A stretch of 64,000 bases of DNA, taken from the NCBI GenBank assembly GCA_009691045.1, contig SHWC01000002.1:1-64000 (forward strand), read 5' to 3'. Position 1 is the stretch's first letter; every line of letters begins with the position of its first letter. The notes under the pieces were generated by a model. It searched no databases. It was not told the origin of the DNA and saw only the letters and a list, made by a program, of their open reading frames with translations. The translations under genes were made by a program, and so were the position numbers. Origin of the DNA: Alphaproteobacteria bacterium. Its GTDB lineage: Bacteria > Pseudomonadota > Alphaproteobacteria > UBA828. Of the stretch, positions 1-64,000 are shown one piece after another.

Positions 1-210
1 ATTTATGAGGGCGTCACTCGTTCGCCCAGCGCCGGCGAACGCTTTATCGCTCGCACCTAATATTCCCGAGTTTGATTCGAATGGCACGTCGAAAGCTTTA
101 TCGCGATCGGCGTCGACGTCACCGAGCAGCGCAAGACCGAGCGCCGCATTCGCGAAAGCGAACACGAAATCCGCCTGATCAACGATTCGGCGCCGATTGT
201 TATCGCGCGT

Positions 211-1077
211 TTGGATAACGACCGCCGCTACCGCTATGTCAACGCCCATTACGCCAAAATGCTGGCGCGGCCGGCGGAGGATTTCGTCGGTCGGCACGCG
301 CGCGAAGTCGTTGGCGATGTCGCCTACGACCTCCGCGAACCTTTTATCGCACGCACGCTGGCGGGCGAGATGGTAAATTATGAAACCGAAATCGAAACCC
401 CGACCGCGGGGCGGCGAATTCTCTCGCACACCAGCATCCCCATGAAGGACGCCGATGACGCAATTGACGGGTATCTCGTCGTCGCGATCGATGTGACAGA
501 GCGACGTGAGGCGGAAGACGCGCTCACACACAAGACCGAACAGCTTGAACTCATTCTTGACGCTCTGCCCGTTCTCGCCGCGCAGATCGACGCCAATTAC
601 CGCTATCGTTTCGTCAATCGCGCTTATGCCGAATTCTACGGTGTTCCCGCCGAGCAAATCATCGGCCAAACCGTCGAGCAATTTCTTGGCAGCGAACGTT
701 GGGCCCTGGTGAAGCCCTATGATGACGCGGCCTTGAACGGCAAGACCATGAAATTCACGGCGTCGCACAAACGGGCCGGTGAAGAACTCAGTCTCGACAC
801 GATCGTCATGCCCGATCAAGTCGGCGCCGGCAATATTCAAGGCTATCTGGTCTTCTGTCAGGATGTGACCGAGACCCTCGCCAACGCGCGTGCTCTTGCC
901 GCGGCCAAGGAAGGCGCGGAAGCGGCAAATCGCGGCAAGTCTGAGTTCCTCGCCACGATGAGCCACGAAATCAGAACACCGATGAACGGCATCATCGGCA
1001 TGACCGATCTTCTGCTCGATAGCTCGCTCGATCCGCAGCAGCGCAATTTTGCCGATACCGTTCTCGATTCGGCGTAG
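211..1077 (+). CDS. PAS-PAS-HisKA N-terminal part of a hybrid sensor histidine kinase (interrupted by in-frame TAG)
   Basis: PAS-like repeats ([34 protein letters not shown]) and H-box [23 protein letters not shown] ends at TAG 1075-1077 in the middle of the HisKA helix. The same frame continues at 1084. Confidence 0.75.
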
Positions 1078-1083
1078 GCTCTA

Positions 1084-2901
1084 TTGCTCCTGATCAACGA
1101 CATTCTCGATATTTCTAAACTCGAGGCCGGCCGAATCGAACTTGAATCGACGCCCTTCTTGCTCGACGAAATGATCGAAGTCGCCCTCAAACCGAACCTG
1201 CCTCGCGCCGCGGAGCACGCCAACGAAATCACATTGTTCATCGAACCCGGCTTACCGAACGCGCTGAGCGGCGATCCGGGGCGCTTACGTCAAATTCTGC
1301 TCAACCTGATCGGCAACGCGGTCAAGTTCACCAAAAATGGCGCGATCACACTCAAGGTCTCGCGTCAAGGTGGCGATGATACCCGCCCATTATTGCGCTT
1401 CGAGGTGATCGACAATGGGCCCGGCATTTCGCCCGCGATTCGCCCAAAGCTGTTCCAGAAATTTACCCAAGCCGATAGCTCGATCGCGCGCAGCTTCGGC
1501 GGCACCGGCCTTGGCCTCTCGATCTGTCGCGAAATCGTCACCCTGATGAGCGGCAATATCGACGTCAAAAGCGAACCCGGCCATGGCGCGACATTCTTCT
1601 TCACGCTGGCGCTGCCGCGCTCGGAACATGCCAGCCCCGAAATCGCGCCAAAGCTGCTTGGTGGCATTCGCCTTCTGCTTGCGGACGACGACCCGCTCGG
1701 TGTCTCGCTGGCGCGCCTGCAACTCGAAGCGGCCGGCGCAATCGTCCATGCTGTGGCCTCCGCCGAAGAAGCGCTCCTTGCTGCACGCACGCAGCGTGAC
1801 GGACCGGACCCGTTCGATGCGATTCTGCTCGATCAGCGCCTGAAGGGGCCGCTAGCGCGCGACCTCGTTCGCGCATTCCGAGCCAAGAGTGGGCCCTCGC
1901 AGCTTCACCTGATCGCGATCGGCGGCCGTACCGAGCGCATTGGGTCGGACGAAGCATCGCGTGGCGCAGGGTTCGATGCCTGGATCGAAAAGCCGACGCG
2001 ACCCCGCTTGATGATCGAGGCCATTGCGCGCGTCTGCGGCCGCTTGGACGCACCCTCTGGCACCACGGTCGATCAAAGCAAAACGCTAGCGCCCTCGCCC
2101 GCGCGCCAAGTAGACGACAATTTGCGTCTGACCATTCTCTTGGCCGAAGACAACGCCATCAATCAGCGCCTTGCCATCACCCTTCTCGAAAAGGAGGGGC
2201 ATAAGGTCGAAGTGGTGTCCAACGGCCAGCTCGCCGTCGAAGCGGTCGAACGCCGTGATTACGATCTCGTGCTGATGGACGTTCAGATGCCGGAGGTCGA
2301 CGGGCTCGAAGCGACAAAGCGCATCCGCGCCCTTTCCGGTGCCCGCAGCCAAGTACCGATCATCGCAATGACCGCGAACGCCATGAAGGGCGATGAGGAC
2401 ACCTGCCTGGCTGCCGGCATGAACGGCTATATGGCCAAACCGATCGACCGCCAGAAATTGTCCGACCTCGTGCGCGAATGGGGCGCGAGCGGCCGCTTGC
2501 GGCAACCCGATGCCGGGGCGCTTTCGGTCGGCGGTGACGAGCCGCCGATTATTCTGATCAAGCTACTCGACGATCTTGAGGCCCAAATCGGCCGTGACTC
2601 CTTGACCAAGCTGATTACCGAGCAGATGGAGGATACGCGCACACGGCTGAAAGACATTGGGCGCGCCCTTGCCGCCGGCGATCTCGATGCGGTCAAGCAA
2701 TTGGTTCACAGCCTGGTCAGCACGGCGGGCGGATTTGGCCTGATGATGTTATCGGCGCGCGCCGCGGCGGTTGAGCGCACCTGTCGCGACGGTCAACGGG
2801 CCACGGCCATCAGCCTGGCCGGCACGCTTGATGGCATTGCAAGTCGCTCACTTGATGCGCTGAGCGAACGCTATCCAGAGTGCGCCCGCAAAATCGCCTG
2901 A
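1084..2901 (+). CDS. HATPase-REC-REC-Hpt C-terminal part of the same hybrid histidine kinase
   Basis: INDILDISKLEAGRIELE continues the HisKA domain; N/G boxes (NLIGNAVKFT, DNGPGIS, GGTGLGLSICREIV), receiver motifs (LLADDD, LLAEDNAINQ, VLMDVQMPEVDGLEATKRIR), Hpt-like VKQLVHSLVSTAGGFG. Confidence 0.85.
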   Translation: MLLINDILDISKLEAGRIELESTPFLLDEMIEVALKPNLPRAAEHANEITLFIEPGLPNALSGDPGRLRQILLNLIGNAVKFTKNGAITLKVSRQGGDDTRPLLRFEVIDNGPGISPAIRPKLFQKFTQADSSIARSFGGTGLGLSICREIVTLMSGNIDVKSEPGHGATFFFTLALPRSEHASPEIAPKLLGGIRLLLADDDPLGVSLARLQLEAAGAIVHAVASAEEALLAARTQRDGPDPFDAILLDQRLKGPLARDLVRAFRAKSGPSQLHLIAIGGRTERIGSDEASRGAGFDAWIEKPTRPRLMIEAIARVCGRLDAPSGTTVDQSKTLAPSPARQVDDNLRLTILLAEDNAINQRLAITLLEKEGHKVEVVSNGQLAVEAVERRDYDLVLMDVQMPEVDGLEATKRIRALSGARSQVPIIAMTANAMKGDEDTCLAAGMNGYMAKPIDRQKLSDLVREWGASGRLRQPDAGALSVGGDEPPIILIKLLDDLEAQIGRDSLTKLITEQMEDTRTRLKDIGRALAAGDLDAVKQLVHSLVSTAGGFGLMMLSARAAAVERTCRDGQRATAISLAGTLDGIASRSLDALSERYPECARKIA

Positions 2902-4019
2902 TTCTTCCGCCCACCCGGGCTTGCGCCACGCACGTGGCGGATGACCTTTCGGGTCAAAGTCGGAAACGCGTGGCGATCAAATTCAGCCGGTGTCGACCAA
3001 AGCCCAACCGGGGCCTGCCCACCGGCCAAACGTGCGGTCATTACCGTCAATTCCAAGTCGAAATGCGTGAAGCCGTGCGCGACGACGCCCGGCAGCGGCC
3101 GCCATATGGCCTTGGCCGGCGCATGGCTTTGCGTGGACGCCTGATCGGGTGGTGTCGGTCCCCAAGGGGTTGAGGGCACCTCGATCATGCCGCCCAGCAA
3201 GCCTTCCTCCGCGCGACGCCGCAGCAGCACCGCGCCGTCGGCGCGTTCAAGCCAAAACACCGTGCCATAACGCCGCGGTTTCTCCTTGGCGGGCGCGCGG
3301 CGCGGCAAGTCCCCGGCAATGCCCGCTTTCCGCCCGGCGCATGCTTCGGCCCAGGGGCAAGCGAGGCACCCGGGCGCGCGTGGGGTGCAGACCGTCGCAC
3401 CGAGATCCATCAACGCCTGGGCATAATCGCCCGGACGTTTATCGGGCACCATAGTCGCGGCCAAGCGTTTAAGGTCCGGCTTAGCCTTGGGCAACGGTGT
3501 TTCGACGGCAAACAAGCGCGCCATGACCCGCTCGACATTGCCATCGACCACATTGGCCTTTTGCCCGAACGCGATGGCCCGAATCGCCGCGACAGTGTAA
3601 TCACCAACCCCCGGCAAAGCGCGAAGCGCCTCGGCATCCGCCGGCAACACGCCGCCATGCTGGGTCATAATCGCCTGGGCGGCCCGGTGCAGATTGCGCG
3701 CCCGGGCGTAATAGCCGAGGCCTTGCCAGGCATGGAGCACGTCATCGAGCGACGCGGCGGCCAACACCTCCACACGCGGAAAGCGCGCGATGAACCGGTC
3801 ATAATGGCCAGCCACGGTCGGCACGGTGGTTTGTTGCAGCATGATTTCGCTGAGCCAAACCCGGTAGGGCTCGGCGCTATGTCCCGCCTCTGCCCGCCAG
3901 GGCAAATGTCGGCGGTGACGGTCGTACCAAGCGAGAAGTCGCAAAGGCAGCGCGGTTTCAGCCGCGGACGCGCTCACACCCGTCGGCTTGGCTCCCCTCA
4001 ATACGCTCGGTTTCGCCAT
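2871..4019 (-). CDS. mutY: A/G-specific adenine DNA glycosylase
   Basis: WYDRHRRHLPWR, LSEIMLQQTTVPTV, ALPGVGDYTVAAIRAIAFG, and Fe-S Cys cluster CTPRAPGCLACPWAEAC. Confidence 0.95.
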   Translation of the reverse strand: MAKPSVLRGAKPTGVSASAAETALPLRLLAWYDRHRRHLPWRAEAGHSAEPYRVWLSEIMLQQTTVPTVAGHYDRFIARFPRVEVLAAASLDDVLHAWQGLGYYARARNLHRAAQAIMTQHGGVLPADAEALRALPGVGDYTVAAIRAIAFGQKANVVDGNVERVMARLFAVETPLPKAKPDLKRLAATMVPDKRPGDYAQALMDLGATVCTPRAPGCLACPWAEACAGRKAGIAGDLPRRAPAKEKPRRYGTVFWLERADGAVLLRRRAEEGLLGGMIEVPSTPWGPTPPDQASTQSHAPAKAIWRPLPGVVAHGFTHFDLELTVMTARLAGGQAPVGLWSTPAEFDRHAFPTLTRKVIRHVRGASPGGRKNQAILRAHSG

Positions 4020-4087
4020 GATTCCGCCACTCCGATGCTTACAATAGGGCTCACGCGACGAGTCGCGAAGCTAGGCCGTCGGTTCAG

Positions 4088-4579
4088 GTGATCATGACCA
4101 CAGAGAAGCACGGGACGGACCGCCGGGTCGGGCTAAAGCGCTTGGCCGATGTAACCCAATTGGCGACCAGGCCGATCTTGCGCGAACACGGCTTTGCGCT
4201 ACCCGCCATTCTATCCGATTGGGCCAATATCGTTGGCGAGGCGCTGGCGCGTGATTGTTCGCCCGAGCGTCTGGCGCGGGATGGCACGCTGACCATTCGG
4301 GTCGCCGGGCCCGTGGCCACAGAAATTCAACACCGCGAGCCGGAAATCCTGGAGCGAATCGCGACCTATTTTGGTCACCGGGCGGTGCGCCGGCTGCGTT
4401 TAGTACGCGGCCCCTTGCCGACTCCGGCGCCCCGCATCGTGTTGCCGACCCGCACCCTTGACGATCTTGAAGCCCATGCCATCGATCGGCTCACCGCGCC
4501 GATCGGCGACACCGCGCTGCGCCAGGCGCTCCGCCGTCTAGGCCGCGCTGTTTTCGGTGCCGAACGCCGGGCACCTTGA
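4088..4579 (+). CDS. DUF721 / DciA-like domain protein
   Basis: 163 aa; LSDWANIVGEALARDCSPERL...GTLTIRVAGPVATEIQHREPEILERIATYFG is typical DUF721. GTG start at 4088 or ATG at 4094. Confidence 0.75.
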   Translation: MIMTTEKHGTDRRVGLKRLADVTQLATRPILREHGFALPAILSDWANIVGEALARDCSPERLARDGTLTIRVAGPVATEIQHREPEILERIATYFGHRAVRRLRLVRGPLPTPAPRIVLPTRTLDDLEAHAIDRLTAPIGDTALRQALRRLGRAVFGAERRAP

Positions 4580-4626
4580 GGGCTGCGCAAGGTCCCCCTA
4601 TAATCCAATGCGTGCGCAGGAAGATC

Positions 4627-5280
4627 ATGACCGACAAACCATTGATTTCGCGCCGTTCGCTGTTGACCGTATTGACCGGCACAGCGGTGGTGGCGGCGGC
4701 GTCCAGCTATACCCTCGCTTATGCCTGGGCCAAGCCAAGTGGCGCCGCCAGCTGGGAGAACCCCGGCGATATGGCGGTCGGCAATCCGGAATCGCCGATC
4801 GTGGTGATCGAATATTTTTCGCTCACCTGCCCGCATTGCATGCGCTTCCACCGAGAGACCTATGCCGCGTTTCGCCGCCAATATGTCGAGACCGGCAAGG
4901 TGCGTTATATCTTACGGGATTACCCGTTCAACGCCCCAGCGCTCGACGCCGCCAAGCTCGCCCATTGCGGCGGTCCCGAACGCTATTTTCCCTTCATCGA
5001 AACGCTCTTTGAGCAATTCGAGAAATGGACGGGTCGCGGCGATTATATAGCGGCGTTGACCAAGATCGGTGAATTTGGCGGTGTTAGCGAAGCTGCGTTC
5101 AAGGCCTGCCTCAACGATAAGCAACTTGAGGCCCGCATCCTTTCCATCGCGCTTGAGGCCGAAACCAAATACAATATCCAGTCGACTCCCTCCTTCGTGA
5201 TCAATGGCAAGCTTCACGCGGGCGAAATGCGGATCGAGAAGTTCGCTAAAATCCTAGACGCACTGCTGCCTGAGAGCTGA
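4627..5280 (+). CDS. DsbA-family thiol:disulfide interchange protein with N-terminal signal
   Basis: Signal-like SRRSLLTVLTGTAVVAAASSYTLAYA; thioredoxin CxxC in YFSLTCPHCMRFH; TPSFVINGKL cis-Pro region. ATG at 4627 preferred over the longer ORF at 4576. Confidence 0.85.
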   Translation: MTDKPLISRRSLLTVLTGTAVVAAASSYTLAYAWAKPSGAASWENPGDMAVGNPESPIVVIEYFSLTCPHCMRFHRETYAAFRRQYVETGKVRYILRDYPFNAPALDAAKLAHCGGPERYFPFIETLFEQFEKWTGRGDYIAALTKIGEFGGVSEAAFKACLNDKQLEARILSIALEAETKYNIQSTPSFVINGKLHAGEMRIEKFAKILDALLPES

Positions 5281-5291
5281 GCGGGGGTCGC

Positions 5292-8200
5292 GTGCAATTC
5301 ACCAAATTGAAGCTGACCGGCTTCAAGTCGTTCATTGAGCCTGCTGAATTCGTCATCGAATCGGGCATGACCGGCATTGTCGGTCCGAATGGCTGCGGCA
5401 AATCGAACCTGGTTGACGCGCTACGCTGGGTGATGGGCGAAACCTCCGCCAAGCAAATGCGCGGCGGCGAGATGGACGACGTCATTTTCAGCGGCACGGA
5501 TCAACGCGCCGCCCGAAACGTCGCTGAAGTCGCGGTCGTGCTCGACAATACGTCGCGCCGGGCGCCGGCCGCCTTCAACGATGGCGACACCATTGAAGTG
5601 GTACGCCGCATTGAGCGCGGCGAGGGCTCCGTCTACCGGGTCAATGGCCGCGAAGTGCGCGCGCGCGACGTGCAACTCCTCTTCGCCGATGCGGCGAGCG
5701 GTGCGCACTCCTCGGCCATGGTTGGTCAAGGGCGGATCAACGACATCATCAACGCAAAACCCGCCCAGCGCCGCATCATCCTTGAAGAAGCCGCTGGCGT
5801 GACCGGCCTGCATGCTCGGCGCCACGAGGCCGAACTCAAGCTAAGAGCTGCGGAAACCAACCTCCTCCGCATTGCCGATGTCTTGGGCGCGCTCGATTCT
5901 CAACTCCAAGGGCTCAAGCGCCAAGCCCGTCAAGCCAGCCGCTATCGTCGCCTGTCCGAAAGCCTGCGCCGACTTGATGCGCTCGCGCTGCATTTGCGCT
6001 GGAACAACGCCCGGCAGGATGCCGCCGACGCGACCCAGGCGCTCGATGAGGCCAATCGCATCGTTGCCTCTTTGACCGGTGAGGTCGCCGCCGCGACCAC
6101 GGCCGAGACCGAGGCGGGCGAGGCTCTGCCCGCGCTGCGCCAAACCGAGGCCGAGCTTGGCGCGGCCCTGCATCGCCTTTCCGTCGCGCGCGAGGCACTC
6201 GAGGCCGAAGCACAGCGACTCGTCGAAGCCCGCTTGTCATTCGAAACCCGCTTGGCGCAGATCGCGACCGACGTCGAGCGCGAACAAGGCCTCGCCAATG
6301 ACGGCGCCGCCGCGCTGGAGCGCATCGCCGCCGAAATCGCCACGCTCAACGCCGCGATCGACGCCGAGGCCGAGGCCGAAGCCGCGGCGGAAGCCGCGCG
6401 CGCCGAGGCGGCGGAAACCGTGCGCACCCTCGATGAGCGCCTGACGTATTTGCTCGAAGAGGTCGCGACGACCGAGGCGAAGCGAAGCGCGACCGAGCGT
6501 AACCTCGTCGCGCTCATCGAACGCCGCCGGCGCATCGCCGATGAGCGCGACGCGATCGAGCGCGAGCGGGCCGAACTGGTTGCCCGTGCCGCCCAAGATG
6601 ACGACCGGCGCAGCACGACATGGGCTGTCAACGCGGCCGCCGATGCGGTCGCCAAAGCAAGGATTGCCTTCGACGACAGCGAGCAGACGCGGGAAAGGAC
6701 GCGCGCCTCGGCCAACATGGCGCGCGACCGCCTCCAAGCGATCGAGGCCGGCCTGGCGCGCCTCAAGGCCGAGCGCGATGCACTCGATTCGGTGTTCGGC
6801 AAGCGCGAACCCGGTTATGGCCCCTCGGTGGTTGACGTCATCACGGTCGAGCCCGGCTATGAGGCGGCGCTTGGTGCCGCACTTGGCGATGATCTCGATG
6901 CGCCGGAAAACGAACACGCGGCGATTCACTGGGCGACCTTGTCGCCGCTGATCGATCCGCCCGCACTGCCTGAGGGCGCCGCGCCCTTGAGCGCGGTGGT
7001 TGGCGCGCCGGCGGCCTTGGCTCGCCGGCTCTCGCAAGTCGGTGTGGTCGATGAAACCGATGGCCCGCGCCTGCGTCATGAATTGAAGCTGGGTCAGCGC
7101 TTGGTCACGCGCAGCGGAGCGATGTGGCGGTGGGATGGCTTTACGCTCGGGCGCGACGCGCCGACCACGGCCGCCACCCGCTTGAAGCAGCGCAATCGGC
7201 TGAACGCGCTCGGCGCTGAAATCAGCCAAATCGAACAAGAGCGCGATGAGGCGGCGGCGTTGAACGAAACCGCCGAAGCGCGTCTTCGTGTCGCCGAGGC
7301 CGACGCGGCAAAGGCCCGACACACCGCCGATGAAGCGCGCGATCTCTACCAGGCCGCGCATGACCGCAAGGCCAAGCTTGATTCCGCCGCCGCGGCCGAT
7401 GCCTCGCGACTCGAAGCCTTGGGCGAAGCGGCCGCCCGCCTCGCCACCGATATTTACGAGACCAGTTTCGCGGAGACCGAGGCCGAGGCCGCGTTGAGCG
7501 CCATGCCACCGGCCGATGAGGGCCGCGCGGCAACCATGCGCCTGCGCGATGAGCTGGCGATTGCGCGCGCCGCGCTCGACGATCGCGCACGCGCCCATGA
7601 CACGGTGCGCCGCGAGCGTGCCAACCGCGAAGCGCGGCTGAATAGCCTCGCGAGCGACCAGGCCTCGTGGACGCAACGGACCGAAGGCACCGCGCGCCGT
7701 TTGGCAGAACTCGACGGTCGCCGGGTCGATGCCGAGACAGGGCTGAAGGCTATCCTTGGTAAGCCCGACGAGATCGCCGCCAAACGCGACGATCTGTTGA
7801 ACGAGATCACCGCGATCGAAGCGCGCCGCCGCGATGCCGCCGATGCGCTGGCGCGCGGCGAAGCGGATTATGCCGAATGCGGCCGCACCCGGCGCGGCGC
7901 CGAACAGGCGCTCAGCACCAGCCGCGAGGAGCGCGTTCGGCTCGAAAGCCGGCTTGAACACGCGCGCACCGAGGAAGCGTCAGCCGTCGCCCAAATCCGC
8001 GAGCGGCTCGAATGCGAGCCCGAAGAGGCGCTGGCCCAGGCCGACCCGGAGCCCGACGAGGCGATCCCCGAGCTCGCCCAGGCCGAGGAGCGCATCCACA
8101 AACTGAGCCGCGAGCGCGAGGCGATCGGCCCGGTCAACCTTCGCGCTGAAATCGAGGCGCGCGAGCTCGAAGAGCAAATTGAAACGCTGACGCGCGAAAA

Positions 8201-8750
8201 GACCGATCTTGAGGCCGCGATCGCGCGCCTGCGCCAAGGCATCACCTCGCTCAACCGCGAGGGCCGCGAGCGCATTTTGGCCGCCTTCGGCGCGATCGAC
8301 CGCCACTTCCAGGTGCTGTTCACCAAGCTATTCGGCGGCGGCAACGCACACCTGATTTTGGTCGATTCCGATGACCCGCTCCAGGCCGGGCTTGAGATCA
8401 TGGCAAGCCCGCCGGGCAAACGTTTGCAATCGCTTTCGCTGCTCTCGGGCGGTGAAAAGTCTTTGACCGCGCTGGCCTTGCTGTTCGGCGCCTTCCTGAC
8501 CAACCCGGCGCCCATCTGTGTGCTGGACGAGGCCGACGCGCCGCTCGATGAATCGAATGTCGGGCGCTTCTGCGCGCTGATCGAGGACCTCTCCACTCAA
8601 GCCCAAACCCGTTTCATCGTGATCACCCATAATCGGATCACCATGGCGCGGGTCGATCGGCTTTATGGCGTCACCATGGCCGAACGCGGCGTTTCACAGC
8701 TAGTCTCGGTCAATCTGGATGCTGCGGAGCGCCTGCGCGAGACCGCCTGA
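5292..8750 (+). CDS. smc: Chromosome segregation protein SMC
   Basis: Walker A GIVGPNGCGKSNLVDALRWVMGE, signature LSLLSGGEKSLTALALLF, Walker B PICVLDEADAPLD, long coiled coil and hinge; 1152 aa; GTG start. Confidence 0.96.
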   Translation: MQFTKLKLTGFKSFIEPAEFVIESGMTGIVGPNGCGKSNLVDALRWVMGETSAKQMRGGEMDDVIFSGTDQRAARNVAEVAVVLDNTSRRAPAAFNDGDTIEVVRRIERGEGSVYRVNGREVRARDVQLLFADAASGAHSSAMVGQGRINDIINAKPAQRRIILEEAAGVTGLHARRHEAELKLRAAETNLLRIADVLGALDSQLQGLKRQARQASRYRRLSESLRRLDALALHLRWNNARQDAADATQALDEANRIVASLTGEVAAATTAETEAGEALPALRQTEAELGAALHRLSVAREALEAEAQRLVEARLSFETRLAQIATDVEREQGLANDGAAALERIAAEIATLNAAIDAEAEAEAAAEAARAEAAETVRTLDERLTYLLEEVATTEAKRSATERNLVALIERRRRIADERDAIERERAELVARAAQDDDRRSTTWAVNAAADAVAKARIAFDDSEQTRERTRASANMARDRLQAIEAGLARLKAERDALDSVFGKREPGYGPSVVDVITVEPGYEAALGAALGDDLDAPENEHAAIHWATLSPLIDPPALPEGAAPLSAVVGAPAALARRLSQVGVVDETDGPRLRHELKLGQRLVTRSGAMWRWDGFTLGRDAPTTAATRLKQRNRLNALGAEISQIEQERDEAAALNETAEARLRVAEADAAKARHTADEARDLYQAAHDRKAKLDSAAAADASRLEALGEAAARLATDIYETSFAETEAEAALSAMPPADEGRAATMRLRDELAIARAALDDRARAHDTVRRERANREARLNSLASDQASWTQRTEGTARRLAELDGRRVDAETGLKAILGKPDEIAAKRDDLLNEITAIEARRRDAADALARGEADYAECGRTRRGAEQALSTSREERVRLESRLEHARTEEASAVAQIRERLECEPEEALAQADPEPDEAIPELAQAEERIHKLSREREAIGPVNLRAEIEARELEEQIETLTREKTDLEAAIARLRQGITSLNREGRERILAAFGAIDRHFQVLFTKLFGGGNAHLILVDSDDPLQAGLEIMASPPGKRLQSLSLLSGGEKSLTALALLFGAFLTNPAPICVLDEADAPLDESNVGRFCALIEDLSTQAQTRFIVITHNRITMARVDRLYGVTMAERGVSQLVSVNLDAAERLRETA

Positions 8751-8813
8751 GCGACCGCGCTTGCGCCAAAAAGGATAAGTTATTTCAGACACTTGACCTG
8801 GGGTCACAAAACC

Positions 8814-8842
8814 TTGACAGGTCTTGGGCCGGTCACTATGGT
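8814..8842 (+). promoter_or_regulatory. Putative sigma70-type promoter for the atp (F0) operon
   Basis: TTGACA (8814-8819), 17-nt spacer, TATGGT (8837-8842), in the gap between smc and atpI. Confidence 0.6.
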
Positions 8843-8884
8843 TCGCCCGGCTTTTTGACCGCGGCCGGGGCGGAGCGGGATCAA

Positions 8885-9268
8885 ATGGCGCCACCTGATA
8901 AAGAACCGCCCTCGTTGGAGGATATCGACGCTCGCCTGCGCCGGGCCCGTGAGAAGGAATTACCCGGCGACGGTCTGAAAACCCCGTCAAGCAATCTCGG
9001 TCGCGCCTTCACGCTGGCGGTCGAGATGGCCGCGGCTCTCGCGGTCGGCGGCGGGATCGGTTGGTATCTCGACAAGTGGCTCGATACCAAGCCTTGGCTG
9101 CTGGTCGTTTTGCTGATCATCGGATTTGCGGCAGGGGTCAAGAACGTGATGCGACAAGTGAACCGCATCAATGTAGAAATTGAGAAGCAGGAACGAGACG
9201 CAGCCGAACAGGCCCAATCGGAACGACAAAAGAACGAACGACAAAAGAACGAACGCGATCAGGGGTAG
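8885..9268 (+). CDS. atpI: ATP synthase protein I (AtpI)
   Basis: Small two-TM protein (LAVGGGIGWYLDKWLDTKPWLLVVLLIIGFAAGVKNVMR) directly upstream of atpB. Confidence 0.85.
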   Translation: MAPPDKEPPSLEDIDARLRRAREKELPGDGLKTPSSNLGRAFTLAVEMAAALAVGGGIGWYLDKWLDTKPWLLVVLLIIGFAAGVKNVMRQVNRINVEIEKQERDAAEQAQSERQKNERQKNERDQG

Positions 9269-9277
9269 AGGGCGTAA

Positions 9278-10081
9278 GTGGCGTTAGCAAGCGAAGTCGG
9301 CACGGCAGTTGAGGCGACAGGCACGCACGCGGCGGAAGCCGCGGCGCATGGCGGCGAGAAGCACGGCCTGCTCGATCAGTTCAAGATCGACCGCTTCGTC
9401 GACATCGATCTAGGCTTCGACGCCTCGTTCAGCAATTCGAGCGCGATGATGGTGGCGACCGTCGTGCTGATTTCGCTATTCATGATTGTCGGCCTCGGCC
9501 GGCGCCGCCTGATCCCGGGCCGCATGCAAGGCATGGTCGAGGCGACCTATGAAATGGTCGCGCGCATGTTGGGCGATACCGTGGGCGGCAAGGGCGCGAA
9601 GCGCGCCTTTCCGATGGTCTTCAGCCTCTTCATGTTCCTCTTGTTCGGTAATTTGCTGGGGTTGATCCCCTACGCCTTCACCTTCACGAGCCACATCGTC
9701 GTCACCTTCATGTTCGCCGCCGTGATCTTCATCGGCGTGACGCTGTTGGGCTTGATCATCCACCGCCATCACTTCTTCAGCTATTTCGCGCCCTCCGGCG
9801 TGCCGATTTTCCTGATGCCGGTCTTGGTGCCGATCGAGATCATCTCCTATATCGCGCGGCCGATCAGCCTCTCGGTTCGTCTGTTCGCCAACATGATGGC
9901 CGGCCACACCATCCTCCACGTGTTCGGCACGTTCATCGCGGGCCTGGCCTTTTTCGGTTTCCTGCCGTTCGGCTTCATGGTCGCGCTTTATGGCCTGGAA
10001 ATTCTGGTCGCCTGCCTACAGGCCTATGTGTTTGCGATTCTGACCTGCCTTTACATTCGCGACGCGATCCATCTGCATTAG
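9278..10081 (+). CDS. atpB: F0F1 ATP synthase subunit a
   Basis: SLSVRLFANMMAGHTILHVF, GLEILVACLQAYVFAILTCLYIRDAIHLH. Confidence 0.96.
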   Translation: MALASEVGTAVEATGTHAAEAAAHGGEKHGLLDQFKIDRFVDIDLGFDASFSNSSAMMVATVVLISLFMIVGLGRRRLIPGRMQGMVEATYEMVARMLGDTVGGKGAKRAFPMVFSLFMFLLFGNLLGLIPYAFTFTSHIVVTFMFAAVIFIGVTLLGLIIHRHHFFSYFAPSGVPIFLMPVLVPIEIISYIARPISLSVRLFANMMAGHTILHVFGTFIAGLAFFGFLPFGFMVALYGLEILVACLQAYVFAILTCLYIRDAIHLH

Positions 10082-10142
10082 AAAAATGGCGCGCCGGGAG
10101 AACCCACCTCTCTAACCATACTGCAGCAAAGGGAAGACGATC

Positions 10143-10379
10143 ATGGACGCGGAAGCGGCAAAATTACTGGGCCAGTTCATCGGCATGGGCCTCGCCACCA
10201 TGGGTGTCGCGGGCGCCGGCGTCGGCATCGGCATCATCTTCGGCAATTTCATCTCGGCCGCCGGGCGCAACCCGGCCGCGGCGCCGAAGCTGTTCGGCAA
10301 CGTGCTGCTCGGCTTTGCGTTGACCGAAGCGACCGCGCTCTTCGCGCTCGTGATGGCCTTCATCATCCTCGGCAGCTGA
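10143..10379 (+). CDS. atpE: F0F1 ATP synthase subunit c
   Basis: [30 protein letters not shown] ... [20 protein letters not shown]. Confidence 0.97.
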
Positions 10380-10445
10380 TTGTCTAGACGGAGGCTCGTG
10401 AGACGGCCGGTATTCGGCCGCTCACTGGCCTGAGGAGTTCGCGCC

Positions 10446-10937
10446 ATGCCGCAGATGAACGCTGATGACTGGCCCACACAAATCTTCTGGGTCATCCTCA
10501 CCTTCACAATTCTTCTGGTCCTGATGTGGAGCTTCGCGCTGCCGCGCGTGCGCCGCGTGCTCGATAACCGGCGGGCCAAGATCGCGGACGATGTCGGCAA
10601 GGCCGAGGCCTTCAAGGCCGAGGCCGAGGCCGCGCTCAAGGCCTATCAGGCCGCGCTCGCCGAGGCCCGCGCCAAGGCGCAGACCATGTTGAACGACATG
10701 CAGGCGCGGCTCGATCAAGAGGCGACCGCCCAGCGCGCCAAGCTCGACGCCGAGCTTTCGGCCAAGGCGGCCAATGCCGAGGCGCGCATCAGGAAGGCGC
10801 GCGCCGATGCAATGGCGAGCCTGCGTGAGGTCGCGAGCGAGGCAGCCCGCGAGGCGACGCGGCGCTTGATCGGCGTCGATCCTGATCGGGCGGCGGTCGA
10901 CGCCGCGGTCAAATCCGCGCTAGAGAGCAAGGCCTGA
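10446..10937 (+). CDS. F0F1 ATP synthase subunit b' (AtpF'/AtpG)
   Basis: N-terminal TM then coiled coil: FWVILTFTILLVLMWSFALPRVRRVLDNRRAKIADDVGKAEAFKAEAEAAL; located between atpE and atpF. Confidence 0.9.
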   Translation: MPQMNADDWPTQIFWVILTFTILLVLMWSFALPRVRRVLDNRRAKIADDVGKAEAFKAEAEAALKAYQAALAEARAKAQTMLNDMQARLDQEATAQRAKLDAELSAKAANAEARIRKARADAMASLREVASEAAREATRRLIGVDPDRAAVDAAVKSALESKA

Positions 10938-10941
10938 GCCG

Positions 10942-11511
10942 ATGAAAAAAGCCGTCAGAAGCTGGAAATTCTGGGTCTTCATCGGCTTCATGGCGATTGC
11001 CGGCATAGCCGGCGGCACGGTGACCGGGAGTGTCGAAGACGCCAATCTCTGGATCCTGGCGGCCTTCATCTGTTTCTTTCTGGTGTTCGGCGGCACGGCC
11101 TACCAAAAAGGCACCGGCGCGCTCGACGCGCGCTCCGAGCGCATCAAGAAGGAACTCGATGACGCGGTGAGTCTGCGCGACGACGCGCAACGCCTGCTCG
11201 ATGATTATCGCGCCAAGCGCGCCCAGGCCGAATCCTACGCGATCGCGATGATCGAACACGCGAAGATCGAGGCCGGACGCCGTGCCGAAGCGGCGAAGCG
11301 CGATTTAGAGGCCGCGATGGAGCGCCGCGCCCAAATGGCGCTGCAACGGATCGCCCAGGCCGAGGCCGATGCGCTCCGCGAAGTGCGCACCGCGGCCACG
11401 ACGCTCGCCATTCAGGCAACCGCCCGCCTGATCGCACAAAACATGACCCCCGACCGCGCCGAAGCGATGGTGCAAGAATCAATTCGCCAGGTGCAGCAAA
11501 AGTTGCATTGA
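10942..11511 (+). CDS. atpF: F0F1 ATP synthase subunit b
   Basis: TM anchor then YQKGTGALDARSERIKKELDDAVSLRDDAQRLLDDYRAKRAQAESYA; follows b'. Confidence 0.9.
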   Translation: MKKAVRSWKFWVFIGFMAIAGIAGGTVTGSVEDANLWILAAFICFFLVFGGTAYQKGTGALDARSERIKKELDDAVSLRDDAQRLLDDYRAKRAQAESYAIAMIEHAKIEAGRRAEAAKRDLEAAMERRAQMALQRIAQAEADALREVRTAATTLAIQATARLIAQNMTPDRAEAMVQESIRQVQQKLH

Positions 11512-11531
11512 GGAAAGCCTGCCCGCGGCGT

Positions 11532-11553
11532 GCGGAGGAACCCTTCCTCCCGC
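11532..11553 (+). terminator. Possible hairpin after atpF
   Basis: gcggaggaa-ccc-ttcctcccgc, one-base bulge, no T-tract, so weak as an intrinsic terminator. Confidence 0.25.
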
Positions 11554-11622
11554 ATAAACCCGTCGGCGCCGATCCAACGAACTGACGGCATCAAGCCTCG
11601 CAAATCACGTCTCCCCCGCGTT

Positions 11623-11659
11623 CCCCTCTCCCGCTTGCGGGAGAGGGTCAGGGTGAGGG
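11623..11659. repeat. REP-like palindrome (left of DUF559 gene)
   Basis: cccctctcccgcttgcgggagaggg followed by tcagggtgaggg. Confidence 0.8.
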
Positions 11660-11998
11660 CTCTTCCATCGCACCAAGCGCGTTCGAGATCGCTTGTCGCA
11701 CGCCGTCCAGATTGCCGCGAACTTCGTCATTGCGAAATCGAAGGACAACGTAACCCTCGGTGCGCAGCCTCGCGTCGCGGGCTGCGTCATATTCCATAGT
11801 GAGTTCATGGGGCGCGCCGTCGAGTTCGACAATCAGCTTGTGCTCAAGACAAACGAAATCGACGACATAGGGACCGATCGGTCGTTGTCGACGGAATTTG
11901 AAACCGCCGATCCGACGATCTCTGAGCTGAGCCCACAAGAGGCGCTCAGCCGCTGTTGAATGCAGACGGAGCGTCCGGGCGCGGCTCGACTTGTCCAT
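11648..11998 (-). CDS. DUF559 (Vsr/PD-(D/E)XK-like) endonuclease-domain protein
   Basis: AERLLWAQLRDRRIGGFKFRRQRPIGPYVVDFVCLEHKLIVELDGAPHE...RDARLRTEGYVVLRFRNDEV is the classic DUF559 pattern. Confidence 0.9.
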   Translation of the reverse strand: MDKSSRARTLRLHSTAAERLLWAQLRDRRIGGFKFRRQRPIGPYVVDFVCLEHKLIVELDGAPHELTMEYDAARDARLRTEGYVVLRFRNDEVRGNLDGVRQAISNALGAMEEPSP

Positions 11999-12018
11999 CG
12001 GTCGGTCCTTGTACGCTT

Positions 12019-12055
12019 ACCCTCACCCTACCCTCTCCCGCAAGCGGGAGAGGGG
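12019..12055. repeat. REP-like palindrome (right of DUF559 gene)
   Basis: accctcaccctaccctctcccgcaagcgggagagggg: inverted orientation of the 11623 element. Confidence 0.8.
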
Positions 12056-12090
12056 AACACACCAACATCACGCTCCTCCCGGGAAGGCCG

Positions 12091-12128
12091 GCGTTCCCGC
12101 CTCTCCCGCAAGCGGGAGAGCGGAACGC
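12091..12128. repeat. Third REP-like palindrome
   Basis: ggcgttcccgcctctcccgc-aa-gcgggagagcggaacgcc long imperfect inverted repeat. Confidence 0.7.
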
Positions 12129-12131
12129 CAA

Positions 12132-15032
12132 CTACTCCGCCGCGTTCTTGTACGCGTCGAGGGGCGGACACGCACACACCAGATTCCGATCGCCATAGAC
12201 CTGATCGATGCGGTTGACCGGTGGCCAATATTTGGAGCCGTCCTTCAATCCTGCGACCGGAAACGCCGCTTCCTCGCGCGTGTGTTTGAAAATCCAATTC
12301 TCAACCGCGATATCGGCCACCGTATGGGGGCTGTGTTTCAAGGGATTGTCCTTGCGGTCGAGCGCGCCTTGTTCGATGCGCCTGATCTCACCCCTGATCG
12401 ACGCCATCGCCTCGATGAAGCGATCGAGCTCGATTTTCGCCTCGCTCTCGGTCGGCTCGATCATCAACGTGCCGGCGACCGGCCATGACATGGTCGGCGC
12501 ATGGAATCCATAATCCATCAGCCGCTTCGCGATATCGTCAACGCCGATATCGGCGCTCTCTTTGAACGCGCGGCAATCGATGATGCATTCATGCGCGACC
12601 AACCCATGCGCGCCGGTATAGAGCACGGGATAATGGGGGCTTAGCTTCTTCGCCAAATAATTCGCGCTCAAAATCGCAACCGCGCTCGCGCGCGTCAGCC
12701 CCTCCGCGCCCATCATCGCGATATAGGCGTATGAAATAGGCAGGATCGCCGCGCTACCGAACGGCGCGGCCGAAATCGGCCCGATGCCGCCGGCCGGGCC
12801 CGCATCGGCGCGCAAGGGGTGGTTCGGCAAATGTGGCGCCAGATGTTTCGCGACCGCGATCGGCCCAACCCCCGGGCCGCCGCCGCCATGGGGGATGCAG
12901 AAGGTCTTGTGCAGATTCAAGTGCATCACGTCGGGCCCAAAGGCGCCGGGTTGGGCCAGGCCCACAAGCGCGTTCATATTCGCGCCATCCATATAAACCT
13001 GACCGCCCGCCTGATGCACGATCTCGCAAATCTCGACGATGCGGGTCTCGAACACGCCATGGGTCGAGGGATAGGTGATCATCAACGCGGCGAGATCGTT
13101 CGCATGTTGTGACGCCTTGGCGCTGAGATCATCGACATCGACATTGCCTTGCGCGTCGCAGCCAACCACCACCACCTTCAAGCCCGCCATCACCGCGCTC
13201 GCCGGGTTGGTGCCGTGGGCTGAGCTTGGAATGAGGCAGATATTCCGATGGCCCTGGCCGCGCGCCTCATGAAACGCGCGAATGACCAAGAGCCCGGCAT
13301 ATTCGCCCTGAGAGCCCGCATTGGGTTGGATGGAGACCGCGGCAAAACCCGTGATGTTTGCCAGCATGGTCTCAAGCCCGCTCACCAGCGCGCGATAACC
13401 CTCGGTCTGCGAAGGTGGCGCGAAGGGGTGCATGCGCGCGAAGCCCGGCCAGGTGATCGGGATCATCTCGGTCGTCGCGTTCAATTTCATCGTGCAGCTG
13501 CCGAGCGGAATCATGGCGCGATCGAGCGCGATGTCCTTATCCATGAGCTTGCGCAAATAGCGCAGCATTTCGGTTTCGGCGTGATAGCGATTGAAGGTCG
13601 GGTGCGCGAGAACCTGTGACTCGCGTGCGAGCGCCGCCGGAATGCCGCTCTTCACCTCTTTATCGAGGCTCGCAATATCGAGCCCAGCCGGCAGAGCGGC
13701 CTTCACCGCGCGCCAGAGTGCGATGACATCGTCCTTCACCGTGGTCTCGTCGAACGAAACGCCGAAGCGGTTCTCGTCGATCAGGCGCACATTATAGCCA
13801 GAAGCCTCAGCCCGCGCGGCGATCGGCCGCGCCTCACCCTTTGCCTCCACAGTCAACGTATCGAAGAAGCTGTCATTCACGATGCGAAGCCCCAGGCGCT
13901 TGAAACCTTCCGCACAAATCGCGCTCAGGCGATGCACGCGCTGCGCGATGCGCCTCAAGCCCTGCGGCCCGTGATAGACCGCATAGAGGCTCGCCATATT
14001 GGCAAGCAGCACCTGCGCGGTGCAGATATTGCTGGTCGCCTTCTCGCGCCTGATATGTTGCTCGCGCGTTTGCAAAGCGAGGCGCAGCGCGGGGCGCCCC
14101 TTGGTGTCGACCGAAACGCCGACCAGCCTTCCCGGCATTGAGCGCTTATGCGCGTCTTTGGTCGCGAAGAACGCGGCATGCGGCCCGCCAAAGCCCATCG
14201 GCACGCCGAAGCGCTGCGCGCTGCCGACCGCGATATCGGCGCCAAGTTCGCCCGGCGGCTTTAGCAGCATGAGCGCCAGAAGGTCACTCGCCATGGTGAC
14301 CAGCCCGCCTTGCGCCTGCACCGCCTTGATCGTTTCCGCGTAATCATGGATCGCGCCATCGGTGGCCGGATATTGCAGCAGCGCGCCGAATAGTTTTTCA
14401 GCGCCGAGCGCGTTCCGGTGATCGCCGACAATCACCTTGATGCCGAGCACGTGAGCGCGCGTCTCCACCACCGCGATGGTCTGCGGCAAACAAAGCGCCG
14501 AAACGAAGAACGCATTGGCGCCGTTCTTGGCCAAGGCATGGCTCATGGTCATGGCTTCGGCGGCGGCGGTCGATTCATCGAGCATGGAGGCATTGGCGAT
14601 TTCAAGCCCGGTGAGATCGATCACCATGGTCTGATAATTCAACAGCGCTTCGAGCCGGCCTTGTGCGATCTCAGGCTGATAGGGCGTGTAGGCCGTATAC
14701 CAACCGGGATTTTCGAGCACATTGCGCAAGATCACCGGCGGCGTGATGGTGTCGTAATAGCCGAGCCCGATGAGCGAGCGATTGACGCGGTTTTTGGCCG
14801 CGAGCTGGCGCAATTCTTCGAGCACATCGGCCTCGCTCCGCGCGGCGCCAAAGCTGGCGGGCAATCGGCTGCGGATGGACTCCGGCACGGCACGTTCAAT
14901 CAGCGCGTCCAAATTCGGCAGGCCGAGCACGCCGAGCATCTCCTGCACGTCCGTTTCGCTCGGGCCGATATGGCGGCGAATGAACGCGCCTTGATCTTCC
15001 AGCGCCTCAAGGCTGATCGAACGATCACTCAT
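12132..15032 (-). CDS. gcvP: Glycine dehydrogenase (aminomethyl-transferring), P protein
   Basis: [14 protein letters not shown] at N-terminus; PLP lysine region [25 protein letters not shown]; 966 aa. Confidence 0.97.
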
Positions 15033-15052
15033 GGAAAGGTCCTCGGTTCTTC

Positions 15053-15180
15053 CTCATCCTTCGACACGCTCAGGATGAGGGTCTTGGTTTAGGCCTCATC
15101 CAGAGCTTCCTCACCCTGAGCGCGCCGCGCCTCTCCTTCGACGGGCTCAGGATGAGGCGCGGCGCAGTCGAAGGGCGAAG
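15053..15180. repeat. Cluster of REP-like inverted repeats between gcvP and gcvH
   Basis: cctcatccttcgacacgctcaggatgagg and nested gcgccgcgcctc...gaggcgcggcgc (15122-15133 / 15154-15165). Confidence 0.7.
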
Positions 15181-15201
15181 CATGAGGCCGTTGCATTACC
15201 G

Positions 15202-15579
15202 CTATTTCAGGCTCTCGACGAATTTCGCATAGGCGCCTTCATCCATAAGACCGGAGGTCGCACCCGGATTGGCGAGCTTGAGTTTCAGAAACCAGCCATC
15301 GCCGGTCGCCGCGCGATTGATCAACGCGGGATCGTCCGCGAGCTTGGCATTGACCTCGACCACCTCACCGCCAAGCGGCGCATAAACCTCGCTCGCCGCC
15401 TTGACCGATTCGACAACCGCGATTTGCCCGCCGGCCTCAACCTTTTGTCCGACCTTCGGCAGCTCGACATAAACGACATCGCCAAGTTGGCCTTGCGCAT
15501 AATCCGAAATACCCATGGTCGCGACGCCGCCATCGATGCGCGCCCATTCATGGCTCTTGATATATATAAAGTCAGCCAT
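15202..15579 (-). CDS. gcvH: Glycine cleavage system H protein
   Basis: SHEWARIDGGVATMGISDYAQGQLGDVVYVELP, lipoyl lysine region AVVESVKAASEVYAPLGGEVVEVN. Confidence 0.97.
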   Translation of the reverse strand: MADFIYIKSHEWARIDGGVATMGISDYAQGQLGDVVYVELPKVGQKVEAGGQIAVVESVKAASEVYAPLGGEVVEVNAKLADDPALINRAATGDGWFLKLKLANPGATSGLMDEGAYAKFVESLK

Positions 15580-15598
15580 CGCGGATTCCTCTTTGCTG

Positions 15599-16720
15599 TC
15601 AGGGCTTGTGGTAGGTGTGCGGCACGAACGGCATTTTGGCGATGCGGGCAGGCCGTGGCTCGCCGCGCACGACGAGCGAGACCGGTGTGCCTATTTTGGC
15701 CGCGCGCGCCTCGACATAGCCCATCGCGATCGGCACGCCGAGGCTTGGGCTAAAGCCGCCGCTCGTCACCGTGCCGATGGTCGCACCGGCCTCGTCGCGA
15801 ATCTCCGTGCCTTCGCGCGCCGGTGCCTTGCCCTCGGGCAAAAGGCCAACGCGCTTGCGCTTTGGCGCGCCGCGCAGCTCGGCCAGAATGCGCGCATCGC
15901 CCACGAAGCCCGCCTCGCGCCGCCGGCGTTGGCCGATCGACCAGGCAAGCGCGGCCTCGGTCGGTGAGCTGGCCTCATCAATATCATGACCATAGAGGCA
16001 GAGCCCCGCTTCGAGCCGGAGCGAATCGCGCGCGCCAAGGCCCGCCGGCTTCACATCGGGCTCGGCCGCCAGGCGCTGCCAAATATCGCTCGCCGCCTCG
16101 GCCGGCATCGAGATTTCGAAACCATCTTCGCCCGTATAACCTGAGCGTGAGATCACCACATCGACCTTGCCGATGCGGGTCGGGATCGCGTTCATGAACG
16201 AAAGCTTGGCCGCGCGCGGTGCGTGACGCGCCAAAACAACCGGGGCATAGGGCCCTTGCAGCGCGATCAGCGCGCGACCCTGCAACAACGCCACATTGAC
16301 CGCGTGCCCCAACCGCGCTTCGAGATGCGCGAGGTCCACCGCCTTACGCGAGGCATTGACCACAAGCATCAGGCGACCGACGCCATTGGTCACCATGAGA
16401 TCATCAATAATACCACCAGCCTCATTGGTGAACTGGGTATAACGCAGCGCCCAGGGCAGCAATTCGAGGAGGTCGGCCGGCACCAGCCGCTCGAGCGCGC
16501 GCACCGCCTCATCGCCCCATAGGCTGATCTGGCCCATGTGCGAAACATCGAAGAGCGAGACCCGTGTGCGCGTGTGCTTGTGCTCGGCGATGATGCCGTC
16601 GGCATATTGCACCGGCATTTCATAGCCCGCGAAGCCAACCAATTTGGCGCCGTTGGCGGCGTGCCAATCATAAAGGGGCGTGCGCAAGAGCGGCGCGGCG
16701 GGCGATGCGGACTCGGCCAT
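15599..16720 (-). CDS. gcvT: Glycine cleavage system T protein (aminomethyltransferase)
   Basis: LLRTPLYDWHAANGAKLVGFAGYEMPVQY, SLFDVSHMGQISLWG, RSGYTGEDGFEI. Confidence 0.97.
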   Translation of the reverse strand: MAESASPAAPLLRTPLYDWHAANGAKLVGFAGYEMPVQYADGIIAEHKHTRTRVSLFDVSHMGQISLWGDEAVRALERLVPADLLELLPWALRYTQFTNEAGGIIDDLMVTNGVGRLMLVVNASRKAVDLAHLEARLGHAVNVALLQGRALIALQGPYAPVVLARHAPRAAKLSFMNAIPTRIGKVDVVISRSGYTGEDGFEISMPAEAASDIWQRLAAEPDVKPAGLGARDSLRLEAGLCLYGHDIDEASSPTEAALAWSIGQRRRREAGFVGDARILAELRGAPKRKRVGLLPEGKAPAREGTEIRDEAGATIGTVTSGGFSPSLGVPIAMGYVEARAAKIGTPVSLVVRGEPRPARIAKMPFVPHTYHKP

Positions 16721-16767
16721 GCGACTCTCCCCACGGAACAGACGAACACCCGCGACCTACTCTAGTC

Positions 16768-16986
16768 GCCCGGTGCCCCCTCTGTCCGATGACCTGAAAG
16801 ATTGGCCGGGCCGCCGCGCAAAAATTCGCGGCAACTCGGCTTACCTCGTCGGTGAGGCCGCCACCTAAATTGGCGACCTGCTTTCCAGAGTTACATTCCC
16901 CAGCGGTCCGCTTTGCCTGAGAGTTTCCGGGGCGGTTGCTCCTTCGGCGCCGTGCGGCGGTTCAGCCGCGCGGTCTCTTCCACTGG
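16768..16986 (-). ncRNA. Glycine riboswitch, probable tandem aptamers, upstream of gcvT
   Basis: On the minus strand aptamer 1 reads GTGGAAGAGACC...GCCGAAGGAGCAACC...AAACTCTCAGGCAAAGCGGACCG...CTCTGGAAAG. Aptamer 2 reads CACCGACGAGGTAAGCC...AATCTTTCAGGTCATCGGACAGAGGGGGC. Followed by gcvT. Confidence 0.9.
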
Positions 16987-17012
16987 GTTCACGTGTAAGA
17001 GCCGGTCCGCTC

Positions 17013-17040
17013 ATACTACAAGCCCTGCGCGCCCGGTCAA
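17013..17040 (-). promoter_or_regulatory. Putative promoter of the gcv operon
   Basis: Minus strand TTGACC (17035-17040), 16-nt spacer, TAGTAT (17013-17018), placing a start just upstream of the riboswitch. Confidence 0.5.
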
Positions 17041-17053
17041 CGCCTGGGCCGTG

Positions 17054-17614
17054 TCAACGGCGTTTGCGTTTCAAGTTATCCGTGAGTTGGTCGCGATCGA
17101 GCTGCAAGCCAACCAGGATTTGATAGTCAACGCCCGCAAAGAGCGGCCCGATCGGGATGATCTGCTCAACTTCCTCGATCAATTGCGCCTGGATGCCGCT
17201 TTCTTCGAACACAAGGCGCGGCCGGAACACTTCCTTGGCGAGAATGTGCCCGGTCGGATCGATCACCGCGACGAAATACGGCACTTCGACCGATTCGCCC
17301 GCGCTGGCCGGCCCGCGCTTCGCCGCAATGCCGATGGTGAGCACCGAACCGAGCCTGGTGCGGCCGTCACTCTCATCATATTCGCAAATGCCGGAGAGGC
17401 TCAGTATGCCCACCTCGAAGGCGATGTCGGTGATATCCCGGCCCTTGCCCGCGCGATAATAGGGCGCGGCCTTGGCCTCATCGACGATCGCGGCGCGCGG
17501 GCAGGCGGGCGGCGGGGAACTATCGAACGCGCCGCAGCCCGCGAGGCCACCCATCAACGCCACCAGCGAGGCGGCAAAAAAAGCCGGCTTTAGCCGCGTG
17601 CGGGCGGCGTTCAA
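17054..17614 (-). CDS. Uncharacterised lipoprotein
   Basis: Lipobox-like FFAASLVALMGGLAGC; TTG start (minus strand of 17612-17614) overlaps the stop of the upstream CDGSH gene. The 289-aa ORF in the track over-extends through that gene. Confidence 0.65.
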   Translation of the reverse strand: MNAARTRLKPAFFAASLVALMGGLAGCGAFDSSPPPACPRAAIVDEAKAAPYYRAGKGRDITDIAFEVGILSLSGICEYDESDGRTRLGSVLTIGIAAKRGPASAGESVEVPYFVAVIDPTGHILAKEVFRPRLVFEESGIQAQLIEEVEQIIPIGPLFAGVDYQILVGLQLDRDQLTDNLKRKRR

Positions 17615-17850
17615 AGCTTGCCGTGCGTGCCGTCGCAATGCGGCTTGTTGGCGGTCCGCTTGCAGCCGCACAGCCAAAGGGTCTCGGTTTTCGCCGATTT
17701 GAACTGCACCGGCTCCATGCCGCTGCCCATGTGGGAGCCATCGCAATAAGGCTGGCTCAAGCTTTTGCCGCACGCGCACCACCAATATTTCTTGCCTTCT
17801 TTCACGCTGACTTCGTAGGGGCCCTTTTGGGCGATCACAGGCTCCGCCAT
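17611..17850 (-). CDS. CDGSH-type iron-sulfur protein (two CDGSH motifs)
   Basis: [40 protein letters not shown]...[21 protein letters not shown]. Confidence 0.85.
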
Positions 17851-18022
17851 GGCGCGCGACTCCGCTTCTACCGCTTCGCTTCGAATCGGCCGAAACTTTA
17901 ACCACCGGGCCGGCGCGGCACAAGGCACCCGGCCCTGCCGCCTCCCCTCGCCAAGGCGGAGGCCCTTGATTAGGATGACACCCAATTCGCGCGGCACCCC
18001 TCCCTCGCCCCTACGGCTTCCC

Positions 18023-18985
18023 ATGGCGGTTTATACCGACGTATCCGACGACGACCTCGAGGCCTTCCTCAAAGCCTATGATGTGGGCGAATTGCTCTCG
18101 TTCAAGGGCATTGCCGAGGGCGTCGAGAATTCGAACTTTTTGGTGATCACCGAGCACGGCACCTACATTCTCACGCTCTATGAAAAGCGCGTGAAGGCGG
18201 AGGACCTGCCGTTCTTCATCGGCCTGATGGAGCATTTGGCCACACGCGGCGTCGCCTGCCCAACGCCGATCCGCGCGCGCGATGGCAGCGCGCTGCGCCA
18301 GCTCTGTGGCCGGCCGGCGGCCCTGACCAGCTTTCTCAACGGCGTATGGCAACGCCGCATTCTGCCGCAGCACTGCCAGGCCCTCGGTACCGCGCTCGCC
18401 ACCATGCACAAGGCCGGCGCGGATTATCGATTGACGCGTGTCAACGCGCTGTCCTTGGCCGGCTGGCACGGCCTTTATGACGCGACGCGCGAACGGGCGA
18501 ACGAGGTTCAACGCGGCCTCGCCGACGAGCTTGGCGCCGAACTTGTCGCCCTCGATGCCGCCTGGCCGCGCGATCTACCCGCAGGCGTCATCCACGCCGA
18601 TCTTTTCCCCGACAATGTGTTCTTCAAGGGCGATGGGCTTTCGGGCTTCATCGATTTTTATTTCGCGTGCAATGATTTTTTTGCGTACGACTTGGCGATC
18701 TGTTTGAACGCCTGGTGCTTCGAGCCGGATCTGAGCTTCAACGCCACCAAAGGGCGCCTGATGATTTCGGCCTATCGGCGCGAACGCGCGCTTTCGCCGG
18801 CCGAGCGGACGGCATTACCGATCCTCGCGCGCGGCGCGGCGTTACGCTTTCTTCTGACGCGCCTCTATGACTGGCTCAACCAGGTCGATGGCGCGTTGGT
18901 CAGGCCGAAGGATCCGCTCGAATATGTCCGCAAGCTCCGCTTTCACCGGAGTGTGCGCGATGCCTCGGCCTATGGGATCGACTGA
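18023..18985 (+). CDS. thrB: Homoserine kinase (aminoglycoside phosphotransferase-fold type)
   Basis: [52 protein letters not shown]; rnhA follows immediately. Confidence 0.93.
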
Positions 18986-18989
18986 GCGA

Positions 18990-19466
18990 ATGACGGCGGA
19001 TAAATCAGAGCCTATCGCCCGCCTCTATACCGATGGCGCATGCAGCGGCAATCCCGGCCCTGGCGGCTGGGGCGCGGTGCTCGAATGGAACGGGCATCGC
19101 AAGGAATTGCACGGCGGCGAGCCCGCGACCACCAACAACCGCATGGAATTGACCGCCGCCATCAAGGCGATCGAATCCTTGAGCCGTGCCGTCACGGTCG
19201 AGCTCTACACCGATAGCCGCTATTTGAAAGACGGCGTTACGCTTTGGCTCAAGGATTGGAAACGTCGCGGCTGGAAAATCGCGGACAAGAAACCGGTCAA
19301 GAACATCGACCTCTGGCAGCAAATCGACGCGCTGCTCACTCAGCACAAAATTTCATGGCATTGGGTCAAGGCTCATAATGGCCATGAGCAAAATGAGCGG
19401 GCCGATGAACTCGCCCGCCTCGGCATTGTCGAATTGCGCGACGCCTCACCAAATGAGAACGCATAG
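18990..19466 (+). CDS. rnhA: Ribonuclease HI
   Basis: [68 protein letters not shown]. Confidence 0.97.
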
Positions 19467-19496
19467 CGAGATCGGGGAGACATGATTCACTTCTAA

Positions 19497-19581
19497 CGTC
19501 ATGGCCCGGCCCGACCGGGCCATCCATGGCAGCAACGAGTTCGTCGCACGATGGATGGCCCGATCAAGTCGGGCCATGACG
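19497..19581. repeat. Double-hairpin repeat, copy A
   Basis: CGTCAT-hairpin-ATCCA...TGGAT-hairpin-ATGACG; located between convergent rnhA and peroxiredoxin genes. Confidence 0.75.
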
Positions 19582-19601
19582 ACAAGGAAAAATGTCGCGA
19601 A

Positions 19602-20087
19602 CTAAATTTGCGTGAGCAATTTGTCGGCGCTGCTGTCTTTCATCTCGCCCGGATTGGCTTCGACATTGAGCACTTTGACGACGCCATTATCGACCAGCAT
19701 CGAGAACCGGGTCGTCCGCTCACCGAGGCCGAAGCCACGACCATCGAGTGTGAGCCCCGTCGCGCGCGCGAAGTCGCCATTGCCATCGGCCAGCATGGTG
19801 ACCTTATCGCCGACGCTCTGCGCATTGCCCCAGGCTTCCATGACGAAGGCGTCATTAACCGAAACGCAAGCAATCTCCGCGACGCCTTTTTTCTTGAAGT
19901 CGCCCGCATGCTCGACATAGTTCGGCAAATGCTTGGCCGAGCAGGTCGGCGTGAAGGCGCCCGGCAGCGCGAACAGGGCCACCTTGCGGCCCTTGAAATA
20001 ATCGTCGGATTTGATGTCCTTCATCCCATCGGCGGTTTTTTGCTTAAAAGTCACAGAGGGGATGCGGTCACCGACTTTAATCGCCAT
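19602..20087 (-). CDS. Peroxiredoxin (Prx5-like, redoxin domain)
   Basis: KVALFALPGAFTPTCSAKHLPNYVEHAGDFKKKGVAEIACVSVNDAFVMEAWG. Confidence 0.92.
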   Translation of the reverse strand: MAIKVGDRIPSVTFKQKTADGMKDIKSDDYFKGRKVALFALPGAFTPTCSAKHLPNYVEHAGDFKKKGVAEIACVSVNDAFVMEAWGNAQSVGDKVTMLADGNGDFARATGLTLDGRGFGLGERTTRFSMLVDNGVVKVLNVEANPGEMKDSSADKLLTQI

Positions 20088-20259
20088 GTTTTCTCTCCCA
20101 ATAAGGCCCGTCCCGGGCTTCGGTTGCTGGTTTTTGGCACAGGCGGGGCCCGCCCGGCCGTGTTACCCATGTAAATATGGAATCCCAACCGGCGGAAAGC
20201 AAACGTCCCGCCGGGCAGCTGGCCATCCTTTATTAACCGGTTTCTTGCAACCATATGAG

Positions 20260-20877
20260 ATGACGATGGATATGGAGTTTGGCAGGTTGACGGGGCGCGC
20301 CATGACGCAATTGCCGAAGGCCACCGGATATCTAGGCGGCCACCTTCTGGTGGCCATGCCGCAAATGCCAGACCCGCGCTTTGCGCGTTCGGTGGTCTAT
20401 TTGTGCGCCCACACCTCCGACGGCGCCATGGGCCTCATAATCAATAAATTGATCGATTCCTTGAGCTTTCCCGACCTGTTGCGCCAGCTCAGCATCGAGC
20501 CGCCCGAATCGACCGATGCGATCCGGGTCCATTTTGGCGGCCCGGTCGAGGCCGCACGAGGTTTCGTCCTCCATTCAACGGATTACGTCCACGACGCCAC
20601 CATGGTGGTGGACGACCAATTCGCCCTGACCGCGACCGTCGATGTCCTAAAGGCCATCGCCAAGGGCGAGGGCCCGCGCCGTAGCCTATTGGCGCTCGGC
20701 TATGCCGGTTGGGCCCCCGGTCAGCTCGATCAGGAAATTCAATCCAATGGCTGGCTCACGGTGCCCACCGCGACCGATTTGGTCTTCGGTGCCGAAGTTG
20801 AGCACATTTGGCAGCAAGCGATCGAGCGCATCGGCGTCGACCTCGGCAAATTATCGTCCAACGCCGGTCACGCCTAA
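20260..20877 (+). CDS. YqgE/AlgH family protein (UPF0301/DUF179)
   Basis: GHLLVAMPQMPDPRFARSVVYLCAHTSDGAMGLIINKL, VHFGGPVEAARGFVLHS, LGYAGWAPGQLDQEIQSNGWL. Start uncertain (20260 or 20302). Confidence 0.9.
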   Translation: MTMDMEFGRLTGRAMTQLPKATGYLGGHLLVAMPQMPDPRFARSVVYLCAHTSDGAMGLIINKLIDSLSFPDLLRQLSIEPPESTDAIRVHFGGPVEAARGFVLHSTDYVHDATMVVDDQFALTATVDVLKAIAKGEGPRRSLLALGYAGWAPGQLDQEIQSNGWLTVPTATDLVFGAEVEHIWQQAIERIGVDLGKLSSNAGHA

Positions 20878-21474
20878 TAGCCGATCCGCCGCCGCGCGAT
20901 AATCGCCGGCGAGCAGTGCGAACAACAAATGGTCGTGCCAGACCCCGTTGATTCGCAAATATTGCCGCGCATAGCCCTCTTGCCGAAAACCGCAGCGCTC
21001 GAGCAATTTTTTGCTGCGCGTGTTCTCGGGCATACAGGCCGCTTCGAGCCGATGCATACCGAGCGGGCCGAACGCGTGGTCGAGAAGCGCGCCGAGTGAT
21101 TCGGTCATATAGCCTTGGCCGGCGTGGGGGCGCCCGATCCAATAGCCGATGGTCGCCGATTGTGCCGTGCCGCGCTGCAGATTGCTGAGCGTGATCCCGC
21201 CGAGCAACGCATCATCATCACGCCGAAACACGAAATAGGCGTAACCACCATCTTCGCTCTCATCTCTCGTAAGCCGCCGAAGCCGGTGGCGATAAGCCGC
21301 CCGGCCCAGCGCATCGGGCGCCCAAGCCGGCTCCCATGGCATAAGAAAGTCGCGTGACGCGTGGCGCAACTCCGCCCAGGCGGGCCAATCATTCAATCGA
21401 GGCGCACGCAAATAGGCGCGCCGCGTGACGAACATCGGCTCGGTACGCCCACTGCCGCCTAGTCTGAGCGCCAT
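20851..21474 (-). CDS. GNAT family N-acetyltransferase (RimJ-like)
   Basis: GGITLSNLQRGTAQSATIGYWIGRPHAGQGYMTESLGALLDHAFGPLGMHRLEAACMPENTRSKKLLERCGF. ATG overlaps the stop of the tusA-like gene. Confidence 0.9.
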   Translation of the reverse strand: MALRLGGSGRTEPMFVTRRAYLRAPRLNDWPAWAELRHASRDFLMPWEPAWAPDALGRAAYRHRLRRLTRDESEDGGYAYFVFRRDDDALLGGITLSNLQRGTAQSATIGYWIGRPHAGQGYMTESLGALLDHAFGPLGMHRLEAACMPENTRSKKLLERCGFRQEGYARQYLRINGVWHDHLLFALLAGDYRAAADRLLGVTGVGR

Positions 21475-21701
21475 CAAGGCCCCTTCGCGATACGGAAGCT
21501 CAGCACCGCACCGTCTTCGCCAGTAGCGACCAATCGATGCCCGGCCGTGGCACAAAAATGCGGAAAATCGATCCGCGCTGCCGGGTCGGTCGCCAACACT
21601 TCGATTTCATCGCCCGGCGCCATGTCACCCAGCGCCTTGCGTGCCTTTAGAACTGGCAGCGGGCAACGCATGCCGCGGACATCAAGCGTGCGCACCTTCA
21701 A
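21474..21701 (-). CDS. TusA-family sulfurtransferase-like protein
   Basis: LDVRGMRCPLPVLKARKALGDMAPGDEIEVLATDPAARIDFPHFC. Confidence 0.9.
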   Translation of the reverse strand: MKVRTLDVRGMRCPLPVLKARKALGDMAPGDEIEVLATDPAARIDFPHFCATAGHRLVATGEDGAVLSFRIAKGP

Positions 21702-21707
21702 ATACCT

Positions 21708-22967
21708 TCAGCCGAAGCGCCCCACAATGCGATCATAGGGCTCAAGGCTACCGAGGGCACCGAGCGCGGTGACCGAGGGCCGGCTCGCCGTGAAGGTGCG
21801 CTTGGCCAGCGCCAGAATACGCTCGGGCGTAACCGCATCGATGCGCTCGACCATCTCCTCGATCGGCAGCGGGCGACCATAGATCAGCATATGGCGCCCG
21901 AGCCGCTCAATCCGTGACGAGGTGCTTTCGAGCGACATCATGAGGCCCGATTTCAATTGCGCGCGGGCCCGCGCGAGCTCGGGTTCGGTGATCGCCTCGC
22001 ACACCTTCAACATTTCATCCGCCATGACCGGAATGAGCTCCGCCGCATCGTCTGGCGCCGTGCCGGCATAGACGCCGAACGTACCGCCATCGGTATAGGA
22101 CGAGGCAAATGAGAAGACTGAATAAGCCAGGCCGCGCTTCTCGCGAATCTCCTGAAACAGGCGCGACGACATGCCCCCACCCAGAAGCGTCGAGAACAGC
22201 TGCATGGCCGGAAAATCCGGATCGTCAAACGCAACGCCATCGAAGCCCAGAATCAAATGAAGCTGCTCGAGATCGCGCGCATAGCGCCCGTCCCCGCCGC
22301 CATAGCGCGTGGCTTCACGCACCGTGGCTTTGGCGCTTGAGAGCGTATCGAAACTTTGCCCGACCAATTGGACCAGCGTTTCGTGCTCGAAGCGCCCGGC
22401 GCCCACCACCACCATGCGCGATGCGGCGTAGTGATCGGCCATATAGCCGGCCAATACATCGCGCCCAACTGATTCGACGATCGCCGCCGGGCCCAAAATA
22501 CTCCGCCCCATCGGCTGGTCGGGATAGACCACCTCTTGGAAATAGTCGAACACAATGTCATCGGGTGTGTCGTGCGCCTGCGCGATCTCCTGCACGATGA
22601 CCTGTTGCTCGCGCGCCAGCTCCTCCGGATCGAACACCGAGTGCTGCAAAATATCGGCCAAAATATCGACCGCGAGCGGCACGTCTTCTTTCATGACTTT
22701 GACGTAATAAGCGGTCTGCTCGCGCGAGGTATAGGCGTTCAAATGCCCACCGACCGCCTCGACCTCTTCCGCGATCGCCTGCGCGCTGCGCCGCGTCGTG
22801 CCCTTGAACGCCATGTGTTCGAGCATATGCGACACGCCATTGATCTCGGCCCGCTCGTCGCGCGCGCCAACATCGACCCACACGCCGATCGAGGCCGTCT
22901 CGACGCTCGGCATGGTCTCGCTAACGACGCGAAGACCATTTGGCAGTGTGGTAACGCGCGCGGTCAT
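21708..22967 (-). CDS. M16 family zinc peptidase (processing-peptidase-like)
   Basis: HMLEHMAFKGTTRRS (HxxEH), GGGMSSRLFQEIREKRGLAYSVFSF. Confidence 0.95.
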   Translation of the reverse strand: MTARVTTLPNGLRVVSETMPSVETASIGVWVDVGARDERAEINGVSHMLEHMAFKGTTRRSAQAIAEEVEAVGGHLNAYTSREQTAYYVKVMKEDVPLAVDILADILQHSVFDPEELAREQQVIVQEIAQAHDTPDDIVFDYFQEVVYPDQPMGRSILGPAAIVESVGRDVLAGYMADHYAASRMVVVGAGRFEHETLVQLVGQSFDTLSSAKATVREATRYGGGDGRYARDLEQLHLILGFDGVAFDDPDFPAMQLFSTLLGGGMSSRLFQEIREKRGLAYSVFSFASSYTDGGTFGVYAGTAPDDAAELIPVMADEMLKVCEAITEPELARARAQLKSGLMMSLESTSSRIERLGRHMLIYGRPLPIEEMVERIDAVTPERILALAKRTFTASRPSVTALGALGSLEPYDRIVGRFG

Positions 22968-24400
22968 CGGCCGCCTCCGGCGCTGCGAAGCCCAGCGCCC
23001 GCCCCAGCGTGAGCGCGCACGAAGTCCTTCACGCGCGTCAGATCATTGGGCAGCCGCGTCGCGCGCTCGGGCCGCTCCAATAGATCGGCAAGGCGCGCCG
23101 GTAATTTGGGTTTGATGCCGGTCGCGCGTTCGACCGCCTCGGGAAATTTCGCGGGGTGCGCGGTCGCGAGACAAATCAAGGGCGCATCGCCCTCGGCCTC
23201 GCCGGCCGCGACGATACCAGCCGCGGTATGTGGATCGATCAAAATGCCGCTCTCCTTATAGGTGTGCGCGATGGCGCGTAGCGCCGCCGCATCATCGGCC
23301 CGATGGCCACGAAAAACCTGCCGTGCCGATTGCAATTCGGCCGCGCCGACCGCGAAGCGGCCATCGCGACCGAGTTGCTCCATCAGCCCACGCACCGCCG
23401 CGCCATTGCCGCCATGCAGCTCGAACAACAGGCGCTCGAAATTGCTCGCCACCTCGATATCCATCGAGGGGCTGGCGGACGGCGTGACGCCGGCCTTCTC
23501 ATAGGCGCCGCTCGCAAAAAAGCGCGCCAATATATCGTTCACATTGGTCGCGACATGGAGCCGCTTGATCGGCAATCCCATTTGGCGCGCGGCATAGCCG
23601 GCATAGACATTGCCAAAATTACCGGTCGGCACCACGAACGCGACAGGCCGCGTCGGCGCGCCCAACCGCAGACCGGCATAAAAATAATAGACCGCCTGCG
23701 CCGCGATGCGCGCCCAATTGATCGAGTTGATCGCCCCCAGCGAAAGCTGATCCCGAAACGCGAGATCGTTGAACATCGCCTTCACCAACGCCTGACAATC
23801 ATCGAAACTGCCGTCGATCGCGATGTTGTGCACATTGTCATCGAGCACGCTGGTCATTTGCCGGCGCTGCACCTCGGAGACGCGGCCATGCGGGTGCAGA
23901 ATAAACACCGAGAGATTGGGGCGGCCCCGGCAGGCGGCGATCGCGGCCGAGCCGGTATCGCCCGAGGTCGCGCCGACAATGGTCATATGCGCGGCGCGCT
24001 TGGTCAGCACATGGTCGAACAGCCGCCCCAACAATTGGAGTGCGAAATCCTTGAAGGCGAGTGTCGGCCCATGGAACAGCTCCAGAAGCCAGCGATTGGG
24101 CCCGAGCTGGATCAAGGGCGCGGTCGCCTCATGATCGAACCCCTTATAAGCATCCTTGGCCATGGTGAGCAGCGCGCGCTCATCGACGGCGCCCTGGGTA
24201 AAGGGCGCCAACACGCGCGCGGCTAAAGTCGGGTAGTCGAGCGGCGCCAGGGCGTCCATCGCCTGGGGCTTCAGCGCGGGCCAGGTCTCGGGCACGTAAA
24301 GCCCGCCATCGCGCGCGAGGCCGGAAAGCAGCACATCATCGAAGCCGACAGGGCTTGGCCCGCCGCCTTCCTTGGTGTGACGTGTCGAGATATAGCGCAA
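22964..24400 (-). CDS. thrC: Threonine synthase
   Basis: MRYISTRH...LAFKDFALQLLGRLFDHVL, VGATSGDTGSAAI, FVVPTGNFGNVYAGYAARQMGLPI. Confidence 0.95.
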   Translation of the reverse strand: MRYISTRHTKEGGGPSPVGFDDVLLSGLARDGGLYVPETWPALKPQAMDALAPLDYPTLAARVLAPFTQGAVDERALLTMAKDAYKGFDHEATAPLIQLGPNRWLLELFHGPTLAFKDFALQLLGRLFDHVLTKRAAHMTIVGATSGDTGSAAIAACRGRPNLSVFILHPHGRVSEVQRRQMTSVLDDNVHNIAIDGSFDDCQALVKAMFNDLAFRDQLSLGAINSINWARIAAQAVYYFYAGLRLGAPTRPVAFVVPTGNFGNVYAGYAARQMGLPIKRLHVATNVNDILARFFASGAYEKAGVTPSASPSMDIEVASNFERLLFELHGGNGAAVRGLMEQLGRDGRFAVGAAELQSARQVFRGHRADDAAALRAIAHTYKESGILIDPHTAAGIVAAGEAEGDAPLICLATAHPAKFPEAVERATGIKPKLPARLADLLERPERATRLPNDLTRVKDFVRAHAGAGAGLRSAGGGR

Positions 24401-24483
24401 AATTCAGCCCCTAAAACCCGGCCAGCCCGCCGGCATGAAGGGCCAGACTATAGGCTGGCAGGGAGGCCGAGCAAGGGAGGGAG

Positions 24484-25995
24484 CTACCCCAAATATCGCC
24501 GCTCCAAATGCGCCTTGAAGATGAGCGGATCCAAGGGCTTTCCCGTCGCGCGACTGACCAGCTCGCGCGAATCATAGAGCGAGCCCACGCTATGAACATG
24601 GCCGCGCAGCCAGGCGAGCAGCGGCCGGAAATCACCGCGCGCGATGGCCGGCACCAAATCGGCGTCCGACCGCTTCGCCGCGTCGAACAATTGCGCGGCG
24701 GTCAGCGCGCCCAGCGTATAGCTCGGGAAATAGCCGAGGTCGCCCCCGGTCCAGTGAATGTCCTGCAGGCAGCCTTCGCGCGGGCTTGGCGGCACGATGC
24801 CGAGATAATGCTTCATGCCCTGATTCCAGGCCTCGGGCAGATCGTCGACCGCGAGCGTGCCGTCGATCATCCGCTTTTCGAGGCCATAGCGGATCATGAC
24901 GTGGAACGGATAAGTCACCTCATCGGCATCGACGCGGATATAGCCGGGGTGCACGCGAATCGCATGGGCATAAAGATTGGCGGGCTCGAACGCCTCGCCC
25001 TCGACCGGCGCATGGCCTTGGAACGCCTCGCGGATCAACGGCGCGGCAAAGTTTAAAAACTCAAGACTTCGGCAGGCCTGCATTTCAACCAGCAAGGACT
25101 GGCTTTCATGTACGCTCATGCCGCGCGCATCGCCAACCGGCTGGGTGCGCCACGCCTCGGGCAGGCCGCGCTCATAAAGCGCGTGACCGGTCTCGTGCAA
25201 CACACCCATCAGCGCGCCGGCGAAATCCGTTTCGTCATAGCGTGTGGTGATGCGCACATCATCGGGCACGCCGCCGCAAAAGGGGTGCAGGCTCACATCG
25301 AGCCTGCCATGAGCGAACTCGAAACCGAGCCGCTCCATCATTTTGACGCCGAGCCCGCGCTGCGCCTCGATCGGGAAGCGGCCTTTGAGCGGCAGAGGCG
25401 CCGGGCGCTGATCCTGCCGCGCCATGACGCGCGCCAGAATATCCGGCAAGAATTTTTCGAGCGCGCCGAAAATGCGGTCGATCTCGGCCATGGTATAGCC
25501 CGGATCGAACGCATCGATCATCGCGTCATAGGGCGCGAGGCCGAGCGCCGCACCCTTGGCCGCGGCCTTTTCGCGCACCAGCGTGAGTAGCGGTTTATAG
25601 GATTCGGCGAACGCCTTGAAATCGCCCTTGGGGCGTGCCTCGCGCCAAACCATTTCGCATTTGGCGCCGGCCTTGGAGAGCGCCTCGACCAAATCGGGCG
25701 GCACGCCATTGGCATGGCGCTGGCGATGGCGCATTTCGCGCACATTGGCGCGCTGCCAATCGCTCAACGCTTTGCCATCGGTCTCGGCCTTGGCGATCAA
25801 CTCATCGAGCCTTGGATCGGTGATCAGCTCATGGCGGATCAGGCTCAATTCGGCGAGCTGATTGGAGCGCGCATTCGCACCACCCTCGGGCATCATGGTC
25901 GCCCAATCCCATTGCAACACCGCCGCCGCGCCATCGACATTGCCGATGCGGCGAAAGCGACGCTCCAATTCTTGATAGGCGACTTCTGGCGTCAT
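24484..25995 (-). CDS. Carboxypeptidase Taq family (M32) metallopeptidase
   Basis: GVLHETGHALYERGLPEAWRTQPVGDARGMSVHESQSLLVE (HExxH-like HETGH). Start set at MTPEVAYQELERRF; the track ORF over-extends upstream. Confidence 0.92.
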   Translation of the reverse strand: MTPEVAYQELERRFRRIGNVDGAAAVLQWDWATMMPEGGANARSNQLAELSLIRHELITDPRLDELIAKAETDGKALSDWQRANVREMRHRQRHANGVPPDLVEALSKAGAKCEMVWREARPKGDFKAFAESYKPLLTLVREKAAAKGAALGLAPYDAMIDAFDPGYTMAEIDRIFGALEKFLPDILARVMARQDQRPAPLPLKGRFPIEAQRGLGVKMMERLGFEFAHGRLDVSLHPFCGGVPDDVRITTRYDETDFAGALMGVLHETGHALYERGLPEAWRTQPVGDARGMSVHESQSLLVEMQACRSLEFLNFAAPLIREAFQGHAPVEGEAFEPANLYAHAIRVHPGYIRVDADEVTYPFHVMIRYGLEKRMIDGTLAVDDLPEAWNQGMKHYLGIVPPSPREGCLQDIHWTGGDLGYFPSYTLGALTAAQLFDAAKRSDADLVPAIARGDFRPLLAWLRGHVHSVGSLYDSRELVSRATGKPLDPLIFKAHLERRYLG

Positions 25996-26735
25996 GGTTT
26001 TGGCTTCAATTGCGTCCGGCGCTTGCCGCGCATGAAGAGCACATAGATCACGCCCAACCCAATGGCCAGCGCATACCAGGTGATGGCATAGCTCAAATGC
26101 TCGTTCCTGAGCGTGACGATGGTCTGCCCGCCGATCGGAAAGCCACCCGGATTTTCCGCCGGCCCCGCATTGACGACGAAACCCTGCGACGGCGTGCCAG
26201 CGGCGGCCGAAAGCGAAACCAGATCGACCCAGTACCAAATTCTTTGTTCGACGCTATTTTTCGGCGCGAACCAGGCATCATGCCCGCCCGGCACCACAAG
26301 GCCTTCAACGCGCAACCGGCCCTCGACCTGCCCCGCCCGGCGATGGCGCGCCTCTTTTCGCTCAAGCGGCACCCAACCACGGTTCAACAAAATGATCTGA
26401 CCATTGGTGCGCTTGAACGGCGTGATGATCTGGAACCCGAGCTGGCGTAAATGGCTGCGCGCGCCGAGCCATAATTCCTTATCGTGCAGAAACTCGCCTT
26501 CGACAAACACGCGCCGATAGAACAGTGGCGCCGGATCATCAACCATATCGGGCAGCGCGATCGGCGCGGCGGCGATGCGTTCGTTGCGATAGGCCTGCTC
26601 CGTGTTCTTCCAAATCAGTCTTTGGGTTTGCCAGGCGCCCAGCGCCAGCATCACCAGAATGCCGGGGATCGCGACCAGCGTCGCCCAACGCCGGGCGCGC
26701 GCTGAAAGCGGCGCTCGCTCAGTTTGCGCTGTCAC
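25992..26735 (-). CDS. SURF1 family cytochrome oxidase assembly protein
   Basis: LGAWQTQRLIWK, ILLNRGWVP, YAITWYALAIGLGVIYVLFMR; GTG start overlaps the DUF983 gene end. Confidence 0.9.
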   Translation of the reverse strand: MTAQTERAPLSARARRWATLVAIPGILVMLALGAWQTQRLIWKNTEQAYRNERIAAAPIALPDMVDDPAPLFYRRVFVEGEFLHDKELWLGARSHLRQLGFQIITPFKRTNGQIILLNRGWVPLERKEARHRRAGQVEGRLRVEGLVVPGGHDAWFAPKNSVEQRIWYWVDLVSLSAAAGTPSQGFVVNAGPAENPGGFPIGGQTIVTLRNEHLSYAITWYALAIGLGVIYVLFMRGKRRTQLKPKP

Positions 26736-27087
26736 TGAAATCGTCGGCCCTATTCTTGAATTGGAACGCAACCAACAAGCCCTTGGCCGGCCGGAGCATG
26801 AGCGCGGAAAGCGCAAAGACCGTGGGCGCCCATAGCACCAGATGCACCCAATAAGAAGGCTCGATGGTGAGCTCGACCAGAATGGCGAGCCCGACCACGA
26901 TCGCGCCGACCAGGAACATCACAAAAAAGGCCGGCCCATCGCCGGGGTCCGCGCCCTTGAACGATTGGCCACACGCCGTACAGGCATCCGAGATCTTGAG
27001 GAACCCGGCATAGAGCCGGCCCTTTCCGCAAGCGGGACACTGGCAGAGAAGACCCGCGCGCCAAGGCGACACGCGGGAGAGCGCCAT
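26719..27087 (-). CDS. DUF983 family protein
   Basis: CPACGKGRLYAGFLKISDACTACGQSFKGADPGDGPAFFVMFLVGAIVVG; zinc-ribbon plus TM; canonical position in alphaproteobacterial cox operons. Confidence 0.88.
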   Translation of the reverse strand: MALSRVSPWRAGLLCQCPACGKGRLYAGFLKISDACTACGQSFKGADPGDGPAFFVMFLVGAIVVGLAILVELTIEPSYWVHLVLWAPTVFALSALMLRPAKGLLVAFQFKNRADDFSDSAN

Positions 27088-27095
27088 CGCCGGGT

Positions 27096-27920
27096 TCAGC
27101 CGCCCCACCAATAGACCCAGATGAAGAGAAACAGCCACACCACGTCGACGAAGTGCCAATACCAAGCGGCCGCCTCGAAGCCGATATGACGCTCGGGTTT
27201 GAAATGACCCCGCAGCTGACGATAGAGGCAGACGCTCAAGAACAGCACGCCGACCGTAACGTGAAAGCCGTGAAAGCCGGTGGCCATGAAGAAGGTCGAC
27301 GGGAACACACCGCCACGGAAGCTGAACGGCGTGTGCGCATATTCATAGCCCTGAATGCCGAGGAACGCGACGCCAAGCGCGATCGTGGTCACCAAGCCCC
27401 AAATGCCGGCCTTGCGGTCGCCATGCTTGATGCCGTGATGCGCCCAGGTCACCGTCGCGCCCGAGGTGAGCAGGATCAGCGTATTGAGGAACGGCAATTG
27501 CCAGGCCGGAATCGCCTCGATCCCTTCGGGCGGCCAGGTGCCGATATATTCCAGATGCGTCAACGCGCCATTGAAGAAGGCCCAGAAGAACGCGGCGAAA
27601 AACATCACCTCCGATGAGATGAACAACACCATGCCGAAGCGGAGGCCACGCGTGACCGCGCCGGTGTGATCGCCCGCCGCCGCCTCGCGGATCACATCGC
27701 GCCACCAGAGATACATGGTCGCGAGCACCAGCGCGAAGCCGATCGCCATGAGCCAGATATGGCTGCCGTGCATATAAAGCACGACGCCACCCAGGAGCGT
27801 GCCGCCCCCGATCGCACCGACCACCGGCCAGGGGCTTGGATTGACGATGTGATAGGGATGGCTCGCGCCATGACCGCTTTGCCCGTGATCGTGGCTTGCC
27901 GTATGTGCCGTGCTCATCAT
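27096..27920 (-). CDS. ctaE: Cytochrome c oxidase subunit III
   Basis: HPYHIVNPSPWPVVGAIGG, FISSEVMFFAAFFWAFFNGAL, TFFMATGFHGFHVTVGVLFL, YWHFVDVVWLFLFIWVYWWG. Confidence 0.96.
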   Translation of the reverse strand: MMSTAHTASHDHGQSGHGASHPYHIVNPSPWPVVGAIGGGTLLGGVVLYMHGSHIWLMAIGFALVLATMYLWWRDVIREAAAGDHTGAVTRGLRFGMVLFISSEVMFFAAFFWAFFNGALTHLEYIGTWPPEGIEAIPAWQLPFLNTLILLTSGATVTWAHHGIKHGDRKAGIWGLVTTIALGVAFLGIQGYEYAHTPFSFRGGVFPSTFFMATGFHGFHVTVGVLFLSVCLYRQLRGHFKPERHIGFEAAAWYWHFVDVVWLFLFIWVYWWGG

Positions 27921-27972
27921 CTCGCTCCGTTCTCAACCCCGGCGCCCTGCGGCATCCGGCGGCACCCAATTC

Positions 27973-28584
27973 CTAATTCGCCTGCGCGCCTGTGCGCGCG
28001 CCACTCCGGCTCGCGATCACCATGTCCCGCACCGGCTTCGCCGCCACCTCTTCCCTCTCGAAAAACGTGTAGGACAGCGTGATGGTTTCCACTTTGTCGA
28101 GACCGCGATCCTCGAGAATCGCTGGATCGACGAAGAAGCTAACCGGAAACTCCACCGTCTCGCCCGGCGCCAAGGTTTGTTCGGTGAAGCAGAAGCATTC
28201 GATCTTGTTGAAATAAATCCCGGCTTTGTCGGGCGTCACATTAAAGGTCGCGGTGCCGGTGATCGGCCGATCGGTCGGGTTGCTCGCGGTATAAAAGGCG
28301 AGTGTCTGCTCGCCGATCTTGACCGTGGTCTTGTGCGCCACCGGCTTGAAGTGCCACGCCATGCCCTGCCCGACATCGGCGTTGAATTGCACGGTCATCA
28401 AACGCGTGCCAACCGCACCCGGCGCGGTTTCAGCAATCCCCGTCGTGCCGTCATAGCCGGTCATTTCGCAAAACAAACGATAAAGCGGCACCGACGCGAA
28501 AGAGAGCCCGACCATGGCCGCAACCAAGGTGCCGAGCACGAAAGCAGTGCGCCGCTTCGGGGCATTGAGGGCGCGCGCGCTCAT
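27973..28584 (-). CDS. ctaG: Cytochrome c oxidase assembly protein CtaG/Cox11
   Basis: VPLYRLFCEMTGYDGTTG, FNKIECFCFTEQTLAPGETVEFPVSFFVDP. Confidence 0.95.
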   Translation of the reverse strand: MSARALNAPKRRTAFVLGTLVAAMVGLSFASVPLYRLFCEMTGYDGTTGIAETAPGAVGTRLMTVQFNADVGQGMAWHFKPVAHKTTVKIGEQTLAFYTASNPTDRPITGTATFNVTPDKAGIYFNKIECFCFTEQTLAPGETVEFPVSFFVDPAILEDRGLDKVETITLSYTFFEREEVAAKPVRDMVIASRSGARTGAQAN

Positions 28585-28700
28585 CCGCCACCGCCGAATT
28601 TCACCATGGTGATAAAGAAGAACAGCACGACGAGCGCAAGCAACACGCCGCCAAGGGCGTAATTGCGGGCGCGTCGTTGACGATGCAGATCGCCGACCAT
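28581..28700 (-). CDS. Small single-TM CoxF-like protein of the cox operon (39 aa)
   Basis: Minus-strand ATG at 28698-28700: MVGDLHRQRRARNYALGGVLLALVVLFFFITMVKFGGGG, then TGA overlapping the ctaG ATG (ATGA). Below the ORF-track length cutoff. Confidence 0.75.
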   Translation of the reverse strand: MVGDLHRQRRARNYALGGVLLALVVLFFFITMVKFGGGG

Positions 28701-28703
28701 GGC

Positions 28704-29639
28704 TCAGCCCACCCCGAACGGCATGACCGTATAGCGGTCAACCAGCAGCAGCGCGAAAATCAAAAACAGATAAAGGATCGAGAACGGAAACAACCGTTTC
28801 GCGTTCTGCATGGTGGAATCGCGCAAGACCGCGAACGCCAATCCGATGAACCCAAGCCCGAGCAGTGCCGCGCCCACGCCATAAACGATGCCGGAAAGCC
28901 CGATCACGCAGGGCGCGAGCGTCACGGGCACGAGCGCGAGCGCGTAGAACATGATCTGACGCCGCGTCGCCGCATCGCCCGCAACCACCGGCAACATCGG
29001 CACACCCGCTTTGTCATAATCGCCGCGGCGATAAAGCGCGAGCGCCCAGAAATGCGGCGGCGTCCACAAAAAGATAATCGCGAATAGCACGATCGAGGCG
29101 AGCGATACATCGCCCGTCACCGCGGCCCACCCGATCATCGGCGGAAACGCACCGGCCGCACCACCGATCACGATGTTCTGCGGCGTGCGGCGCTTCAACC
29201 CGATCGTATAAATCACGACATAGAAGAAGATCGTGAACGCCAAGAGGCCGGCCGCCACCCAATTGACCGTGAGGCCCATCACGAACACCGAGGCCGCTGA
29301 TAGCACGACCCCGAAGCCGAGCGCCGATTCGGGCGCGATGCGCCCGGCCGGGATGGGCCGATTGCGCGTGCGCGTCATCACCGCATCGATATCGCGGTCA
29401 TACCACATATTGATCGCGCCCGACGCGCCGGCACCGACCGCGATGCACAGCATCGCGACAACGCCCATCAAGGGATGAATGGACCCAGGCGCGAGCAAGA
29501 GACCGACCAGCGCCGTGAAGATTACGAGCGACATCACACGCGGCTTCAAGAGCCGCACATAATCGAGCGGCGCGCCGTGCGGCAGGCTCGGTGCCGACGC
29601 CTCGGTCGGGATGCCCATTCCCGGCTGCAGCTCAGCCAT
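28704..29639 (-). CDS. ctaB: Protoheme IX farnesyltransferase
   Basis: [48 protein letters not shown]. Confidence 0.95.
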
Positions 29640-29680
29640 GTCGTGCTTCCGTGCTCACGCGGTGCCCGTTCAATGCCATC

Positions 29681-32163
<2,483 letters not shown>

Positions 32164-32509
32164 CTCTCGTCCTCTGCCAAAATTCAGTGTCGCAACGTAC
32201 ACCCAAACGAGCGCACGCCGTCGCGATGCGGGACCGCTCTCAAACCCGGCCCCCACTGACTCGGCGGTGAGTATAGGGCGGGGCATCGGGGGGCGCGAGG
32301 ATTGGCGCGGCCACAGCACGCCACGGACACGGCCCTGTATCATTTATACAACATATTGATATTGCTAAGATAAACGGCGCTTCTGAAAGATGACGCGGCG
32401 GCCCAGGCTTGCGACCAATTGTCGCGACGAAGACATCCGGGCGAAGCTCGCGGCGACCCACCGGGCTGGCTGAGGGCGGCGTCTCGCCCTATGATTCAGT
32501 GAATCGGTT

Positions 32510-33964
32510 ATGACCCAGGAGCCGTTGATGGATTCCGCCGCGATTGCCAACGACCTGTTTTTCACCCGGGCGGGGCTGGATCAGCCTCGGCTGAGCGGGC
32601 TTTTGGGTGACGCCTTCAAAGGCGCGGAGGATGGCGAACTCTTCCTCGAATATCGCCAAAGCGAAGCGCTCGCCTTCGACGATGGCCGGCTCAAATCGAC
32701 TAGTTTCGATGTGACCCAAGGTTTTGGCCTGCGCGTTGTGGTCGGGGAAACCACTGGCTATGCCCACGCCTCGGAGGTCAGCGAGAGCGCCGTGAAGCGC
32801 GCGGCGGACGCACTCGGCGCCGTGCGCCAAGGCGCGAGCGGCCAATTGGCGCTCGGCCCCTCGCGCACCAACCGCACGCTTTATTCGCCCGAGAACCCGC
32901 TCGGTGACGTGCCGCTGGCTGAAAAAATCGCGCTCATGGGGGCGATCGATGCCTATGCGCGCGCGAAGGATTCCAAGGTCAGGCAGGTCATGGCCTCGCT
33001 CGCCGGCGAATGGCAGGTGGTGATGATCGAGCGGCCCGATGGCTCGCGCGTTGCCGATGTGCGCCCGCTCGTGCGGCTCAACGTCACGGTCGCGGTCGAG
33101 CGCGATGGGCGCATGGAAACCGGCTCATTCGGCGTCGGCGGGCGCGAAGGCTATCGACGCTGGATCGGGCCCGATGCCTGGCACGCCCAGGTCGACGAGG
33201 CACTGCGTCAGGCCTTGGTCAATCTCGAATCGGTCCCGGCACCGGCGGGCGAAATGACCGTCGTGCTCGGTCCCGGCTGGCCCGGCATTTTGCTGCACGA
33301 GGCGATCGGCCATGGCCTCGAGGGCGATTTCAACCGCAAAAAAACCTCGGCCTTCGCTGGCCTACTCGGCCAACGCGTCGCGGCCGAGGGCGTGACGGTG
33401 GTTGATGACGGCACGATCGCGGGTCGGCGCGGCTCGCTCACGATCGATGACGAGGGCACGCCGAGTGGCCGTACCGTGCTGATCGAGAACGGCATCTTGC
33501 GCGGTTATTTGCAGGACCGCATGAACGCGCGCCTGATGGGCATGGAGCCCACCGGCAATGGAAGGCGCGAGAGCTTCGCGCATCAACCTTTGCCGCGCAT
33601 GACCAACACCTTCATGCTGGCTGGCGACCGCGCGCCGGAAGACATCATCAAGAGCGTCAAGAAGGGGCTTTATGCCGTCAATTTCGGCGGCGGCCAGGTC
33701 GATATCACCTCGGGCAAATTCGTGTTCTCGGCCTCCGAGGCCTACATGATCGAAAACGGCAAACTCGGCGCGCCGGTCAAAGGCGCGAGCCTAATCGGCA
33801 ATGGCCCCGATGTGCTGACGCGTGTCAGCGCGGTTGGCAATGACATGGCGCTCGATCCCGGCATCGGCACCTGCGGCAAGGCGGGCCAGGGCGTGCCGGT
33901 CGGCGTCGGCCTGCCAACGCTCAGGATCGATGGCCTAACAGTTGGCGGCACACAGGCCGCCTAA
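32510..33964 (+). CDS. tldD: Metalloprotease TldD
   Basis: LHEAIGHGLEGDFNRKKTSAFAG (HExxxH), GNGRRESFAHQPLPRMTNTFM, GTCGKAGQGVPVGVGLPTLRIDGLTVGG. Confidence 0.96.
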   Translation: MTQEPLMDSAAIANDLFFTRAGLDQPRLSGLLGDAFKGAEDGELFLEYRQSEALAFDDGRLKSTSFDVTQGFGLRVVVGETTGYAHASEVSESAVKRAADALGAVRQGASGQLALGPSRTNRTLYSPENPLGDVPLAEKIALMGAIDAYARAKDSKVRQVMASLAGEWQVVMIERPDGSRVADVRPLVRLNVTVAVERDGRMETGSFGVGGREGYRRWIGPDAWHAQVDEALRQALVNLESVPAPAGEMTVVLGPGWPGILLHEAIGHGLEGDFNRKKTSAFAGLLGQRVAAEGVTVVDDGTIAGRRGSLTIDDEGTPSGRTVLIENGILRGYLQDRMNARLMGMEPTGNGRRESFAHQPLPRMTNTFMLAGDRAPEDIIKSVKKGLYAVNFGGGQVDITSGKFVFSASEAYMIENGKLGAPVKGASLIGNGPDVLTRVSAVGNDMALDPGIGTCGKAGQGVPVGVGLPTLRIDGLTVGGTQAA

Positions 33965-33967
33965 CGC

Positions 33968-35644
33968 TCAAGACCGTAGCACCTGCCCCGAGGTCGCGCC
34001 GGTCATCGTGCCATTGGCCCAGATCACCGTGCCATTGACGATGGTGTATTCGACGCCGCGCGATTGCATGACCATGCGCTTGGCGCCGTTCGGCAAATCA
34101 TAGCGCCGCTCGCCGCGATGCGCCGAGCCGATCGTCGTCGGATCGAACACCACGATATCGGCCGCGTAACCCGCTTTGAGCCGCCCGCGATCTTTGATCC
34201 CGAACAAATCGGCCGGCTGCGCCGTCAACCGAGACACCGCATGCTCGAGCGACATCACCTGACGCTCGCGCACCCAGGTGCCGAGCAGGAAGGTCGGGTA
34301 GCCGGCATCGCACAGCATGTCCACATGCGCGCCGCCATCGCCGAGGGCGAGCAGAATTTTGGGATCGACCATCAGATTCTTCACCAGCGACATCGTGGTG
34401 TTGAACTGCGCCAGCACGAACTCGATGGCGAGATCGTCCTCCAGCGTGAGATCGAGCAGCGTATCGACGCCATCCTTGCCGCGATTGCGCGCGATTTCAT
34501 CGATGGTGCTGCCTTCATGCTTTTTGAGCGCCGGATTGTGCGCCTCGTGCACGGCGACATTTTTCCAATTGCCGTTAAAGACCTGCGCGCCCTTCAATTC
34601 AGCGCGAAACGCGTTACGGAAATTGGGATCGCGATAAACCGCCTCCTGCGCTTCCTTCGATTTGTCCTGAAACACCCGGCCCCAGCATGGGAAGGCCGCG
34701 AAGGAGAACGGATTGCGCATATTGACTTCGCGCGTCAGCGGCAAAGGCGAGGTTTGCGGCACCGCGCCGCGATTGATCAGATCGCCGAGCTTGGCCAAGG
34801 AATCCTCGCAGGCGTTCGGCAAATCATCGCGCTGGAATAAAGCGAGAAACGTCACCGGTCTTCCGCTCTCATCGATCAACATTTCAAGCAGGTCGCGCTC
34901 CTCGTCGGTCAGCACGGAGACTTTTTTAGTCAACGCAATTTCGATCGCGCCCTTACCGGTTTCCTTCAACACATTGGCATAGGCCTTGAGCTCGTCGTTG
35001 CTGGCGTTGCGACAGGCGAGCGGCCGGCCTTGAAAGCCCATGTGCTGATTGAAGGTGGTGGTCGAAAAACCGAACGCGCCCTCATTGACCGCTTCCTTCA
35101 ACAGCCTCTTGATGCCGGCTGTCTCCGCTTCATTGGCCGCGCGCTCCATCGACGCCTCGCCCATCACATAATGGCGAAACGGCGTGAGCGGCGCCAAGAA
35201 GCCGAGATTGAGCGCCGATGGGCGCCGCGCCGCGGCGTCCATGAATTCGGGAAAACTTTCCCAATCCCAGGTGATGCCCGCATTGAGCACATCGAACGGA
35301 ATGCCTTCGACATTCACAAGGTCGCGCATCGCGATCTCGCGCGCGCCCGGGCGGCAGGGCGCGATGCCGACACCGCAATTGCCCATGACGACCGAGGTCA
35401 CGCCATGCCATGAGGATGGCGAAATCGCGGGGTCCCAGCAAATCTGCGCGTCATAATGCGTATGCGGGTCGATGAAGCCCGGCGCGACCACGCAATCAGC
35501 CGCATCGATCACCGTCGCGGCGCCCTCGCTGATTTTGCCGATCGCGACGATCTTACCGGCCTTGACCGCGACATCGGCACGCCGCGCCGGCGCGCCGGTG
35601 CCATCGATCACGCTTCCATTCTTGATCAGCAGGTCATAGGTCAT
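33968..35644 (-). CDS. N-acyl-D-amino-acid deacylase family amidohydrolase
   Basis: DLLIKNGSVIDGTGAPARRADVAVKAGKIVAIG, APGFIDPHTHYDAQICWDP, LGDGGAHVDMLCDAGYPTFLLG. Confidence 0.88.
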   Translation of the reverse strand: MTYDLLIKNGSVIDGTGAPARRADVAVKAGKIVAIGKISEGAATVIDAADCVVAPGFIDPHTHYDAQICWDPAISPSSWHGVTSVVMGNCGVGIAPCRPGAREIAMRDLVNVEGIPFDVLNAGITWDWESFPEFMDAAARRPSALNLGFLAPLTPFRHYVMGEASMERAANEAETAGIKRLLKEAVNEGAFGFSTTTFNQHMGFQGRPLACRNASNDELKAYANVLKETGKGAIEIALTKKVSVLTDEERDLLEMLIDESGRPVTFLALFQRDDLPNACEDSLAKLGDLINRGAVPQTSPLPLTREVNMRNPFSFAAFPCWGRVFQDKSKEAQEAVYRDPNFRNAFRAELKGAQVFNGNWKNVAVHEAHNPALKKHEGSTIDEIARNRGKDGVDTLLDLTLEDDLAIEFVLAQFNTTMSLVKNLMVDPKILLALGDGGAHVDMLCDAGYPTFLLGTWVRERQVMSLEHAVSRLTAQPADLFGIKDRGRLKAGYAADIVVFDPTTIGSAHRGERRYDLPNGAKRMVMQSRGVEYTIVNGTVIWANGTMTGATSGQVLRS

Positions 35645-35676
35645 CGCGGTTTCCGTTTGTGAATCTGATTACGCCT

Positions 35677-37269
35677 TCAATAGCCGATCGCGCAGCCGTC
35701 CTTGCGTGGGTCCGAGCCGCCGGTCAGCACACCCTGTTTCCAATCGATGCGAATGGCTTGACCGCCGCCATGCGGCAAATCCGCCATGACGATCTTATGG
35801 CCAAGCCGCGCCAAGCCGCCCAACGCTGCCGCCGGCATGCCGCGCTCGCATTCAAGCACATTATCGAAGTGGAAGGCGCGCGGGCTATCGAGTGCCTCCT
35901 GCACGTCCATGCCGTAATCGACCACATTGGTGACGAAATGCGCATGGCCGGTAGCCTGATAGTGGCCTCCCATCACGCCGAACGGCATGAGGCAGCGTTT
36001 GCCCTCGCCCACCATGCCCGGAATGATCGTGTGCATGGGCCGCTTACCGGGCGCGATCGCGTTCGGATGTTTGCGGTCATTGACCACGAACGAGGCCCCG
36101 CGATTTTGCAGCATCACGCCGCTCTTTGGCGTGCACAGCCCGCTGCCGAAATTATGGAAGGTCGAGTTGATGAACGAGATCGCATTGCGCTCGCCATCGA
36201 CGACCGTGAGATAGACCGTGTCCTTATGCGCGGGCAGGCGCACTGGCGGCAAATCGGTCATCGCGCGATCGCGGCTGATGGCGCCACGCAAACCTTCAGC
36301 ATGTGAAGCGCCGAGCAATTGTTTGACCGGCACTTTGACCTGCGTCGGATCAGCGACATAGACATTGCGTTCGCGATAGGCGAGGCGTGTTGCCTCGCCC
36401 TCGAGATGAAACCGCGCCGCGCCATGCGGGTCGAGCCCGGTCAGATCATAGCCCGACAAAATATTCAGCATGATCAGCGCGACGATGCCGTGTCCGTTGG
36501 GCGGGCATTCGTAAACGTCGACACCCCGATAGCGCGTCTTGATCGGCGTCACATAATCCGCGTCATAGGACGCCAGATCGTCGAGTGAGAGCAACCCGCC
36601 GAGTTTCCGCACATAGGAAACAATGTCGTCCGCCACCTCGCCGGTATAAAACGCGTCGCGACCACGCTTGGCTATTTTCTTCAACGTCGCGGCGAGTTCA
36701 GGCTGATGATGGATGGTGCCCGCCGCCGGCGTTTTACCGCCGGGCATGAAAATGCGCCGCGCGTTCGAGCATGGGCTGAGCTTTTCGACATTGCGCGCCC
36801 AATCCGACGCGACGCGCGAATAAACCACATAGCCACGCTCGGCCAGCTTGATCGCCGGCGCCAAAACCTCATTTAAGCTCAGGCGGCCATGGTCTTTGGA
36901 AAGCTTCGCCCAGGCCGCGACGGCGCCCGGCACCGTGACGGCGTGCGGGCTTTGAAAGCCGATGCTCGCAATGCCGCGCTCGATGAAATAGTCGATCTTG
37001 GCCTCTTTGGCCGCTTTGCCGGAGCCATTCAGCGCGATCGGTGGCACCTGCCCCTTCGGCGCATAAAGCGCAAACACATCACCGCCAATTCCGGTCGATT
37101 GTGGCTCGACCACATTCAACACGGCCGCCGCCGCGATGGCGGCATCGACCGCATTGCCGCCGGCCCGCATTATATCGAGCGCGGTGCGGGTCGCTTCGGG
37201 GTGCGAGGTCGCCGCCATACCGGCCTGCCCGTGGATCGGCGAACGGCCGGGCAATTGGAAGTCACGCAT
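35677..37269 (-). CDS. ggt: Gamma-glutamyltransferase family protein
   Basis: ATSHPEATRTALDIMRAGGNAVDAAIAAAAVLNVVEPQSTGIGGDVFAL; central KDTVYLTVVDGERNAISFINSTFHNFGSG. Confidence 0.92.
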   Translation of the reverse strand: MRDFQLPGRSPIHGQAGMAATSHPEATRTALDIMRAGGNAVDAAIAAAAVLNVVEPQSTGIGGDVFALYAPKGQVPPIALNGSGKAAKEAKIDYFIERGIASIGFQSPHAVTVPGAVAAWAKLSKDHGRLSLNEVLAPAIKLAERGYVVYSRVASDWARNVEKLSPCSNARRIFMPGGKTPAAGTIHHQPELAATLKKIAKRGRDAFYTGEVADDIVSYVRKLGGLLSLDDLASYDADYVTPIKTRYRGVDVYECPPNGHGIVALIMLNILSGYDLTGLDPHGAARFHLEGEATRLAYRERNVYVADPTQVKVPVKQLLGASHAEGLRGAISRDRAMTDLPPVRLPAHKDTVYLTVVDGERNAISFINSTFHNFGSGLCTPKSGVMLQNRGASFVVNDRKHPNAIAPGKRPMHTIIPGMVGEGKRCLMPFGVMGGHYQATGHAHFVTNVVDYGMDVQEALDSPRAFHFDNVLECERGMPAAALGGLARLGHKIVMADLPHGGGQAIRIDWKQGVLTGGSDPRKDGCAIGY

Positions 37270-37439
37270 CAATAAGTCTCCCTCTGGTCGCGGGCACACT
37301 ATGCCGAAGCCCGAGGCAACCCGCTACATTGCCGCTCGGTCGGTCTCACTAAAATTTTCGCGGCCCGAAGCAGCCGGGCAAAGCCGCCCGGACGCACGCG
37401 GCAAGGCCCGAAAGGAAATTCTGGAATGAGGCAGGGGGT

Positions 37440-37467
37440 TTGACGCGCCCGGCCCGCCCGTTACACT
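37440..37467 (+). promoter_or_regulatory. Putative promoter upstream of gmd
   Basis: TTGACG (37440-37445), 16-nt spacer, TACACT (37462-37467). Confidence 0.45.
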
Positions 37468-37530
37468 CCGGCCGATGATCGAGCCTCGCAGCACCATCAC
37501 CGCACACCCATTCGTGGGCCGACCTCCGCA

Positions 37531-38595
37531 ATGAGTCGGAAAGTCGCGCTGATTACAGGCGTTACCGGACAGGACGGCGCCTATCTCGCCGCCTTTCTGC
37601 TGAGAAAAGGCTATTTGGTGCATGGCATCAAGCGGCGTTCATCGTCGTTCAACACCGCGCGCATTGACGACCTCTACCGCGACCCACATGTGGGTGACGT
37701 GGCGTTTCGCCTCCATTATGGCGACATGACCGACGCGACCAATTTAATCCGGCTCTTGCAGGAAACGCAGCCCGACGAGATTTACAATCTCGCGGCGCAA
37801 AGCCATGTGCAGGTCAGTTTCGAGACGCCGGAATACACGGCCAATGCCGACGGGCTCGGCACGCTGCGCCTGCTCGAAGCCATGCGCATTCTGGGTCTGA
37901 AAGAGAAGGCACGCTTTTATCAAGCCTCGACCTCGGAGCTTTACGGCAATTCGGGCGTGCAACCGCAAAACGAAAACACGCCCTTCCGCCCGCGCAGCCC
38001 CTATGCCGCGGCCAAGCTCTACGCCTATTGGATCACCGTGAACTATCGCGAGGCCTATGGATTCCACGCCTCGAACGGCATTCTGTTCAACCATGAAAGC
38101 CCGATGCGCGGCGAAACCTTCGTGACCCGCAAGGTGACGCGCGCAGTCGCCGCGATCGAGCTCGGCCTGCAAGATAAACTCTGGCTCGGCAATCTCGATG
38201 CCAAGCGCGATTGGGGTCATGCGCGCGATTATGTCGAAGGCATGTGGCTGATGCTTCAGCAGCCGACACCCGACGATTATGTGTTGGCGAGCGGCGAGAG
38301 CCATAGCGTGCGCGAGTTTGTCGACGCGGCGTTCGCCGAAATCGGCCGCACCATCGAGTGGCGGGGCGCGGGCCAAAGCGAAAAGGGCATCGACGCCAAG
38401 ACCGGCGCCGTGCTGATCGAAATCGATGCGCGCTATTTTCGCCCGACCGAGGTTGATTTCCTTGAAGGCGATGCGACCAAGGCTCACAAACAACTTGGTT
38501 GGCGTCACCGCACCGGCTTTCGCGCGCTGGTGAAGGAGATGGTCGACGCCGATCTCAAGACCATGAAGGCCGAGCGGCGCCCCAATCGTGAGTGA
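37531..38595 (+). CDS. gmd: GDP-mannose 4,6-dehydratase
   Basis: [79 protein letters not shown]. Confidence 0.96.
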
Positions 38596-39556
38596 CGCGC
38601 CGATCATCTATACGCTCGAAGGCAAACGCGTTTGGGTTGCCGGCCATCGCGGTTTGGTTGGCGCGGCAGTGGTCCGCCGGCTTAACCGCGAGCGCTGCAC
38701 ATTGTTGACGGTCGATCGCGCCACGCTCGATCTCAAGCGCCAAGCAGCCGTCGAAGCCTGGCTCAAAGACGCCCGGCCCCAGGCGATCATCCTGGCGGCC
38801 GCGACTGTCGGCGGCATCGCCTCGAACGATGCGCGCCCCGCCGAATTCCTTTACGACAATCTGATGATCCAGGCGAATGTGATCGAGGCGGCGCGCCAGT
38901 CCGACGTCGAGAAAGTGTTGGTGCTCGGCTCGACCTGCATCTATCCGAAATTCGCGCCGCAGCCGATCGCGGAAGAAGATTTGCTGACCGGCCCGCTTGA
39001 GCCGACCAATGAGTGGTACGCGCTGGCCAAGATCGCCGGCGTCAAACTGGCCGAGGCCTATCGCCGCCAATATGGCTTCGATGTGATCTCGGCCATGCCG
39101 ACCAATCTCTATGGCCCGGGCGATTTTTTTGCGCCCGAGGCAAGCCATGTCATTCCCGCGCTGATCGGCAAGATCCACGCCGCTAAAGCGCGCGGCGAAG
39201 CCAGCGTCGAAATCTGGGGCACCGGCCGGCCGAAGCGTGAATTCCTCCATTGCGATGATGCGGCCGACGCATTGGTCTTTTTGATGACGCGCTATTCGGA
39301 TTATTCGACGATCAATGTCGGCACCGGCGAAGATCTGTCGATTCGCGAGCTCGCCACCTTAATTGCCGAGATTGTTGACTATAGCGGGGGGTTCCATTTC
39401 AACACTCAACGGCCGGATGGCACGCCGCGCAAATTGACCGCCGGCAAAAAACTTGCCGCGCTCGGCTGGAAGGCGCGCACCAATCTTCGCGATGGTCTCG
39501 CCGCGACCTATCAGTGGTATCGCGCGGCGCTCGCCGATGGCCGCGTGCGTGCTTGA
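38588..39556 (+). CDS. fcl: GDP-L-fucose synthase
   Basis: [78 protein letters not shown]. Confidence 0.95.
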
Positions 39557-39655
39557 TATCGAAATACGAATGCGCACGCATCGCCCAACACCGAACCTTC
39601 CGCGCGAGAACCGGAAATCGCCCGCGTATGAGGCATATCGGCCCGAGTTCGACTT

Positions 39656-39699
39656 CCCTCTCCGCCCTAGGGGGCGGAGAGGGTCAGGGAGAGGTGGGG
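39656..39699. repeat. REP-like palindrome
   Basis: ccctctccgccctagggggcggagaggg followed by tcagggagaggtgggg. Confidence 0.7.
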
Positions 39700-39746
39700 G
39701 TTTGCCAAGGCCTGCCCTCATGACTCGCAGAATGTCGACCATCGAT

Positions 39747-39805
39747 CCCCACCTCACCCGGCGCGCAGAGGCCCGCCACCCTCTCCGCCCCGCTGGCGGA
39801 GAGGG
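39747..39805. repeat. REP-like palindrome, inverted partner of 39656 element
   Basis: ccccacctcaccc...ccctctccgccccgctggcggagaggg. Confidence 0.7.
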
Positions 39806-39830
39806 AAGCACGGCCGGAGACTAGGTCGAC

Positions 39831-40448
39831 ATGACCCAGCCCTTCCCCCTCGATCAATCGGGCCAATGGTGCGAGCTGCTGCGACCACGCGCCGGCGCAC
39901 CACGGCCTGCGATCTTTCTCGATCGCGATGGCACGCTGATCGAGCTTGTCGAATATTTATCCGCGCCCGAGAAAGTTCGTTTGATCGAACCGGCAGTGGC
40001 GCTCATCCGCGCGGCCAATGCGCGCGATTGGCCCGTGGTGGTCATTACCAACCAATCGGGCATCGGACGCGGCCTTTATGGTTGGAACGATTTCGCCGCC
40101 GTGCAGACCCGCTTGCTCACGCTTCTCGAAGCGGCTAATTGCGTGCTCGATGCCGTCATGGCCTGCCCGGCTTTGCCCGATTCGAACGCGCCGTGCCGCA
40201 AACCTAATCCCGGCATGTTGCTTAGTGCGGCGCGGCTCCTGCCGATCGATCTCGCCTCAAGCTGGATCGCGGGTGATTCGGCGATCGATCTCGACGCCGG
40301 CAAGCGCGCCGACCTTCGCCACGGTTGGTTGGCGCCAACCGGTTATGGCCCGCGCGATGTTGATGACGCCCGCGCCCTTGTTGGCTCAGGCTTCGAGGCC
40401 GTCCTGTTGGAGCCGCTCTCGGGTCTGGCCGCGCGCCTCACGGGCTAA
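39831..40448 (+). CDS. HAD-IIIA family phosphatase (GmhB/HisB-N-like)
   Basis: AIFLDRDGTLIELVEYLSAPEKVRLIEPAVALIRAAN, VVVITNQSGIGRGLY, CRKPNPGMLLSAA, WIAGDSAIDLDAGKRA. Confidence 0.85.
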   Translation: MTQPFPLDQSGQWCELLRPRAGAPRPAIFLDRDGTLIELVEYLSAPEKVRLIEPAVALIRAANARDWPVVVITNQSGIGRGLYGWNDFAAVQTRLLTLLEAANCVLDAVMACPALPDSNAPCRKPNPGMLLSAARLLPIDLASSWIAGDSAIDLDAGKRADLRHGWLAPTGYGPRDVDDARALVGSGFEAVLLEPLSGLAARLTG

Positions 40449-40921
40449 CCGACCTCGTCGAACAGAAAGCGCAGCCGGTTGGCCGCGATCCGGCCGAAAC
40501 GCACCGATTGACGCCGGCGCAACCCGGCGGCCATGGGAACGAGCGGCGCCTCACGCGTGAGCACCGCGCCGAAGCGGTCGGCGATGATGAGGCCGGTGTG
40601 GGGCGGCAAAACCTCACGCGGAAAATCGTCCCCGACCGCGAAATAGAACCGATCGCAATGCGCCACATAATCCGGCCATTTGAGATCGGCGCGAAAATCG
40701 GCGAGACCGGATTTGATTTCAACGATGATGAAACGGCCTTTGGCGCTCATCGCCATGACATCCGCCCGCCGGCCAACACCAAGCGGCGCCTCGCAAAGCG
40801 GTGTGTAGCCCATCGCATCCAACAGCCGGCAAACGCCACGGGCAAGGCCAGCCGCCGCCTCGCCCGGCGCGAAGGCGCGGCTGAGATCGAGAGCCAAGGC
40901 TTGGCGGTCATCGGCGGCCAT
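40445..40921 (-). CDS. MmcB family DNA repair protein (PD-(D/E)XK-like)
   Basis: VCRLLDAMGYTPLCEAPLGVGRRADVMAMSAKGRFIIVEIKSGLADFRADLKWPDYVAHCDRFYFAVG. ATG is the minus-strand codon 40919-40921. Confidence 0.85.
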   Translation of the reverse strand: MAADDRQALALDLSRAFAPGEAAAGLARGVCRLLDAMGYTPLCEAPLGVGRRADVMAMSAKGRFIIVEIKSGLADFRADLKWPDYVAHCDRFYFAVGDDFPREVLPPHTGLIIADRFGAVLTREAPLVPMAAGLRRRQSVRFGRIAANRLRFLFDEVG

Positions 40922-41080
40922 GGCCCGATGTTCTGGAAAAGTTCTTGGCTCGTCAATGCTTTGGTGGATGTGTGCCCGGCGCAGCCCAGCCCGGCGACGT
41001 CGGTTAAGGCTTTGCTTAACGCTCTTCGGGCCTACTCCGGCTGTGAAAAACCCCGTTCTAGCCGGGCCGGCCCTACGCCC

Positions 41081-42361
41081 ATGACCGTCACCTGGACCGC
41101 CTTCAACCCTGCCGTACGCGTGGAGATCGATCTCCACGATTGTGCGATGCGGCTTGCCCGCCTGAATGACAAACATCAGCGCACGGCGATCCATCTGCAT
41201 CTCTCGAAATTGCAGCCGAGCCGGCGCCAAGAACACCATAAGCGCCTGGCGACCGCCGTGTTCGATTCGCTCCTAATGCGTTTTAAATGTCGGCTGTTCC
41301 GCCTCGGCAGCGGCAATTTGGTGTTAGTCACAAAAAACACGCCGCAACCCGAAATCGACGCCCCGCTTACCACGCTCCGCGCCATGTTTGCCGACGACCC
41401 GCTGATCTACCACGACGCAACGGGCGGCGAAGGCTTCGCCACCACCTACAACGTCAGCGCCAATTCGCCAGCGTTTCTGACTCACTGCGAAGCGCTTCTG
41501 ACCGAAGCCGAAACACGCACGCGCGGCCTGCCGTCATCGGTTCATGCACCCCTGATCAAACAAGACACCCGCGCGCTCGATATGCAGGGCTTGGCGCTGC
41601 TCGATGCCGCGCTCGCCACCACGTCGATCGCGCCATTCCTCCGTCAACAAGAAGTCGCCCTGATTTCGGCCGGCAGCGAGGTTGAAACCGTCTTTACCGA
41701 ACTCTACGTCTCGATTCCCGATCTTCAGCGCGCCCTCGCACCCAATGCCGATCTCGAGACCGATCCATGGATTTTGCTCGGCCTGATGCGCTCACTCGAC
41801 CGACGGGTGCTGGCCTATTTGAACAGCGCCGAGGCGGCGCCATTGCCGCGTCCCGTCAGTATCAACCTTTGTCTATCGGGCCTCGGCAATGAGACGATTG
41901 ATGCGCTCATGCGCTTGCAGAGCCGCTATCGCGATTGGCGCACGATCATCGAAACGCCGCATCTCGAACCCTATGTCGATCTGGGCGGCTTCATGCAAAA
42001 GGCCACGCGCCTGCGCGAAATGGGCTTTCGGGTATGCCTGGATGGCTTTTGCCACAACACCTTGCCGCTGGTCGATCGCGAGCGGCTGAACGTCGATTTC
42101 CTGAAAATCCGCTGGAGCGCGGCACTCGAACGCGAAGGCATCGCGGCACCGCTTGAACGGCTGGCCGGCGCGGTCAAGCGAGCCGGCGCAGATCGTGTCG
42201 TGCTCTGCCGCTGCGATACGCCAGGCGCGCTCGCCTGGGGCCGCTCGATCGGCATCAAGATTTTTCAGGGTCGTTTCATCGACTTCTTGCATCACGGCGC
42301 GGCGGATCCACGCGAGAGCGAAACCACACCCACGCACAGCAGAAAAATCCAGACGTTCTGA
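41081..42361 (+). CDS. EAL-domain-like protein, probably catalytically degenerate
   Basis: INLCLSGLGNETIDAL, IIETPHLEPYVDLGGF, GFRVCLDGFCHNTLPLVDRERLNVDFLKIRW, SIGIKIFQGRFID align by eye with EAL motifs, but DDFG and AEGVE equivalents are altered. The upstream part of the track ORF is the shadow of mmcB. Confidence 0.65.
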   Translation: MTVTWTAFNPAVRVEIDLHDCAMRLARLNDKHQRTAIHLHLSKLQPSRRQEHHKRLATAVFDSLLMRFKCRLFRLGSGNLVLVTKNTPQPEIDAPLTTLRAMFADDPLIYHDATGGEGFATTYNVSANSPAFLTHCEALLTEAETRTRGLPSSVHAPLIKQDTRALDMQGLALLDAALATTSIAPFLRQQEVALISAGSEVETVFTELYVSIPDLQRALAPNADLETDPWILLGLMRSLDRRVLAYLNSAEAAPLPRPVSINLCLSGLGNETIDALMRLQSRYRDWRTIIETPHLEPYVDLGGFMQKATRLREMGFRVCLDGFCHNTLPLVDRERLNVDFLKIRWSAALEREGIAAPLERLAGAVKRAGADRVVLCRCDTPGALAWGRSIGIKIFQGRFIDFLHHGAADPRESETTPTHSRKIQTF

Positions 42362-42368
42362 CGCACGC

Positions 42369-42956
42369 TCATTCGTGCGGCGAGTGCTTGCTCAAGATTC
42401 GCTGTAGCGTCCGCCGATGCATGTTGAGCCGTCGGGCCGTTTCCGAAACATTGCGATCGCATTGCTCGAACACGCGCTGGATGTGTTCCCAGCGCACGCG
42501 ATCGGCTGACATCGGGTGATCCGGCGGCGCCGGCAATTTGGTGCCGACCGCATTCAGCGCGCGGTCGATATCATCGGCATCGGCGGGTTTGGCGAGATAA
42601 TCGATCGCACCGACCTTTACCGCGGCGACCGCCGTCGCGATATTGCCATAGCCGGTTAGCATGACAATTCGCATATCGGCGCGAACGCCGTGCAATTCAC
42701 GCACAACCTCGAGTCCATTGCCGCCCGGCATGCGCAGATCGACCACCGCAAAAGCCGGCTTTAATTGCCGGGCGAGCGCCACGCCGCTTGCCACATCGGC
42801 TGCCGTCGAAACTCTATAGCCGCGCCGCTGCATGGCGGTTGCCAGGCGCTGGCGCAGCGTATCGTCATCATCGACGATCAACAGCGTGCGGGCCTCATTG
42901 CCGACCTTGATTTGCTCCACCGCACGATCCACCGTCACACCGCCTTGTAGGTTCAT
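42369..42956 (-). CDS. regA: RegA/ActR/PrrA-type response regulator
   Basis: TLLIVDDDDTLRQRLATAMQRRGY, VVDLRMPGGNGLEVVREL, Fis-type HTH ERNVSETARRLNMHRRTLQRILSKHSP-like C-terminus. Confidence 0.92.
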   Translation of the reverse strand: MNLQGGVTVDRAVEQIKVGNEARTLLIVDDDDTLRQRLATAMQRRGYRVSTAADVASGVALARQLKPAFAVVDLRMPGGNGLEVVRELHGVRADMRIVMLTGYGNIATAVAAVKVGAIDYLAKPADADDIDRALNAVGTKLPAPPDHPMSADRVRWEHIQRVFEQCDRNVSETARRLNMHRRTLQRILSKHSPHE

Positions 42957-42963
42957 GGTCCTA

Positions 42964-44301
42964 TCATGCCGTAGGTTTCGGGGGGGACAGTAACCTGCCT
43001 TCGGCCGCTAGGCTTTCAAGAACGGCGCGCGGCCAAGCGACCGAAACCTGCGCGCCGCCGCCCTGACGATTGCGGAAGATGATTTCCGCCCCGGTCCGCT
43101 CCAACAGGGTCTTGGCGATAAAGAGCCCGAGCCCAAGCCGCCCCGCCTCGCGCCGGGTCGAAACATAGGGCTCGCCGAGTTCGGCCAAGAGACCCGGCGG
43201 AAAACCCGGCCCGTCATCGAGCACATCGATCGTGACCTGCTTGTCATCCCATCCAACGTGCAACTCAACCACCACTCGACTGAACTCGACCGCGTTTTCG
43301 ACCAGATTGCCGAGCCCATGCATGATTTCGGCGCGCCTCGCCGTTTCAGGCTCGAGCGCCGTGGAATGGCCAAGAGCCTGAGGCAGAATAACCACGCGCC
43401 GCTCGCGCGGGCGGTGCGGCGCGGCGGCGGCCTCGGCCAACGCGCTGACCGGCAGGCGCCCAAAGGGTGAATCGAGCGCGCCTTGGCTGAGACCCGAGAG
43501 CCGTCCCAAAATCTCGCGACAGCGCGCGGTCTGCTCGACCAAGAGACGCATATCATGCGCTAGCGGGCTGCCCGCCGGCAGTTCGCGCGCGATTTCCTTG
43601 GTGACCAGCAAAATGGTCGAGAGCGGCGTGCCCAATTCATGGGCCGCCGCGGCCGAGAGCGCGCCCAAGGCCGAGAGGCGCTGTTCCTTGGCGAGCGCCG
43701 ATTGCAGCGCATCATAGGCATCGCTCATGCGTCGCGCCTCGGCCGACACACGAAAAATATAGGCCGCGATGAAAACCGTGCCGAGCACCAGCGCCGCCCA
43801 GAGACCCGTCATATAGACCGGCGGCAGAACGAGCGGCGAGCCATCCCATGGCAAGGGCCAATGGAAAATCGCTACCAATGAAATGCACACGAGCGCGAGC
43901 GTGCACAACACGACCGTCGAGCGCAGGCTGAGAATGGTCGCCGCGACCGTGACCGGCACCACGAACAGCAACGCGAAGGGATTTTGCAAACCCCCGGTCA
44001 ACGCCAGCAGCACCGAAAGTTGGATCACGTCATAGCCCAGATAGAGCGCCGCATCGGTATCGCCGAGCCGGGTTTGCGGCGGCCACAGCGCGGTGCTCAG
44101 CACATTAACGAGTGCTGAAAGCCCGACCGCGCCGAGCGTCAACAAAAGCGGCAATTCGAAGCCGAGCGAAAAATGCACCGCGAGCAGGCTGACCAATTGC
44201 CCGCTGATCGCGACCCAGCGAATCAGAATAAGCGTACGCAGGCGGATCGGTCCGCCCGGCGCGCGCGGGCTTCGAGTTTCGAGCCAATTCGCGATTTCCA
44301 T
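42964..44301 (-). CDS. regB: RegB/ActS/PrrB-type redox sensor histidine kinase
   Basis: Multi-TM N-terminus with GGLQNPF, H-box LGALSAAAAHELGTPLSTI, conserved Cys in QTARCREILGRLS; adjacent to regA. Confidence 0.93.
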   Translation of the reverse strand: MEIANWLETRSPRAPGGPIRLRTLILIRWVAISGQLVSLLAVHFSLGFELPLLLTLGAVGLSALVNVLSTALWPPQTRLGDTDAALYLGYDVIQLSVLLALTGGLQNPFALLFVVPVTVAATILSLRSTVVLCTLALVCISLVAIFHWPLPWDGSPLVLPPVYMTGLWAALVLGTVFIAAYIFRVSAEARRMSDAYDALQSALAKEQRLSALGALSAAAAHELGTPLSTILLVTKEIARELPAGSPLAHDMRLLVEQTARCREILGRLSGLSQGALDSPFGRLPVSALAEAAAAPHRPRERRVVILPQALGHSTALEPETARRAEIMHGLGNLVENAVEFSRVVVELHVGWDDKQVTIDVLDDGPGFPPGLLAELGEPYVSTRREAGRLGLGLFIAKTLLERTGAEIIFRNRQGGGAQVSVAWPRAVLESLAAEGRLLSPPKPTA

Positions 44302-44408
44302 GTGGTCTTATACCAAGTCGCGCGCCGCTTGACCCGTGGCGCACTGCACGTGCGCCGCGTTCAGCAAGTCTTTACCGGCGTGACCGCGCCACACAAATCT
44401 CCCTCTTT

Positions 44409-44487
44409 CGTCATTGCCGGGCCCGGACCCGGCAATCCAGTTCCTTTCTTCAAGACTGGATGGCCGGGTCTTCACCCGGCCATGACG
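44409..44487. repeat. Double-hairpin repeat, copy B
   Basis: CGTCAT-TGCCGGGCCCGGACCCGGCA-ATCCA...TGGAT-GGCCGGGTCTTCACCCGGCC-ATGACG architecture. Confidence 0.75.
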
Positions 44488-44545
44488 GCAGTGGGAGGCG
44501 CGTCATTCCCTGGCCCGACTCGGGGGCGTCGGGCGATACTCAAGC

Positions 44546-45286
44546 ATGACCTCAGACGTGATCGTGGCCGAATCCATCAGCAAGCGCTTCCGCGCCGTAA
44601 CCGCGCTTGAGACCATGAGCCTCAGGATCGCGGGCGGAAAAACCACCGGCCTCTTGGGCGGCAATGGCGCGGGCAAGACCACCACCATGGCGATTTTGCT
44701 CGGGCTCCTCCGGCCATCGAGCGGCCGGATTGAGATTTTCGGCCTCGAACTTGAACGGCATCGCTATGAGCTCCTGCCCCGCATGAACTTCTCCTCGCCC
44801 TATGTCGATCTGCCCCATCGCCTGACCGCGCTTGAAAATCTGCGCGTCTACGCACGGCTCTATGGTGTCAGGCGGCCCGAGGTGCGCATCGCCGAGCTGG
44901 CCGAGGCCCTCGATATCGGCGCGCTATTGCGCCGCCCGGTCGGCAAGCTCTCGGCCGGCCAACGCACCCGCATCGCGCTCGCCAAGGCGCTGATCAACCG
45001 CCCCGCGCTTTTGTTGCTCGACGAGCCGACCGCTTCGCTCGATCCCGATACGGCGGATTGGGTGCGCAGCTATCTCGAGCGCTATCGCACCGAGTCCGGC
45101 GCCACCATTCTGCTCGCCTCGCACAACATGGCCGAGGTCGAGCGCCTGTGCGATGACGTGATCATGTTGAAGGCGGGCCGCCTGGTTGATCGCGGCTCAC
45201 CCACCGAGCTGATCGCGCGCTATGGCCGCCACACCATGGAAGAAGTGTTCCTCGATATCGCGCGTGAAGGCGCGCGGGCCCAATGA
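44546..45286 (+). CDS. ABC transporter ATP-binding protein (ABC-2 type exporter)
   Basis: Walker A GLLGGNGAGKTTTMAIL, signature LSAGQRTRIALAKALI, Walker B LLLLDEPTASLDPD. Confidence 0.93.
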   Translation: MTSDVIVAESISKRFRAVTALETMSLRIAGGKTTGLLGGNGAGKTTTMAILLGLLRPSSGRIEIFGLELERHRYELLPRMNFSSPYVDLPHRLTALENLRVYARLYGVRRPEVRIAELAEALDIGALLRRPVGKLSAGQRTRIALAKALINRPALLLLDEPTASLDPDTADWVRSYLERYRTESGATILLASHNMAEVERLCDDVIMLKAGRLVDRGSPTELIARYGRHTMEEVFLDIAREGARAQ

Positions 45287-45308
45287 CCGATCGTCACACG
45301 ATCGAATA

Positions 45309-45412
45309 CCAAGTCTCGATGAGTTTGACTCATCGCGCTCCGCTAGCACGTGGCCCTCATCGAGACTTGGCCGGCGCGACCGCGCCGCGCCGCTCTTGCG
45401 GCGGAAGGCAAG
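45309..45412. repeat. Multi-hairpin dispersed element, copy 1
   Basis: 15-bp perfect inverted repeat (45309-45323 / 45356-45370) followed by two GC-rich hairpins; shared with 50058-50134. Confidence 0.8.
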
Positions 45413-45449
45413 CGTGCGGAGCACGCGCCCGGCGCGTGAGGGCGTCACG

Positions 45450-46286
45450 ATGATCGATCACGATCATCGTGACATAACAGACCTCCGACGCACCGGTCCC
45501 TTGTCGCGAATCGGCGCGCTATCGCTGCGTCATCTTTATCTCTTGCGTGGCTCATGGCCGCGTTTGTTGGAGTTGATCTATTGGCCGACCGTGCAGATGA
45601 TTCTTTGGGGCCTGATCACCCAATTCCTGATGACGCAGAGCCTCTGGGTGCAGCAAGCGGGCGGCGCGCTGATCGCGGGCGTACTGCTATGGGACGTGCT
45701 GTTTCGCGGTCAGCTCGGCTTCACGTTGATGTTTCTGGAAGAAATGTGGTCGCGCAATCTCGGCCATTTGTTCGTCAGCCCGATCCGCCCGATCGAGATC
45801 GTCATCACCTTCATGCTGATGAGCCTGATCCGCACGCTGATCGGCGTCGGCGGCGCCTCGATCATCGCGATCATCCTCTATCACTATTCGATTTTTGACA
45901 TGGGCCCGGCGCTGATCGCGTTCTTTTTCGGTTTGATCGTGATGAGCTGGGCGCTCGGCATGCTGGTCACCGCGATGATCCTACGCTTCGGCCTCGGCGC
46001 CGAGAGCCTGGCATGGTTTTTGGTTTTCGCGCTGGCGCCGGTCAGTGGGGTTTATTATCCGATCAGCGTGTTGCCCGATTGGCTGCAAACGCTGGCATTC
46101 GGTCTGCCCTCGGCCCATGTCTTCGAGGGCATGCGGGCGGTGCTGATCGATCATGTGGTGCGCTGGGATTTACTGCGCCACGTTCTGGTGCTCGATGCTG
46201 TCTATCTGATCATCGGTGGCGCGATCTTCCTCTTCTCCATCCGCATCGCCCGCCAACGCGGCCTCTTGCATCAGGTGGGGGAGTAG
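45450..46286 (+). CDS. ABC-2 type transporter permease
   Basis: LIYWPTVQMILWGLITQFLM..., six-TM ABC-2 membrane pattern, LAPVSGVYYPISVLPDWLQTLAFGLPSAHVFEGMRAVL. ATG at 45450 preferred over the track start at 45222. Confidence 0.88.
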   Translation: MIDHDHRDITDLRRTGPLSRIGALSLRHLYLLRGSWPRLLELIYWPTVQMILWGLITQFLMTQSLWVQQAGGALIAGVLLWDVLFRGQLGFTLMFLEEMWSRNLGHLFVSPIRPIEIVITFMLMSLIRTLIGVGGASIIAIILYHYSIFDMGPALIAFFFGLIVMSWALGMLVTAMILRFGLGAESLAWFLVFALAPVSGVYYPISVLPDWLQTLAFGLPSAHVFEGMRAVLIDHVVRWDLLRHVLVLDAVYLIIGGAIFLFSIRIARQRGLLHQVGE

Positions 46287-46508
46287 CGCGTAGCGGATTG
46301 GCTCTGGCGTTGAGAACTCATTGACGCGCAATTCGAGCGCCGAAGACTGCTTTGAGCCCCGAACCAGCCGTCCTCCGCAAAGTCGCTTGATGTTTAGCGA
46401 TGACCCGAAGCGAACGAAATTGCGCGGCCAGGTTCAGCAATTCTCCTTCGTCGGTCTCCCGCGGACTTCGAGCGGTCTCAAAGTTGATAGAATCAATCCG
46501 GCTATTGT

Positions 46509-46636
46509 CGTCATTCCGGCGGCTTAGGCGAGCCCGAGCGCCATCGGCGCTCGGATCCGAGCCTTGCCAGCCGGAATCCATGGTTGAGCCGCACTCTCTC
46601 GCGTCACGATGGATACCCGCTTTCGCGGGTATGACG
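46509..46636. repeat. Double-hairpin repeat, copy C
   Basis: CGTCAT-TCCGGC...GCCGGA-ATCCA...TGGAT-ACCCGCTTTCGCGGGT-ATGACG. Confidence 0.7.
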
Positions 46637-46754
46637 ACATTGGGGATTGCATACAGCTAGGCCGCAACCGCCTTAGTGCGTCAGCGGGCCTGGCCAGGCT
46701 TGATACACTGCTCGTTGGAACCTAAGTGTCTTTCCTGCCAACCACGGATGAAAA

Positions 46755-47417
46755 TTGATGCCCGATTTCATCAGCGAGGACGATCTGAACACGTTTGACG
46801 GATGGCTCAGATATCAGGGCGTCGACAAGGACACCGCCGAGCCGGACGCATTGGAGATGTGGAGGCGTCTCTTCGATGAGGGGAAGCGTCGCCCCAAGGT
46901 CGGACTAATGAAGATTCAGCGGGTTTCCGGCGGGCAAATATACGCGGTGGCGATCCAAGACGGAGCCGATCTGTGGCTGACTTTGTGGCTTCGTTGCTCG
47001 CCAAGGGGTGACGTATATATCTTGTTCCCGAGTGGCAATCGTGACCGGGAAGCACATGCGAGCTATCACGTCGATGGCACCTTCCACCAAAAAAGCGCCG
47101 GCCACGCCTCTTACAAAAAGAAACTTCAGCCCTTGACGCATGCATTCAGCAAGAGCGAACACCTGGGATTATATGGTGGTCACGGAAAAGGCACCGGGGC
47201 GGTCTGCGATCGATCAGCGTTTGATGGAGTGGTTATCGTTGAGCCTGGGATTTTGGGTCCAAGGAGTGGTTCAGTTGGGATTGACCTAGTGGAACCCAAG
47301 TATCTGCCCGAGTGGAACGAGGGCGAGGGCCAAAGATTTTATCTTCAAGCCCCTCATCGGAGAGACGTCTTTCCGCGAAATGGTCGTCCTTCGGTTGTGA
47401 TCACGATTACGCGATGA
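46755..47417 (+). CDS. Hypothetical protein (no recognised family)
   Basis: 220 aa ORF MMPDFISEDDLNTFDGWLRYQGVDKDTAEPDALEMWRRLFDEG..., isolated between repeats and cobT. Confidence 0.6.
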   Translation: MMPDFISEDDLNTFDGWLRYQGVDKDTAEPDALEMWRRLFDEGKRRPKVGLMKIQRVSGGQIYAVAIQDGADLWLTLWLRCSPRGDVYILFPSGNRDREAHASYHVDGTFHQKSAGHASYKKKLQPLTHAFSKSEHLGLYGGHGKGTGAVCDRSAFDGVVIVEPGILGPRSGSVGIDLVEPKYLPEWNEGEGQRFYLQAPHRRDVFPRNGRPSVVITITR

Positions 47418-47469
47418 AGGCCTAACCAGACTCCGCATAGCGCTTTTTCTCGACGCGACAGAAATCGGA

Positions 47470-48507
47470 TTACGCCTCCTTCCCACTCACGCCCGCTTCC
47501 GCAAAGGTCGCCATGCCGGTGTGGCAAGCGAGCGCGGCGCGCACGAGGAAGGCGGCAAGCGCGGCGCCCGAGGCCTCGCCAAGCCGCATGTCCAAATCGA
47601 CCAGCGGCAAAAGCCCGAGCGCGGCGATCAAGCGCCGATGGCCGGCCTCGGCCGAACAATGGCCGATCTGGCAATGCGCCAGCGCGTCCGCGCCGAGCCT
47701 GAAAAGCGGCAGCGCCGCCGCCGTGCAGGTGAAACCATCGAGCAACACGGGCACACTCTTTAATCTGGCGCCGAGCACCGCGCCCATCAACGCCGCGAGC
47801 TCGCGCCCGCCTAGGCGCCGCATCGCTTGAAGCGGATCGGCGAGTGCGTCTCGATGGCGGCTAAGCCCTTCATCGATCACCGCGCGTTTGCGTGCGAGAC
47901 CCTGATCATCAACACCCGTGCCGCGCCCGGCCCAGTGCGCGCCATCGCCACCCAGCAACGCCGCGCAAAGCGCCGCCGCGCTCGTGGTGTTGGCGATGCC
48001 CATTTCGCCCAAGCATAAAAGATCGGGCGCCGGCTCCACCGCCGCCATGCCGATTTGAATGGCCTCGATAAATTCCGCCTCGCTCAGGGCGGGCGCTTCG
48101 GTGAAATCGGCGGTCGGTTGCTCAAGCGCAATCGGCACGACGCGAAGCTCGGCGCCCAGCAACGTCGCGAGTTGATTGATCGCGGCGCCGCCGCGCGCAT
48201 AATTCTTTACCATCTCGGCGGTGACCGCAGGCGGAAACGCCGAAACGCCCTTCCCCGCAATGCCATGATTGCCGGCGAACACCACGATGCGAATACGCGC
48301 GGCGCTCGGCATCGCGCGGTCCTGCCAACCCGCCATCCAAAGCGCGAGCTCCTCGAGCCGGCCGAGCGAGCCCGGCGGTTTGGTCAATGTGCTTTGGCGC
48401 GCGACGGCCGCGTCGGTCGCGCCGCGCGCGGGCGCCGGCAGTGCGCGACACAGCGCCCGCACATCGTCGAGACAGCCGATTTTGGGCAACACAGCAACAT
48501 CGCTCAT
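47470..48507 (-). CDS. cobT: Nicotinate-nucleotide--dimethylbenzimidazole phosphoribosyltransferase
   Basis: TKPPGSLGRLEELALWMAGWQ, VFAGNHGIAGKGVSAFPPAVTAEMV, GEMGIANTTSAAALCAALLGG. Confidence 0.96.
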   Translation of the reverse strand: MSDVAVLPKIGCLDDVRALCRALPAPARGATDAAVARQSTLTKPPGSLGRLEELALWMAGWQDRAMPSAARIRIVVFAGNHGIAGKGVSAFPPAVTAEMVKNYARGGAAINQLATLLGAELRVVPIALEQPTADFTEAPALSEAEFIEAIQIGMAAVEPAPDLLCLGEMGIANTTSAAALCAALLGGDGAHWAGRGTGVDDQGLARKRAVIDEGLSRHRDALADPLQAMRRLGGRELAALMGAVLGARLKSVPVLLDGFTCTAAALPLFRLGADALAHCQIGHCSAEAGHRRLIAALGLLPLVDLDMRLGEASGAALAAFLVRAALACHTGMATFAEAGVSGKEA

Positions 48508-48581
48508 CGAGGGTGGCCTTGGCGCGTGAGGGAACCTATCCTATAACCCGAACCCGAACCGTGACCACAGGAGAGCCGCGT

Positions 48582-49418
48582 TTGGCGCACGACGACAACC
48601 CCCGTGATGATCAGGCCGCCCGTTTCGCGCGGCGGATCGAACGCGAGACGCGCGCCTGGCTCGCCGATTGTTCGGCCGCGGCACGGCTTTTGACCCGCTT
48701 GCCTCCGATTCTGCGCCGGCGTTTCGCGGACGCGGACGCCATGGCCGCGCCGGGCCCGATCGGGCGTGCCGTGCGCGCGTTTCCAGTGGTCGGCGCGGGC
48801 GTCGGGCTCGCCGCCGGACTTGTTTATCTGATCCTGCACGCCATCGGCCTGCCGGCCGCCATTGCCGGCATTGTGGCGATCGCGATCGGCGCGCTCTTAA
48901 CCGGCGCGTTGCACGAAGATGGCCTCGCCGATACCGCCGATGGCTTTGGCGGCGGCGATACGCGCGAACGCAAATTGGAGCTGATGCATGACAGCCGCAT
49001 CGGCGCCTATGGCGTGCTCGCGCTTCTGCTCGTGCTCGGCGCCAAGCTCGGCACGTTGGTCGACCTTGAAAGCATCGGCCTCGTTTTAGCCGCGCTGATT
49101 TGTTCGGGCGCCGTCTCGCGCGCGCTGATGCCACCTCTGATGCGCTGGCTCCCGCCGGCCCGGAATGAAGGGCTCAGCGCCAGCGCCGGCCAACCGCCCG
49201 GCGATGCGGTGCTGATCGGCCTTGGCCTTGCCGTTGTCTTGTCGCTCATTCTGTTCAATTGGGTAGGCTTGATCGCCTGCCTCATCGCCGCGCTCGGCGC
49301 CTATGGCATGGCGCTGCTCGCCCGCCGCCAAATCGGCGGTCACACGGGCGATGTGTTGGGCGCGACGCAACAAGTTGCGGACCTGCTCTTCCTGCTCACC
49401 ATCGCCGTGATTTTATGA
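48582..49418 (+). CDS. cobS: Adenosylcobinamide-GDP ribazoletransferase (cobalamin synthase)
   Basis: ALHEDGLADTADGFGGGDTRERKLELMHDSRIGAYGVLAL. TTG start behind GGAGAG; start uncertain (GTG 48561 also possible). Confidence 0.93.
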   Translation: MAHDDNPRDDQAARFARRIERETRAWLADCSAAARLLTRLPPILRRRFADADAMAAPGPIGRAVRAFPVVGAGVGLAAGLVYLILHAIGLPAAIAGIVAIAIGALLTGALHEDGLADTADGFGGGDTRERKLELMHDSRIGAYGVLALLLVLGAKLGTLVDLESIGLVLAALICSGAVSRALMPPLMRWLPPARNEGLSASAGQPPGDAVLIGLGLAVVLSLILFNWVGLIACLIAALGAYGMALLARRQIGGHTGDVLGATQQVADLLFLLTIAVIL

Positions 49419-50071
49419 GTGCGGCGAAGCGGCCGTTGGTCACCCATTGGTGGTGGATCAGACACGCGCCCGTGCGCGACCATGGCGGGCGCTGTTATGG
49501 CCAAAGCGATGTGCGCGCCGATGTGTCGGACGACGCGGCCTTTGCCGCGCTGGCCCGGGCTCTGCCGCAAGGCGCGCTTTGGGTGACCACCCAATTGATG
49601 CGCACGCAACAAACCGCGGCGGCGATTGCGGCCGCAGGCCACCCGGTGCCCGTGGCGCTGGTCGAACCCGCTTTGGCCGAGCAAAATTTTGGCCTGTGGC
49701 AGGGCCGTCGCTATGAGGAGATCGATCAGGATTTGGACGGCGGAGCGCATAAATTCTGGATCGCGCCGGCTCATCATTCGCCGCCCGAGGGCGAATCCTT
49801 CATCGACGTGATCTCGCGCGCCGGCGGCGCGATCGAGCGGCTGACGCGCGCCCACGCCGGACGCCATATCGTCGCGGTGGCGCATGGCGGCACGATCCGC
49901 GCGGCGCTTCAAGTCGCGCTCGACACCTCGCCCGAACGCGCGCTTGCCTTTGCCATCGACAATCTCTCGCTCACCCGGATCGACCATGTCGACGGCCCGG
50001 GTCAAGGCGGCCAATGGCGGGTCGTTTCGGTCAATCTCTCGCCCATTCATCCCAATACCAAGGCTCGCTGA
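49415..50071 (+). CDS. cobC: Histidine phosphatase family protein, likely alpha-ribazole phosphatase
   Basis: WWWIRHAPV (RHG-like), LAEQNFGLWQGRRYEEI, VAVAHGGTIRAAL; overlaps cobS end by ATGA. Confidence 0.85.
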   Translation: MSAAKRPLVTHWWWIRHAPVRDHGGRCYGQSDVRADVSDDAAFAALARALPQGALWVTTQLMRTQQTAAAIAAAGHPVPVALVEPALAEQNFGLWQGRRYEEIDQDLDGGAHKFWIAPAHHSPPEGESFIDVISRAGGAIERLTRAHAGRHIVAVAHGGTIRAALQVALDTSPERALAFAIDNLSLTRIDHVDGPGQGGQWRVVSVNLSPIHPNTKAR

Positions 50072-50134
50072 GCCAAGCTCAGTGGGCCTTGGCCGGCGCG
50101 ACCGCGCCGCGCCGCTTATGCGGCGAATGCCAAG
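50058..50134. repeat. Multi-hairpin dispersed element, copy 2
   Basis: CCAAGGCTCGCTGAG / CTCAGTGGGCCTTGG stem (50058-50072 / 50078-50092) followed by the same two GC-rich hairpins as copy 1. Confidence 0.75.
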
Positions 50135-50171
50135 TCTGCTTGGCATAATTCATAGCCAAGTCGCCGGGCAT

Positions 50172-50385
50172 GGTTTAGCCTCGGCTCTGACGGCAAGATA
50201 GGGAAGCCGGTGCCGCGACAAGGGCCATCAGCCTTGGTCGCCAGGCCGGCGCTGCCCCCGCAACTGTGAGCGGTGAGGCCTGATCCTTCCGGGCGGATTC
50301 CCCGCACGGGCCACTGGCGCTGAGCGCCGGGAAGGTGGGATTGGGCCGCTGAACCCGAGCCAGGAGACCTCCTTTCCGTCACGGC
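50172..50385 (+). ncRNA. Cobalamin (B12) riboswitch
   Basis: aagatagggaagccggtg, gctgcccccgcaactgtgagcggtg, gccactggcgctgagcgccgggaaggt, B12-box gagccaggagacct; immediately upstream of cobP-cobW-cobN. Confidence 0.95.
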
Positions 50386-50407
50386 CACGCGACTCCTCGG
50401 AGGGAGG

Positions 50408-50983
50408 ATGCCTGCGACTTTGACCTCTGGCGCGGCACAAGCCGCGCTCTATCCGAATGGTTTGGCGAGGCTCACGCTCGTCATTGGCGGCGCGCGCTCG
50501 GGCAAGAGCGGCTTTGCCGAACGGCTTTGCTTGGCCTCAGGCCTCCGCCCGCTCTATTTGGCCACCGCCGAAGCGCGCGATGCCGAAATGGCGGCCCGCA
50601 TCGCCGACCATCAACAACGCCGAGGTTCGCTATGGCGCCGTGTCGAAGCGCCGCTTGAATTGGTCGACGCGCTTGAGGCCCATGCCGGAATTCACGCCAT
50701 TGTGCTGGTCGATTGCCTGACGCTTTGGCTCTCGAACCTAATCGAAGCCGATCGCGCCATCGAAGCCGAGACCGCGCGCCTTATCGAGGCGCTCGCCCGC
50801 CTCACCGGCCCGGTGGTGTTCGTCTCAAACGAAGTCGGCCTCGGCATCGTGCCCGACAACGCGCTGGCCCGGCGCTTTCGCGATGAAGCCGGGCGGCTCA
50901 ATCAACGCATCGCCGCAACGGCCGACCGCGTGGTGTTCATCGCCGCCGGCCTGCCGCTCACGCTCAAAGGAGTTGCCGCATGA
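50408..50983 (+). CDS. cobP: Bifunctional adenosylcobinamide kinase / adenosylcobinamide-phosphate guanylyltransferase
   Basis: LVIGGARSGKSGFAERLC, VLVDCLTLWLSNLI, VFVSNEVGLGIVPDNALARRFRDEAGRLNQ. Confidence 0.95.
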   Translation: MPATLTSGAAQAALYPNGLARLTLVIGGARSGKSGFAERLCLASGLRPLYLATAEARDAEMAARIADHQQRRGSLWRRVEAPLELVDALEAHAGIHAIVLVDCLTLWLSNLIEADRAIEAETARLIEALARLTGPVVFVSNEVGLGIVPDNALARRFRDEAGRLNQRIAATADRVVFIAAGLPLTLKGVAA

Positions 50984-52023
50984 ATGTTCCGCGCCCCCTC
51001 GCACGCGTACCCACGACCGTGATTACGGGCTTTCTCGGCGCCGGCAAGACCAGCCTGATCCGCCATTTATTGTCCAACGCCAATGGTCGGCGCCTCGCCC
51101 TCATGATCAATGAGTTCGGCGATGTTGGCATCGACGAGGCGCTGCTGCGCGGCTGCGGCGATGAAACCTGCGCCGAGAGCGATATCATCGAACTGACCAA
51201 TGGCTGCATCTGCTGCACGGTGGCCGATGATTTCGCGCCGGCCATGCAAAAGCTTTTGGCGCGCGACCCCAGGCCCGAGCACATCGTGATCGAGACCTCA
51301 GGCCTCGCTTTGCCGAAGCCACTGGTCGACGCGTTCAACTGGCCCGAGATCAGAACGCGACTGACGGTCGATGGTGTCGTCGTGGTGGTTGATGGCGAGG
51401 CCTTCAACCAAGGCCGCGTCGTGGGCGATGCGTTGCGCCTCGCGAAACAACGCCAGGCCGACCCCACGCTCGATCACGAAAACCCTGTCGAAGAAGTGTT
51501 TGTCGATCAACTCGCCTGCGCCGATCTCATCGTGCTCAACAAATGCGATTTGTTGAGCACAACCGAGCGTGCGTCATTGGTCGAAAAACTCTTGACGGTG
51601 GCGCGCCCCGGCGTGCGCGTGTTGCAAGCGACCGGTGCGGCGTTGCCGATCGAGGCGCTGCTCGGCCTCGGCGCCGCGGCGGAAGATGATGTCGCCAATC
51701 GCCGCACGCTGCATGACGCCGAGCCCGAACATAATCATGATGACTTCGAGAGCATGGTGGTCGCGCTACCGCCGATCGCCGATCCCGACGCCTTCGAGCG
51801 TCGTTTGGCCTCGCTCTTCACCACCCTGCCTGTCTTGCGTGCCAAAGGCTTTCTCGACGTACCCGGCAAAGCGCGGCGGCGCGTGGTGCAAGGCGTCGGG
51901 CCGCGCATCGATGGCTATTACGACCGCGCCTGGGCCAAGGGTGAAATGCGCACGAGCGAGCTAGTCGTGATCGGCTTGCGACCGCTCGACCGTGCGGTGC
52001 TCGAAGCGGCACTCGCCATCTAA
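50980..52023 (+). CDS. cobW: Cobalamin biosynthesis protein CobW (COG0523 GTPase)
   Basis: TTVITGFLGAGKTSLIRHLL, ELTNGCICCTVADDF, VLNKCDLL. Confidence 0.95.
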   Translation: MNVPRPLARVPTTVITGFLGAGKTSLIRHLLSNANGRRLALMINEFGDVGIDEALLRGCGDETCAESDIIELTNGCICCTVADDFAPAMQKLLARDPRPEHIVIETSGLALPKPLVDAFNWPEIRTRLTVDGVVVVVDGEAFNQGRVVGDALRLAKQRQADPTLDHENPVEEVFVDQLACADLIVLNKCDLLSTTERASLVEKLLTVARPGVRVLQATGAALPIEALLGLGAAAEDDVANRRTLHDAEPEHNHDDFESMVVALPPIADPDAFERRLASLFTTLPVLRAKGFLDVPGKARRRVVQGVGPRIDGYYDRAWAKGEMRTSELVVIGLRPLDRAVLEAALAI

Positions 52024-52025
52024 TC

Positions 52026-55000
52026 ATGCATCTGCTCGCCGCCTCGCCGCTTCAGATCGCCGATGGCAAGGGCCCCGTGCTGCTTGCCCAGACGCCGGGC
52101 GACATGGTCGTCTTGAGCGCGGCGGCGAGCGAGCTGGCGTGCCTCGCCACCGCGCAAGCCGCGCGGCCGAGCGATGCGCCCACGCTTCGGCTCGCGAGCC
52201 TCTTGGACCTCGGCCACAATCTCGGCATCGACCATCATGGCGATCAAGTCATCGCCAAAGCGAAGATCGTCATCGTGCGGCTGCTCGGTGGCCGCGCCTA
52301 TTGGCCCTATGGCGTCGAAACTGTGGCGCGCCTCGCACGCACGCATGGCCTCAAGCTCGCGTTGCTCCCGGGCGATGAGCGCCTCGACCACGAGTTGATT
52401 GAGCTTTCAACCCTCGATGCGACGACGCTGAAACGCCTTCAGCGTTATTTCACCGAAGGCGGTGTCGAGAATGCCGAAGCGCTGCTCCATTTTGCCGCGA
52501 CCCTGATCGGCCGTACTGCTGACGCGCCAGAGCCCCGCGTTTTGCCGCGCACCGGGACGCTCGCGCATCATGCGCCCGTGGCGAAGCCGGATGCACCGAT
52601 CACGCTCCTGCTTTTTTATCGTGCGTTGGTGCAGGCCGGCGATCTCGCCCCGATCGAGGCGTTATGCCGCGCTTTGGCCGCGCGCGGCCTTGGCGTGGTG
52701 CCGGTCTTTGTGACTAGCCTGCGCGACCCGAGTTCCGCCGCGTTCATCGAAAGCCTGATCCGCGCGCACCAGCCAAACATCATCTTGAATGCCACGGCCT
52801 TCGCGGTTGCCGCCGAGGCCGGGGCCGCGGCGAGCGTGCTCGATCAGGCTGACGCGCCGGTCCTTCAGATCGTCTTGTCAGGCGATAGCCGCGAGACGTG
52901 GCTCAATGGCACGCGCGGGCTTTCGGCCAAGGACATCGCGATGCATGTCGCACTGCCTGAAATGGATGGGCGTATTCTCTCGCGCGCGGTTTCGTTCAAG
53001 GCACCGGCTGCACTTGATGCACGCACCGAGACAGCGATCGTGCGCCATGTGCCGGAGCCCGATCGGATCGATTTCGTCGCCGATCTTGCGGCGAATTGGG
53101 TTCGCCTCCGGCAAACGCCCGCGCGGGAGCGGCGCATCGCGCTTGTGCTTGCCAATTACCCAAACCGTGATGGACGGCTCGGCAATGGCGTCGGGCTCGA
53201 TACGCCCGCAAGCGCGCTCGCTTTGATCGAGGCGCTGCGTGAGGCCGGTTACGACATCGGCACGCCGCCCGAAAGTGGCGACGCGCTCATGCGCCATCTC
53301 AACACCGGGCCGACCAATGACCACGCGAAGAATACGGATCGCGCCGCCACGCATCATCTCTCGCGCACGCACTATCGACGTTTCTTCGAGGCGCTACCCG
53401 CGGCAATTCGCGAGGCGGTCAACACACGCTGGGGCGCGCCCGAGAACGATCCGTTCTTTCGTGTCGCGCAGGGTGGCTTCGCGCTGCCTGTGCACCGCTT
53501 CAACAATCTCGCGATCGCGGTGCAACCGGCGCGCGGCTATAACATCGACCCGAAATCGAGCTATCACGACCCCGCTCTGCCGCCGCCCCATGGCTATCTC
53601 GCGTTCTATGCGTGGTTGCGCGAACACTTCGATGCCCATGCCATCATTCAGCTCGGCAAGCACGGCAATCTCGAATGGCTGCCCGGCAAGGCGCTGGCGC
53701 TTTCAAACAATTGTTTCCCCGAGACCGCGCTCGGGCCGACGCCCTTGATCTACCCCTTCATCGTCAACGACCCCGGCGAGGGCGCGCAGGCCAAACGGCG
53801 CAGTGCGGCCGTGATCGTCGATCATTTGATGCCGCCATTGGCGCGCGCCGACAGCCATGGCGAGATGCGCCGCCTCGAAGCATTGATCGATGAATATTAC
53901 GAGGCCGCGAGCCTCGATCCGCGCCGCTTGAAGCCGCTCGCCGAAGCGATCATCGAGCGCGCCCGCGCCGAGCGGCTTGACGATGAATGCGGCATTGGCC
54001 GCGACGAACCGATCGCAAGCGCGCTTCTTAAACTCGACGGCTATTTGTGCGAGCTGAAAGAGCGCCAGATCAGAAGCGGCCTACACATACTCGGCCGCTC
54101 ACCCGATGGGCCAGCGCGCGCCGAGACTCTGCTCGCGTTCGCCCGCGCGCCGCGTGGGCCGGCGCCGGCTCAGACTTCGATCCTCCGCGCGCTGGCCGAT
54201 GATTTTAACCTCGGCCTCGATCCGCTCGATATCGACCCCGCGGCGCCGTGGCTCGGCGCGCGCCCGGCCGCCTTGGCGACCTTGAGCACCGCACCCTGGC
54301 GCACCACGGCCGATACGGTTGAGCGCTTGGAAACTCTGGCGCTCTCGTTGATAGACGGCAACTCGACGCCCGAGGCCGGTTGGCGGCGCACGCGCGCGGT
54401 GCTTGAAGCGATCACCACGCTTATGGCGCCGGCGCTCGATCAATCGGGCGCGCATGAAATCGCCGGCGTCCTCACCGCGCTCAATGGCCGCTTCGTGCCG
54501 CCCGGCCCTTCGGGCGCGCCGTCGCGCGGCCGGCCTGAAGTTTTACCCACGGGGCGAAATTTTTATTCGCTCGATACGCGCGCCGTGCCGACACCCGCGG
54601 CCTGGCATCTCGGTTTCGATTCGGCGCAGCGTCTCTGCGAAGACTATGCCCAGCGCACCGGCGATTGGCCAAAGCGTCTGGTCCTGACCGCTTGGGGCAC
54701 CTCGAACATGCGCACCGGCGGCGATGATATCGCGCAAGCCCTCGCGCTGATCGGCGCGCGCCCGAATTGGGAGCCAACCACCAATCGGGTTTCGGGTTTC
54801 GAGATTTTACCGGTCTCGCTCCTTGGTCGGCCGCGCGTCGACGTGACGTTGCGCATTTCGGGTTTCTTCCGCGATGCCTTTCCGGCGCTGATCGATTTGT
54901 TCGACTCGGCCGTGCGCGCGGTCGCCGCACTCGATGAACCAGTGGACGACAATCCACTTGCCGCCGCCTTTGCCCAAGATACCGCACCTCACGCCGCGAC

Positions 55001-55703
55001 GCGCGTCTTCGGCTCGATGCCAGGTGCCTATGGCGCGGGTCTGCAAGCCTTGATCGATGAAGGCGGCTGGCAGACGCGGCGCGATTTGGCTGAGGCTTAT
55101 TTGGCCTGGGGCGGGTTCGCCTATGGCAGCGGCGCTGAGGGCGCGCCCGCCCGCGCCGCGCTCGAAACCCGCCTCGCGCGCGCCGACGCCGTAGTGCAGA
55201 ACCAAGACAACACCGAACATGATTTGTTGGACAGCGACGATTATTACCAATTCGAGGGCGGCGTCGCGGCGGCGATCGAGGCGCTCGCGGGCAAGGCGCC
55301 GATCATCTATCACAATGATCATTCACTGCCCGAGCGGCCGCGCATTCGCACGCTCGATGACGAGATCGCACGCACCGTGCGCGCGCGTGCCGCCAACCCA
55401 AAATGGCTCGAGGGCGTGATGCGCCATGGCTATAAGGGGGCGTTCGAGATCGCCGCCACGGTCGATTATTTGTTCGCTTTCGCCGCTACCACGAACGCCG
55501 TGAAAGACCATCAATTCGATCAGCTCTTCGACGCCTATATGGCCGACAAAGTGGTGCGCGACTTCATGGCGCAGCATAATCCGGCGGCGTTGGCCGAAAC
55601 CGCCCTGCGCTTTCTCGAGGCGATGCGGCGCGAGCTCTGGCGGCCGCGTTCCAACGCCGCGCACGATCTTCTCACCCGGCTATCACAGGAGCCCGCACCA
55701 TGA
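52026..55703 (+). CDS. cobN: Cobaltochelatase subunit CobN
   Basis: 1225 aa; VLANYPNRDGRLGNGVGLDTPAS, LGKHGNLEWLPGKALALSNNCFPE, VQNQDNTEHDLLDSDDYYQFEGG, RHGYKGAFEIAATVDYLFAFAATT. Confidence 0.96.
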   Translation: MHLLAASPLQIADGKGPVLLAQTPGDMVVLSAAASELACLATAQAARPSDAPTLRLASLLDLGHNLGIDHHGDQVIAKAKIVIVRLLGGRAYWPYGVETVARLARTHGLKLALLPGDERLDHELIELSTLDATTLKRLQRYFTEGGVENAEALLHFAATLIGRTADAPEPRVLPRTGTLAHHAPVAKPDAPITLLLFYRALVQAGDLAPIEALCRALAARGLGVVPVFVTSLRDPSSAAFIESLIRAHQPNIILNATAFAVAAEAGAAASVLDQADAPVLQIVLSGDSRETWLNGTRGLSAKDIAMHVALPEMDGRILSRAVSFKAPAALDARTETAIVRHVPEPDRIDFVADLAANWVRLRQTPARERRIALVLANYPNRDGRLGNGVGLDTPASALALIEALREAGYDIGTPPESGDALMRHLNTGPTNDHAKNTDRAATHHLSRTHYRRFFEALPAAIREAVNTRWGAPENDPFFRVAQGGFALPVHRFNNLAIAVQPARGYNIDPKSSYHDPALPPPHGYLAFYAWLREHFDAHAIIQLGKHGNLEWLPGKALALSNNCFPETALGPTPLIYPFIVNDPGEGAQAKRRSAAVIVDHLMPPLARADSHGEMRRLEALIDEYYEAASLDPRRLKPLAEAIIERARAERLDDECGIGRDEPIASALLKLDGYLCELKERQIRSGLHILGRSPDGPARAETLLAFARAPRGPAPAQTSILRALADDFNLGLDPLDIDPAAPWLGARPAALATLSTAPWRTTADTVERLETLALSLIDGNSTPEAGWRRTRAVLEAITTLMAPALDQSGAHEIAGVLTALNGRFVPPGPSGAPSRGRPEVLPTGRNFYSLDTRAVPTPAAWHLGFDSAQRLCEDYAQRTGDWPKRLVLTAWGTSNMRTGGDDIAQALALIGARPNWEPTTNRVSGFEILPVSLLGRPRVDVTLRISGFFRDAFPALIDLFDSAVRAVAALDEPVDDNPLAAAFAQDTAPHAATRVFGSMPGAYGAGLQALIDEGGWQTRRDLAEAYLAWGGFAYGSGAEGAPARAALETRLARADAVVQNQDNTEHDLLDSDDYYQFEGGVAAAIEALAGKAPIIYHNDHSLPERPRIRTLDDEIARTVRARAANPKWLEGVMRHGYKGAFEIAATVDYLFAFAATTNAVKDHQFDQLFDAYMADKVVRDFMAQHNPAALAETALRFLEAMRRELWRPRSNAAHDLLTRLSQEPAP

Positions 55704-56317
55704 GCGAGGAGACCGAGGCCGAGCTGAACCAGCGTCACGCCGAAAAAATGGCGAAGCGCAAGGCCGCGCGTAACCGCATGTTGGCCACCAAGACCAAGGA
55801 GAAGGGTCTTCTGATCGTTCACACCGGCAAGGGCAAGGGTAAATCGACCGCGGCCTTCGGCCTCGTCATGCGCGCGCTCGGCCATGGCAAGCGCGTCGGC
55901 ATTGTGCAATTCGTCAAGGGCAAATGGACCAGCGGCGAACGCGCCGTGCTCGACCGCTTCCCCGACCAGGTGACGCTGAAGATCATGGGCGAGGGTTTCA
56001 CCTGGGACACCCAGGACCGCATGCGCGACATCGCCTCGGCCAAGGCCGCCTTCGAGGCGGCACGCGCCATGTTGAGCGACCCGGCGCTCGCCTTGGTGGT
56101 GCTCGATGAGCTTAACATCGTGCTACGTTATGACTATCTGCCGCTTGATGAGGTACGCGCGGCCTTGGCGGCACGGCGGCCGGGTCTGCACGTTGTGGTC
56201 ACGGGGCGAAACGCCAAGCCGGCGCTGATCGAGGACGCTGATCTCGTGACTGAAATGGTCGAGATCAAGCACCCGTTTCGCGATGGCGTCCGCGCACAGA
56301 TCGGGATCGAATTCTAG
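55700..56317 (+). CDS. cobO: Cob(I)yrinic acid a,c-diamide adenosyltransferase
   Basis: GLLIVHTGKGKGKSTAAFGLVMRALGHGKRVGIVQFVKG, VVLDELNIVLRYDYL. Confidence 0.96.
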   Translation: MSEETEAELNQRHAEKMAKRKAARNRMLATKTKEKGLLIVHTGKGKGKSTAAFGLVMRALGHGKRVGIVQFVKGKWTSGERAVLDRFPDQVTLKIMGEGFTWDTQDRMRDIASAKAAFEAARAMLSDPALALVVLDELNIVLRYDYLPLDEVRAALAARRPGLHVVVTGRNAKPALIEDADLVTEMVEIKHPFRDGVRAQIGIEF

Positions 56318-56334
56318 CCAGGGAGTGAGAGAGC

Positions 56335-57027
56335 ATGACGCGGATGAAATTGGTATTTCTGCTGGTCGCGGTCGTCATCCTGGGCGTGGCCGGATACACG
56401 AACGTTCGCCCGGCCGCCGCGATGAGCGAGGAAGAAGAGCTGGTCGAGCGCGCTCGGCTGACCGGTGAATCGCTCAGCAAATACACCGACGCCGGTCCGA
56501 TCGCGCCCTACATTAAAGGAGCGTACGCGGTCGTGATCATCCCCTCCTTCGTCAAGGCCGGCTTCATCGTTGGCGGCGCGCACGGCGAAGGCGTCATGCT
56601 TGGCCGCAACCCGAAGACGGGCGCCTGGCGCTACCCGGCCTTCGTCTCGCTTTCGGAAGGCTCGATCGGTCTGCAAATCGGCGCGGAAGCGTCAGAGATC
56701 ATCATGATTTTCCTGACCGAAAAGGGAGTCAACGCTTTGCTCGAAGATAAAGTCAAGCTCGGCGCCGAAGCGGGCATCGCGGTGCTTACCATTGGCGGCT
56801 CGCGCGAAGCATCGACCACGACCGCAGTCGGTGCTGATGTGGTTACCTTCGTGCGCTCCAAAGGCTTGTTCGGTGGTCTTTCCGTCGAAGGCGCGGTGTT
56901 GAGCCAAAGCCAGGCTTCGAACACGGCCTATCACGTCAAATCATTCTCGACACTTCAACTCGTCACAACCGACGTCATTGGCAATCGCGGAGCCGATGGG
57001 TTGCGCAACGCTCTCGCCGGCTTCTGA
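56335..57027 (+). CDS. SYLF/Ysc84-like lipid-binding domain protein, secreted
   Basis: Signal-like [71 protein letters not shown]. Confidence 0.87.
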
Positions 57028-57044
57028 GATTTAGGAACGGGCCG

Positions 57045-58523
57045 GTGTCCACGCCACGATTGATGATCCAGGGCACCGGCTCCAATGTCGGCAAGTCGCT
57101 GTTGGTCGCGGGCCTCTGTCGTGCCTTTGCACGGCAGGGACTCAACGTCCGACCGTTCAAGGCGCAGAACATGTCGAACAACGCGGCGGTGACACCCGAT
57201 GGTCGCGAGATCGGGCGGGCCCAGGCGCTTCAGGCGCGCGCGGCCAATATTGCGCCAAACGCCGACATGAACCCGGTGCTCTTGAAGCCCGAAGGCGAAG
57301 CCGGCGCTCAAATCATTGTGCAGGGCAAGCGCGAGGGCCGCGCCACGGCGCGTGAATATCAACATTTGCGGGCCGGTCTGATGCCGCGCGTCCTGGAAAG
57401 TTTCGCGCGTCTTGGCGCAGGCGCCGATCTTCTGTTGGTCGAAGGCGCCGGCAGCCCGGCCGAAGTGAATTTGTGCATCGGCGATATTGCCAATATGGGC
57501 TTCGCGCGCGCGGCCGAATGCCCGGTCGTGTTGGTCGGCGATATTGAACGCGGCGGCGTGATCGCGAGCCTGATCGGCACGGTCGGCCTATTGGATGAGG
57601 CCGAACGAAAATTACTCAAGGGCACCATCGTCAATCGATTTCGCGGCGATGTGAGCCTGTTCGACAATGCGCTGCCAGTCATCGAGCGCGGCACGGGCGT
57701 GCCCTGCCTCGGCGTTGTGCCACATTTCGACGCGGCACGGCGTCTACCGGCCGAAGACACGCTCGCCATGGATTCCCACAGCGCGATTGGCGCCAAGGCC
57801 GGCGCCCCAATTCGTATCGCGGTCCCGGTGCTGCCGCGCATCGCGAATTTCGACGATCTCGATCCATTACGCGCCGAGCCCGATGTCGAATTGACCCTTA
57901 TTCGCGCCGGCACGCCGCTACCGGCCAATGCCGATCTCATTCTATTGCCGGGCTCCAAGGTGACGCGGGCCGATCTTGCCGCGTTCAAGACCGAGGGTTG
58001 GGAGATCGACCTTAAGGCCCATGTGCGGCGCGGCGGGCGTGTGCTTGGCCTCTGCGGCGGCTATCAAATGCTCGGCCGATTCATCGATGACCCATCCGGC
58101 ATCGAAGGGCCGGCCGGTGCGTCCGATGGCCTTGGTCTGCTCGCCGTCGAAACCACGCTTGAAGATTCCAAACGCCTCGCCCCGGTCGACGGCCTCGACA
58201 CGCTCACCTCAACCCGGCTCACCGCCTATGAAATGCATATGGGCCGCACCATTGGCCCCGATAGCGCGCGACCTTTCGTTCGGCTCGATGGCATTGATGA
58301 GGGCGCGCGTTCGATCGATGGCCGCGTGATGGGGAGTTATTTGCACGGTCTGTTCGCGAGCGATGCGTTTCGTCACGCGTTCCTCAACGATCTTCGTCAG
58401 CGCGCGCCCAGTGGCCTCGATTATGACTCCTCGATCGAGGCGACCTTGGATGGCTTTGCCCATCATCTTGCGTCATGTCTCGATCTCGACCGCCTGCTCA
58501 TGATCGCGCGAGCGGCGCCATGA
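57045..58523 (+). CDS. cobQ: Cobyric acid synthase
   Basis: [85 protein letters not shown] start. Confidence 0.96.
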
Positions 58524-58531
58524 CCGGATAT

Positions 58532-59542
58532 CTAACGCACCAGCGCGGCGATGATCGCGACGATGCCGGCGAGCAGCAAACACGCCGCGGCATAAAGATA
58601 GAGCGCGCGGCGAATATCGATCTCCGTCGCGCGCGCGCGCCCATCGCCGAGCCAAGGATCGGCACTGACCTCGCCGCCATAGCGGCGCAGGCCCATCAGC
58701 GCGAGGCCGAGCGCGCCCGCCGCCGCCGCCTCGGGCCAACCGGCATTGGGCGAGCGGTGCTTGCCATGATCGCGTATCATAATACGGAAGCCCTGGCGCA
58801 TATTGCCGCCCGGCACGAACAAGCCGGCAATCGCGATCAACACGCCGGCAAGGCGCGCCGGAATCCAATTGACCGCGTCGTCGAGCCGGGCCGCGACCAT
58901 ACCAAACGCGCGATAGCGCGGCGTTTCATGGCCGATCATGCTATCCATGGTCGAGATCGCCTTGAAGGCAAAGAGGCCGGGCAGGCCGAGCAACAAATAC
59001 CAAAAGGCCGGCGCGACGACGCCATCGCCATAGCTTTCGGCGCAGCTCTCGACCGCGGCGCGCGCGACGCCATGCTCATCGAGCACCGCGACGTCGCGCC
59101 CGACAATGCGCCCAACCGCCACGCGCCCGCCCACAACGCCCTCGCGTTTCAGGGCCACACCGACACGCCGCACATGGTCGAACAAATCGCGCTGCGCCAG
59201 CATCATCGCGGCGAGCACAACCTCGATCGCCCAGCCATAGGGAATCACCGCCGCGATCCCCGAAACCCCGGCGCCGATTCCGGCCGCGCCGCCGGCGATG
59301 GCCAGTGCCGCAAGCAAGCCGCGTACGATCAGCGTTTTATCGCCACGCGCCGGCCGGTTGAGTTTGCGGTCGAAAAAACCGATCGCCGCGCCGATGGCGC
59401 GCACCGGGTGCGGCAACCAACGCGGATCGCCAATCAACCAATCGAGCCCGAGCGCGAACAACAGAATCAACGCGGCACCGGGCCCGCTCAGCCAATCAAT
59501 GCCGAGCGCGCTCGGCAAGTTTCTCAACCCATCGGCAAACAT
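58532..59542 (-). CDS. cobD: Adenosylcobinamide-phosphate synthase (CbiB/CobD)
   Basis: LGLDWLIGDPRWLPHPVRAIGAAIGFFDRKLN, MDSMIGHETPRYRAFGMVAARLDDAVNWIPARL. ATG is the minus-strand codon 59540-59542. Confidence 0.94.
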   Translation of the reverse strand: MFADGLRNLPSALGIDWLSGPGAALILLFALGLDWLIGDPRWLPHPVRAIGAAIGFFDRKLNRPARGDKTLIVRGLLAALAIAGGAAGIGAGVSGIAAVIPYGWAIEVVLAAMMLAQRDLFDHVRRVGVALKREGVVGGRVAVGRIVGRDVAVLDEHGVARAAVESCAESYGDGVVAPAFWYLLLGLPGLFAFKAISTMDSMIGHETPRYRAFGMVAARLDDAVNWIPARLAGVLIAIAGLFVPGGNMRQGFRIMIRDHGKHRSPNAGWPEAAAAGALGLALMGLRRYGGEVSADPWLGDGRARATEIDIRRALYLYAAACLLLAGIVAIIAALVR

Positions 59543-59556
59543 CGGGCAACCATAGC

Positions 59557-60525
59557 ATGAGTAACGCCGCTGTCCTGCTCTGCGGTCATGGTAGCCGCGA
59601 CATCGAAGCGATCCACGAGTTTGAGGCGCTGGCCACCTCCATGCGCGCCCACCTGCCCGGCCGCGTGGTCGATCATGGCTTTCTTGAATTCGCCCGGCCC
59701 ACCATCGGTGACGTGCTAGAGAAGCTCCGCGCAAGCGGCGCGCGTGAAGTTCATGCGTTGCCCGGCATGTTGTTCGCCGCCGGTCATGCCAAGAACGACA
59801 TCCCCTCGGTACTAAATAATTTCACGGCCAAACACCCTGAAATCACCATTCGCTACGGCCGCGAACTCGCGATCGACCCCCTGATGTTGAAAGTCGCGCG
59901 TGAGCGTATTGAAATCGCCGAACGCATGGCGTCGTCCCGCATCGGTCGGGCGGAGAGCTTGCTCCTCGTGGTCGGCCGCGGCACGACCGACCCCGACGCC
60001 AATTCGAACGTCGCCAAGGTCGCGCGCCTGCTGACCGAAGGCCTCGGCTATGGCTGGGGTGAAATCGCCTTTAGCGGTGTCGCCCACCCGCGCACCGACG
60101 CGGCCATCGAGCGCGCGCTCAGGCTCGGGTTCAAGCGCATCGTGGTGTTTCCCTATTTCCTGTTCACCGGCGTGCTCGTGAAGCGCATTTACGAAGCCGC
60201 CGACGAGGCGATGAGGGCGCAGAGCGCGGTCGAGATCGTCAAGGCGCCCTATTTGAACGACCATCCGCTTGTCATTCAGGCGTTTCATGATCGGCTCGAC
60301 GAGATCACCCAAGGCGCCAATCTGATGAACTGCGCGCTATGCAAATATCGCGTGCAGATCATCGGCTATGAGGATGATCTCGGCGCGCCGCAAGCCGGCC
60401 ATCACCATCATGTCGAGGGCATCGGCACCAACGCCGATCATCCGCACGATCACGACCACCACCATCATGATCATCATCATGCGCCGCACAGCGCCCCACA
60501 AAAAACGCATCGTCGCGGCAAATAA
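59557..60525 (+). CDS. cbiX: Sirohydrochlorin cobaltochelatase CbiX-type, long form with CxxC and His-rich tail
   Basis: VLLCGHGSRDIEAIHEFEAL, PGMLFAAGHAKNDIP, VVGRGTTDPDANSNVAKVARLL, MNCALCKYR, tail HHHHVEG...HDHDHHHHDHHHAPH. Confidence 0.92.
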   Translation: MSNAAVLLCGHGSRDIEAIHEFEALATSMRAHLPGRVVDHGFLEFARPTIGDVLEKLRASGAREVHALPGMLFAAGHAKNDIPSVLNNFTAKHPEITIRYGRELAIDPLMLKVARERIEIAERMASSRIGRAESLLLVVGRGTTDPDANSNVAKVARLLTEGLGYGWGEIAFSGVAHPRTDAAIERALRLGFKRIVVFPYFLFTGVLVKRIYEAADEAMRAQSAVEIVKAPYLNDHPLVIQAFHDRLDEITQGANLMNCALCKYRVQIIGYEDDLGAPQAGHHHHVEGIGTNADHPHDHDHHHHDHHHAPHSAPQKTHRRGK

Positions 60526-60531
60526 CCATCC

Positions 60532-61176
60532 ATGAACCGCGCCGCCATCGCCTATGAGCGCGACCCGAAGGCGATCACCAATCGCTCGTTCGCGATCATT
60601 CGCGCCGAGGTCGATCTTTCAAGCGTGCCGCTCGATGCCGAGGCGGTGGCCGTTCGGATGATTCACGCCTGCGGCATGGTCGATCTCGTGCGCGATCTTC
60701 ACATCACGCCGGGCGCCGCACACGCGGGGCGCGCGGCCTTGCGCGCGGCCGCGCCAATCCTCTGCGATGTCGCCATGGTCGCCGCCGGCATCACGCGCGC
60801 GCGCCTGCCGGCGAATAATGCCGTGATCACCACAATCGCCGAACCCGGCGTGGCGGACGATGCCGCGTCGCGTGGCATCAGCCGCGCCGCCGCGTCGGTC
60901 GAACGATGGTCGGCAAAACTCGGCGGCGCGGTTGTGGCCATCGGCAACGCCCCAACCGCCTTGTTTCGTTTGATCGAAGGCCTCGGCGCCGGGTGGCCGA
61001 AGCCCGCGCTGATCATTGCGGTGCCGGTCGGCTTCGTCGGCGCGGTTGAATCGAAAGACGCGCTGATCGCGGCCAATCTCGACGTGCCCCTCATTGTGTT
61101 GCGCGGCAGGCGCGGCGGCAGCGCCCTCGCCGCCGCTGCGGTCAACGCCCTCGCCATGGATGAACCCGCGCCATGA
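60532..61176 (+). CDS. cobH: Precorrin-8X methylmutase
   Basis: SFAIIRAEVDLSSVPLDAEAVAVRMIHACGMVDLVRDL, GNAPTALFRLIEGL, VPVGFVGAVESKDAL. Confidence 0.95.
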   Translation: MNRAAIAYERDPKAITNRSFAIIRAEVDLSSVPLDAEAVAVRMIHACGMVDLVRDLHITPGAAHAGRAALRAAAPILCDVAMVAAGITRARLPANNAVITTIAEPGVADDAASRGISRAAASVERWSAKLGGAVVAIGNAPTALFRLIEGLGAGWPKPALIIAVPVGFVGAVESKDALIAANLDVPLIVLRGRRGGSALAAAAVNALAMDEPAP

Positions 61177-62384
61177 CGCTTTGGCTTCATGTCATCGGGA
61201 TTGGCGAAGACGGCCTCGATGGCGTCTCGGCGGCGAGCCGCGCGTTGATCGCGAGCGCCGAGCTGATCGTCGGCGGCACGCGCCATTTGGCGATGGTCAA
61301 GGCGGGCAATGCGGCGCGGCTTGCGTGGCGCCAGCCGCTCGCCGACACCATGCCTGATTTGCTGCGCGCACGCGGCAAACGAGTGGTCGTGCTGGCGACC
61401 GGCGATCCGCTTTGCTATGGCATCGGCACTCAATTGCTGCGCCATATTCCGCTCGATGAGATACGCCTGATCCCGGCGCCCTCGGCCTATAGCCTGGCCG
61501 GCGCACGGCTGGGTTGGGATGCCGCCGCGATCGACCGCGTGACCGTACATGGCCGACCGATCGAAACGCTTCGGCGGTACTTCGCGCCGGGCGCCAAGCT
61601 GCTCGTGCTCGCGCATGACGGCGCAACGCCCGCCGAGGCCGCGCGGCTTTTGGTCGAGGCCGGCTACGCCCAAAGCGAACTCACCGTGTTCGAGCATATG
61701 GGCGGCGAAAAGGAACGCCGGATCGATGGCATTGCCGCCGAATGGCAGGAGCCGCGCGGCGCCGATTTCACCACCGTCGCGATTCATTGTATCGCCGGGC
61801 CGCGCGCCAAACGCTTTCGCGGCGCGCCGGGCCTGCCCGATCATGCCTTTGAGAGCGATGGCACGATCACCAAGCGCGAGGTGCGCGCCGTGACGCTTGC
61901 CATGTTGGCGCCGCATCCGGGTGCGGTGCTGTGGGATGTCGGCGCGGGCTCTGGTTCTGTGGCCATTGAGTGGCTCTTGCAAGAGCCGCGCGCCGAAGCC
62001 ATTGCGATTGAGCGCGAGCCTGCGCGCATCGCGCTGATCGCGCGTAATGCCGAAGCGCTTGGCACGCCCGAGCTTGAAATCGAGCAGGGCGAGGCGCCAT
62101 CGGTGCTCGATACCCTGCCCGATCCCGACGTCGTGTTTATTGGCGGCGGCTTGAGCGCGCCGGAATTGATCGAGACCTGTTTTGAGCGTTTGAAACCCGG
62201 CGGCAGGCTGGTCGCCAATGCAGTGACGCTCGAGGCCGAGGCAACGCTAATACGCGCGCGCGAACGTTTTGGCGGCACGCTCGCGCGCCTTGCTATTTCG
62301 CGCGCCGATGCGCTCGGCCCCTTCAGCGCCTGGCGGCCCTTGATGCCGGTCACGCAATACGCCGTAACCAAGGAGTGGCCGTGA
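61173..62384 (+). CDS. cobL: Precorrin-6Y C5,15-methyltransferase (decarboxylating), CbiE-CbiT fusion
   Basis: LHVIGIGEDGLDGVSAASRALIASAELIVGGTRHLAM, VLATGDPLCYGIG, ITKREVRAVTLAMLAPHPGAVLWDVGAGSGSVAIEWL. Confidence 0.95.
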   Translation: MTLWLHVIGIGEDGLDGVSAASRALIASAELIVGGTRHLAMVKAGNAARLAWRQPLADTMPDLLRARGKRVVVLATGDPLCYGIGTQLLRHIPLDEIRLIPAPSAYSLAGARLGWDAAAIDRVTVHGRPIETLRRYFAPGAKLLVLAHDGATPAEAARLLVEAGYAQSELTVFEHMGGEKERRIDGIAAEWQEPRGADFTTVAIHCIAGPRAKRFRGAPGLPDHAFESDGTITKREVRAVTLAMLAPHPGAVLWDVGAGSGSVAIEWLLQEPRAEAIAIEREPARIALIARNAEALGTPELEIEQGEAPSVLDTLPDPDVVFIGGGLSAPELIETCFERLKPGGRLVANAVTLEAEATLIRARERFGGTLARLAISRADALGPFSAWRPLMPVTQYAVTKEWP

Positions 62385-63082
62385 GCGGTACATTATATGG
62401 CCTCGGTATCGGCCCGGGCGATCCCGAATTGATCACGCTCAAGGCGCACGCGATCCTGCGGCGCGTGCCGGTGATCGCCTATCCCGCACCCGAACAGGGC
62501 GAGAGCCTGGCGCGCCGTATCGTGGCCGCGCATTTGCCGGGCGGTCAGCGCGAAATCGTGATCCGCATGCCGCTCGATGCCGCGCGGTTTCCCGCGCGCG
62601 AGGTCTATGACGAGGCTGCGCACGAAATTCGTACCACGCTGGATCGCGGCGATGACGTTGCGGCCTTGTGCGAAGGCGATCCCTTTCTCTATGGCTCCTT
62701 CGCCTATTTGTTCGCGCGCCTCGCCGCAACGCATAAGGTCATCGTCGTGCCCGGCGTGTCATCGCTTACCGCCGCCGCCGCCGCCGCCGGCCAACCGCTC
62801 GCGCTGCAACGCGATGTGTTGACCGTAATACCGGCGCCGTTGTCCGATGACGAAATAAGGCGACGGTTGATCGCGACCGATAGCGCCGCGATCATGAAGC
62901 TCGGCCGCCATGTCGGCCGCGTGCGCAGTCTTTTGGGCGAGCTTGGGCTTAGCCAGCGCGCGCATTACATCGAGCACGCGACCATGACGAGCCAAATGGT
63001 TCTGCCGCTCGCCGAGGCACCGGACCCAGCGCCCTATTTTTCGATGATTCTAGTCATGAGCGATGGAGCACTGCGTCGATGA
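62381..63082 (+). CDS. cobI: Precorrin-2 C20-methyltransferase
   Basis: LYGLGIGPGDPELITLKAHAILRRVPVIAYP, CEGDPFLYGSFAYLFARL, VPGVSSLTAAAAAAGQPLA. GTG start overlaps cobL stop. Confidence 0.93.
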   Translation: MSGTLYGLGIGPGDPELITLKAHAILRRVPVIAYPAPEQGESLARRIVAAHLPGGQREIVIRMPLDAARFPAREVYDEAAHEIRTTLDRGDDVAALCEGDPFLYGSFAYLFARLAATHKVIVVPGVSSLTAAAAAAGQPLALQRDVLTVIPAPLSDDEIRRRLIATDSAAIMKLGRHVGRVRSLLGELGLSQRAHYIEHATMTSQMVLPLAEAPDPAPYFSMILVMSDGALRR

Positions 63083-64000
63083 ACGAGGCGCCCGCCATCA
63101 TCGCGCTGACGCCGAATGGGCTTGGCCTGGCCAAGCGGATCGCGCGCCTTGTTCCGGGCGCGCTCATCCACGTGACCGAGAACGCCGGCAAAGGCGATGT
63201 CGCGATCGGGCGCGTCGTGCCGCATGTCCGCGCGCTGTTCGAAGCCAATACACCGATCATCGGGGTCTGTGCCGCCGGCATTCTGATTCGGGCCGTCGCA
63301 CCGGCGCTCGCGGACAAAACCAGGGAACCGCCGGTCCTCGCGGTCGCCGAGGACGCCAGCACGGTCGTGCCGCTGCTTGGCGGCCACCGCGGCGCCAATC
63401 GCCTGGCGCGGGAGATCGCCGCGGGCCTCGGCATCAAGCCCGCGCTCACCACAGCAAGCGATGTCAGCTTCGGGGTGGCGCTTGACGACCCGCCGCCTGG
63501 TTACAAACTCGCGCCGCGTTCGAATGTGAAAGATGTCGCGGCGGCTTTGCTTGCCGGGCAACCGGTGAATCTTGAGGTGGAAGCCGGCGACGTCGCCTGG
63601 CTCGACAACGCCGCCATCCTTCACGACCCCTCGGTGCATGCCGGTATTCTGATCACCGATCGTGCCGTGCTGCCCGGGCCGCACGCCGTCGTTTACCACC
63701 CGGCCGTGCTCGCCATCGGCGTCGGCTGCGTGCGCGGCGCGGCGGCCAATGACGTCATCGCGTTGATTGAGGCCGCGCTCAATGAAGCCGATCTGTCGGC
63801 CTCCGCGATCGGCGGGCTCTTCTCGCTCGATCTCAAACTCGATGAGCCGGCCTTTCACCTGGCTGCACAGCACTTCAACGTACCATTCCGCACGTTTGAT
63901 TCGACGACGCTCGCCGCGGAAGGCGCCCGCTTGGCAACGCCCTCCGACGCGGTCGAACAGGCCGTCGGGCTCAAAGGCGTGGCGGAGGCCGCGGCGCTTG
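63079..64000 (+). CDS. CbiG-type cobalt-precorrin-5A hydrolase domain protein, incomplete (possibly CbiG-CobJ fusion)
   Basis: Open frame from ATG 63079 to the window end (absent from the ORF track because it lacks a stop). MNEAPAIIALTPNGLGLAKRIARL...VVPLLGGHRGANRLAREIA...AIGVGCVRGAAANDVIALIEAAL...SAIGGLFSLDLKLDEPAFHLAA. Confidence 0.85.
   Translation, partial: MNEAPAIIALTPNGLGLAKRIARLVPGALIHVTENAGKGDVAIGRVVPHVRALFEANTPIIGVCAAGILIRAVAPALADKTREPPVLAVAEDASTVVPLLGGHRGANRLAREIAAGLGIKPALTTASDVSFGVALDDPPPGYKLAPRSNVKDVAAALLAGQPVNLEVEAGDVAWLDNAAILHDPSVHAGILITDRAVLPGPHAVVYHPAVLAIGVGCVRGAAANDVIALIEAALNEADLSASAIGGLFSLDLKLDEPAFHLAAQHFNVPFRTFDSTTLAAEGARLATPSDAVEQAVGLKGVAEAAAL

Follow-up and report, generated by a model that had tools for sequence, protein, structure and literature searches.

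Results

A structured element in three copies

The window, the whole 64,000-nt stretch of DNA that was analysed, contains three + strand copies of a structured element. A degenerate third copy lies upstream of an ABC ATPase gene (about 44311-44390, +; a 3-mismatch core match), copy 1 lies upstream of an ABC-2 permease gene (45307..45474, +), and copy 2 lies downstream of a phosphatase-like frame (about 50056-50145, +). The sequence-only reading had described copies 1 and 2, and both are present, but the third had escaped it. When the sequence was re-read, everything reported for copy 1 was found at exactly the coordinates given; the element extends further, however, to ~45474, with an additional hairpin, a tail and a right arm.

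The full extent was found by comparing the flanks of all copies, which revealed hairpin C, the tail GCCCGGCGnnTGAGGG and a right arm mirroring the left. The standard copy is 148 bp long and has two terminal hairpin arms flanking a three-hairpin core. The left arm, TACCAAGnCTCGATGAG-loop-CTCATCGAGnCTTGG, is followed by hairpin A (loop GACY), hairpin B, AAGCCAAG, hairpin C (loop GGA), GCCCGGCGnnTGAGGGC and the right arm, GTCTCGATGATCG-loop-CGATCATCGAGACnTGGTA. The constant parts of the core are the loops (GACY, TTAT-like and GGA), the linker AAGCCAAG and the tail GCCCGGCGnnTGAGGG. In four copies (L032, L058, L066 and L113) hairpin C reads GCGAGC-GGA-GCGAGC instead of GCGCGC-GGA-GCGCGC, a swap of two Watson-Crick pairs for tandem G.A mismatches.

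A covariance model matched copy 1 at 45306-45480 (E 2.5e-40), and the copy runs from a left terminus TACC... to a right terminus decayed to ...GACA. Its left arm (45309..45370, +) reads as an IS630-type left end folded back on an inverted copy, where the stem strands CCAAGTCTCGATGAG (45309-45323) and CTCATCGAGACTTGG (45356-45370) close a 32-nt loop that holds GACTC. Then follow, all on the + strand, core hairpin A (GGCGC-GACC-GCGCC, loop GACC, 45373..45386), core hairpin B (CGCCGC-TCTT-GCGGCG, 45388..45403), core hairpin C (GCGTGC-GGA-GCACGC, 45412..45426), the conserved tail GCCCGGCGnnTGAGGGC (45427..45443) and the right arm GTCACGATGATCG-ATCA-CGATCATCGTGAC (45444..45473), which reads as an IS630-type right end folded back. 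Copy 1 is 168 bp long compared to ~148 bp for the standard copy. Its left arm contains a 27-nt extra piece, and a piece of the same kind was found in two other copies, L074 and L087; the longer left-arm loop marks these three as a sub-group. An ATG at 45450, within the right arm and behind TGAGGG, is in frame with the downstream ABC-2 permease, and the counterpart of copy 1 in the congener G001 (L053) has the same arrangement. From the reading frame, copy 1 probably supplies the start of this permease gene.

Copy 2 was matched by the model at 50055-50146 (E 6.5e-19) and is internally deleted with both termini kept. The left arm and hairpins A and B are followed directly by a terminus ...GCCAAG-TCTG-CTTGGCA, and thus the stretch from hairpin C to the right arm is missing while the terminal CTTGGCA is retained. 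Its arm departs from that of copy 1 by two double changes plus two G-U wobbles, just what the sequence-only reading had given. The phosphatase-like frame upstream of copy 2 ends at a stop codon (50069-50071) that the copy itself provides, and a cobalamin riboswitch (50174-50390) begins about 28 bp past the end of the copy.

Distribution

A 21-base core, allowing up to 3 mismatches, has 3 matches in the window, where 0.06 would be expected. The window's own genome has 19, one of which (L017) resembles a chance match. A model search from which opposite-strand echoes were dropped put the own genome, a 67% complete MAG, at about 23 copies. Both congeners (G001 and G002) carry the element. We then drew 385 genomes evenly from the class and scored at most 8 candidates per genome; matches were found in 40 of the 385 alphaproteobacterial genomes, from 31 of 276 genera. 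In G032, a Lake Baikal MAG from another family, 25 places scored above E 1e-9; most were near-identical, and several sit at contig ends.

Related repeats or cores were found in Methylobacterium, Pannonibacter, Niveispirillum, Azospirillum, Tistrella and Methylorubrum. The core occurs without IS630-type ends in G011, G006, G080, Niveispirillum and Tistrella. G011 has nine such copies (read at L054, L060, L064 and L068), closely alike where read, and their first hairpin is short and GC-rich. A related 115-bp two-arm repeat is present at 17 places on the 351-kb Pannonibacter plasmid p.p-1 (L157), and no Caulobacter record was found among the related two-arm repeats on plasmids. Five core matches (L022, L029, L030, L035 and L039) are exact but have no arms or tail, and they look like chance. 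A search of viral contigs for the core gave none. In an Rfam scan of the window no family matched over the element, and a scan of related loci to E 1 gave chance matches only.

Covariation in the hairpins

In 16 copies from 6 genomes, 93.9% of the pairing cells were paired, compared to 24.6 to 45.3% with slid partners, a control that flatters the score since the structure was derived from those same 16 sequences. In the same copies, 19 pairs had changed on both sides, compared to 6.0 +/- 1.5 in shuffles. Across the class, 51 distinct cores were parsed, and each hairpin came with between 17 and 26 different stems but with constant loops and linkers, although some parses are ambiguous, and swapping arms between cores lowered pairing to about 50-59%. 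Because the parse itself seeks pairing, a shuffle control was run for hairpins B and C. Hairpin B reached at least 6 bp in 41 of the 51 cores and in 9.5% of the shuffles, and hairpin C did so in 40 of the 51 and in 6.9%, respectively.

The core is maintained by compensatory change, and its conservation far exceeds the needs of a passive MITE interior. The dispersed element under compensatory change that had been proposed from two copies was thus supported both by the many further copies and by the covarying stems, and the covariation count contradicts a pattern of uncompensated stem changes.

Insertion sites

For 15 copies the orthologous sites in congeners could be compared, and 11 were empty, 3 were shared and 1 held an opposite-oriented copy. 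Thirteen of these comparisons were for own copies against G001 or G002, with 11 empty, 1 shared and 1 opposite-oriented. Two shared sites lie in the window: G001 (L053) also has copy 1 and the decayed third copy, the latter in a better-kept form. L073 and L151, from the own genome and a congener, occupy one intergenic region in opposite orientations, as if they had been inserted independently. These comparisons indicate that the element is mobile.

Recent copies are bordered by a 3-bp direct repeat, TNA, which in many cases doubles as a neighbouring gene's stop codon. An identical TNA was found on both sides in 11 of 13 two-ended G032 copies, one of which was counted with a one-base offset, and flanks such as TGA/TGA and TCA/TCA exclude a plain TA duplication. 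The target duplication rests on the copy flanks and on the insertion sequence described below, since flank divergence blurred the empty-site alignment.

When the neighbouring reading frames were called in a simple way, 17 of the 28 copies classified were placed between convergent genes. In 11 of 27 copies, the duplicated TNA serves as the stop of a frame at least 240 nt long. Read most simply, stop codons and their complements are among the TNA targets, and the duplication restores them. The position of copies just behind stop codons is therefore at least in part a consequence of a target that includes TAA and TGA.

A probable IS630-family partner

A search with the terminal sequence turned up one further repeat each in G002 and G032, and these start TACCAATCCGCGTTGAGGCTGACTC and TACCAAGCTGCGTTGAGGGAGACTC. 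Both run into a transposase-like frame, in an insertion sequence (IS) that is broken at contig ends. Searched with the left end of this IS, plasmids of Sinorhizobium, Novosphingobium, Sphingobium and Jiella proved to carry complete elements, 1158 to 1165 bp long and annotated as IS630 family transposase. The termini of these elements, TACCAA...TTGGTA, are the same as those of the miniature element, and all 8 of 8 intact copies had a matching TNA on both sides. IS630 elements are usually described as duplicating TA, whereas here the duplication is the 3-bp TNA. In the Sinorhizobium copy, two overlapping frames encode HTH_33 and DDE_3 domains, an arrangement that would fit an IS630 element that uses frameshifting.

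Counted by eye in ungapped alignments, 20 of 25 positions agree between the left arm and the IS left end, and 17 of 24 between the right arm and its IS counterpart, the right end. The subterminal asymmetry of the IS is also kept in the element, with GAG..TGACTC specific to the left and GATC..AACC specific to the right. The shared termini, the asymmetry and the TNA duplication together point to each arm being an IS630 end joined to its own reverse complement.

A complete IS630 with these ends was not found in the own genome (G000) or G001, nor was a DDE_3 domain found in either, and the mobilising enzyme in these two genomes is therefore unproven or lost. Two other groups of candidates were rejected: DDE_Tnp_1 (IS4/IS5-type) partners occur only in G001 and G002 and their ends do not match, and the DDE_3 copies on contigs C88 and C76 of G002 belong to other IS630-like types without these ends.

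GANTC in the left end

In many copies the left-arm loop holds GACTC, a form of the CcrM motif GANTC, and GACTC is also present in the IS left ends examined. A RAMA-domain protein is present in G000, G001, G002, G007, G022, G032, G065, G184 and G195, and was not found in G006 and G011, which have cores without arms, or in G356. In the control set the RAMA domain was detected only in Caulobacter, whose CcrM carries RAMA. The pattern is at most suggestive of a tie between the GANTC left end and CcrM.

Discussion

As expected of an IS630-derived MITE, the element shares its TIRs and target duplication with the insertion sequence, carries no transposase gene, is present in many copies and shows insertion polymorphism. 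In our view it is very probably a non-autonomous MITE of alphaproteobacteria, with both ends taken from an IS630-family insertion sequence. A transposase of this family, supplied in trans, would bind both ends and excise the element, which would then be joined at a TNA site with duplication of those three bases. TAA and TGA stops, like their reverse complements, fit the TNA target; an insertion there would rebuild the stop and be harmless, and this would explain the pile-up of copies where convergent genes face each other with their 3′ ends. Such stop-rebuilding insertion offers a simple route by which a transposon could spread without harm. The doubled hairpin ends perhaps present the recognition sequence of the transposase twice or, alternatively, offer it in folded-back form while the DNA is single-stranded during replication. 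Methylation of the left-end GANTC by CcrM could also time transposition to replication.

The IS630 link does not explain the core, because the core is over-conserved and occurs without IS ends. One conceivable though doubtful extension is that the ~85-nt core is an independent functional RNA or single-stranded DNA that repeatedly acquired IS630 ends and arms, with GANTC coupling transposition to CcrM and the cell cycle, and that this accounts for CIR repeats. It seems unlikely that the structure is instead a by-product of hairpin-templated repair (quasi-palindrome correction) or of gene conversion between copies, with no selection on the fold. The arms are long, near-perfect palindromes, and such repair would hold their two sides complementary, but GACY, AAGCCAAG, GGA and GCCCGGCGnnTGAGGG stay constant while the stems diverge across families. 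Hairpin-templated repair could therefore account for part of the compensation in the arms but not for the constant loops.

The sequence-only reading had also suggested an element acting at mRNA 3′ ends, and the many copies just behind stop codons fit this part of the proposal. A host-useful RNA that stops transcription or protects against exonucleases, and whose copies are kept for that role, would agree with the strong covariation of the hairpins and with the frequent location between convergent genes, often beginning at a stop codon. However, the mostly empty orthologous sites in congeners imply that no site depends on the element, the TNA target accounts at least in part for the 3′-end placement, the hairpins have no following U-tract and the termini match an insertion sequence, all of which make this role quite improbable as the reason for the copies; action at mRNA 3′ ends may be a side effect. 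The REP/BIME type moved by a RAYT tyrosine transposase, also suggested earlier, can practically be dismissed, since the element is palindromic, intergenic and dispersed but has no GTAG tag, has inverted DDE-type termini with IS630 ends and a 3-bp target duplication, and measures 148 bp compared to 20-40 bp, and no Y1_Tnp (PF01797) gene was found in the 67% complete own genome.

Read as an IS630-derived MITE, the element can be set beside known repeats. The CcrM-associated intergenic repeats (CIR) of Caulobacter and Brucella (Chen and Shapiro 2003) are summarised in PMC2229807 and PMC10969869. According to the former, a linker connects their two arms, a terminal loop holds GANTC and the termini carry TA, and how they move is described there as unknown. 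The window element, likewise intergenic and alphaproteobacterial, also has two long inverted-repeat arms connected by a linker, carries GANTC in one arm's terminal loop and has TA termini, and the related Methylobacterium and Pannonibacter copies of 112-118 nt fit the CIR size reported in these summaries. In contrast, the window family is 148 bp long with a longer core, and it has inverted termini and a TNA duplication, which the same summaries give as absent or unknown for CIR. The resemblance is one of anatomy, as judged from the published description and not from sequence, and we do not file the element as CIR. Repeats of CIR-like anatomy are here tied to one IS family through their ends, target duplication and asymmetry, which suggests how CIR-like repeats could move, and their conserved GANTC proves to be part of a transposon end. 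The deeply conserved, covarying core, which has no Rfam counterpart, is defined here.

The IS630-family insertion sequences share TACCAA...TTGGTA, the left GAG..TGACTC, the right GATC..AACC and the 3-bp TNA with the window element, which differs in having no transposase gene, ends doubled by an inverted copy and an unrelated core. RUP of Streptococcus pneumoniae is thought to be mobilised in trans by an IS630 transposase (PMC2229807). RUP and the ERIC of enterobacteria are also small intergenic elements, but they have other sequences, a TA target and no double arms with a conserved core. The CGTC-tagged alphaproteobacterial REPs (PMC3733652) are palindromic and dispersed as well and, unlike the window element, have short 8-9 bp stems and form head-to-head dimers. 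Head-to-head CGTC-tagged palindromes at 44414-44490 in the window, CGTCATTGCCGGG...CAATCCAG / CTGGATGG...CCATGACG, fit this REP family. Elsewhere in the window, two Rfam matches at 16774-16992 (-) correspond to a tandem glycine riboswitch.
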